Shown here piece by piece: positions 1 through 38,492 of a stretch of DNA of 38,492 nucleotides (positions are counted from its first letter, which is position 1; every line of letters starts with the position of its first letter). The notes beneath the pieces were generated by a model. It did not search any database. It was not told the DNA's origin and saw only the letters and a list, made by a program, of their open reading frames with translations. Source of the stretch: Gemmatimonadota bacterium (GTDB lineage: Bacteria > Gemmatimonadota > Gemmatimonadetes > Longimicrobiales > Gaopeijiaceae); NCBI GenBank assembly GCA_003248075.1, contig QJYK01000090.1, positions 1 through 38,492 on the forward strand, given 5' to 3'. Position numbers and translations under genes: made by a program.

Positions 1-137
1 GCCCCTTCCAAGATGAACGCTCCCAGACCTTCGGGTCTCGGAAGGGCCGTACGAGACGAGTACGTCGATAGGCGGTAGGTGGAAGCGTGGCAACACGTGA
101 AGCCGAGCCGTACTAATCGCCCGAGAGGCTTGACCGG
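1..137 (+). rRNA. 23S ribosomal RNA, 3' end (partial)
   Basis: The sequence matches the conserved last domain of 23S rRNA. The stretch around 60-135, with 'gataggcggtaggtgg', 'ccgtactaatcg' and 'gaggcttgacc', corresponds to the E. coli 3' end (GATAGGCCGGGTGTG, CGGTACTAATGA, GAGGCTTAACC). The gene enters from the left edge, and its end is placed at about 136-137 by that comparison. It lies upstream of 5S rRNA in the usual 16S-23S-5S order. The exact mature 3' end cannot be fixed from sequence alone. Confidence 0.95.
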
Positions 138-396
138 CTCCTCCTCCTCCAGACATACACACACACACCAACGACTGCAGTCGTCACACCGCTGATGGCT
201 CACCTCTCTCTCGACCTCGGTTGACTGTGCCGAGAACGGCCACGAGGTAGGACGCAACACGGGTCGGGGCCGTTCCAATCGGATGCAGGAGTAGCAGGTC
301 GAGGACGACGACCGAGGCGTACCTGGATGGTACGTCGCAGGTCGGCGCCCGCAGACCGACGACCTCCTGCGCCGAGCTCAACGGCCCGTCAAAGGT
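138..396 (+). other. 23S-5S internal transcribed spacer
   Basis: This is about 260 bases between the end of 23S and the start of 5S, long for such a spacer. I see no tRNA cloverleaf in it. It holds a short CA dinucleotide run (about 157-168) and a 14-base palindrome (171-184, ACGACTGCAGTCGT). No convincing protein-coding gene is visible. It is presumably transcribed and removed during rRNA processing. Confidence 0.7.
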
Positions 397-512
397 GTCG
401 GTGGCTTTAGCGTGGGGGTCACACCCGTTCCCATCCCGAACACGGCCGTTAAGCCCCACAGCGCGGATGGTACTGCCGAGGCAGCTCGGTGGGAGAGTAC
501 GTCGCCGCCGGC
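397..512 (+). rRNA. rrf: 5S ribosomal RNA
   Basis: The 116-base RNA has a 9-bp terminal helix: 397-405 (GTCGGTGGC) pairs with 504-512 (GCCGCCGGC), allowing two G-U pairs. Inside are the hallmarks of bacterial 5S: 'cccatcccgaac' near 431-442, 'gcggatggtact' near 463-474 and 'gggagagta' near 491-499. Its place after 23S rRNA agrees. The last 20 bases plus 8 flanking bases are repeated directly downstream (see the repeat entry), so a second copy of the 3' helix strand exists at 532-540. Confidence 0.95.
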
Positions 513-548
513 TCATCTCCGAGAGTACGTCGCCGCCGGCTCATCTCC
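493..548 (+). repeat. 28-bp perfect tandem duplication of the 5S rRNA 3' end
   Basis: Bases 493-520 are repeated without mismatch at 521-548. The unit starts in the conserved GAGAGTA of 5S rRNA, includes the 3' strand of the terminal helix and ends eight bases past the mature end. The gene itself is intact because the first copy closes the helix. It looks like a slippage or unequal-recombination product next to the rRNA terminator. Confidence 0.9.
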
Positions 549-552
549 AGGG

Positions 553-598
553 CGCCCGCCCGATCCCTTCGGATCGCGGCGGGCGTCTCTCGTTCTGG
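553..598 (+). terminator. Intrinsic terminator of the rRNA operon
   Basis: A strong hairpin follows the 5S duplication. CGCCCGC (553-559) pairs with GCGGGCG (579-585), and CGATCC (561-566) pairs with GGATCG (571-576) around a short loop, with a one-base bulge. It is followed by the pyrimidine-rich tract TCTCTCGTTCT. The position right after 5S and before era suits termination of rRNA transcription. The tail is T-poor, so efficiency is uncertain. Confidence 0.7.
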
Positions 599-656
599 AC
601 GTGCCCGCGCGACCCACCTACCATCCTCCACCCAGCTCCCCAACCGCGAGCTCCCC

Positions 657-1601
657 ATCCAGGAATCCGACGCCGCCCCGCCTCCTTCCACGGGCGGGGA
701 CCGCCCGACCCGGGCTGGATACGTCGCCCTCGTCGGGCGTCCCAACGCCGGCAAGTCCACCTTGATGAACCGGCTCGTCGGCGAGCACCTCTCGATCGTG
801 ACTCCGAAGGCCCAGACCACGTGGCAGCGCGTGACGGGCCTCCTCACGCTCGGCGACGCGCAGCTCGTCTTCCTGGATACACCCGGGCTGCTCGAGGCTC
901 GCGACCTCTTGCAGCGATCCATGCTGGCCGCGGCGCTGGAGGCGGTGCACGAGGCCGATGTCGTGCTCGTCGTGGCGGACGGAGCTCACGCGCCGGGCCG
1001 GGACGATCGAGAACGGCTTTCCGGCGCCATCGCCGCTGTCGTCGCCCCCGTCCACCTGGCCGTCAACAAGGTCGACGTCGCCGGACCCCAGAACGTGTCT
1101 GCGTGGCGGCGTTGGGCGTCGAGCGAAGCCGGGGTCGACCGGGTGCACGAGATCTCCGCGTCGACGGGACACGGCCTCGACGACCTTCGTGAGGCGCTCA
1201 TCGACGCGCTTCCGGAGGCACCGTTCCTGTATCCGGAGGACGAGGTCGCGGCGGCGCCCGTGCGCTTCTTCGTCGGCGAGCTCGTTCGCGAGACGATCTT
1301 CGAGCTCTATGGGGAAGAGATCCCGTACTCGACCATGTGCCAGGTCGAGGAATTCCGTGAGGGTGAGGATCCTATCTACGTACAGGTCAACGTCTTCGTT
1401 GAACGAAGCTCGCAGAAGGGTATCCTGATCGGTGCGGGCGGGGAGGCCATCCGTCGGCTGGGAATCGACGCCCGAGCCAAGATCGAACACTTTCTGGGGG
1501 CGCGGGTGTATCTCGACCTCTGGGTGAAGCCGCTGAAGGCCTGGAGACGAAAAAGGGCCCACCTCGGGAAGCTGGGTTTCCGGGTGCCACAGGAGGAGTG
1601 A
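657..1601 (+). CDS. era: GTPase Era (start codon unclear)
   Basis: Era is an essential GTPase that binds the 3' end of 16S rRNA and acts in 30S subunit maturation. The product shows G1 GRPNAGKS, the switch region with TPKAQTT, G3 DTPG and G4 NKVD, then a C-terminal KH domain with GILIGAGGEAIRRLG and KAWRR, as in the family (about 300 aa). The frame has no ATG, GTG or TTG between the rRNA terminator and the G1 motif. The only canonical in-frame start is GTG at 489, inside 5S rRNA, and would add a tail translated from rRNA and terminator. I place the start provisionally at ATC 657 (314 aa), which puts G1 at residues 27-34. An unusual start codon or a sequencing indel are both possible. The end overlaps the next gene as TGATG. 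Confidence 0.9.
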   Translation: MQESDAAPPPSTGGDRPTRAGYVALVGRPNAGKSTLMNRLVGEHLSIVTPKAQTTWQRVTGLLTLGDAQLVFLDTPGLLEARDLLQRSMLAAALEAVHEADVVLVVADGAHAPGRDDRERLSGAIAAVVAPVHLAVNKVDVAGPQNVSAWRRWASSEAGVDRVHEISASTGHGLDDLREALIDALPEAPFLYPEDEVAAAPVRFFVGELVRETIFELYGEEIPYSTMCQVEEFREGEDPIYVQVNVFVERSSQKGILIGAGGEAIRRLGIDARAKIEHFLGARVYLDLWVKPLKAWRRKRAHLGKLGFRVPQEE

Positions 1602-2596
1602 TGCGCATCGTGTGCCGGGGAGCCTTGGCGGCGCTGGTGTGCAGCTGCACTCTGGGGTGGGGAGGCGGCCTGTTCGCCCAGGAGCAATCGTCTTCCTCCG
1701 AGGGGGCTCTGTTCCTCTTGCTCCCGGTCGGCGCCCAGTCCGTGGCCATGGGGCGCGCCATGACGGCCATGACCGGCCCCGAATCGTCCTTCTGGAACCC
1801 TGCGGGCCTCGCATCCGTCGCTCGGTCCAGCGTGGTGGTGTTCAGGGGCGACCACGCGGTGGGAACCGCCACGGCCCTCTCGGCCCTGGGTGCGCGGGCA
1901 GGAGTGGGAACGGCAGGGCTCTCGTACATGCTGCTGGACGTAGGGGACCAGGACCTGACCGACGTGGAGGGCAACGTCCTCGGAACGGTTTCCGTGCGGA
2001 ACCACCTGGGCGTGGCTTCGGTAGCGGCCCGTCTGTTCGACCGGCTGGACGCGGGCCTCTCGCTGAAAGTGGTCCGCTTCCAGCTGTCGTGCCGCGGGAT
2101 CTGTCCGGATGCGGGGACCACCGCAACCACCTACGCGTTCGACGCGGGGATCCAGACGACGCCGGTGTCGGGCTTGCCGCTCCGTTTCGGGGCGATGGTG
2201 GCCCACGTGGGCCCGAGGCTCCAGGTGCTCAACGCCGAACAGGCGGATCCGCTTCCGTCCCGGGTCCGGGTCGCGGTCGCGTACGACGTCATGGGATCGC
2301 TGGTCGCATCCGATCAGGTCCAGGGTTGGCTCACCTTGGAGGTCCAGGACCGGCTCCGGGACTCGGGCTCGCGCTCGTACTACATCGGTTCGGAGATCCA
2401 GGCGGGCGCTTCCGACGCCCTCTTCCTCAGAGCCGGATATGTGGTCGGCGACCTCGACCAGGAGGACGGGGCTCGGGTGGGGCTGGGGTTGCGATACGAG
2501 CGCTTCGACCTCGCCATCGCGAAGTCGCTCGCCGTGTCGACCCTCACCGGAGAGACCGAGCCGGTCCACGTGACGTTTTCGATCGGGCTGCGATGA
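1601..2596 (+). CDS. PorV/PorQ family outer-membrane protein
   Basis: The 331-residue product begins with a signal peptide (basic start, hydrophobic core, cut near LFA-Q at about residue 26). It is followed by the family hallmark of a glycine/alanine-rich segment (VGAQSVAMGRAMTAM) and a WNPAGLASV motif, as in PorV/PorQ and related FadL-like beta-barrels. The rest alternates short polar and aromatic strands, as expected for an outer-membrane barrel, and ends in VTFSIGLR. In Bacteroidota PorV serves type IX secretion; whether this homologue does is not shown here. The ATG at 1601 overlaps the era stop and has AGGAGG four bases upstream; a GTG at 1598 would be too close to that site. It probably forms a transcription unit with era and the next gene. 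Confidence 0.75.
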   Translation: MRIVCRGALAALVCSCTLGWGGGLFAQEQSSSSEGALFLLLPVGAQSVAMGRAMTAMTGPESSFWNPAGLASVARSSVVVFRGDHAVGTATALSALGARAGVGTAGLSYMLLDVGDQDLTDVEGNVLGTVSVRNHLGVASVAARLFDRLDAGLSLKVVRFQLSCRGICPDAGTTATTYAFDAGIQTTPVSGLPLRFGAMVAHVGPRLQVLNAEQADPLPSRVRVAVAYDVMGSLVASDQVQGWLTLEVQDRLRDSGSRSYYIGSEIQAGASDALFLRAGYVVGDLDQEDGARVGLGLRYERFDLAIAKSLAVSTLTGETEPVHVTFSIGLR

Positions 2597-3372
2597 AGGC
2601 AAGAGCCTGGCTCATGGCGGGCGGGCTCTGTCTGGGGTTCCAGTCCATCCTCCCCTCGAGCTCGGCTGGGCAGGATCGAGATGCCCGTCCCGGCGCCGCG
2701 GGGGCGGCGGCGCGCTCCCTGGTGGTGCCCGGGTGGGGACAGCTCGCGCGCTCGCAGAAGCGCGGCTGGGCGTACCTGGCGGTCGAGGCCGTGCTGTGGG
2801 CCGTCTGGGCCGAGCGTCGCGACGCGGGCGCGGACCTCAGGATCGCGTATCGAGATCTCGCCTGGACCGAAGCGCGGCTGTCCGTGGATGGTCGCATGGA
2901 TGGAGACTGGACCTACTACGAGAACGTCTCCAAGTGGCGCCGGTCGGGCAGCTTCGATCGTGATCCCCTCATGCCGGATCTGCAGCCCGAGGAGGACGTG
3001 TCCACGTTCAACGGCTCGATCTGGGCGCTCGCCCGCCAGGTATACTTCGGTGGGGGCGCCCCGGCACCCGGCGATCCGGCCTTTCAGCAGGCGCTGAGCT
3101 ACTATCGACAGCGGGCCTACCCGGAGTCGATGCTGTGGGACTGGACCGGCAAGGACGGGGCCTTGGAGCGCTACAAGGCGCTCATCGAGGAGAGTGACGA
3201 CCGCTTCAGACAGGCCACGGCAGCGGTGGGGGCCGTCCTTGCCAACCACCTCCTGAGTGCCACCGATGCCTACCTCTCCGCCGGCGCGGGTCGCCCGGCT
3301 GGCGTAAGGGTGGTGCCGCCACAGCCGCTGCGGGGCTGGGGGATCTCCCTTCGATTCGGCCTCGGCAGATGA
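2593..3372 (+). CDS. Exported or membrane protein with GWGQ motif, function unknown
   Basis: The 259-residue product has a hydrophobic N-terminus (residues about 5-25, signal peptide or anchor). It then has SLVVPGWGQLARSQKRGWAYLAVEAVLWAVWAE, with the PGWGQ turn followed by a second hydrophobic helix, a layout I associate with DUF5683-type envelope proteins. The remainder is soluble, with aromatic-rich helices, and it ends in GWGISLRFGLGR. The start ATG overlaps the stop of the PorV-like gene (ATGA), and its own stop overlaps rnr, so all are probably translated together. No catalytic motif is evident, and a role in the envelope is inferred only from the hydrophobic segments and the neighbour. 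Confidence 0.7.
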   Translation: MKARAWLMAGGLCLGFQSILPSSSAGQDRDARPGAAGAAARSLVVPGWGQLARSQKRGWAYLAVEAVLWAVWAERRDAGADLRIAYRDLAWTEARLSVDGRMDGDWTYYENVSKWRRSGSFDRDPLMPDLQPEEDVSTFNGSIWALARQVYFGGGAPAPGDPAFQQALSYYRQRAYPESMLWDWTGKDGALERYKALIEESDDRFRQATAAVGAVLANHLLSATDAYLSAGAGRPAGVRVVPPQPLRGWGISLRFGLGR

Positions 3373-5498
3373 GCCCTCGAGGCGGAGACATCGAGACGCG
3401 GATCCTGTCCGCCCTGTCCCGCTCGCGACGCGGCCCCATGCGGGAGCGGGATGTGGCGAGGGCCCTCAAGATCGTGGGGGGCAGGCGCGACGAGCTGAAG
3501 GCGGCTCTCGAAGGGTTGGAGGCCTCGGGGCGCATCTACAGGGTGAAGGGCAACCGCTACGCCCTTCCGGACCGCCTCGACCTGGTCGTGGGTGTCGCCT
3601 CCCTCACCCGCAGCGGGGACGCGTTCGTCCGGCCCGATGCCGGTACCGGCGACGTCTTCGTGCCGAGCCACCTCCTGGGGTCGGCGCTCGACGGTGACCG
3701 GGTCGTGGCGCGCATCGAAGAACGCCCGCACGGTCGGAGTCCTGCCGGCCCCATCATCAAAGTGCTCGAGCGGGCGCGGTCCACCGTGGTCGGAACCCTC
3801 CACCAGGGGAGGCGCTTCGCGTACGTCGTGCCTCTCGACCGCCGTATGACCCGCGACGTGTTGCTGCCACCCGGCGGCGAGAGGGACGCTGCCGATGGCG
3901 ACGTCGTGGTCGTTCGGTTGGTCTCCTACGGCGACGAGGGCGAGCCCGGCCTGATCGGCGAGCTCGAGACGGTGTTGGGACCGCTCGCGGATCCAGGGGT
4001 GGACATCCTCGCCATCGCCCACTCGTACGGTCTGGCCCTGGAGTTCCCCTCGGAGGTGCTTCGGGAGGCCGAGGCGTCCGCCAGGATCGGACCGGGCGGT
4101 CCGGAGGGGCGCACGGATCGAACCGACCTCCTGGTGCTCACGATCGACCCCGCGGACGCCCAGGACCACGACGATGCTCTTTCCGTCCGCTCGACCGGCG
4201 AGGGTCGCTGGGAGGTCGGGATCCACATCGCCGACGTCGGGCACTTCGTTCCGGAAGGCGGCCCGGTCGATCGGGAGGCTTTGACGCGGGGCACCAGCGT
4301 CTATCTGGTGGACCGGACCATCCCGATGCTGCCGGAGCGTCTTTCCGGCGACGTCTGCTCGCTCAGGGAAGGCGTGGAGCGGGCGGCCGTTTCGGTCTTC
4401 CTGACGCTCGACGCCTCCGGCCGCGTGCACGAGCGTCGGTTCGAGAGGACCCTCATCCGCAGCCGCGGGCGGCTCTCGTACGAGCAGGTGCAATCGGTGC
4501 TGGACGGCCGAGCATCGATCGGCGACGCCATCGACGATGCCCTGCGCGGGCTCGACGACCTGGCTCGGGCCGTGCGCCGGGAGCGCTTCGATCGAGGGGC
4601 GCTCGACCTGGATCTGCCCGAGGCCAAGGTGATCCTGGACCCCGAGGGCGAGCCCCTGGACGTCCGAAAGGTCGAGCGGTTGGAGTCCCATCGGCTGGTC
4701 GAGGACTTCATGATTCTGGCCAACGAGGCCGTGGCGACGGCCTGCGAGGCCCGCGGCCTTCCGGTGCCGTTTCGAGTACACGAGGCGCCGGCGCGGGAGC
4801 GGATCGACGATCTCTCGGAGCTACTGGGGCGCTTCGGGCTGCGGCTTCCACGTCGCAAGGGGGGCCTGAGACCACCCGACGTGCGCCGGCTTCTGGAGGC
4901 CGTACGCGGAAAGGACGAGGAGGCGCTCGTGTCCACCGTGGTCCTGCGGTCGCTCCAGCGCGCGCGCTACGACGCGCGCAACCTGGGTCACTTCGGCCTC
5001 GCGTCGAGCGCCTACTTGCATTTCACCTCTCCGATCCGACGCTATCCGGACCTCGTGGTCCATCGCGAGGTCGTGCGCACCCTCATCGACGGGCTGCCGC
5101 CCCGGGAGCGCGACGAGGAGGAGCTCCAGTCGGTGGCGCAGCGGGCCAGCGAGAGGGAGCGGGCTGCGGACGAGGCGGAGCGCGATTCCGTGGCGCTCAA
5201 GAAGGTGGAGTTCATGGAACGCCACCTAGGCGACGAGATGGACGGACGCATCTCGGGTGTGACCGCGTACGGCTTCTTCGTCACGCTCGACGCATACTTC
5301 GTGGACGGGCTGGTCCACGTGAACACGCTTCACGACGATTTCTACCGACTCGCGGAGGGGACGTACGCGCTGGTGGGCGACCTTGGGAGGCGTCGCTACC
5401 GCCTCGGCGACCGGGTGCGGGTACAGGTCGTGCGGGTGGACAAGGAGGCTCGTCACGTGGACTTCCTCCTCGTCCGCAAGCTCCCGCGAAACGTTTGA
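3369..5498 (+). CDS. rnr: Ribonuclease R
   Basis: This 709-residue 3'-5' exoribonuclease degrades structured RNA. In order it shows an N-terminal winged-helix segment (about 15-65, ending IYRVKGNRYALP), cold-shock-like domains, the RNB catalytic core with IDPADAQDHDDALSV near residues 258-272 (the conserved aspartates for metal binding) and HFTSPIRRYPDLVVHR. It ends with a C-terminal S1 domain from about 624 (ISGVTAYGFFVTLD...VDGLVHV). The lysine-rich tail of E. coli RNase R is absent. The start ATG overlaps the previous stop. Its TGA stop lies inside a TTGACA that may be the -35 box of the next gene. RNase II is the main alternative, but length and the N-terminal domain favour RNase R. Confidence 0.95.
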   Translation: MSPRGGDIETRILSALSRSRRGPMRERDVARALKIVGGRRDELKAALEGLEASGRIYRVKGNRYALPDRLDLVVGVASLTRSGDAFVRPDAGTGDVFVPSHLLGSALDGDRVVARIEERPHGRSPAGPIIKVLERARSTVVGTLHQGRRFAYVVPLDRRMTRDVLLPPGGERDAADGDVVVVRLVSYGDEGEPGLIGELETVLGPLADPGVDILAIAHSYGLALEFPSEVLREAEASARIGPGGPEGRTDRTDLLVLTIDPADAQDHDDALSVRSTGEGRWEVGIHIADVGHFVPEGGPVDREALTRGTSVYLVDRTIPMLPERLSGDVCSLREGVERAAVSVFLTLDASGRVHERRFERTLIRSRGRLSYEQVQSVLDGRASIGDAIDDALRGLDDLARAVRRERFDRGALDLDLPEAKVILDPEGEPLDVRKVERLESHRLVEDFMILANEAVATACEARGLPVPFRVHEAPARERIDDLSELLGRFGLRLPRRKGGLRPPDVRRLLEAVRGKDEEALVSTVVLRSLQRARYDARNLGHFGLASSAYLHFTSPIRRYPDLVVHREVVRTLIDGLPPRERDEEELQSVAQRASERERAADEAERDSVALKKVEFMERHLGDEMDGRISGVTAYGFFVTLDAYFVDGLVHVNTLHDDFYRLAEGTYALVGDLGRRRYRLGDRVRVQVVRVDKEARHVDFLLVRKLPRNV

Positions 5499-5524
5499 CA
5501 CTGCCTGCGTCCGGGCGGTAACCT
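5495..5524 (+). promoter_or_regulatory. Candidate sigma-70-type promoter for the GGDEF gene
   Basis: A perfect -35 hexamer TTGACA (5495-5500) is followed after 18 bases by TAACCT (5519-5524), a weak -10. Transcription would start near 5531, about 25 bases before the ATG at 5556. The TGA stop of rnr is embedded in the -35 box. Confidence 0.4.
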
Positions 5525-5555
5525 CAGAATCCCGAGCGTTCCCCGTAGAGTAGGC

Positions 5556-6560
5556 ATGACTGCCGAGAACACGGTGCTGTATTTCGGGCCGGGCAAGCCT
5601 GGTCCCTCGCCCCTGGTCGCCGACTTCGGGGAGCGCAACGGCCTCGCTGTCCACGCCGTGGCGGAGGCCGATCACGTCCGTGCGCTTCTGAACCGCACCT
5701 TCCCCGCGTGCGTCGTGATCGACATCGGAGCGGACCGCGCGGGCGTGCTCGAGCTATGTCGCTCCCTGAAGGAGGACGCCTTCACGGCGATCGTCCCCGT
5801 GATCGTGCTCCTGGGTGCCGACGAGACCGAGCTCGCGTCGGAGTGCCTGGCGGCGGGGGCGGATGAGGTCCTCCACGACGGGCTCCCCGACCGGGAGAGG
5901 GTCCTGCGCCTCCGGCAGGTGCTGGCACGCGCCGACCGCGACGTGAGCGTGCACCCGACGACTCGTCTGCCCGGCACGAGCCACATCGCTCGGGACATGG
6001 CCGCACGCCTCGACTCCGGGGAGCGCTTCGCGGTCTGCTACGCCGACCTGGACCACTTCAAGGAGTTCAATGATCGATACGGGTACTCGTACGGCGACGG
6101 AGTAATCCGGATCCTGTCCCGGATCCTGCGCGACATGGTGCGTGGACTTGCCCCGGGGGGCTTCGTGGGTCACATCGGAGGCGATGACTTCATCTTCAAC
6201 GTTTCGGTCGAGCACCTCGAGAGGACGTGTGACGGCATCATCGAGGTTTTCGATGAGCTCATCCCGTATCAGTATGCGTCGGAAGACCGCCGCGCAGGCT
6301 ACTTTCTCGGGAAGGACCGCCGGGGCCACATCCACCGCATCCCACTCATGACTCTCTCCATCGGAGTCGTCACCAATCAGTTCCAGACCTTCGAGCACAC
6401 TGGCCAGATCTCGGAGCTGGCCGCCGAAATGAAGACGTATGCGAAAACGCTCCCCGGCTCGCTCTATGTGGTCGACCGGCGTCACCAGTCCTCGCCCCCA
6501 GGCCCGAACCAGCGGGCGAATGTGCGAACGTATCCCGCCGCCCATGAAGTGAACCCATAG
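5556..6560 (+). CDS. GGDEF-domain protein with degenerate receiver domain
   Basis: The 334-residue product has a receiver-like fold (about 5-125) and a GGDEF domain (about 155-305). The receiver keeps an aspartate in the phospho-acceptor position (D56, in VVIDIG). It lacks the acidic pair after strand 1 (VLYFGPG), the conserved Thr/Ser (VIVLLGA) and the Lys (GADEVLHDG), so normal phosphorylation is doubtful. The GGDEF half retains DLDHFKEFND (164-173) and YGD (179-181), residues that bind metal and guanine. The signature is GGDDF (208-212), with Asp for the usual Glu. No RxxD inhibitory site sits upstream of it. It may make cyclic di-GMP or may only bind nucleotide. It stands alone after a possible promoter; no EAL partner is in view. 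Confidence 0.85.
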   Translation: MTAENTVLYFGPGKPGPSPLVADFGERNGLAVHAVAEADHVRALLNRTFPACVVIDIGADRAGVLELCRSLKEDAFTAIVPVIVLLGADETELASECLAAGADEVLHDGLPDRERVLRLRQVLARADRDVSVHPTTRLPGTSHIARDMAARLDSGERFAVCYADLDHFKEFNDRYGYSYGDGVIRILSRILRDMVRGLAPGGFVGHIGGDDFIFNVSVEHLERTCDGIIEVFDELIPYQYASEDRRAGYFLGKDRRGHIHRIPLMTLSIGVVTNQFQTFEHTGQISELAAEMKTYAKTLPGSLYVVDRRHQSSPPGPNQRANVRTYPAAHEVNP

Positions 6561-6577
6561 CGAACGGCCCGAGAACC

Positions 6578-7954
6578 ATGGTCATTACGGTACATTGCCC
6601 ATCCTGCTCGACTGCCTTCCCGGTCGACCCGTCCAAGGTCCCACCGCGGGGCGTCAACGCACGGTGCTCGGTTTGTAGCCACGTCTTCCGCGTCGAGCGA
6701 CCCGGCGAGGTGGAGGCCCAAGCGGAGCCTTCGTCGGAGATGGGTGTGGAACGGCCCCTGGTCGAGCCGACACAGGGCTCCGATGAGCCCCCCGGCGAGC
6801 TCGATGGCGTCACGGGGAGCGCCGAGGGGGAAGGGCACACGCCCTCGGAGGTCATGGAGGAGCCCGACCGGCCGACGTTGGGCGATGCGCACGTTCCCCA
6901 GCATGGCCCCGGTATCGGTCAGGCTTCGGAAGCCGACCTCGGCGCTGCCTCGGAGACGCTCGAGGCGCCCGAGGAAGAGACAGGTCAAGCCATGGGGGTC
7001 GGCCCCGGAATCGAGGCTCCCGACGAGGTCGAGACCACGGTGGCGCCCCTTCCCGGCGTGGAGGCCGCAGGAGTGGCGGAGCCCGTGGAGGAGCCCCTTC
7101 CCGGGATGCTGGAGGCCAGCCAGGATCTGGATGCCCATGCCGAAACGCCCGCACCGGAGGTCGCGCTCGGCTCCGACGCAGAAGCCCTCCCGGGAATGGA
7201 GGTCGATGTCGGGATGGAGGTCGAACGCGAGACGGCTGCCTCCCCCGAGCCGGAGCTCGACGCCGAGCGCCGGTTCGAAGCGGCGATGGATGCCCTGCTC
7301 GACGGGGGAACGACCTCGGACGCGGCCGCACCCGCCGAAGGCGCGACCGAGCCCGGTTGGGCTCCCCCGCCCGAGGTGGAGATCGATGCCCCGATTCCCG
7401 ACGACGCCTGGGTATTCGAGCGCGAGCCCGATCTGGACCCGTCCGATGTCTCCTACGAGCCGGTGAGAACCCTGGAAGAGGAGCTCGCCGAGTTCGGTCG
7501 CGAAGTGGAGGAGGGGCGAGACGACACCATCGAGGTCCGCGAGACTTTCGAGGCTTCGGTCGACTTCTGGGCGCGCCGGGAGCCGGGGTGGGACGGAGGC
7601 GTCGACACCCCCACGCAGGAGCCGGGGGTGACGGAGTCCCCCGAAGAGGCGATGCCGCCCGAACCCCCGGTCCGGGTGTCCCCGTCCGTCGGGGCGTTCA
7701 CCCTGGGGAAGCGGGACCCGTCCGAGCGGGCGCGCCGCCTCGCCCGGGTCCTCGTGTCGGACATGATCATGTACAACCCGGAGCGACATCAGAGAGCGCT
7801 GGCCGCCGGCACCCTGGAGTCCGACTTCGAGGAGGAGATCGCGAAGTCCTGGAAGGAGTATGTCGAGCAGGTCGGGCGGGACCTCGCTGAGGCCACGGAC
7901 TACTGGAGGGCCGCCCTCAACGACGTCCTCGCGGGGGGCCGGCAGGTCTTCTGA
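6578..7954 (+). CDS. Zinc-ribbon (MJ0042-type) protein with long acidic linker
   Basis: The 458-residue product starts with a zinc ribbon, CPSCSTAFPVDPSKVPPRG then CSVCSHVFRVERPG, with two CxxC pairs at about residues 8-34 as in the MJ0042 family. A long, strongly acidic, Glu/Pro/Ala/Gly-rich segment (about 40-370) follows. It contains imperfect repeats with a LPGxE core (near APLPGVEA, EPLPGMLE, EALPGMEV). The last ~80 residues form a compact, probably helical domain with KRDPSERARRLARVLVSDMIMYNPERHQRAL and EEEIAKSWKEYVEQVGRDLAEATDYWRAALNDVL. The ribbon plus C-terminal helical domain recalls large regulatory or gliding-related proteins of other phyla, but no function can be assigned. The gene starts 17 bases after the GGDEF gene, so co-expression is plausible. 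Confidence 0.8.
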   Translation: MVITVHCPSCSTAFPVDPSKVPPRGVNARCSVCSHVFRVERPGEVEAQAEPSSEMGVERPLVEPTQGSDEPPGELDGVTGSAEGEGHTPSEVMEEPDRPTLGDAHVPQHGPGIGQASEADLGAASETLEAPEEETGQAMGVGPGIEAPDEVETTVAPLPGVEAAGVAEPVEEPLPGMLEASQDLDAHAETPAPEVALGSDAEALPGMEVDVGMEVERETAASPEPELDAERRFEAAMDALLDGGTTSDAAAPAEGATEPGWAPPPEVEIDAPIPDDAWVFEREPDLDPSDVSYEPVRTLEEELAEFGREVEEGRDDTIEVRETFEASVDFWARREPGWDGGVDTPTQEPGVTESPEEAMPPEPPVRVSPSVGAFTLGKRDPSERARRLARVLVSDMIMYNPERHQRALAAGTLESDFEEEIAKSWKEYVEQVGRDLAEATDYWRAALNDVLAGGRQVF

Positions 7955-7964
7955 GCCGGCGGCG

Positions 7965-7994
7965 TTGATTCGCTTCCCGCCGGGCCGGTATATT
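7965..7994 (+). promoter_or_regulatory. Strong sigma-70-type promoter upstream of prfB
   Basis: TTGATT (7965-7970) and TATATT (7989-7994) are separated by 18 bases and match TTGACA/TATAAT at 4 and 5 of 6 positions. This is one of the best promoter matches I see in the window. Transcription would start near 8001, about 115 bases before the prfB ATG and just ahead of the hairpin at 8014. Confidence 0.65.
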
Positions 7995-8013
7995 CCGGCG
8001 CGTTGGGCCTGGA

Positions 8014-8045
8014 AGAGGGGCCGTCCGCGCGGACGGCCCCTTTCT
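8014..8045 (+). terminator. Terminator or attenuator hairpin in the prfB leader
   Basis: A 24-base perfect palindrome (8017-8040, centre CCGCGCGG) can fold into a ten-pair G+C-rich stem with a four-base loop. A16 and flanking bases extend it, and TTTCT follows. It has the form of an intrinsic terminator. It ends the zinc-ribbon transcript, but it also lies about 13 bases after the predicted start of the prfB transcript, so it could attenuate prfB. Confidence 0.7.
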
Positions 8046-8116
8046 CACATGCCCGGCAAGCCGCGCCGGTGAAGTGCAGCCCCCGGCAGAACCTCAGGAA
8101 TACTCGAGCAGGACCG

Positions 8117-9227
8117 ATGACCAAGGACCAGATTCAGCGCCTGGAAGAGCTCGAGCAGAGGGTCCAAGAGCTCAGGGGGTACCTTTGACCTGGATCGGCG
8201 CCGTGAGCGACTGAGCGAGCTCGACCAGGCGATGGCCAGTCCCGGCTTCTGGGACCGGCAGGATCGCGCCCGCGAGACGATCGCGGAGGCCAACCGCATC
8301 AAGGCCTGGGTGGAGCCGTGGCGTGAGCTTCGCTCCAAGCTGGACGACCTCGGCGCGATGGTCGAGCTTCTCGAGGAGGAGTCGGACGCCGATCTCCTCG
8401 CGGAATGGGTCGGGGGTCTCGAGGCGGTGGATCAAGGCGTCCAGGCGCTCGAGCTCCGGACGATGCTGCAGGGCGAGGACGACCACCGCGAGGCGCTGGT
8501 GACCATCCACCCCGGAGCCGGAGGTACGGAGTCGCAGGATTGGGCCGAGATGCTGATGCGGATGTACACCCGCTGGGCGGAGCGCCGTGGCTTCGAGGTC
8601 GACATCCTCGACCTTCAGCCGGGGGAAGAGGCGGGAATCAAGAGCGCTACACTGGAGATCAAGGGCGAGAGCGCCTACGGCTACCTGAAGGCCGAAGCCG
8701 GGGTCCACCGGCTCGTCCGCATCTCGCCGTTCGATGCCCAGGCACGGCGACACACGTCGTTCGCTTCGGTGTTCGTCTATCCTCTAGTGGAGGACGACAT
8801 CGAGATCGACATCGACGAGGGGGACCTGCGGGTCGATACCTACCGGGCGTCCGGGGCCGGAGGACAGCACGTCAACAAGACCGACTCCGCCGTCCGTCTG
8901 ACCCACCTCCCGACGGGCATCGTGGTCGCCTGCCAACAGGAGCGATCCCAGCACAAGAACCGCGCAACGGCCATGAAGATGCTGCGGGCGGCCCTGTATC
9001 AGCATGCGTTGGAGGAGCGCGAAAAGGAGAGGCAGGCCATCGAGGCGACCAAGACCGACATCGCGTGGGGCAACCAGATCCGGTCCTACGTGTTCCAGCC
9101 CTACACCATGGTCAACGACCACCGCACCGAGTTGAAGGTCGGCGACGTGCAGGGGGTCATGGACGGGGGCATCGACCCGTTCATCGAAGCCTACCTCAAG
9201 CAGTTCGGCGCGGCTTCGGCGGCTTGA
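8117..9227 (+). CDS. prfB: Peptide chain release factor 2, with +1 programmed frameshift at 8186
   Basis: RF2 recognises UGA and UAA stop codons and triggers peptide release. The zero frame runs from ATG 8117 for 23 codons to an in-frame TGA at 8186-8188, within AGG GGG TAC CTT TGA C. This is nearly identical to the E. coli RF2 frameshift site, with the internal Shine-Dalgarno-like AGGGGG. Skipping T8186 joins codon CTT to GAC at 8187 and gives a product of about 369 residues (E. coli 365). The shifted frame carries the UGA-specific SPF tripeptide (RISPFDAQ) and the catalytic GGQ (GAGGQHVNKTDSAVR). The frameshift makes RF2 synthesis depend on RF2 level: scarce RF2 slows stopping at TGA and favours the shift. 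lysS follows within eight bases, an order also seen in E. coli. Confidence 0.97.
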
Positions 9228-9234
9228 GCCGGGC

Positions 9235-10761
9235 ATGGAAGATCTCAACCAGGTCCTCAGGGTGCGCCGGGAGAAGCTGGCGGCCCTGAGCGAGCGCGGC
9301 ATCGAGCCCTTCGCCTACAACTTCACCCGCACCGCCACGAGCGCGGAGGTCCGAGGCAGCTTCGAGGACGCCGAGCGCGCGGGGCGCCTCGAGGAGGGGG
9401 GCTACGGCGGGCGCGCGGCGCTGGGTGGCCGGATCGTCGCGTGGCGGAGCCATGGCAAGAGCGCCTTCGCGAACCTGGAGGATGCGGCCGGGCGCATCCA
9501 GCTCTACTTCCGGAAGGACGTGCTGGGGGAAGCGGGCTTCGGGGATCTGGACCTCCTGGACCTCGGAGATTGGCTGGGCGTCGAGGGCACGGCGTTCCGA
9601 ACCAGGATGGGAGAGGTCACGGTTCGAGTGGATTCTTGGACATTGCTGGCCAAGTCTTTGCGTCCCTTGCCCTTCGGCAAGGTCGAGGTCGCCCCAGACA
9701 CCGGGGAGCACATCGTGCATTCCGGGTTCGCCGACACAGAGGCACGGTACCGTCAGCGGTATGCCGACCTGGCCGTTCATCCCGAGGTCCGCAACGTGTT
9801 CCGTACCCGGGCCCGGGTGATCTCCGAGCTGCGTCGCTTCCTGGACGACGAGGGGTTCCTGGAAGTGGAGACACCGGCGCTGCAGCCGCTCTATGGTGGG
9901 GCGTCCGCACGCCCCTTCCTGACCCGGCACAACGCCCTGGACCGCACGATGTACCTCCGCATCGCCGACGAGCTCTACCTGAAACGGCTGATCGTCGGAG
10001 GGCTGGACCGGGTCTACGAGATCTCCAAGGACTTCCGCAACGAGGGGATCGACCGGTTCCACAATCCCGAATTCACGATGCTCGAGTGGTACCAGGCGTT
10101 CTCGGACTACGAGGACCAGATGGAGCTCGTGGAGCGGCTCGTGGTGCAAGTGGTCGAGCGCGTGCACGGTTCCCGCGCCTTCCGATTCGGAGAGCACGAG
10201 ATCCGGGTGGACCCGCCGTTCGGGCGGCTGCGTCTGGTGGACGCACTGTCCGCGGCCTTGGCCCAGGACGTGCTGTCGCTGACGGACCGGGAGCTTCGGG
10301 AACGGGCCCAGGCGATGTCGCTCCCCGATCTGGATGGGGCCGGGCGTGGCAAGCTGATCGACAAGCTCTTCGGCGCCCTGGTGGAGCCGGAGCTGGTGCA
10401 GCCCACGTTCGTGATCGATCATCCCAAGGAGTTGTCGCCGTTGGCCAAACCCAAGCGTGGGGAGCCGCGCCTCACGGAGCGGTTCGAGCTGTACATGGCG
10501 GGCACCGAGGTGTTCAACGCCTTCAGCGAGTTGAACGATCCCGTCGATCAGCGGGAGCGCTTCGAGGCGCAGGCGGAGCTGCGGGCCGCAGGTGACGAGG
10601 AGGCCCAGGCCATCGACGAGGATTACATCCGCGCGCTGGAGTACGGGATGCCGCCCACCGGCGGCGTGGGAATGGGCGTGGATCGATTCGTGATGCTCCT
10701 GGCCAACCAGGCCTCCATTCGCGACGTCATCCTCTTCCCGATCCTTCGGACCGACGAGTAG
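9235..10761 (+). CDS. lysS: Lysyl-tRNA synthetase, class II
   Basis: The 508-residue enzyme attaches lysine to tRNA-Lys. It shows the N-terminal anticodon-binding OB fold with GRIVAWRSHGKSAFANLEDAAG (about residues 60-85), class II motif 2 with FRNEGIDRFHNPEFTMLEWYQA (about 265-285), and motif 3 near the C-terminus (GVGMGVDRFVMLL). Its length fits bacterial LysS. ATG 9235 lies eight bases after the prfB stop and puts the family's usual short leader before the OB fold. It should be co-transcribed with prfB; the next gene starts only 28 bases later, so the unit may continue into the Lol genes. Confidence 0.96.
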   Translation: MEDLNQVLRVRREKLAALSERGIEPFAYNFTRTATSAEVRGSFEDAERAGRLEEGGYGGRAALGGRIVAWRSHGKSAFANLEDAAGRIQLYFRKDVLGEAGFGDLDLLDLGDWLGVEGTAFRTRMGEVTVRVDSWTLLAKSLRPLPFGKVEVAPDTGEHIVHSGFADTEARYRQRYADLAVHPEVRNVFRTRARVISELRRFLDDEGFLEVETPALQPLYGGASARPFLTRHNALDRTMYLRIADELYLKRLIVGGLDRVYEISKDFRNEGIDRFHNPEFTMLEWYQAFSDYEDQMELVERLVVQVVERVHGSRAFRFGEHEIRVDPPFGRLRLVDALSAALAQDVLSLTDRELRERAQAMSLPDLDGAGRGKLIDKLFGALVEPELVQPTFVIDHPKELSPLAKPKRGEPRLTERFELYMAGTEVFNAFSELNDPVDQRERFEAQAELRAAGDEEAQAIDEDYIRALEYGMPPTGGVGMGVDRFVMLLANQASIRDVILFPILRTDE

Positions 10762-10789
10762 TGGCTTCGGGAATCACGGGGCCGGGGCG

Positions 10790-12049
10790 GTGAGGGGGCT
10801 CCACTGGTACATCGCCCGCCACTACCTGGGGGGCGGACGGAGGAGGGGCCTCCTCTCCCTCATCACCTGGATCGCCCTGGGTGGCGTGACGGTGGGCGTG
10901 ACGGCGCTCGTGATCGTCATCGCGGTCATGGCGGGAATGCAGGACGATCTCCGAGCCAAGATCCTCGAGTCCACGCCCCACGTTCACGTGCTCGAGCAGG
11001 GCAGCAGCCTTCGGATGTCCGACTGGCGGGCGGTCATCGACACGGCGCTCTCCATCGATGGTGTCATCGGCGCGGCCCCCTTCGTTCTCAGTCAGGTCTC
11101 GATCGTGCGAGGCGGAAGTGGCGGCGAGTACGCACAGTCTGCGACGCTCTACGGCGTGAGCATCGATCCTCAGATGGGCTCCGCCACGGAGATGGAGGCC
11201 AACATCCTCCGAGGGGCCCTCGACCTGTCACCCCCTGCCTCCGGCCTCAGCCCGGTCCTGCTCGGCAGCGGGCTGGCCGACCGGATGCTGCTCTCCCAGG
11301 GCGATACGGTGGTGTTGATCGCCTTCGAGAACCTACGCCAGAACGTGTTCGGCGGCCTCCAGCCCTCCCTCGGACGCTTCGAGGTCACGGGAACGTTCAC
11401 GACGGGGATGTACGAGTACGACACGCAAAACGTGTACACGAGCCTGGAGGCCGCGCAAAAGCTCCTGGGCATCGACCGGACGGGGCAGGTGTCGGGCGTG
11501 GGGGTACGGACGGTGGATCCGGAGATCGCGACCCGCGTCGCCGACGAGCTGGGGTTGCGCCTGGGTTACCCGTATGTGGTGGAGAGCTGGATCACGATCA
11601 ACCGCGCGTTGTTCAGTGCGCTGAAGCTCGAGAAGATCGCGATGACGGTGATCCTGTTCCTGATCGTCGTCGTGGCCGCGTTCAACATCGTGAGCACCCT
11701 GGTCATGGTCGTGTCGGACCGGACGCGAGAGATCGGGATCCTGAAGGCGATGGGGATGACCCGGACGGGCATCCTCAGGGTCTTCGTTCTGCAGGGGGTG
11801 TGGATCGGCGTCGTCGGTACGGTCGGCGGGACGTCCCTCGGGCTGTTGGCGTGCTGGCTTCTGGACCGGTACCAGCTGATCCGGATCCCACCCGACGTGT
11901 ACTTCGTCGACCACCTTCCGGTGTCGGTGCAGGCACTGGACATGATCACGATCGTGGGCGGCAGCATCGCGGTGGCACTGCTCGCCACGATCTATCCGGC
12001 GATCCAGGCTTCCCGTCTCGAGCCGGTGGAAGCCATCCGCCATGAGTGA
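10790..12049 (+). CDS. Lipoprotein-releasing ABC transporter permease, LolC/LolE type
   Basis: The 419-residue inner-membrane protein of the FtsX-like/LolCE family extracts outer-membrane lipoproteins for transfer to LolA. The first membrane helix (about 21-50, LLSLITWIALGGVTVGVTALVIVIAVMAG) is followed by a periplasmic domain to about 280. Three further helices near 283-308, 330-358 and 385-405 precede the typical end ASRLEPVEAIRHE. SDRTREIGILKAMGMTRTGI is the coupling segment contacting the ATPase. It starts at GTG 10790, the first start before the conserved IARHYLG, and its end overlaps lolD by eight bases. Only one permease gene is present, so the complex may be a homodimer (LolF-like) or may use a second gene elsewhere. 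Confidence 0.92.
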   Translation: MRGLHWYIARHYLGGGRRRGLLSLITWIALGGVTVGVTALVIVIAVMAGMQDDLRAKILESTPHVHVLEQGSSLRMSDWRAVIDTALSIDGVIGAAPFVLSQVSIVRGGSGGEYAQSATLYGVSIDPQMGSATEMEANILRGALDLSPPASGLSPVLLGSGLADRMLLSQGDTVVLIAFENLRQNVFGGLQPSLGRFEVTGTFTTGMYEYDTQNVYTSLEAAQKLLGIDRTGQVSGVGVRTVDPEIATRVADELGLRLGYPYVVESWITINRALFSALKLEKIAMTVILFLIVVVAAFNIVSTLVMVVSDRTREIGILKAMGMTRTGILRVFVLQGVWIGVVGTVGGTSLGLLACWLLDRYQLIRIPPDVYFVDHLPVSVQALDMITIVGGSIAVALLATIYPAIQASRLEPVEAIRHE

Positions 12050-12752
12050 CTTCCGGGCTGACGCCCACATCCCCGTCGAGGCCCGTGACATCCACAAGCG
12101 GTTCGTCGTCGGCGACGGCAGCGAGCTCCACATCCTCCGGGGCGTGGAGCTTCGGGTGGAGCCGGGAGAGGTCGTGGCCGTCGTGGGAGCAAGCGGTGCC
12201 GGCAAGTCGACCCTGCTCCACATCCTGGGCGCCTTGGACCGACCGACCGCCGGGGAGGTGGTGCTCGGGGGGCGTTCCGTGGCATCGTTGGATGATGAGG
12301 CGTTGGCGGCGGTCCGGAACCGCCACATCGGGTTCGTCTTCCAATTCCACCACCTGCTGCGGGAGTTCACTGCGCTGGAGAACGTCATGATGCCCGCGCT
12401 CATCGCCGGCACCCCCATCGAGCAGGCACGTCGGGGCGCTCGGGAACTCCTCGCGTCCGTCGGGGTGGCTGAGCGGGAGGCGCACAAGCCCAGGCAACTC
12501 TCCGGGGGCGAGCAGCAGCGGGTGGCCGTGGCACGGGCGCTGGTCAACGCGCCGCTCGCGCTCCTGGCCGACGAGCCATCGGGAAACCTGGACACGCACA
12601 CCAGCGACCGGCTCCACGACCTGCTCTTCCGACTGCGGTCGGAGTTGACCCTCAGCATGGTGATCGTGACGCACAACGCGGACCTGGCCGCCCGAGCCGA
12701 CCGGGTCCTGCGCCTGGAGGATGGGCGGCTCCAGAAACTCGCTTCGGGGTAG
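12042..12752 (+). CDS. lolD: Lipoprotein-releasing ABC transporter ATP-binding protein LolD
   Basis: The 236-residue ATPase powers the Lol permease. Walker A is GASGAGKST at residues 49-57, the ABC signature is LSGGEQQR (about 148-155) and Walker B is LLADEPSGNLD (about 169-179). The Q-loop FVFQFHHLLREFTALENVMMP is characteristic of the LolD/MacB/FtsE subfamily, and the H-loop is IVTHN. The ATG lies within the last codons of the permease gene, so the two are translationally coupled. MacB-type ATPases are similar, but the adjacent LolC/E-type permease decides the call. Confidence 0.93.
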   Translation: MSDFRADAHIPVEARDIHKRFVVGDGSELHILRGVELRVEPGEVVAVVGASGAGKSTLLHILGALDRPTAGEVVLGGRSVASLDDEALAAVRNRHIGFVFQFHHLLREFTALENVMMPALIAGTPIEQARRGARELLASVGVAEREAHKPRQLSGGEQQRVAVARALVNAPLALLADEPSGNLDTHTSDRLHDLLFRLRSELTLSMVIVTHNADLAARADRVLRLEDGRLQKLASG

Positions 12753-12792
12753 TGCAGGGAGCCGGGCGTGAGGCATCACCGGAGGGAAGGCT

Positions 12793-13290
12793 GTGGTCTG
12801 TGACAACTGCGGGTCGGACGGCGCCGTCGTCCACCTGACGCAGATCGTGAACAACCAGATGTCCACGTTCCACCTGTGCGAGCGCTGCGCTGCTGAGAAG
12901 GGATTGGAGACGACGCCGGAGCCGATCAACATCCCGCTGACCGGATTCCTCGCGCAGATGGGTGAGGAGGAGTCGACCCGCGGCGAGTCGGCCGACCTGC
13001 GCTGCTCGTTCTGCGGGTTGACCTTCGACGACTTCCGGGAGACGGGTCGCCTCGGATGCCCCCACTGCTACGCCACCTTCGAGGGTCATCTGCGTGGACT
13101 GCTGCGCAGGATCCACGGGGGGACGCAGCACATGGGCAAGGTGTACCTGCCGCCGAACCCGTCGGCCACCGAGATGGAGAAGCGTCTGGACACGCTGCGT
13201 CGGAAGCTCCAACGCGCGGTGGAGGCGGAGGACTTCGAGAGAGCCGCGCAGATCAGGGATCAGATCCGGACTCTCGAGCCGGCCGGGTGA
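12793..13290 (+). CDS. mcsA: McsA-like zinc-finger, UVR-motif activator of McsB
   Basis: The 165-residue product has two pairs of CxxC zinc fingers. CDNC (3-6) and CERC (29-32) make the first, and CSFC (71-74) and CPHC (89-92) the second. A C-terminal UVR motif (about 131-163, MEKRLDTLRRKLQRAVEAEDFERAAQIRDQI) is of the kind that contacts ClpC or UvrB partners. In Firmicutes McsA binds and stimulates the arginine kinase McsB. Here it begins at GTG 12793, after the purine-rich GGAGGGAAGG, and mcsB follows at 13295, so the classical mcsA-mcsB-clpC order is kept. The ctsR repressor gene that precedes mcsA in Firmicutes is absent; lolD is upstream instead. Confidence 0.92.
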   Translation: MVCDNCGSDGAVVHLTQIVNNQMSTFHLCERCAAEKGLETTPEPINIPLTGFLAQMGEEESTRGESADLRCSFCGLTFDDFRETGRLGCPHCYATFEGHLRGLLRRIHGGTQHMGKVYLPPNPSATEMEKRLDTLRRKLQRAVEAEDFERAAQIRDQIRTLEPAG

Positions 13291-13294
13291 TGGC

Positions 13295-14416
13295 ATGGAC
13301 GACCTGACGACCATTCCGGATCACGGGCTCTCCTGGCTCGAGGCCAGTGGAGATCACGCGGAGATCGTGCTCTCGACACGTGTGCGGGTGGCTCGAAACC
13401 TCCAGGGACACGCGTTCGGGCCCCGCGCGCGTGTCAACGATCGCGAGGCCGTGCTCGGGCGCTTCAGGGGCTTCGTCTCCGGCTCGAAGCAGCTCTGCAA
13501 GGGTGCCCTCCTCGAGATGGCGGGAATCGACGCCCGCGAGCGGCGTATCCTTCTCGAGCGGAGGCTCGTGACCCGCGACCTGCTGGGGGACGCCGAAGGT
13601 GGCCCGCCCGGGGGCACCGCCGTCATGCTCGCGCCCAACGATCCACTCAGCGTTCTCGTGAACGAAGAGGACCATCTGCGCCTTCAGAGCCTGCTTTCCG
13701 GGTTGCGCCTCCAGGAGGCCTGGAGCGTCGTGGATCGGATGGACGAGGAGATGGGCCAGGAGCTTCCCTACGCCTATCATCACGAGTTCGGCTTTCTGAC
13801 GAGCTGCCCCACCAACGTCGGCACGGGGCTGCGCGCCTCGGTCTTCATGCACCTACCGGGGCTGGTGCTCACCAAGGAGATCGGCAAGGTCCTGCAGGGG
13901 CTCGGACAGGTCGGCCTGACCTTCCGCGGTCTCTACGGGGAGGGCTCCGAAGTCGTGGGCAACTTCTTCCAGGTCTCCAACCAGACCACGCTGGGAAAAA
14001 CCGAGGAGGACCTCGTCGACCACCTGGACCGCATCGTCCGCCAGGTGATCCAGTACGAGACCCACGCCCGCCGGGTGCTGCTGCGGGACGCCCGAGCGGT
14101 CACCGAGGACAAGGTGTGGCGCGCGTACGGCCTTCTGCGTTACGCCCAGTCGCTTCCGTTCGAGGAACTCATGAACCTGCTCTCGGGGGTCCGATTGGGC
14201 GTCAGCCTGAAACTCCTCCCAGGGCTGCGGGTATACACGCTCAACAAGATCATGATCTTCACCCAGCCTGCACATCTGGAGCAGGCTGCTGGCCGCGACC
14301 TCCCCCCGGCCGAGAGCGACGCGCACCGTGCGGCCTACGTCCGACGGGTCCTCGCGGCGGAAGGGGACGTTCTTCCCGGATCCTCCGGAGAGGGCGACGT
14401 TTCCGATATCGCTTGA
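13295..14416 (+). CDS. mcsB: Protein-arginine kinase McsB
   Basis: McsB phosphorylates arginine residues and so marks proteins for ClpC-ClpP degradation; it is related to creatine and arginine kinases. The 373-residue product has the phosphagen-kinase N-terminal motif STRVRVARN (27-35) and the catalytic NEEDH (123-127). It also has the C-terminal nucleotide-binding segments around SNQTTLGKTEEDLV and RDARAVTEDKVWRAYG, and the helix YAQSLPFEELMNLLSGVRLG that contributes to phosphoarginine recognition. ATG 13295 is four bases past the mcsA stop; an ATG at 13290 is in another frame. No CtsR-type operator repeat is seen upstream, so regulation probably differs from that in Bacillus. Confidence 0.95.
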   Translation: MDDLTTIPDHGLSWLEASGDHAEIVLSTRVRVARNLQGHAFGPRARVNDREAVLGRFRGFVSGSKQLCKGALLEMAGIDARERRILLERRLVTRDLLGDAEGGPPGGTAVMLAPNDPLSVLVNEEDHLRLQSLLSGLRLQEAWSVVDRMDEEMGQELPYAYHHEFGFLTSCPTNVGTGLRASVFMHLPGLVLTKEIGKVLQGLGQVGLTFRGLYGEGSEVVGNFFQVSNQTTLGKTEEDLVDHLDRIVRQVIQYETHARRVLLRDARAVTEDKVWRAYGLLRYAQSLPFEELMNLLSGVRLGVSLKLLPGLRVYTLNKIMIFTQPAHLEQAAGRDLPPAESDAHRAAYVRRVLAAEGDVLPGSSGEGDVSDIA

Positions 14417-14446
14417 GAAAGTCGGCTCGGCAGAGACGTCAGAAAG

Positions 14447-16933
14447 ATGAACTACAACTTCACGGATCGGGTCCGGAAAGTCCTGGCGATGGCCCGCGAG
14501 GAGGCGATCCGCCTCCAACATGACTACGTCGGTACGGAGCACATCCTCCTCGGGCTCATCCGTGAGGGGGAGGGCGTCGCCGCCGCGGTCCTCACCAACC
14601 TGAACGTCGACCTCGATCAGATCCACGAGCGCGTGGAGGAGTCGGTCCGCAAGGGCAAGGCCACCATCGCGCTGGGTGAGCTGCCCTATACGTCGCGGGC
14701 GAAGAAGGTGCTCGAGTTCGCGATGGCCGAGGCCCGGGACTTCAATCACTCGTACGTGGGAACGGAGCATTTGCTGCTGGGCCTCCTGCGGGAGGAGAAG
14801 GGGATCGCGGCTCAAGTGCTGAATTCCCTCGGCGTGACGCTCGAAGAGGCGCGGGCGGAGACGCTCAAGGTCCTTGGATCCGAGGTGTCGCCGTCGGAGC
14901 CGGCAGGTATCGGGGGGAGTGGCCAGCAGCAGGGTGGGGGCGCGAAGCCCGGCGACAAGAAATCCAAGACCCCCGCGCTGGACCACTTCTGTCGGGACCT
15001 GACGGATCTGGCCCGGCAGGGCAAGCTCGATCCCACGATCGGGCGGACCACCGAGATCGAGCGCGTCGTCGAGATCCTGTGCCGGCGAAAGAAGAACAAC
15101 CCGGTCCTAATCGGCGAGCCGGGCGTCGGCAAGACGGCCATCGTGGAGGGGCTGGCGCAGCTGATCGCCCGCAACGAGGTGACCGAGGCGCTCAAGGAAT
15201 ACCGGGTCCTGGCGCTGGACATGGCGGCCGTCATCGCGGGCACGAAGTACCGCGGCCAGTTCGAGGAGCGGCTCAAGGCCGTGATGAACGAAATCCAGCA
15301 GAGCCAGACGGTCATCCTGTTCATCGACGAGCTGCATACCCTGGTCGGTGCCGGCGCCGCAGAGGGTGCGATCGATGCCTCGAACATGCTCAAGCCGGCG
15401 CTCGCACGCGGCGAGCTCCAGTGCATCGGCGCGTCGACCCTCAACGAGTACCGCAAGTACATCGAAAAGGACGGCGCCTTGGAGCGTCGGTTCCAACCCG
15501 TGATCGTGGATCCGCCCGCGGTCGACGAGACCGTCGAGATCCTCAAGGGCCTGAGGACCCACTACGAAGACCATCATCGCGTGGTCATCCCCGACGACGC
15601 GCTCGAGCAGGCCGCGAAGCTCTCGGATCGCTACATCACCGACCGCTTCCTTCCGGACAAGGCCATCGACGTGATCGACGAGGCCGGGGCTCGCGCGCGT
15701 ATCGCCAGCCAGGTGCCGCCGCCCGAGGTCGAGGAGCTCAAGGAGCAGCTCGCCGACATCGCCCGCCGCAAGGAAGAGGCGATCGGCAATCAGGACTTCG
15801 AGCGCGCGGCTGAGCTTCGCGACGAGGAGCGTGAGCTGGGGCATCAGATCCGGGAGCGTCAGGCGGCCTGGGAGGAGGAGCGCAAGCGCCATCGTCCGGA
15901 GATCTCCGGCGAGGACGTGGCGTTCATCGTCAGCCGCTGGACGGGCATCCCGGTCATGCGCATCCGCCAGACGGAGTCGGAGCGTCTGGTGCACATGGAA
16001 GACGAGCTGCACCAGCGCATCGTGGGTCAGCACGACGCCATCCAGGCCATCGCAAGGGCCATCCGGCGGAGCCGGGCCGGCCTGAAGGACCCGCGGCGAC
16101 CGATCGGCTCCTTCATCTTCTCGGGACCCACCGGGGTCGGTAAGACCGAGCTCGCGCGGGCTTTGGCGGAGTTCCTGTTCGCGGACCGGGAAGCCCTGAT
16201 CCGCGTCGACATGAGCGAGTACATGGAGAAGTTCTCCGTGTCGCGCCTGATCGGGGCCCCCCCGGGATACGTGGGGTACGAGGACTCGGGAGCCCTCACC
16301 AAGGCGGTACGGCGACGTCCCTACTCCGTGGTCCTGCTCGACGAGATCGAGAAGGCCCACCCGGACGTGTTCAACATCCTCCTCCAGGTCCTGGACGAGG
16401 GGCACCTGACCGACAACTACGGGCGGGTGATCGACTTCAAGAACACGGTCCTGATCATGACCTCCAATCTGGGCGCCCGGGATATCTCCAAGGGCGGAGG
16501 CCTGGGCTTCCAGGCCCAGGACCCGAAGTCCAGCTACGAGGTGATGAAGGACAAGGTGCGTCAGGAGGTCGAGCGCGCCTTCAATCCCGAGTTCCTGAAT
16601 CGCGTCGACGACACCATCGTCTTCCATCCTCTGTCCAGATCGGAGATCGCGGAGATCGTACAGATCCTGCTCGCCGACGTGCGCAAGCGTCTCGGGGAGG
16701 AGGAGCTGACGCTCAAGCTCACCGACGAAGCCGTGGCGTTCCTGGTCGAGAAAGGCTACGACGAGAAGTTCGGGGCGCGGCCGCTCAAGAGGGCCATACA
16801 ACGGTATCTCGAGGATCCACTGTCAGAGAAGATACTGGTGGCCGAGTTCTCGGCCGGTGACGAGATCGAGGTGAGCACGAGCCCCGACGGGGACGGGCTC
16901 ACCCTTCAGGCTGGATCCACGACGAAGACGTGA
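14447..16933 (+). CDS. clpC: ATP-dependent Clp protease ATP-binding subunit ClpC
   Basis: This 828-residue HSP100 unfoldase feeds substrates, including arginine-phosphorylated ones, to ClpP. Two N-terminal repeats, [14 protein letters not shown] and [14 protein letters not shown], form the adaptor and phosphoarginine-binding domain (about 1-150). AAA1 has Walker A GEPGVGKT and Walker [11 protein letters not shown] middle domain with a UVR-like stretch ([19 protein letters not shown], about 445-465) marks it as ClpC rather than ClpA or ClpB. AAA2 has [12 protein letters not shown] and [15 protein letters not shown]. The C-terminal domain ends with [16 protein letters not shown]. Position after mcsB supports a functional unit. 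clpP is not in the window. Confidence 0.96.
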
Positions 16934-19368
16934 TGAGGGGAGACCACACCCAGCTCCGAAGGTTGGGGAAGGCCACCGCGCTGGCGGCGGCCTTCTCCGG
17001 CGTTATGGGCCTGCTGTGTCCCGGGGTGGTGGCGGCCCAGGCCGGTCCGCAGCGGGTGGACTCGGTGGTCGTCGAGGGCAACCGGCGCGTCGCCGCCGAC
17101 GACATCCGCACCGTCTTCGGCGTGCAGGCCGGGACCGATATCACCTATCGAGAGATCCAAAGGGGCATCAAGGCGCTCCTCAGCACGAAGCAGTACCGGG
17201 ACGTCGTGGTCCGGGCCAGGGGTGAGGGTGGGGCCGGGGCGACGCTGGTGATCGAGGTCGACGAGCATCCGCTCGTCCGCCGTGTCGCCATCAACGGCCT
17301 CGAGCACGTGTCGGAGCGCCAGGTCCGCGACACGACCGGTGTCCGCCCGGGGCTCCCCTACGACCCGCAGAGCGTGATCCGAGCGAAGGACTTCATCCGC
17401 ACCCGGCTGGCCGAGGAGGGCATTCCCTTCGCCTCGATACAAGACCGCATCGAGGAGGTCTCGGACAGGGACAACGAGATCGACCTCTTCATCGACGTCA
17501 GCGAGGGGCAGCGGGTGACGGTGGCGGAGGTCGTGTTCTCGGGGAACCAGAACCTGGGTCCCGATGAGCTAAGCGGCTCCATGGACACGAAGTCCGAGGG
17601 CTTCTGGTGGTTCCGGTCGGGCTCGTACGACGAGCAGCGCTTCCAGAACGACCTCGCGAGCCGCCTCCCGGCCCGTTATCGGTCGCATGGGTACCTGGAT
17701 TTCCAGGTCCGGTCGGATACGCTGATCATCGACCCCGAGACGGGAAAGGCCCGCATCGAGATCGATGTCGAGGAGGGCCCTCAGTATCGGCTCGGCTCGT
17801 TCGGGATCGAGGGAAACACACGCTTCTCGGACGAGGAGCTGGAACGGTTCTACCGGCGCAGCGAGGGTGGGCTGCTGCGCAGCCTGGGCATCGGCGGCGG
17901 AGAGGAACGAGGACAGGAGGGGCAGGTCTTCGACGCGGAGGCGTTCGAGGAGGCGCTGGCGTCGGTCCGGGAGCGATACGCGAACGAGGGCTATCTCTAT
18001 GCCCAGGTCAACCCGGTCGTGACCCGCAGGGAGCCTGCGGAGGAGGGAGCGCCGCCCACGGTGGACGCGTCCTGGCAGATCCGGGAGGGATCTCCCGCCA
18101 TCATCAACCGGGTGTCGGTGGTCGGGAACGAGTACACGTACGAGTGGGTGGTCCGGGACCGCATCATGATTCTGCCCGGAGACGTCTACAGCCAGAGCCG
18201 CCTTCTCCAGAGTTACCAGGCGATCTCCGGCCTCGGGTTCTTCGAGACGCCCATGGAGATCCCGGAGATCCAGCCGTTGGAGAACGGGGACGTCGACATC
18301 ACGTTCAAGGTGAAGGAGAAGCAGACCGGCTCCATCAACTTCGGGACGTCCGTCGGCGGGGGCGTTGGGCTGTCCGGCTTCCTGGGTTACGAGCAGCCGA
18401 ACCTGTTCGGCCAGGCGAAGTCGGGGAGCCTCCGCTGGGACTTCGGCCGGTATCTGAACAGCTTCGAGGTGGCCTTCTCGGACCCGGCGCTCCGACAGAG
18501 CCAGGTCTCGGGCTCGATCTCGCTGTTCAACTCACGGGACCGCTTCTTCCAGTTCGCCACCGGTCGTCGCAAGAGGCTGGGGACCAACGTGCGCTTCGGG
18601 CTCCCGTGGCCGGGCTCGCGCTTCACCCGGCTGTTCCTCGGCTACGGCATCTCGCGCACCAAATACGAGCAGTTCAACGATGCCGAGGACACCTCGCTGT
18701 TCGGAAGGCCCCCGGGCGTTCAGAGCCAGCTGTCGCTGGGTGTCACGAGGGTGACGCTGGACCACGCGCTCTTCCCCACCGCGGGTTCGCGGCAGAGTAT
18801 CAACGTCGAGCAGAACGGTGGGATCCTCGGTGGGGACGGTGACTTCACGCGCCTGCTGCTCGAGGGTAGCTGGTTCGTGCCCGTCGGCCAGATCGGCGAC
18901 CAGGCGTCCGGCGGGCGGCCGGTCCGTTTCGCTCTGGGCTTGTCGTTGAAGGCGGGAGCCGTCTTCGGTGACGCCGGCGCGTTCCCCTTCGACCGGTTCT
19001 GGATGGGGGGCGTGCAGTTCGGCCAGAACCTGCGCGGCTACGACGAGACCTCGATCACGCCGCTGGGCTGGTACCCGGAGCGGTCACGGGACATCGCCGA
19101 CATCCAACGGCTGGGCGACGCGTTCTTCTCGCTCACCGCCGAGTACGCCCTGCGGCTCAACGACCAGATCTCCCTGTCGGCCTTCTACGACGCGGGTAAC
19201 GTGTGGCGCGACCCGTCGGAAATCGACCCCACCCGGCTGTTCCGGGGCGCGGGGCTCGGGCTGCAGCTCGTGACCCCCTTCGGTCCGATCGGCCTCGACT
19301 ACGCCTACGGCTTCGACAAGGCCAATCCGGGGTGGCAGCTCCACTTCCGGATGGGCCCCGGCTTCTAG
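16933..19368 (+). CDS. bamA: Outer membrane protein assembly factor BamA
   Basis: BamA is the essential Omp85 barrel that folds and inserts outer-membrane proteins. The product (about 811 residues) has a signal peptide ending near residue 37 (VVAAQA). About five POTRA repeats follow (first at VDSVVVEGNRRVAADDIRTVFG, later EVVFSGNQNLGPDELSG, GSFGIEGNTRFSDEEL and VSVVGNEYTYEWVVRD), then a barrel from about residue 460. The barrel's L6 motif appears as LRGYDET (VRGF/Y in the family), and the chain ends in the aromatic Phe expected of a barrel. The POTRA 3 region carries a short Gly-rich insert (GGGEERGQEG). ATG 16933 overlaps the clpC stop; GTG 16930 is an alternative. Translational coupling to clpC is unusual company for bamA. 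Confidence 0.95.
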   Translation: MRGDHTQLRRLGKATALAAAFSGVMGLLCPGVVAAQAGPQRVDSVVVEGNRRVAADDIRTVFGVQAGTDITYREIQRGIKALLSTKQYRDVVVRARGEGGAGATLVIEVDEHPLVRRVAINGLEHVSERQVRDTTGVRPGLPYDPQSVIRAKDFIRTRLAEEGIPFASIQDRIEEVSDRDNEIDLFIDVSEGQRVTVAEVVFSGNQNLGPDELSGSMDTKSEGFWWFRSGSYDEQRFQNDLASRLPARYRSHGYLDFQVRSDTLIIDPETGKARIEIDVEEGPQYRLGSFGIEGNTRFSDEELERFYRRSEGGLLRSLGIGGGEERGQEGQVFDAEAFEEALASVRERYANEGYLYAQVNPVVTRREPAEEGAPPTVDASWQIREGSPAIINRVSVVGNEYTYEWVVRDRIMILPGDVYSQSRLLQSYQAISGLGFFETPMEIPEIQPLENGDVDITFKVKEKQTGSINFGTSVGGGVGLSGFLGYEQPNLFGQAKSGSLRWDFGRYLNSFEVAFSDPALRQSQVSGSISLFNSRDRFFQFATGRRKRLGTNVRFGLPWPGSRFTRLFLGYGISRTKYEQFNDAEDTSLFGRPPGVQSQLSLGVTRVTLDHALFPTAGSRQSINVEQNGGILGGDGDFTRLLLEGSWFVPVGQIGDQASGGRPVRFALGLSLKAGAVFGDAGAFPFDRFWMGGVQFGQNLRGYDETSITPLGWYPERSRDIADIQRLGDAFFSLTAEYALRLNDQISLSAFYDAGNVWRDPSEIDPTRLFRGAGLGLQLVTPFGPIGLDYAYGFDKANPGWQLHFRMGPGF

Positions 19369-19569
19369 GGAAGGGACGCGCCGCCCGCGGACGCCCGAAG
19401 CCCCGGATCCATGGACTTCGCATAGCGGTCGCGCCACATTTTCAGGCTGCCCGTCCGCCCGCGTGGAACACGGGAACAAGCGGGGCCGATACGGACTAGG
19501 ATAGGGCGCGACCAAGCAACGACCCCGGCGGCGGACGCGTCCGCCCCACAAACGACGGAGCACAGGCCC
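19369..19569 (+). promoter_or_regulatory. bamA-skp intergenic region with candidate stress-type promoter and palindrome
   Basis: This 200-base gap has no coding signal. Two GGAACA motifs (19465-19470 and 19473-19478) resemble the -35 box of ECF (sigma-E-like) promoters. About 16 bases after the second lies ACTAGGAT (19495-19502), which could serve as -10. A perfect 16-bp palindrome, GGCGGACGCGTCCGCC (19530-19545), lies in the would-be leader, 24 bases before the skp ATG. In E. coli skp is sigma-E controlled; the parallel here is inference from weak motifs. Confidence 0.3.
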
Positions 19570-20103
19570 ATGCGACGCACCCCGTTCGCCGCCCTCGCGC
19601 TCGTTTTCGCGCTGGCCGCCGGCGCGGAGGCGCAGGCGCTCAAGATCGGCTATATCAACTCGCAGGAGATCCTCAACAGTGCCCCCGGCGCCAAGGAGGC
19701 GCAGGAGAAGTTCGACGCCGAGATGCAGGGGTACAACCAGGAGGCTCAGCAGCTCCAGGACGAGCTGGCGCGCATGCAGCAGCAGCTCCAGCAGCAGGAG
19801 CTGACCCTGTCGCCCGAGGCGAAGCGCAACCGCCAGCAGCAGATCCAACAGAAGGCCCAAGAGGCCCAGACCCGGATGCAGCAGCTCGACCAGCAGGCCG
19901 CCCGCCGGCGGCAGGAGCTGGTCCAGCCCGTCATGGACAAGATCACCGAGGTGATCGAGGCCATGAGGGAGGAAGGGAACTACGCCCTCATCCTCGACGT
20001 GGCCGCCGGGAGCATCATTTCGGCCGATCCATCGCTGGATCTCACCCAGGAGGTCATCCGGCGCTTGCAGGCCTCGGCGACGTCGTCGGGTAGTCAGCCG
20101 TAA
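19570..20103 (+). CDS. OmpH/Skp family periplasmic chaperone
   Basis: The 177-residue product has a signal peptide (about 1-22, MRRTPFAALALVFALAAGAEA). The Skp/OmpH opening KIGYINSQEILNSAPGAKEAQEKF follows, then a long Gln/Glu-rich coiled-coil arm (about 45-125) and a C-terminal beta segment (YALILDVAAGSIISADPSLDLTQEVIRRL) that forms the trimer body. Skp holds unfolded outer-membrane proteins on their way to BamA, which is encoded just upstream; lpxD follows, the order known from E. coli (bamA-skp-lpxD). The arm is unusually rich in glutamine (QQQLQQQEL, RQQQIQQKAQ). The start ATG is the first, directly before a clear signal peptide. Confidence 0.9.
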   Translation: MRRTPFAALALVFALAAGAEAQALKIGYINSQEILNSAPGAKEAQEKFDAEMQGYNQEAQQLQDELARMQQQLQQQELTLSPEAKRNRQQQIQQKAQEAQTRMQQLDQQAARRRQELVQPVMDKITEVIEAMREEGNYALILDVAAGSIISADPSLDLTQEVIRRLQASATSSGSQP

Positions 20104-20135
20104 GCCGGTCGTCTCCGGTCGCCTTTGCCGATCCG

Positions 20136-20174
20136 GGCCCGCGGGCGCATCGTCCCCGCGGGCCTTTTCTTTTC
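20136..20174 (+). terminator. Intrinsic terminator between skp and lpxD
   Basis: GGCCCGCGGG (20136-20145) pairs perfectly with CCCGCGGGCC (20155-20164) around a nine-base loop and is followed by TTTTCTTTT. This is the most canonical intrinsic terminator in the window. It ends only four bases before the first possible lpxD ATG, so lpxD needs read-through or a promoter within the hairpin region. Confidence 0.85.
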
Positions 20175-20177
20175 CCG

Positions 20178-21263
20178 ATGAGACGCCACGATCCCATGAA
20201 CGAACACGAATCAGGGGTGACGGCAGCCCTGCCGATGGCGGAGCTTTCGGAGCTGGTGGGCGGCCGGCTTGTAGGAGACGGGGGTTTCGTGGTCGGCGGT
20301 CTTGCCTCCCTCGAGGACGCCGGACCCCGTGACATCGCCCCACTGTCCGGGAGACGTTACGCCAGGTTCGCGGAGACGTCCGAGGCCGGCGCCTTTCTCG
20401 TGTCTCCTGCCCTCGAGGACCGACTGCCGCCGGACCGTCCACGGACCGTGGTGGATGATCCTGCCTCGGCCATTCTCCTCCTGTTGCGGCGATTCCACCC
20501 TCCCGAACGAGACCCTGCCGGCATCCATCCAACGGCCGTGCTCGGCACCGGCGTCCGGCTCGGCCAGGACGTGGGGATCGGCGCCTACACGGTCCTCGGC
20601 GACGGCGTGGTGGTCGGAAACGGGACGCGCATCGGTCCCCACGTCGTGGTGGGGCGGGGAGCCCGCCTCGGAGCCGACTGCACGGTGCACCCCCAGGTGG
20701 TGCTGTATCCCGGTGTCATCGTGGGGGACCGCGTGGTGCTGCATTCCGGCGCGCGCGTGGGGTCGGACGGCTTCGGTTACCTATTCGCCGAGGGCGCACA
20801 CGAGAAGATCCCCCACCCGGGCGGCTGCCACCTGGGAGACGATGTGGAGGTTGGTGCCAACACCACCATCGATCGGGGCTCGGTCGGGAGCACCGTCATC
20901 GGCGCGGGGACCAAGATCGACAACCTGGTGCAGATCGCGCACAACGTGCGCGTGGGTGACCTGTCCCTGATCGCGGCGCTGGTCGGGATCGCCGGGTCCA
21001 CACGGGTGGGCAAGGGGGTCTGGCTCGGCGGCCAGGCGGGCCTGATCAACCAGCTCGACATCGGTGACGGGGCGAAGGTCGCGGTGGCGTCGAGGGTCAT
21101 GCGGGACGTCCCGGCCGGGGAGACGGTCTCCGGGGACCCGGCCCGGCCTCACCGCGAGGTACTGCGCCGACAGGCGGCCGCGGCCAAGGGGCCGGAGCTC
21201 ATCGGGCGGGTGAAAGCGCTGGAAGCCGAGGTGGAGTCGCTGCGCAAAGCGTTGGGCTCGTGA
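20178..21263 (+). CDS. lpxD: UDP-3-O-(3-hydroxyacyl)glucosamine N-acyltransferase LpxD
   Basis: LpxD adds the second hydroxyacyl chain to UDP-3-O-acylglucosamine in lipid A synthesis. The 361-residue product has the N-terminal uridine-binding domain (about 10-115, with ELVGGRLVGDG and GAFLVSPALEDRLP). A left-handed beta-helix of hexapeptide repeats follows (GVRLGQDVGIGAYTVLGDGV..., about 120-300), with the catalytic His in IAHNVRVGD, then a C-terminal helix (LIGRVKALEAEVESLRKALG). A second ATG at 20196 would remove six residues; neither start has a clear ribosome-binding site, and the first lies four bases past a terminator's T-run. It heads the lipid A gene run. Confidence 0.95.
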   Translation: MRRHDPMNEHESGVTAALPMAELSELVGGRLVGDGGFVVGGLASLEDAGPRDIAPLSGRRYARFAETSEAGAFLVSPALEDRLPPDRPRTVVDDPASAILLLLRRFHPPERDPAGIHPTAVLGTGVRLGQDVGIGAYTVLGDGVVVGNGTRIGPHVVVGRGARLGADCTVHPQVVLYPGVIVGDRVVLHSGARVGSDGFGYLFAEGAHEKIPHPGGCHLGDDVEVGANTTIDRGSVGSTVIGAGTKIDNLVQIAHNVRVGDLSLIAALVGIAGSTRVGKGVWLGGQAGLINQLDIGDGAKVAVASRVMRDVPAGETVSGDPARPHREVLRRQAAAAKGPELIGRVKALEAEVESLRKALGS

Positions 21264-21324
21264 CCCGGTCGTCGTTAGCTTTTCTTGATTTTGTCGTGTC
21301 ACGGCGTACCCGGCCCGAGCGCTC

Positions 21325-22611
21325 ATGAACTCCACGAAGCAGCGGACCATCTCCCGGGAGGTCTCCCTCCAGGGGGTCGGCGTTCATTCCGGGCGCGAGG
21401 CGACCCTCACGTTCCGCCCGCTTCCGGCGGACGCTGGGATCCGCTTCCGCCGCGTGGACCTCGAGGACTGCCCGGAGATCCCCGCGACCCTGGACCACGT
21501 GGTCGGAACGGAGCTCGGAACCAGCCTCGGCCTCGGTGACGCACATGTGCTGACGGTGGAGCACGTCATGGCGGCCTTGTCGGCCATGGGTGTCGACAAT
21601 GTTGTCGCCGATGTCAGCGGGCCGGAGATCCCGATCCGGGACGGCAGCTTCGCGGACTACGTGTCGGCCCTCGAGGATGCGGGGCTGCGCGAGCTGGAGG
21701 AGGACGCCCGGGTCATCACGGTTCGTAGTCCCGTGGCGGTGGACGGTGCGGACGGTGAATCGTACGTGGCGGCCCCCGCGGATGGCCTCCGGGTCTCGGC
21801 CACGATCGACTTCGCCCACCCCTCGATCGGCCGGCAGTACGGGTCCTTCCGGATCTCCCCGCACGGGTTCGCCGCCGAGCTCGCACCCGCCCGGACCTTC
21901 GGATTCAGAGCGGACGCCGAATCCCTGCACGCCCGTGGGCTGGCCCTTGGAGCCTCCCTGGAAAACACGGTCGTGCTCGACGAAGACGGGGTGATGAGCG
22001 GGGAGCTGCGCTTTCCCGACGAGTTCCTTCGCCACAAGGTCGGTGACATCGTGGGTGACCTGGCGCTGATCGGGGGCCGGCTGGCCGCCCATGTGGTCGG
22101 CGAGCGGCCGAGTCATCGTGGGAACGTGGCCCTCGCTCGCGAACTGGCCCGCCAGGCGCGCCGGGAAGGCAGAGCGCCGATCGTCGACGCGGCCAAGATC
22201 ATGCAATACCTGCCCCATCGGTACCCGATGCTCCTGGTGGACAGGATCATCGAGTTCGAGGAGGGGAAGCGGATCGTCGGCATCAAGAACGTCACCATCA
22301 ACGAGCCGTTCTTCCAGGGGCACTATCCGGGGCATCCCATCATGCCCGGCGTCCTGATCATCGAGGCGATGGCGCAGGTCGGCGGTCTGCTCCTCATGGA
22401 CGCGGTCGAAGATCCCGAGAACAAGGTCGTCTACTTCATGTCACTGGATAACGTCAAATGGCGTCGTCCGGTCACCCCGGGTGACACGCTGGTCTTCGAG
22501 CTGGAGATGCTCCAGTTCCGGCGGCACGTCTGCAAGATGCGCGGTCAGGGCTTCGTGGACGGCCAGCTCGTCGCGGAGGCCGACCTCATGGCCAGGATCG
22601 TGGACAAGTGA
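21325..22611 (+). CDS. lpxC/fabZ: LpxC-FabZ fusion: UDP-3-O-acyl-GlcNAc deacetylase / 3-hydroxyacyl-ACP dehydratase
   Basis: The 428-residue bifunctional protein joins LpxC (about 1-280) to FabZ (about 286-428). LpxC is the committed, zinc-dependent deacetylase of lipid A synthesis. The zinc ligands fit H80 (VEHVMAAL), H237 and D241 (FLRHKVGDIVGD). FabZ dehydrates 3-hydroxyacyl-ACP, competing for the acyl donor used by LpxA and LpxD; its catalytic pair is H333 (FFQGHYPGHP) and E347 (IIEAMAQ). Such fusions are known from Bacteroidota and relatives and would tie phospholipid and lipid A precursor use together. ATG 21325 precedes the LpxC strand TISREVSLQGVGVHSG. The stop overlaps the lpxA start. 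Confidence 0.96.
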   Translation: MNSTKQRTISREVSLQGVGVHSGREATLTFRPLPADAGIRFRRVDLEDCPEIPATLDHVVGTELGTSLGLGDAHVLTVEHVMAALSAMGVDNVVADVSGPEIPIRDGSFADYVSALEDAGLRELEEDARVITVRSPVAVDGADGESYVAAPADGLRVSATIDFAHPSIGRQYGSFRISPHGFAAELAPARTFGFRADAESLHARGLALGASLENTVVLDEDGVMSGELRFPDEFLRHKVGDIVGDLALIGGRLAAHVVGERPSHRGNVALARELARQARREGRAPIVDAAKIMQYLPHRYPMLLVDRIIEFEEGKRIVGIKNVTINEPFFQGHYPGHPIMPGVLIIEAMAQVGGLLLMDAVEDPENKVVYFMSLDNVKWRRPVTPGDTLVFELEMLQFRRHVCKMRGQGFVDGQLVAEADLMARIVDK

Positions 22612-23411
22612 GCGAGGCCACCGTCGGGACCCGCGGGGAGACCGTCGTCCATCCGACGGCGCTCGTGGACGACGACGCCCAGCTCGGTCAGGGGGTCGTG
22701 GTCGGGCCATGGGCGATCCTCGGTCCACGCGTACGGGTGGGTGACGGAACCGAGGTGGGACCCCGTGTGCTCATCGAGCGCGACACGTTGGTCGGTGAGG
22801 ACTGCCGCATCGCGAACGGGGCCGTGCTGGGTACGGATCCCCAGGACCTGAAGTTCAAGGGCGAGGATACGGTCCTCGAGGTCGGCGACCGGACCGTCAT
22901 CCGGGAGTTCGCCACCCTGAACCGCGGGACCGAAGCATCGGGACGCACCGTGGTGGGGAGCGACTGCCTCCTGATGGCCTACACCCACGTAGCCCACGAC
23001 TGTGAGCTCGGCAACCACGTGATCCTGTCCAACGCCGTGAACATGGCGGGACACGTCACCATCGAGGACTGGGTGATCGTTGGAGGGCTCACTCCGATCC
23101 ACCAATTTGTGCGCATCGGCGCCCACGCGTTCGTCGGGGGAGGGTCACGCATTCCCCAGGATGTCCCCCCGTATTGCCGGGTGGCCGGGAATCCTCCGGG
23201 GCTGTTCGGGCTCAACTCGGTGGGTCTCGAACGGAGGGGATTCTCCGAGGAGGTTCGGCGGTCGCTCAAGCAGGCATATCGAATCCTGTTCCAGTCCAAG
23301 CTGAACCTGGGTCAGGCCGTCGCGCGCGTCGAGGTGGAGGTGGACGCGATCCCCGAAGTGCGCCACCTGATCGAGTTCATCAGGGCCAGCGAGCGTGGCA
23401 TCACGCTCTGA
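22608..23411 (+). CDS. lpxA: UDP-N-acetylglucosamine acyltransferase LpxA
   Basis: LpxA catalyses the first step of lipid A synthesis, moving a 3-hydroxyacyl chain from ACP to UDP-GlcNAc. The 267-residue protein is a left-handed beta-helix of hexapeptide repeats ending in a helical domain. The catalytic His sits in YTHVAHDCELGNHVILSN (E. coli H125). The acyl-length position in IGAHAFVGGGS is Gly, as in E. coli G173, so a long hydroxyacyl chain is likely. QDVPPYCRVAGNPPGLFGLN and ERRGF are family motifs. GTG 22608 overlaps the stop of lpxC-fabZ. An oxidoreductase gene follows directly, so the sugar acceptor might be an amino analogue; see findings. Confidence 0.95.
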   Translation: MSEATVGTRGETVVHPTALVDDDAQLGQGVVVGPWAILGPRVRVGDGTEVGPRVLIERDTLVGEDCRIANGAVLGTDPQDLKFKGEDTVLEVGDRTVIREFATLNRGTEASGRTVVGSDCLLMAYTHVAHDCELGNHVILSNAVNMAGHVTIEDWVIVGGLTPIHQFVRIGAHAFVGGGSRIPQDVPPYCRVAGNPPGLFGLNSVGLERRGFSEEVRRSLKQAYRILFQSKLNLGQAVARVEVEVDAIPEVRHLIEFIRASERGITL

Positions 23412-24423
23412 GCCGCCGTCCCGTGGCGCGGAACGCCCACGGATCGGTGTAGCGGGTGTCGGCGCGCTCGGTTTCCACCATGCCCGGATCCTTTCCACCA
23501 TGGACGGCATCGAGATGGTGGGCATCCACGACGCCGGCCTCGAGCGCGCCTCGCAGGTGGCCGCTCAGCTGGGTGTGAACGCCTACCCGGAGCTACGGGC
23601 GCTGACCTCTTCCTGCGACGGCCTCGTCGTGGCGGTGCCGACCTCGGCCCACGAGGAAGTCGCCGTCAGCGCGATCGAGGACGGTGTCTCGGTGCTGGTC
23701 GAGAAGCCGCTCGCGCCCACGCTCGGCGCCGCTGATCGCATCCTGGAGGCAGCGGAGCGGGCCGGTGTCCTGGTGCAGACCGGCCACGTGGAGCGGTTCA
23801 ACCAGGCGATCCTCGCCGCGGAGCCCTATCTGGACCGGCCCGGGTTCATCGAATCGCACCGCATGGCGCCGTTCACCCCGAGAAGCCTCGACGTCGCGGT
23901 CGTGCTCGACCTCATGATCCATGACGTGGACCTGGTGGCGGGCCTCGTGGGTACCCCGCTACGTGACTTCTCGGCATCGGGGATTCCCGTGCTGACGCAC
24001 ACGCTGGACATCGCCAACGCGAGGCTGACGTTCGAAGGCGGCGCCGTGGCGAATCTGACAGCCAGCAGGGTTTCCCTGGAGCGGATGCGAAAGCTCCGTC
24101 TGTTCCAGCGCTCCGGCTATCTCAGCCTGAACCTGGCCGACGGGACCGGGGAGTTTCTGCGACTGAAGAAGGACCTCGCGGAAATCCAGCAGGAGGCGTC
24201 GCGAAACCCCGCGGCGGTGAACCTGGGAGAGATCGTGGAGCGCATCCCGCTGGAGGGAGACGGCGCCGAACCGCTGCGTCGGGAGCTCGAGAGCTTCGCG
24301 GACGCGCTTCGCGGCATCAGGGCGCCCGTGGTGAGTGGCCGTGACGGGAGAGAAGCTCTGGCGGTCGCGCTGGCCATCCAGGAACGGATCGAGAGCCATG
24401 TCGTTGATACGCGTTCGACGTAG
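23395..24423 (+). CDS. Gfo/Idh/MocA family oxidoreductase within the lipid A operon
   Basis: The 342-residue product has an N-terminal NAD(P)-binding Rossmann domain (IGVAGVGALGFHHARIL, about residues 16-32). The family's EKP motif follows (VSVLVEKPLAPT, about 98-109), then the GHVERFNQA segment and the substrate-domain motif with VLDLMIHDVDL (about 170-180, catalytic His). It starts at GTG 23395, the only start in frame before the Rossmann domain, so it overlaps lpxA by 17 bases. Lying between lpxA and lpxB, it matches the position of gnnA in Acidithiobacillus ferrooxidans, where GnnA oxidises UDP-GlcNAc at C3 ahead of transamination by GnnB to make 3-amino lipid A. No gnnB is present in this window, so the substrate stays open. 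Confidence 0.85.
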   Translation: MASRSEPPSRGAERPRIGVAGVGALGFHHARILSTMDGIEMVGIHDAGLERASQVAAQLGVNAYPELRALTSSCDGLVVAVPTSAHEEVAVSAIEDGVSVLVEKPLAPTLGAADRILEAAERAGVLVQTGHVERFNQAILAAEPYLDRPGFIESHRMAPFTPRSLDVAVVLDLMIHDVDLVAGLVGTPLRDFSASGIPVLTHTLDIANARLTFEGGAVANLTASRVSLERMRKLRLFQRSGYLSLNLADGTGEFLRLKKDLAEIQQEASRNPAAVNLGEIVERIPLEGDGAEPLRRELESFADALRGIRAPVVSGRDGREALAVALAIQERIESHVVDTRST

Positions 24424-24529
24424 GCGGAAGAAGACCTGGATCGACGCCCGCAAGGGCATGCCGATCAATCGGCTGCTCCTGCTGCTGGTCTTCGTGCTGG
24501 CTGCGATCTGGTATCTCAGCCGGATCTGA
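24398..24529 (+). CDS. 43-residue single-pass membrane micro-protein in the lipid A operon
   Basis: The frame from ATG 24398 encodes a basic N-terminus (SLIRVRRRRKKTWIDARKG, about residues 2-20) followed by one membrane helix (INRLLLLLVFVLAAIWYL, about 23-40) and RI. It overlaps the end of the oxidoreductase gene by 26 bases and ends 17 bases before lpxB. Positive-inside topology would put the Arg/Lys cluster in the cytoplasm. A longer in-frame start at 24335 exists but lies deep in the upstream gene. No family is recognised. The non-random TM plus basic layout and its place between lpx genes favour a real gene, perhaps helping to anchor a peripheral lipid A enzyme; that role is inference. 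Confidence 0.6.
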   Translation: MSLIRVRRRRKKTWIDARKGMPINRLLLLLVFVLAAIWYLSRI

Positions 24530-24546
24530 GCCCGGGGCCGCCGCGC

Positions 24547-25674
24547 GTGCGCCCCGATCCGACCGTCCTGATGCTCGCCGGAGAGGCGTCTGGCGATCAT
24601 CACGGCGCTGCCGTGGCGCGTGCCCTGCGCGCCAGGCTCCCGCAGGTGCGGCTGGTCGGGCTCGGCGGTCCACTCCTCGAGGCCGAAGGCCTGGAGTCCC
24701 TCGCCGCCCTCGACGATCTCGCGGTGATGGGATTCGCGGAAGTGGTTCGACATCTGGCGTTCTTTCGCCGCCTGCTCGGACGGGTGAAGGCGATGGTCGC
24801 GTCCGGGGATGTCGACCTCGTGCTGCCCATCGACTACCCGGGCTTCAACCTGCGGGTGGCCGAGGCCGCGCACGCGCGCGGCGTCCCCGTGCTGTACTAC
24901 ATCTCGCCGCAGGTGTGGGCGTGGAAGGCGGGGCGAGCCCGCCAGCTGGCGCGCTGGGCCGATCACGTCGCGGTGATCTTGCCGTTCGAGGAGCATCTTC
25001 TGGCTGAGGCCGGAGCCCGCGCGTCTTTCGTCGGACATCCGCTGCTCGAGCGCCCCGACGACCTTCCCGACCGGGCGCAGTTCTGCGCGCGCTGGGGACT
25101 CGAGGCCGACCGTCCTCTGCTGGCAGTCCTGCCCGGGTCGAGGAAGCAGGAGATCCACCGGCACCTCGAGGTCTTCGCCGAGGCCGGCCGCCTCGTGCAG
25201 CGGCGTCGCCCGGATGTCCAGGTGGTGCTCGCCCGGGCCTCCACGCTCCCGCCGACGCTCCTGGCTCCGGCGGCGCTTCCGGTCGTCGCGGAGACGCGGG
25301 CGCTCGTACACCACAGTCGGGCGGCACTCGTGAAGTCGGGGACCTCGACGCTGGAGACGGCGCTCGAGGGGACTCCGTTCGTCATGGCGTACCGCACCCA
25401 TCCGCTCACCTACCGCGTCGCTCGCCGCCTGGTGCGCGTCCCGCACGTGGCCCTGGCCAACCTGGTCGCCGGCGAACGGGTCGTACCGGAGGTCCTCCAG
25501 GACGCCGCGACCCCGGAGCGGCTGGCCGGGCTTCTGGCGCCCCTGCTCGAGGATTCGGAAGAGCGGCGTCTTCAGCTGGTCGGGCTTGGCCGCGTCCGCG
25601 AGGCGCTCGGCACACCGGGGGCCTCGGGGCGCGTCGCGGACCTGGCGGTGCGCCTGCTGGAAGGGGCGCCGTGA
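24547..25674 (+). CDS. lpxB: Lipid-A-disaccharide synthase LpxB
   Basis: LpxB joins lipid X to UDP-2,3-diacylglucosamine to make the lipid A disaccharide at the inner face of the inner membrane. The 375-residue product (GT19 family) opens with VLMLAGEASGDHHGAAVARAL and contains GFAEVVRHLAFF, VLPIDYPGFNLRVAEAA, VLYYISPQVWAWKAGRARQLA, LPFEEHLL, FVGHPLLE and LPGSRKQEI, and near the C-terminus KSGTSTLETAL and PFVMAYR. These are the classic LpxB blocks in order. GTG 24547 is the first start before the conserved opening. Its end overlaps the next gene by four bases. Confidence 0.96.
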   Translation: MRPDPTVLMLAGEASGDHHGAAVARALRARLPQVRLVGLGGPLLEAEGLESLAALDDLAVMGFAEVVRHLAFFRRLLGRVKAMVASGDVDLVLPIDYPGFNLRVAEAAHARGVPVLYYISPQVWAWKAGRARQLARWADHVAVILPFEEHLLAEAGARASFVGHPLLERPDDLPDRAQFCARWGLEADRPLLAVLPGSRKQEIHRHLEVFAEAGRLVQRRRPDVQVVLARASTLPPTLLAPAALPVVAETRALVHHSRAALVKSGTSTLETALEGTPFVMAYRTHPLTYRVARRLVRVPHVALANLVAGERVVPEVLQDAATPERLAGLLAPLLEDSEERRLQLVGLGRVREALGTPGASGRVADLAVRLLEGAP

Positions 25675-26315
25675 GCGATCTGAAGTTCGAAGCCGCGGGC
25701 CTGCTCGGCGCCGCGCTGGTGAGAGGCCTGCTCTCGACCACGCGCCTACGCCGCGAGGGGCAGGAGCACTTCCTGAGCCACCGCACGCACGGGCGTCCCG
25801 TGGTCTTCGCCTTCTGGCACGGACAGCTTCTCCCCCTGGTCTATTACCACCGTGCGGAGGGCATCGTCGTCCTGGTCAGCGAGCACGCCGACGGAGAGTA
25901 CATCACCCGCGTGATCGAGCGTCACGGGTTCGGCACCGCGCGCGGCTCCAGCTCGCGGGGTGCCGCGAAGGGACTGAAGGCGCTGATTCGAGCCGCCCGC
26001 GCGGGCAGCGACCTGGCCCTGACGCCGGACGGTCCGCAAGGCCCGGCAAGGGTGTTCAAGCCCGGAGCGCTCCTCGCCGCGCAGGTGACCGGGCTTCCGG
26101 TGATCCCCCTCGGCGTGGGCTGTTCCGGGGGCTGGCGCCTCGGGAGCTGGGACGGCTTCTTGATCCCCCATCCGTTCTCCAGGATCGGTGTCGTGTATGG
26201 TCGGGCCCGGGTGATCCCCCGGGACATCGAACGTGATGAGCTCGACCAGATGGCCGTGGCCATGGGCGGAGAGCTCGACCTGCTGACCGCGCGAGCCGGG
26301 GAGCTGGTGCGGTGA
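25671..26315 (+). CDS. DUF374 lysophospholipid-acyltransferase-like protein
   Basis: The 214-residue product belongs to the DUF374/LPLAT-like family often found in lipid A clusters. It shows the FWHGQLLPLVYY block (residues about 44-55) with the family's His, LVSEHADGEYITRVIERHGFGTARGSSSRG (about 64-93) and LTPDGPQGPARVFKPG (about 112-127). The acyltransferase HX4D box is not complete: HGQLLP has no Asp at the expected place, as is usual for DUF374. It may be a late acyltransferase of lipid A, in place of LpxL/LpxM, but this is not shown. GTG 25671 overlaps the lpxB stop, and lpxK begins within its last codons, so translation is coupled on both sides. Confidence 0.8.
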   Translation: MSDLKFEAAGLLGAALVRGLLSTTRLRREGQEHFLSHRTHGRPVVFAFWHGQLLPLVYYHRAEGIVVLVSEHADGEYITRVIERHGFGTARGSSSRGAAKGLKALIRAARAGSDLALTPDGPQGPARVFKPGALLAAQVTGLPVIPLGVGCSGGWRLGSWDGFLIPHPFSRIGVVYGRARVIPRDIERDELDQMAVAMGGELDLLTARAGELVR

Positions 26316-27328
26316 GGCGACACCTGCATCGGGCCATCCTCCGGTGGTGGGCGGGCGAGGGGGGAGCGCTGGGCTCCGCGCTCCGGATGGGCTCGGCTCC
26401 GCTCGAGTGGCTGTTCGCATTCGGTGTTCGTCGACGGAACCGGCGCTATGATCGTCGGACCCCGGTGCGCGTACAGGGGTGTGCCGTGGTCTCCGTCGGC
26501 AACCTCACCGTGGGGGGGACGGGGAAAACCCCCGTGGCATCCTGGGTCATTGGCGCCCTCGAGCGGGAGGGCCGGCGCCCAGCGCTCGTGTCCCGCGGTT
26601 GGGCCGAGGACGAGCTCCTCCTCCATCGGCGCTGGCACCCGGGCGTTCCGGTCGTGGCGGACCCCGACCGCGTGGCCGCCGCAGAACGGGCCCGGGAGGC
26701 TGGAGCGAACGTGGCGGTGCTCGACGACGGCTTTCAGCACCGCCGCCTCGCCCGGGATGTGGACCTCGTCCTGGTGGCTGCCGAGGATCCATGGCCCGGC
26801 CGCCTCCTCCCCCGAGGCCCGTATCGGGAGCCACCCGACTCGCTCGGGCGTGCCCACGCGGTCATCGTCACGCGTCGCACTGCCGACGCCGAGGCGGCCT
26901 CGGTCCTGGCGTCGCGTCTGGAGCGGGAGCACGCTCGCCTGGAAGCGTCCTGCATCGCCAGCCTGGAGCCCGAGGGGTGGGAAGGGCTCGATGGCCAGCC
27001 GGCGGACGCGCCGGAAGGAGCGGTCGTGGCCGCGACGGGCATCGCGCGGCCCGATGAATTCGCCGAGATGGTCCGGCGCGTGCTCGAGACCGACGTCGAG
27101 CTGGTCGCGTTCCCGGATCACCATCGCTTCGACCGGGCGGACGTGGTCGCGCTTCGCTCCCGAGCCGGAGCACGCACCGTGGTGGTCACGGAGAAGGACG
27201 CGGTCAAGCTGTCGGCGCTCGCGGTGGAGCTGGGCCCCGTCCGAGTGCTCGCCCTCGGGATCCGGTGGGAGCGGGGAGAGTCCAGCCTCCTGGAGCTGAT
27301 CCGGCGGCGGACGGCCGAAGCGGTATGA
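26312..27328 (+). CDS. lpxK: Tetraacyldisaccharide 4'-kinase LpxK
   Basis: LpxK phosphorylates the 4' position of the lipid A disaccharide at the inner membrane. The 338-residue product has an N-terminal amphipathic/hydrophobic segment (SAPLEWLFAFGVRRRNRRYD), the P-loop GNLTVGGTGKTP (about residues 63-74), LVSRGWAEDE, LDDGFQHRRLARDVDLVLV with the catalytic DDGFQH, LLPRGPYREP and, later, VAATGIARPDEF and FPDHHRFDRADV, all family blocks. The start is GTG 26312, overlapping the acyltransferase stop, and the stop overlaps nadB. The Kdo transferase gene waaA, often next to lpxK, is not in the window. Confidence 0.95.
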   Translation: MRRHLHRAILRWWAGEGGALGSALRMGSAPLEWLFAFGVRRRNRRYDRRTPVRVQGCAVVSVGNLTVGGTGKTPVASWVIGALEREGRRPALVSRGWAEDELLLHRRWHPGVPVVADPDRVAAAERAREAGANVAVLDDGFQHRRLARDVDLVLVAAEDPWPGRLLPRGPYREPPDSLGRAHAVIVTRRTADAEAASVLASRLEREHARLEASCIASLEPEGWEGLDGQPADAPEGAVVAATGIARPDEFAEMVRRVLETDVELVAFPDHHRFDRADVVALRSRAGARTVVVTEKDAVKLSALAVELGPVRVLALGIRWERGESSLLELIRRRTAEAV

Positions 27329-28932
27329 CGACGCGATCCGTGGACGTGCTGGTGATCGGTACGGGCATCGCCGGCCTGAGCTGTGCGTTGAAGTTGGCGC
27401 CACATGCCCGCGTGCTCGTCGCCACGAAGAAGGAGCGCGCGGATTCGTCGACCAACTACGCGCGGGGCGGCATCGCCTCGGTCCTCGGAGAGGACGACGC
27501 CTACGAGCTCCACGAGGCCGATACCTTCGTGGCGGGTGCCGGACTCTGTCACCCCGAGGCCGTGCGCGTCCTGGTGCGCGAAGGACCGGACCGCGTCCAC
27601 GAGCTCATGGAGTGGGGCGCCCGCTTCGACCGCGGACCGCGCGACCGTCTCTCGCTGGGCAGGGAAGGGGGCCATTCGAGGCGACGCATCGCCCATGCGG
27701 GGGACCATACGGGCCGCGAGATCGAGTCGGCGCTCGTGGCGGCGGCCGAGGGGGAACCGGCCATCGAAGTCCTCGAGGACCACCTGGTGGTCGACCTCGT
27801 GGTCCGCGCGGGTGACCGGGGGCGACGATGTTGTGCCGGGGCCAGGGTTCTGGACAATCGCTCAGGCGCCGTGGTCACCCTGGAGGCCCCCTTCACCCTG
27901 CTCGCCTCCGGAGGCTGCGGGCAGGTATACCGCCACACGACCAACCCGGGCATCGCGACCGGGGACGGGATTGCGATGGCCTACCGGGCCGGCGCAGTCA
28001 TCGCGAACATGGAGTTCATCCAGTTCCACCCCACGGCGCTATACCCGACCGAGGATCCCGCCTTCCTGATCTCCGAGGCGCTCCGGGGCGAGGGCGCCGT
28101 CCTGAGGACGCTGGACGGCGCGGCCTTCATGGAGCGGTACCATCCGCTCGCCTCGCTGGCCCCCCGAGACGTGGTCGCACGCGCCGTCGATCACGAGCTC
28201 AGGACCCGCGGGGAGACGCACGTGGTGCTCGATGTGTCGGCGATCCCGCCCGCGCGTCTGGACGAGCGTTTCCCGGGCGCAGTCGAGGGATGTCGCGCGC
28301 GCGGTGTCGATCCCAGGGCGGGGATCCCGGTCGTGCCCGCCGCGCATTATGTGTGCGGTGGCGTCCTCACCGACGCGTTTGGCCGCTCGAGCCTTCCGGG
28401 GCTGTTCGCCGCGGGGGAGGTGGCCTGCTCGGGGGTTCACGGCGCGAACCGCCTGGCCTCGAACTCCCTCCTCGAGGCCGTGGTCTTTTCGGACCGCGCG
28501 GCGCGCGTGATCGTCGCCGGACTCGAGTCCCCCGACGTCGACGGTCGGTTTCGGGGTGCGGCCCTGCCGCCCGCTCCGAGCGTCGGTAACCACGAGCCGG
28601 ACCCGGGATGGCTGCGCGGTGCCCGGTCGCGACTGCGTGGCCTGATGTGGGACCTGGTGGGGATCGTGCGCTCGGACGCGAGGTTGGAGGAGGCCGCGGC
28701 CGGGGTCGCCGAGCTCAAGCGGGACGCGGCGGAGCGTTGGCAGAGGGAGCGATGGACGGAGGAGGGCGCCGAGCTGCGCAATCTGCTGGAGGTCGGGGAG
28801 CTGATCGTGCGCTCCGCGCGCCTGCGGAGGGAGAGCCGCGGCCTGCATTTCACGTCCGACCATCCCTACCGGGACAACGAGCGGTTCCTCCAGGACACCC
28901 TGCTCCGTCTCGACGAGCGGGAGGCCTCGTGA
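27325..28932 (+). CDS. nadB: L-aspartate oxidase NadB
   Basis: NadB is an FAD enzyme that oxidises L-aspartate to iminoaspartate, the first step of de novo NAD synthesis. The 535-residue product opens with the dinucleotide-binding VLVIGTGIAGLSCALKLA, followed by TNYARGGIASVL, HSRRRIAHAGDHTG, ASGGCGQVYRHTTNPGIATG, EFIQFHPTALY and HGANRLASNSLLEAVVF, all hallmarks of NadB within the succinate dehydrogenase flavoprotein family. The C-terminal helical domain (LRGLMWDLVGIVRSD onward) is complete. ATG 27325 overlaps the lpxK stop. nadA and nadC are not in view, so nadB is here a passenger of the envelope operon. Confidence 0.95.
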   Translation: MTTRSVDVLVIGTGIAGLSCALKLAPHARVLVATKKERADSSTNYARGGIASVLGEDDAYELHEADTFVAGAGLCHPEAVRVLVREGPDRVHELMEWGARFDRGPRDRLSLGREGGHSRRRIAHAGDHTGREIESALVAAAEGEPAIEVLEDHLVVDLVVRAGDRGRRCCAGARVLDNRSGAVVTLEAPFTLLASGGCGQVYRHTTNPGIATGDGIAMAYRAGAVIANMEFIQFHPTALYPTEDPAFLISEALRGEGAVLRTLDGAAFMERYHPLASLAPRDVVARAVDHELRTRGETHVVLDVSAIPPARLDERFPGAVEGCRARGVDPRAGIPVVPAAHYVCGGVLTDAFGRSSLPGLFAAGEVACSGVHGANRLASNSLLEAVVFSDRAARVIVAGLESPDVDGRFRGAALPPAPSVGNHEPDPGWLRGARSRLRGLMWDLVGIVRSDARLEEAAAGVAELKRDAAERWQRERWTEEGAELRNLLEVGELIVRSARLRRESRGLHFTSDHPYRDNERFLQDTLLRLDEREAS

Positions 28933-29402
28933 AGGTCCGCATCCTGGCAGTGGGGACGATACGGGGACCGCTGGCCGCCGCCCTGTCCGAATACGAGGGC
29001 CGCGCAGGGCGCTACTGGAAGCTCGAGGTCACGGAGGTCGCGTCGGGGGGCGCGGGGCGGCACCCGCCCCCGGAGCGCGTCCTGGCGGACGAAGCGCGAC
29101 GGCTCCTCGCCAGGATCGGACCGGACGCCGAGCCCTGGGCACTGACCCGGGAGGGAGCCGTGGTCGGGTCGCGCCAGCTGGCCCGGGACCTCGAGGCCTG
29201 CGCCGTCCGCTCGGTGTCCGAGGTGGTCTTCGTGATCGGGGGTGCGTTCGGCCTGGACGGCTCCGTGCTCCAGCGCGCGACCAGGCGCGTGTCCCTGTCG
29301 GCCCTCACCCTGCCCCACGAGATGGCGCGCCTGGTCCTGGCCGAGCAGCTTTACCGCGCCGGCACCATCCTACGCAACGAGCCGTACCACAAAGGAGCCT
29401 GA
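28929..29402 (+). CDS. rlmH: 23S rRNA (pseudouridine-1915-N3)-methyltransferase RlmH
   Basis: RlmH is a SPOUT-class (trefoil knot) methyltransferase acting on m3-pseudouridine 1915 in helix 69 of 23S rRNA. The 157-residue product (E. coli 155) shows the C-terminal family blocks VFVIGGAFGLDGSVLQ and LSALTLPHEMARLVLAEQLYRAGTILRNEPYHKG, which form the knot and SAM pocket. The start is GTG 28929 within the overlap with the nadB stop, giving MKVRILAVGTIRGPL at the N-terminus as expected. bshC follows two bases after its stop. Confidence 0.94.
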   Translation: MKVRILAVGTIRGPLAAALSEYEGRAGRYWKLEVTEVASGGAGRHPPPERVLADEARRLLARIGPDAEPWALTREGAVVGSRQLARDLEACAVRSVSEVVFVIGGAFGLDGSVLQRATRRVSLSALTLPHEMARLVLAEQLYRAGTILRNEPYHKGA

Positions 29403-29403
29403 C

Positions 29404-31011
29404 TTGTCGGGAACCCTCCCTCACCTCGAGCTCATCATCGCGCGGCCGTCCGGAGCGACGGTGGTGCAGGACTACCTGGAGGGTCGGCCCGAAGCGGCCG
29501 ACTTCTTCCGCGGCCATTACAGGAATGCGGACGACTACGAGGCCAGGGCCGAAAGCATCGATCGGCGCTTCGACCGTGAGGCCCGTGCACGGGCTGCGTC
29601 GGCGTTGAGCATCCCTCCGGGCGGCGACCCGAGCCGAGTGGCGGCGTTCGTGGAGGAGCGCGGATGGCTGGTGACCACGGGCCAGCAGCCCGGCCTCTTC
29701 GGCGGACCCCTCTACAGCCTGTACAAGGCGCTCACCGCGATCCGACTCGCGCAGGCGCTGGAGGCCCGGCTTCGAAGGCCCGTCCTCCCGGTATTCTGGA
29801 TCGCTTCCGAAGATCACGATTGGCCCGAGGCCAACCACACGACGCTCATCGGCACCGACAACGAGCTCTGGACCGGTGAGGTGGGTCATCCCGACCCGTC
29901 GTCCACGCCCTCCATCCATCGGCTCCCGGCAGGCGCCGACATCGAGGTGGTCCGCGACGCCTTCGTCGGCCGCCTTCCCACGACCGACTTCAGTCCCCCT
30001 TTCATCGACCTCCTGATGAAGAGCGCCAGGGAGGGGGTGACCCTGTCCGGTAGCTTTCGCCAGATCCTCGAAGGATTGTTGGGTCGATACGGCCTGTTCT
30101 TCACGGACGCTGCGGACCCGGTGGTCAAGGCCGCCTCAGCACCGGTTCTGGAGGACGAGCTCCGGCGTTCGGCGGAGCTCGAGGCGGTGTTGGTGCGCAC
30201 GGCCGGCGAGCTCGACCGTGCCGGCTACGGGCAGCAGGTCGCCCTGCTCGAGGGGGGGGTGAACCTGTTCCTGGAGGGCCCCGCCGGACGCGAGCGCCTC
30301 TACCGGGACGGCGACCGCTTCCGCCTGCGCGCGTCCGGCGAGTCGCTGACCCTGGAGGAGGTTCTGTCGCGCGCCGCCGCCGACCCCAGGGCCCTGAGCC
30401 CGAACGTCCTCTTGCGCCCCGTCGCGGAGAGCACCGTCTTCCCCACGCTCTCGTATGTGGCCGGGCCGGGAGAGGCCGCGTACTTCGCGCAGCTTGCCGA
30501 CTATTTCGCGGCCTTCGGCATCGACATGCCCGTGATCCATCCGCGCTTCGGCGCCACCGCGGTGGAGTCCAAGATCCGCAAGGTCCTGGACAAGTTCAGC
30601 CTCGACATAGCCGGTCTCGATCGCCCCTTCCACGAGATCGCGTCGGAGCTGGCCCGGGATGAGGTGCCCGAAGCGGTGCGACGGGCGATCGGGGCCCTGC
30701 GCGGCGCGATCGGCAAGGGCGTGGGCGAGCTCCAGACGGCCGTACAGGAGGTCGACCCGACGCTGAAGGGCCCGGTCCAGCACGTCCGGAGCCAGGGGTT
30801 CGCGGCACTGGACGAAGTGGAGCGGAAGATCGTGCACGCCGTGAAGCGCGAGAACGAGATCGTGCTGTCCCAGCTCCAGAAGGCGCAGCTGCACCTTTTC
30901 CCCGAGGGGAAGCCCCAGGAACGGGTCATGAACCCGTTCTACTATCTGGTCCGCTACGGGTGGGGATTCCTGGACGGCTTGATCGAACGCTTCGAGGTGA
31001 ACTTCCGATGA
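29404..31011 (+). CDS. bshC: Bacillithiol biosynthesis cysteine-adding enzyme BshC
   Basis: BshC adds cysteine to glucosaminyl-malate, the last step of bacillithiol synthesis. The 535-residue product carries the family motifs VTTGQQPGLFGGPLYSLYK (near residues 87-105), PVFWIASEDHDWPEANH (about 127-143), NVLLRPVAESTVFPTLSYVAGPGE, and the C-terminal NPFYYLVRYGWGFLDGLIE. A charged coiled-coil stretch (about 450-515) precedes the end, as in known BshC. The start is TTG 29404, with AAAGGAG seven bases upstream. bshA and bshB are not in the window and must be elsewhere if the pathway works. Presence of bshC implies that the organism uses bacillithiol rather than, or beside, glutathione. Confidence 0.94.
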   Translation: MSGTLPHLELIIARPSGATVVQDYLEGRPEAADFFRGHYRNADDYEARAESIDRRFDREARARAASALSIPPGGDPSRVAAFVEERGWLVTTGQQPGLFGGPLYSLYKALTAIRLAQALEARLRRPVLPVFWIASEDHDWPEANHTTLIGTDNELWTGEVGHPDPSSTPSIHRLPAGADIEVVRDAFVGRLPTTDFSPPFIDLLMKSAREGVTLSGSFRQILEGLLGRYGLFFTDAADPVVKAASAPVLEDELRRSAELEAVLVRTAGELDRAGYGQQVALLEGGVNLFLEGPAGRERLYRDGDRFRLRASGESLTLEEVLSRAAADPRALSPNVLLRPVAESTVFPTLSYVAGPGEAAYFAQLADYFAAFGIDMPVIHPRFGATAVESKIRKVLDKFSLDIAGLDRPFHEIASELARDEVPEAVRRAIGALRGAIGKGVGELQTAVQEVDPTLKGPVQHVRSQGFAALDEVERKIVHAVKRENEIVLSQLQKAQLHLFPEGKPQERVMNPFYYLVRYGWGFLDGLIERFEVNFR

Positions 31012-31037
31012 GGAGCCGACGTACTGTAGGAGTGCGG

Positions 31038-31067
31038 TTGATCCTCGGCCCCTGGCATGCCTAACTT
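31038..31067 (+). promoter_or_regulatory. Candidate promoter before the small coiled-coil gene
   Basis: TTGATC (31038-31043) and TAACTT (31062-31067) are 18 bases apart. A start about seven bases past the -10 would fall at or very near the ATG at 31074, which has no visible ribosome-binding site; the mRNA could be leaderless. Confidence 0.35.
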
Positions 31068-31073
31068 CGCGAT

Positions 31074-31358
31074 ATGTTCCTGCAGCTCATCCTCGTACTC
31101 GTCGTCCTGATCCCGTTGCTGGCAATCGTGCTCGATTCCCAGGTGGGGCGGGCACTGGCGTCGCGGCTGGAGCGCAGGAGTCTGGACGGCCCTCCGGATC
31201 TCATGGCGGAGAGGGTGGCGTTCCTGGAAGGCGAGGTCGAGCGGCTGACTACGGAGATCGGCCGCCTGGACGAGGAGAGCCAGTTCCTGCACAAGCTTCT
31301 CGCCGAACGTCATCCGGACGAGGGGGCGGCGCTTCCGCCGGCTGACCGGCAAGGCTGA
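31074..31358 (+). CDS. Small single-pass membrane protein with coiled coil
   Basis: The 94-residue product has an N-terminal membrane helix (about 2-21, FLQLILVLVVLIPLLAIVLD) and a charged heptad-like helix (about 44-80, MAERVAFLEGEVERLTTEIGRLDEESQFLHKLLAE). This topology recalls PspB- or FtsB-like small envelope proteins, but no family is recognised. It sits between bshC and murJ. Its last 110 bases overlap the open murJ frame (open from 31249), which lacks a normal start codon of its own, so the two may be coupled. The ATG has no Shine-Dalgarno sequence and may start a leaderless mRNA. Confidence 0.65.
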   Translation: MFLQLILVLVVLIPLLAIVLDSQVGRALASRLERRSLDGPPDLMAERVAFLEGEVERLTTEIGRLDEESQFLHKLLAERHPDEGAALPPADRQG

Positions 31359-32931
31359 GGCCGCCACGGGCCCCCCGACCGACGCACAACGGGACGGCCG
31401 AGGCGCCGCCAGGGTCGGCGCGGGCATCTTCCTGAGCCGGGTCGCCGGCTTCGTCCGGGAGCGGATCACCGGCTACTGGTTCGGCGCAGGCGACTATGCC
31501 GACGCGTGGCGTGCCGCGCTCCGGCTGCCCAACGTGCTTCAGAACCTGCTGGGCGAGGGAACCCTCTCCGCCTCCTTCATCCCCGTCTACGCGGAGTTCC
31601 TCGAGCAGGGGCGTGAAGAGGACGCCGGCCGCTTCGCGGGAGCCGCGCTGGGGATCCTGGTGGCCGTGGCGGGGGCGCTGGCTCTGATCGGCACAGCGGC
31701 GGCGCCGCTCCTGGTCGCGGTCTTCTTCGGCGCCTGGGATGCGCCCAAGCAGGCGGTCACGGCGACGCTGGTCCGCATCCTCTTCCCCATGTCGGGGATC
31801 CTCGTGGTCGGCGCCTGGGCGCTGGGGATCCTGAACAGCCACCGCCGATTCTTCGTCTCCTACGTCGCGCCGGTCTTCTGGAACCTGGCGATGATCTCCA
31901 CGCTGGTCGCCGGGGGCGCCTGGCTGGGACTGGGCCTCGAGGATCTGGTCGTCGCGCTTGGCTGGGGCGCGCTCGTGGGCGGGGCCCTGCAGCTCGGCGT
32001 GCAGCTTCCCTTCGTGTTGCGACACGCGCGTGCCATTCGCGTCAGCCTCGGACGAGGGGTCGAGGGGGTTCCGGAGGCGATCCGCAACTTCGCACCCGTG
32101 GTGGCTGGGCGGGGCGTGGTGAACCTCAGCGGGTGGATCGACGTGATCCTGGCGGCGCGCCTCACGTCCGGGGCCGTCGCCCTCCTCGGCTACGCGCAGA
32201 CCTTCTACGTGCTGCCGATCTCGCTCTTCGGCATGTCCGTCGCGGCCTCTGAGCTACCGGAGCTGTCCCGGAGGCGGGGTGACGCGCTCCATGCGCTGGC
32301 CGACCGTGTGTCGGCGGCGCTCCGACGGGCGTCGTTCTTCTTGATTCCATCGGCCATCGGGTACCTGGCGCTGGGAGACGTGATTGTCGCGGCGCTGTAC
32401 CAGACCGGAGCCTTCGGCACCGCGGAGACGCTCATCACCTGGGGCGTGCTGGGTGGGTACTCCGTGGGGCTGGCCGCGTCGGGGAGCTCCCGGGTCCTGT
32501 CGTCCGCGTTCTACGCCCTGCGGGACACGCGTACGCCGGCGAAGGTCGCCGTCCTGAGGGTGGTGATCTCGGCGGCGGTGGGCATCGCCCTCATGTTCCC
32601 ACTGGATTCCCTGGGCTTCCGCACGCTCCGCCTCGGCGCGGCCGGCCTGTCCCTGGGTGCTTCGGTGGGTGCGTGGGTCGAGTACGTGATGCTCCGAAGT
32701 GCGCTCGCGCGCTCGATCGGGCCGCACGGGCCGGGGGTCGGCCCGATGGCCCGCATGACGCTGGCGGCGGCGTTGGCGGCCGCTGCGGGAGTGGGGCTGC
32801 AGCTCCTCCTTCCGGACGCGCACCCCGTGCTCCTGGCCTTGGAAACGCTCCTGCCGTTCGGGGTAGTCTACCTCGCCGCGGCGGCCGCGCTCGGAGTCCC
32901 GATCCCCTCCGTGGGCATCCGGCGGCGCTGA
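31342..32931 (+). CDS. murJ: Lipid II flippase MurJ (start codon unclear)
   Basis: MurJ flips lipid II across the inner membrane for peptidoglycan synthesis (MVF/MOP family). The sequence has the N-terminal hallmark FLSRVAGFVRERITGYWFGAG and ALRLPNVLQNLLGEGTLSASFIPVYAEFL, then about 12-14 hydrophobic helices to the C-terminus. The first canonical in-frame start, GTG 31534, cuts off helix 1 and the conserved RVAGFVRE, so the real start must be upstream. Between the in-frame stop at 31246 and that block there is no ATG, GTG or TTG. CTG 31342 is the best candidate (about 529 residues) and lies inside the end of the upstream gene. A base error or an unusual initiation event are the alternatives. 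uvrC follows after 41 bases. Confidence 0.88.
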   Translation: MTGKAEAATGPPTDAQRDGRGAARVGAGIFLSRVAGFVRERITGYWFGAGDYADAWRAALRLPNVLQNLLGEGTLSASFIPVYAEFLEQGREEDAGRFAGAALGILVAVAGALALIGTAAAPLLVAVFFGAWDAPKQAVTATLVRILFPMSGILVVGAWALGILNSHRRFFVSYVAPVFWNLAMISTLVAGGAWLGLGLEDLVVALGWGALVGGALQLGVQLPFVLRHARAIRVSLGRGVEGVPEAIRNFAPVVAGRGVVNLSGWIDVILAARLTSGAVALLGYAQTFYVLPISLFGMSVAASELPELSRRRGDALHALADRVSAALRRASFFLIPSAIGYLALGDVIVAALYQTGAFGTAETLITWGVLGGYSVGLAASGSSRVLSSAFYALRDTRTPAKVAVLRVVISAAVGIALMFPLDSLGFRTLRLGAAGLSLGASVGAWVEYVMLRSALARSIGPHGPGVGPMARMTLAAALAAAAGVGLQLLLPDAHPVLLALETLLPFGVVYLAAAAALGVPIPSVGIRRR

Positions 32932-32972
32932 CGCCCGGCCGCCCCCGAAGTCCGAAGAAGACCCGGAGCACT

Positions 32973-34802
32973 GTGCCCCTCGACCCCAAAGCGCTCGCCC
33001 ACCTCTCGACGAAGCCGGGCGTCTATCTTTTCCGGGACCCCGGCGGGACGGTGCTCTACGTCGGGAAGGCCAAGTCCCTCCGCTCCAGGGTCCGGAGCTA
33101 CTTCCGCGGTGTGGGAGACCTCTCGGTCAAGAACCGGGAGATGATGCGCCATGTCGAGAACGTCGAGACCCTGGTGGTCGGGTCGGAGGTGGAGGCGCTC
33201 ATCCTGGAGGCCAATCTCATCAAGGAGCATCGGCCCCGCTTCAACATCCTGCTTCGGGACGACAAGACCTACCCGTACGTCAAGGTGACCGTCCAGGAGC
33301 CGTTTCCGCGGGTCTTCGTGACCCGCACCGTCCGAAACGACGGCGCGAGGTACTTCGGGCCGTACACGTCGGTCGGTTCCATGCGTCAGGCCCTCGAGGT
33401 CGTCAAGCGGCTCCATACGGTACGCTCGTGCCGGTACGACCTCCCGAGGGAGGCCCCCGAGCGGCCCTGTCTGGACTATCACATCGGGCGGTGCCTGGCG
33501 CCCTGCGTGGGGTTGCAGACGCGCGCGTCGTACCGGGCGATGGTCGACGAGATCCTCGGGATCCTGGAGGGCGACACGGAGTCGCTCCGCCGCGACGTGG
33601 AGGCGCGCATGCGGGAGGCTTCCGTTCGCCTCGACTTCGAGACCGCCGCGCGGCTCCGCGACGTGGTCCATGGGCTCGACACGCTCGCCCGGGAGCAGCG
33701 CGTGCAGAAGGCCCACGGCGGTGACCTGGACGTCGTCGGACTGGCGAGAGACGGTCGCCTGGCCGCCGGCGTCGTGCTCCGCATCCGGGGGGGGCTCCTC
33801 CTGGGACGCCAGTCCATGCGCTTCGGATCGGTGGCCGACGAGAGCGACGAAGACCTGATCGGGTCGCTCCTCGGGCGCTACTACCTCGGCGGTGGGGACG
33901 CTCGACGGTCCGACCTCCCCCGGGAGGTTCTCCTACCCGTCGCCGCGCCCGACCGCGACGTTCTGGAGCAGGCCCTCGGGGAGGCCGCGGGGAGACGGGT
34001 CGTGGTGGCGATGCCCCGCCGGGGTGACAAGGTCCGCCTGGTCGAGCTGGCGGCGGACAACGCGCGCCACCTGCTGGAGGATCGGGTGACGGCCATGGCG
34101 TACGCGAGCGATCGGGCGGAGGACGCCCTCTACAGCCTCCAGGACGAGCTCGACCTCAAGGTCGTCCCGAGGCTGATGGTGTGCTTCGACGTGTCCCATA
34201 CGCAGGGCGCCGAAACCGTGGCCAGCGCTGTCGTCTTCCAGAACGGCGAGCCCCGCAAGGCCGACTATCGTCACATGCGTATTCGCGGAGACTGGGGCAA
34301 CGACGACTTCCGCTCGATGCACGAGGCGGTCTCCAGGTATTTCCGGCGGAGGCGCGACGAGGGCGGACCCCTCCCCGATCTCGTGGTGATCGACGGAGGA
34401 AAGGGGCAGCTGGGAGCGGCCACCCAGGCTCTCGCGGAGCTCGGCGGGCTCGAGGACGTCCACGTCCTCGCGCTCGCGAAGCGCGAGGAGGAGGTCTATC
34501 TGCCCGGACGGAGGGACGCGGTGCGTTTGGACCGGAAGAACCGGGCCCTGCACCTGCTGCAGCGCATCCGGGACGAAGCACATCGATTCGCCGTGACCTA
34601 CAATCGAAAGCTGCGCCGTCGGCGCACCCTGCGCAGCGACCTCGGGGACGTGCCCGGGATCGGCCCCAGACGCCAGCAGGAGCTTCTCAGACGCTTCGGA
34701 TCGGTTCGGGGGGTCCGGGAGGCCACCCGGGACGAGATTGCGCGTCTGCCCGGCTTCTCCGAGGCCCTGGCCAGTCGCCTGCTGACCTACCTGGGACGGT
34801 GA
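32973..34802 (+). CDS. uvrC: Excinuclease ABC subunit UvrC
   Basis: UvrC makes both incisions in nucleotide-excision repair. The 609-residue product has the GIY-YIG nuclease domain at the N-terminus (PGVYLFRDPGGTVLYVGKAKSLRSRVRSYF, about 12-41), a Cys-containing segment (CLDYHIGRCLAPC) and a UVR motif (about 208-235). The C-terminal RNase H-like nuclease follows, with CFDVSHTQGAETVAS, VIDGGKGQL and AHRFAVTYN supplying the D/D/H catalytic set, and a tandem helix-hairpin-helix end (DVPGIGPRRQQELLRRFG, IARLPGFSEALASRLL). GTG 32973 is the first start before the conserved N-terminus. gltX follows after seven bases. Confidence 0.96.
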   Translation: MPLDPKALAHLSTKPGVYLFRDPGGTVLYVGKAKSLRSRVRSYFRGVGDLSVKNREMMRHVENVETLVVGSEVEALILEANLIKEHRPRFNILLRDDKTYPYVKVTVQEPFPRVFVTRTVRNDGARYFGPYTSVGSMRQALEVVKRLHTVRSCRYDLPREAPERPCLDYHIGRCLAPCVGLQTRASYRAMVDEILGILEGDTESLRRDVEARMREASVRLDFETAARLRDVVHGLDTLAREQRVQKAHGGDLDVVGLARDGRLAAGVVLRIRGGLLLGRQSMRFGSVADESDEDLIGSLLGRYYLGGGDARRSDLPREVLLPVAAPDRDVLEQALGEAAGRRVVVAMPRRGDKVRLVELAADNARHLLEDRVTAMAYASDRAEDALYSLQDELDLKVVPRLMVCFDVSHTQGAETVASAVVFQNGEPRKADYRHMRIRGDWGNDDFRSMHEAVSRYFRRRRDEGGPLPDLVVIDGGKGQLGAATQALAELGGLEDVHVLALAKREEEVYLPGRRDAVRLDRKNRALHLLQRIRDEAHRFAVTYNRKLRRRRTLRSDLGDVPGIGPRRQQELLRRFGSVRGVREATRDEIARLPGFSEALASRLLTYLGR

Positions 34803-34809
34803 GGACACC

Positions 34810-36258
34810 ATGACGGCCGTACGGACGCGCTTCGCGCCGAGCCCCACGGGTCGCCTCCACCTGGGGAACGTGCGCGCCGCGGTCTTCAACTGGCTGTTCG
34901 CCCGCCATCACGGGGGTCGGTTCGTCCTCCGCATCGAGGACACCGACGTGGAGCGGAACGTCCCGGGTAGCCTGGAGGGGATTCTGGAGGATCTGGGCTG
35001 GCTGGGGCTGGACTGGGACGAGGGCCCCGACCGCGGCGGACCCCACGCCCCCTATCGCCAGAGCGAGAGAGCGGCGATCTACGAGGCCACCGTGCAGCGC
35101 CTCCTGACCACCGGGGCGGCCTATGCCTGCTTCTGCTCCGACGCCGAGCTCGAGGAGGTGGCGGAGCGCGGCAGGGAGGGCAGGGAGGTGCGTCGCTACC
35201 CGGGGACGTGCCGGCGCCTCGCGGCCGAGGAGCGCGCGGCCAGGCTGGCGTCGGGCGAGCCCGCAGTGATCCGCTTCGCGGTCCCGGAAGGTCTGGACGA
35301 GATCGAGATCGAAGATGAGGTCTTCGGATCCATATCCTTTCCTGGAAATGATATAGACGACTTCGTCATCCGTCGATCCGACGGCAGGGTCACCTACAAT
35401 TTCGCGGTGGTGGTCGACGACATCGACATGGAGATCTCGCACGTGATCCGGGGTGTCGGGCACCTGTCGAACACGCCGAAGCAGGCATTGGTCTTCGACG
35501 CGCTCGGGGCGGACCGCCCGCGTTTCGCGCACCTCCCCACGGTGCTCGGTCCGGACGGCCGGAAGCTCTCCAAGAGGGCGGGGGCGCTCTCGGTGGCGGA
35601 GCTCCGATCCCGGGGCTACCCGGCGCCCGCGGTCCTCAACTACGTCTCACTGCTGGGATGGTCGCATCCCGACGAGCGCGAGGTTCTCGGCGCGGCCGAG
35701 CTGGTTGCGGCGGTGGGGCTCGACCGCGTGGGGCGGAGCGACGCGCACGTCGATCCGGACAAGCTCGAGTGGCTTTCGGCTCAGCACCTCTCGGCCGAGA
35801 GTCTGACGGAATTGACCCACCACGTGAGGCCCTTCCTGGACCCGGAGCACTTCCCCGTCGAGGCCGAGCGGTTCCCGGCCGTCGTGGACGCATTGCGATC
35901 CAGGCTCTCGACGTATGCGGACCTGGAGCACCACATGCGGCTTCTGTTCCCCGGTGACGATCCGGAGATCGACGCGGCCCGCGCCGCGCTCCGGGAGAAC
36001 CCGTCCGTGAAGGCGCTGCTCCTTACGGTGGCGGCGGATCTGGAAGACGTCGGCGACTGGGAGGCGGGCCCGCTCGGGGCCGCGGTCCGGTCGACCGGAG
36101 CGCGCGTGGGGGTCCGCGGGGCCGGGCTGTTCCACCCCGTCCGGACGGCGCTCATCGGGTCTTCGGAGGGCCCTGATCTGGGCAAGATCCTCGCGGCACT
36201 CGGCAAGGCGGAGGCGGTCCGACGGATGCGCGCGGTTGCGGGCTCCGGGTCGGTTTGA
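34810..36258 (+). CDS. gltX: Glutamyl-tRNA synthetase
   Basis: The 482-residue class I enzyme attaches glutamate to tRNA-Glu. It has the HIGH-type motif as HLGN in FAPSPTGRLHLGNVRAAVFNWL (about 8-29), LRIEDTDVERN, the KMSKS-type loop as KLSKRAGALS (about residues 255-264) and a C-terminal anticodon-binding helical domain ending in a lengthy Ala/Gly-rich tail. ATG 34810 directly precedes the conserved start. Whether it also charges tRNA-Gln, as many bacterial GluRS enzymes without GlnRS do, cannot be read from the sequence here. Its TGA stop falls inside a TTGACG that may be a promoter element of the next gene. Confidence 0.95.
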   Translation: MTAVRTRFAPSPTGRLHLGNVRAAVFNWLFARHHGGRFVLRIEDTDVERNVPGSLEGILEDLGWLGLDWDEGPDRGGPHAPYRQSERAAIYEATVQRLLTTGAAYACFCSDAELEEVAERGREGREVRRYPGTCRRLAAEERAARLASGEPAVIRFAVPEGLDEIEIEDEVFGSISFPGNDIDDFVIRRSDGRVTYNFAVVVDDIDMEISHVIRGVGHLSNTPKQALVFDALGADRPRFAHLPTVLGPDGRKLSKRAGALSVAELRSRGYPAPAVLNYVSLLGWSHPDEREVLGAAELVAAVGLDRVGRSDAHVDPDKLEWLSAQHLSAESLTELTHHVRPFLDPEHFPVEAERFPAVVDALRSRLSTYADLEHHMRLLFPGDDPEIDAARAALRENPSVKALLLTVAADLEDVGDWEAGPLGAAVRSTGARVGVRGAGLFHPVRTALIGSSEGPDLGKILAALGKAEAVRRMRAVAGSGSV

Positions 36259-36283
36259 CGCCTTTTTCGGGCGTCTCTAGTTT
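36255..36283 (+). promoter_or_regulatory. Candidate promoter (overlapping a weak hairpin) before the TPR lipoprotein gene
   Basis: TTGACG (36255-36260) and TAGTTT (36278-36283) are 17 bases apart; the gltX stop is embedded in the -35. The same bases form a short hairpin, GACGCC (36257-36262) with GGCGTC (36270-36275), followed by the T-rich TCTAGTTTTGTT. The region could therefore instead be a weak terminator of gltX. A good ribosome-binding site, AAGGGAGGA, lies at 36311-36319. Confidence 0.4.
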
Positions 36284-36326
36284 TGTTGGTCTACCCGATA
36301 TCGAGACTCCAAGGGAGGATCCCAGG

Positions 36327-37757
36327 ATGAAGATCCGGCACGGACTCGTCCTAGCGCTGGCGCTGGCGTTCGGGCTCGTCGGTTGTGCGGGTGGCGGCGG
36401 CGCGGGGTCCTCGCCCGCCCCGGCCGCCGCGGTCCCCGGAGCGGAGACGCTCCGACAGGGCGAGCGCCCAAGGGAGAACACCGAGACGCGTGACGCGCAG
36501 CGCGCGCTGGACGAGGCCGACGGCACCGAGGACGACGCCCAGGCCCGGGCCCTGTACCAGCAGGCGCTGACCTCCGCGCAGGCCGCCATCGCAGCGGATT
36601 CCACGAACCCGCTTCCGTACAAGCAGGCGGGCACCGCCGCGATCGGACTCGGAGAGTACGAGCAGGCCTCCGCCTTCCTGGATCGCGCCGAGGACCTCCG
36701 CCCGCTGTACCGGTTCGAGACACAGGGCCTTCGCGAGCGCGCCTGGCTGGACCTCTATCAGCGGGCGGCGCCCCTGGTGAACCAGGGTGACTACGACGGC
36801 GCGGCGGAGATCTTCGAGAAGGCGAACGCGATCTATGACGAGCGCCCCGAGGTCATGATTACCCTCGGCCAGATCTATGCGCAGCTTCATCAGCCCGACA
36901 AGTCCCTCGAGAACTTCGACCGGGCGATGGCGATCGTGAACGACAGCGCCGCCGCAGAGGGTCTGGACGAGGAGACCCTGGCCAGCTGGCGTGAGTCCGC
37001 GGCCGGGATCCCGCTCACCCGCGCCGCCGTGCTGGCGGACGCCGGGCGATTCGAGGAGGCGGCGGCCGCGTTCCGCGAGCTCTACACGGCCGATCCGTCG
37101 AACGTATCGCTGGCCCGCAACCTGGCGGGCGTGCTCGTGCAGATGGGTGACAACGACGAGGCGTTCAGGGTCTACGAGGACCTCATGAACCGACCTGGCC
37201 TTGCGGCCGCCGAGTACTACAACATCGGGGTCGGATTCTACCAGGGGTCCGACTACGAGCGTGCGGCGCGGGCGTTCGGCATGGCCGCGCAGCAGAGCAC
37301 GAAGGACCGCGACGCGATCGAGATGTGGGCACGGTCCCTCCAGATCGACTCGGCCTACGCGCAGGTCCCGGCCGCGGCGGAGCGCTGGATCGAGCTGGAC
37401 CCCAACAACCAGAATGCCAAGCTCATCCTGGCCCAGGCGGTGAACAATCAGGGGGACGACGCTCGGGCCGGGCAGCTGATCCAGGACATCGAGGCGCTCA
37501 CTGTGATCGTCAACGACCTCCAGCTCACGCGGTCCGCCGCCGGTGCGACGGTCAGCGGGAACGTGAGCAACAAGAAGCTGTCGCCCGGCGCTCGGGTCAC
37601 GCTCAACTTCACGTTCTACGACAATGCCGGGGCCCAGATCGGCACAGGCAGCCAGTCCGTGACGGTGGGGCCGGTGGATGTCCCCGTCGACTTCGAGCTC
37701 GAGTTCCGGTCCACGGCGCCGGTGGGTGGCTACGGGTACACCCTGACGACGGGCTGA
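36327..37757 (+). CDS. TPR-repeat lipoprotein with C-terminal FxLYD-like domain
   Basis: The 476-residue product has a lipoprotein signal peptide with the lipobox LVGC and acylated Cys at residue 20, then a Gly/Ala/Pro-rich tether (about 21-45). Several tetratricopeptide-type helical repeats follow (for example EYEQASAFLDRAEDL, DYDGAAEIFEKANAIYDERPEVMITLGQIYAQL, RFEEAAAAFRELYTADPSNVSLARNLAGVL, DYERAARAFGMAAQQ). The last ~90 residues switch to beta strands (VSGNVSNKKLSPGARVTLNFTFYDNAGAQIG), resembling an FxLYD-type domain. It is likely an outer-membrane or periplasmic scaffold; partners are not indicated. ATG 36327 was chosen because it starts the signal peptide and follows AAGGGAGGA by seven bases; the frame is open upstream to 36255. 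Confidence 0.85.
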   Translation: MKIRHGLVLALALAFGLVGCAGGGGAGSSPAPAAAVPGAETLRQGERPRENTETRDAQRALDEADGTEDDAQARALYQQALTSAQAAIAADSTNPLPYKQAGTAAIGLGEYEQASAFLDRAEDLRPLYRFETQGLRERAWLDLYQRAAPLVNQGDYDGAAEIFEKANAIYDERPEVMITLGQIYAQLHQPDKSLENFDRAMAIVNDSAAAEGLDEETLASWRESAAGIPLTRAAVLADAGRFEEAAAAFRELYTADPSNVSLARNLAGVLVQMGDNDEAFRVYEDLMNRPGLAAAEYYNIGVGFYQGSDYERAARAFGMAAQQSTKDRDAIEMWARSLQIDSAYAQVPAAAERWIELDPNNQNAKLILAQAVNNQGDDARAGQLIQDIEALTVIVNDLQLTRSAAGATVSGNVSNKKLSPGARVTLNFTFYDNAGAQIGTGSQSVTVGPVDVPVDFELEFRSTAPVGGYGYTLTTG

Positions 37758-37836
37758 CACGCCGGCACGAGACGACCCGGAGCGGGCGGCCCACGTGGAT
37801 GGGTCGTCCGCCCTCGGCCCCCCCGCGCGACCTCTG

Positions 37837-37864
37837 TTGCCCGACCCTGGGCCGGCACTAGATT
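37837..37864 (+). promoter_or_regulatory. Candidate promoter of the tRNA-Gly gene
   Basis: TTGCCC (37837-37842) and TAGATT (37859-37864) are 16 bases apart, each matching the sigma-70 consensus at 4 of 6 positions. Transcription would start near 37871, five bases before the mature tRNA. Confidence 0.45.
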
Positions 37865-37875
37865 CCGTTTTCGGT

Positions 37876-37948
37876 GCGGGCGTAGCTCAGTTGGTAGAGC
37901 ATCAGCTTCCCAAGCTGAGGGTCGCCGGTTCGAACCCGGTCGCCCGCT
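37876..37948 (+). tRNA. tRNA-Gly, anticodon CCC
   Basis: A complete 73-base cloverleaf is present. The acceptor stem is GCGGGCG (37876-37882) with CGCCCGC (37941-37947), and the discriminator is T as usual for glycine tRNA. The D arm holds GTAGCTCAGTTGGTAGAGC. The anticodon stem TCAGC/GCTGA encloses the loop TTCCCAA with anticodon CCC, and the T arm is GCCGG TTCGAAC CCGGT. It reads GGG codons. CCA is not encoded. It is a single gene, with its own promoter-like motif and a terminator 14 bases downstream. Confidence 0.96.
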
Positions 37949-37961
37949 CTGGTGAAACAGA

Positions 37962-38000
37962 AGGCCCGGCAACGACTTAGGTGCGTTGCCGGGCCTTTCT
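37962..38000 (+). terminator. Intrinsic terminator after tRNA-Gly
   Basis: AGGCCCGGCAACG (37962-37974) pairs perfectly over 13 bases with CGTTGCCGGGCCT (37984-37996) around a nine-base loop, followed by TTCT. The opposite strand also carries a pyrimidine-rich tail, so it may stop transcription from both directions, including the minus-strand fragment to the right. Confidence 0.85.
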
Positions 38001-38004
38001 GGTG

Positions 38005-38492
38005 TCAGCTTAGGCTGAAGGTCGGTGACAATAGTGGTGTCCAAACGGGCTGCACTGCCAGCGCCTCCAGCACGTTTCCTGCCGCCCAACACGGGTGGAC
38101 CGCCGAGGCCGTCAAACGTGTTGCCCAGGACTCGGGTGTCTTCGTAGCCGGTCCCGATTTCGATGCCCGCATGCGCGGCACCCGAGATTTCGTTGGCCTC
38201 GACGACCGTCGGAATGTGGTCGGCGCCTGTGTCGCCCGGCTGAGTCACTGCCATGCCGCGATCGGGGCGAGCCCGTAACTGGATGCCGGTGGAACCTCCC
38301 ACATCGGGGCGCACCGTGATCGTGTTGCCGCGGAACACGTTGCCACTCGCCCGACGATCGCCGTCCGTGCTGAGTAGGATCCCAGTCTCGTATCCTTCGA
38401 TGATGTATAGGAAACGGCTGATCTGCTGTGACGAACAGGAACGGTCCGCGCTGTCGCCCATGGTTAGGCCGACTTCGGGGCTCGGGCAATCC
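38005..38492 (-). CDS. Right-handed beta-helix protein fragment (enters from right edge; C-terminus unclear)
   Basis: Read from the right edge, the minus strand encodes about 150 residues with beta-helix coils: GYETGILLSTDGDRRASGNVFRGNTITV, GSTGIQLR, VVEANEISGAAHAGIEIGTGYEDTRVLGNTFDGLGG. Regular G-N-x-F/I and G-I-x-I/L steps recall NosD/pectate-lyase-like parallel beta-helices. The frame has no stop at the edge, so the gene extends outside. It also has no stop where coding character ends: it stays open through the tRNA terminator and the antisense of tRNA-Gly to 37730. Out-of-frame stops (TAA at 38012-38010, TGA at 38007-38005) lie just before the terminator, suggesting a frameshift or decay. 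I end the feature there; the function is unknown. Confidence 0.5.

Follow-up and report, generated by a model that had tools for sequence, protein, structure and literature searches.

The window, by which the whole stretch of DNA analysed is meant (38,492 nucleotides), is an entire contig of a 5.64 Mb draft genome (344 contigs) with an estimated contamination of 4.65%. In it, a small gene of 94 amino acids (31074 to 31358, forward strand) precedes murJ. Its product has a hydrophobic N-terminal stretch and a coiled-coil-like remainder, both judged by eye, and the window copy gave no match to Pfam or NCBIfam models at E ≤ 0.001. The gene is conserved between bshC and murJ and was sought by motif, so that its occurrence in at least 85 of 129 murJ loci may be an undercount. 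Its tail typically reads LPPGD followed by a few residues and the stop in relatives, and LPPADRQG in the window. Besides the window itself, the 129 loci came from genomes of the same family and order and from 12 named records, of which one (L045) is titled Bdellovibrionales. They were obtained from 145 loci after 13 identical and three truncated ones (L039, L165, L237) were dropped; two copies of the window (L001, L002) and two loci that were too short (L239, L240) were excluded.

The murJ frame, read from stop to stop in the window, is open from 31249 to 32931 without internal stops and is bounded upstream by an in-frame TGA at 31246 to 31248 (forward strand, codon-by-codon reading). The product scored 288.1 bits against TIGR01695 (cut-off 235.55) and 273.3 bits against PF03023 (cut-off 27.4), which assigns it by sequence to the MurJ lipid II flippase family, flippase activity being predicted. 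Of 15 named records with a MurJ like that of the window, 14 were titled Gemmatimonadetes, Gemmatimonadota or Gemmatimonadales. Differences from the L046 murJ over 524 codons were 0.227, 0.170 and 0.473 at codon positions 1, 2 and 3, indicating constraint on the frame of what is taken to be an intact gene.

Codon-by-codon reading found no ATG, GTG or TTG in the murJ frame between the TGA at 31246 to 31248 and GTG 31534, which is the first canonical in-frame codon and lies inside the conserved MurJ domain. The initial annotation, which described murJ as lacking a canonical start and its N-terminal block as encoded from about 31420, was therefore right on both points, as the conserved block begins near 31402 to 31420. 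If murJ starts at a CUG, gene finders limited to ATG, GTG and TTG would truncate it to GTG 31534, probably with loss of the first transmembrane helix.

Aligning the starts of relatives, as had been suggested with the initial annotation, indicated where translation is likely to begin. In relatives, the tail of the preceding gene contains the murJ GTG within its Gly-Asp codons (G-GTG-AC), 14 nt before the stop of that gene. This position fell in the murJ frame in 65 of the 85 loci with the upstream gene found, and it was occupied by GTG in 50, by TTG in one, by CTG in one (the window only) and by other codons in 13. The GTG was the sole canonical in-frame start in 30 of the 50 loci, and a canonical codon was present elsewhere in the frame in 12 of the 13 loci with another codon, the exception being L054. 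The window codon, CTG at 31342 to 31344 (forward strand), is one base off the GTG of relatives, with C in place of G. A genome of the same genus (G001, locus L003) has GTG at this place, and a locus from another genus (L015) reads GTG ACC GGC AAC GCT GAG where the window reads CTG ACC GGC AAG GCT GAG. The first two bases of the CTG are contained in an Ala codon (GCT) of the coiled-coil gene, where relatives have Gly (GGT). Among the 65 loci, only the window has CTG at this place, its species being represented by one genome.

Since this position is homologous to that of the relatives' GTG, the earlier proposal of CTG 31342 as a plausible start is very probably right. The full reading, in which murJ translation starts at CTG 31342 by coupled initiation at CUG after an ancestral GTG changed, is given a probability of roughly 60%. 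With no canonical codon before the core and a near-cognate one at the place of the relatives' starts, murJ is classed from its sequence as a candidate for a near-cognate start. The coding sequence as most likely translated would extend from CTG 31342 to the stop at 32929 to 32931 (31342 to 32931, forward strand), as supported by PF03023, TIGR01695, the homology of the start position and the only match to the MurJ N-terminus in the genome.

The 110-base overlap with the coiled-coil gene reported previously holds for the open frames from stop to stop, but not for the genes, which would overlap by 17 bases from the start codon to the upstream stop (31342 to 31358, forward strand), with the same geometry as in relatives. 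On sequence grounds, the two genes form an overlapping pair with conserved start/stop geometry and are probably coupled. Containing the murJ GTG may be the sole reason why the Gly of the coiled-coil tail is retained. In three loci (L034, L177, L178) the murJ start has moved and the tail reads SD in place of GD.

It had also been considered conceivable that a programmed +1 frameshift fuses the coiled-coil protein to MurJ. The murJ frame is indeed +1 relative to that of the coiled-coil gene and open back to 31249, and prfB in the same window (8121 to 9227) has a classical +1 frameshift site, AGGGGGTACCTTTGAC at 8183 (CTTTGAC), a site that was checked in the window only. Against this, murJ has a separate GTG in the same junction of relatives, in 20 of 85 loci the end of the coiled-coil gene lies in a different frame with respect to murJ, so that the shift is not conserved, and the stop context of the coiled-coil gene in the window is GGC TGA G (31353 to 31359), with no CTTTGA-type site in the junction. 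The fusion is thus barely credible.

The Shine-Dalgarno (SD) context was evaluated by energy scoring. An SD-like stretch, CGAGGGGGC (31319 to 31327, forward strand), pairs with the anti-SD at −10.9 kcal/mol and ends 14 nt before CTG 31342. This match was the third strongest among 52 loci (median −5.85). It is partly fixed by the protein sequence of the upstream gene and is far from the CTG by textbook measure, and both points count against a start at the CTG. Across the 52 loci, the SD match peaked with the pairing stretch ending 10 to 14 nt before the start. Such spacing, like the 14 nt of the window, exceeds the textbook distance, and its occurrence across these loci would fit initiation aided by ribosomes arriving from the upstream gene. 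A hairpin shortening the distance between SD and start was also considered and rejected. The window sequence does allow a stem, but across the 52 loci the region from −30 to +3 was no more stably folded than its mononucleotide shuffles (mean z 0.14, two loci below −1.5).

Other near-cognate codons from which murJ might start, among them ACG 31366 and ATC 31426, were weighed by the same scoring; their use is quite unlikely. ACG 31366 lies just past the upstream stop and has a GAGG with 5 nt between, but its SD energy (−5.6) and those of ATC 31426 (−4.8), ACG 31270 (−6.6) and AGG 31411 (−6.5) are all weaker than the −10.9 of the CTG, and none of these codons is at the place of the relatives' starts.

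All 64 codons were reportedly studied as starts by Hecht et al. in 2017, and the figures used here are those quoted second-hand. According to a passage of PMC11497404, CUG output is 0.86% of that of AUG in E. coli and CUG accounts for 0.024% of bacterial starts. Since murJ is expected to be essential, this weakness counts against a CTG start. The Caulobacter case weighs in the same direction, a toeprint-positive CUG upstream of dnaA being described in part of PMC8443254 as unused in vivo. The low output of CUG in E. coli (the same passage of PMC11497404) would also suit a murJ that is poorly translated, decaying and replaced by another lipid II flippase. This is very improbable, since the TIGR01695 score is above cut-off, the frame is open, the codon positions show the pattern of constraint, and a search with the N-terminal 241 residues of MurJ gave no second match in the own genome at E ≤ 0.001. 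If CUG is used, a presumably essential gene depends on a codon yielding under 1% of AUG output in E. coli.

A relaxed initiator tRNA was considered as the cause. The sole tRNA-Met candidate found by pattern search, from which copies with a changed stem would escape, has the ordinary anticodon stem-loop GGGCTCATAACCC, so a relaxed tRNA would not explain a CTG start, which counts against such a start. The 16S rRNA of the draft covers model positions 9 to 754, short of position 1338, where a G to A change was the other relaxation considered.

The mechanism proposed for the preferred reading, a start at CTG 31342, would be as follows. An ancestral GTG lay in the Gly-Asp codons of the coiled-coil tail, and in this lineage its first base would have become C, which would also have turned the overlapping Gly (GGT) into Ala (GCT). 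Ribosomes would terminate the coiled-coil gene at 31356 to 31358 and re-initiate at the CUG 14 nt back, assisted by the strong SD-like stretch upstream, with the ordinary initiator tRNA decoding the CUG. Alternatively, the upstream ribosome may unfold the junction; these data do not separate the two models, both of which are described in part of the review PMC12548453. A low rate of CUG initiation may suit a low-abundance membrane flippase. The direction of the GTG to CTG change, the use of CUG, the coupling and the low rate are steps that we infer, and sensitivity of murJ to IF3 is a prediction only.

The remaining 128 murJ loci were examined together with the window for similar cases. A canonical in-frame start was present in 125 of 129 distinct loci and absent in four, namely the window, L054 (G037), L238 (G097) and L208 (G114). 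In L054, from another family of the order, the best-placed near-cognate was a CTG with an SD energy of −11.7 kcal/mol. In L238, a CTG overlaps the upstream stop as CTGA, its SD score being tied with that of the next codon, ATC. L208 has GCG at the homologous place, as judged by eye, and no convincing candidate start, so that a locus lacking a canonical codon does not necessarily use CTG. Overall, CTG was the near-cognate with the best SD in three of the four loci (including the tie with ATC) versus 21 of 125 controls (P about 0.017, in a post hoc comparison that includes the window). The frequency of CTG in the same stretch of the 125 control loci was 1.3% (46 of 3633 codons).

A shared-frame survey of 264 gene instances on 11 syntenic contigs flagged 19. 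By reading, these were seven clpC genes with the Met just past the tolerance, seven prfB genes in the frameshift frame, two genes cut by contig ends and three remaining genes: murJ of the window's own genome (G000) and lpxB of G006 and G016.

Starts of lpxB were compared in 36 loci, out of 109 family genomes with a match. A canonical start within 30 codons of the core was lacking in three (G006, G016, G143), and in all three a CTG overlaps, as CTGA, the stop of a small membrane gene. One of them (L263) has a GTG 64 codons upstream, and G022, whose only such codons are TTGs at 25 and 27 codons upstream, was placed among the canonical loci. An in-frame CTGA before lpxB occurred in eight of the 36 loci, five of which, window included, also have a canonical start, and thus CTGA alone proves nothing. 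All three loci without canonical start were among these eight and none among the other 28, a comparison chosen post hoc. Together, the four murJ and three lpxB genes come, by their taxonomic labels, from seven different genera. This small membrane gene, whose product has an end like IWYLxxRF, was found before lpxB in 31 of the 36 loci but not in the other five. In the window, its stop is the TGA at 24527 to 24529, with a CTGA in the lpxB frame plus a GTG a short way downstream. An in-frame TGA was observed within the lpxB match of G034 (G034:C7) and of G103 (G103:C69).

These counts also bear on the possibility that the organism has GTG at 31342 and that the C is a base-call, assembly or strain-consensus artefact of the draft. 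GTG is the codon in 50 of 65 loci, the same-genus G001 included, and the genome is a draft in 344 contigs, estimated to be 4.65% contaminated, in which another contig carries a second era-like piece (65% identity). On the other side, the murJ frame is otherwise open over 560 codons, and three further murJ genes of 129 and three lpxB genes of 36, in other genomes, also lack a nearby canonical start, while only about 0.04 of 129 would be expected at an assumed rate of one wrong base in 10,000. Recurrence above this assumed rate speaks for genuine non-canonical cases in the group, without showing that the one in the window is genuine. An error is considered unlikely, and even then the comparison would still fix the right place of the murJ start.

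With a few relatives showing similar oddities, the finding is real, though its reach is modest, and the murJ CTG is a well-explained oddity of a known kind, that of rare near-cognate start codons. The data hint at tolerance of CTG at coupled junctions within the order; re-initiating ribosomes would then accept CTG at a CTGA or 14 nt before an upstream stop. A broader reading, in which CUG would serve this order of Gemmatimonadota as a fourth functional start codon at coupled junctions, so that genes like murJ and lpxB can lose ATG or GTG harmlessly, is speculative and on balance doubtful. What could be new, if real, is that CTG is used repeatedly at such junctions in the order. Because CTG recurs at CTGA junctions, one can test whether ribosomes that re-initiate are less strict about the start codon than free 30S subunits. 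The seven titles and abstract openings found on start codons in Gemmatimonadota make no mention of CTG starts in this phylum.

Non-canonical starts are known from Deinococcus deserti. One of the closest known cases is infC, encoding IF3, which according to a section of PMC5472188 starts with ATT in E. coli and ATC in Streptomyces and is under IF3 control. Both infC and murJ would be essential genes with a start one base off a canonical codon, but the infC start is conserved and autoregulatory, whereas the murJ CTG is private to the window among the 65 loci and its link to IF3 is only predicted. The same section describes Streptomyces sigR, with a GTC start repressed by IF3. As would be the case for murJ, its near-cognate start is overlooked by gene finders and leads to low-level translation. 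In contrast, the sigR codon is GTC, conserved, regulatory and mutation-tested in Streptomyces, while the murJ CTG is a candidate start read from the DNA sequence.

Part of the review PMC12548453 describes translational coupling in gene pairs spaced as NTGA (−4 nt) or otherwise. The genes considered here share with them the overlap of start and upstream stop, which would be 17 bases for murJ in the window and take the form CTGA in L238 (murJ) and in three relatives (lpxB), but differ in that the first base of the start is C; the main text of the review does not use the term CUG. In E. coli, CUG initiation complexes, as presented in part of PMC11497404, were formed with a mutant initiator tRNA and designed mRNAs. 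The likeness lies in the pairing of CUG with the initiator anticodon at the second and third positions, whereas murJ is a natural candidate in a genome with an ordinary initiator stem.

The infC gene of the own genome (L126, G000:C97) has no canonical codon between the upstream stop and the core, and an ATC stands behind GGAGGT. This near-cognate case in the same genome speaks for the CTG reading of murJ. Eight of 12 infC loci matched the motif, some of them also with canonical codons upstream; ATC, ATT or ATA was at the same place in seven of the eight, and the ATT of L121 was one codon off. In G016, one infC copy (G016:C47, L131) has an in-frame TAG, and a second copy without stops exists.

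As far as it was tested, era also lacks a suitable canonical start, in line with the initial annotation. In the window, era (453 to 1601) has only GTG 489, about 70 codons before the core, and this far GTG is the reason why the survey of 264 instances left era unflagged. In relatives, an ATG was found within 14 codons of the core in 23 of 30 loci. By eye, the ATG of several relatives follows a TANNNT box at about 5 to 6 nt, an arrangement suggestive of a leaderless mRNA; the window has TACCAT at 619 to 624, then 5 nt and then ACC, not ATG, with ATC 657 as another candidate. The second era-like piece (G000:C262:4688-5278), to which the 65% identity to the window era refers, is perhaps contamination. 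Finally, LpxC and a FabA-like domain share one frame at 21289 to 22611.
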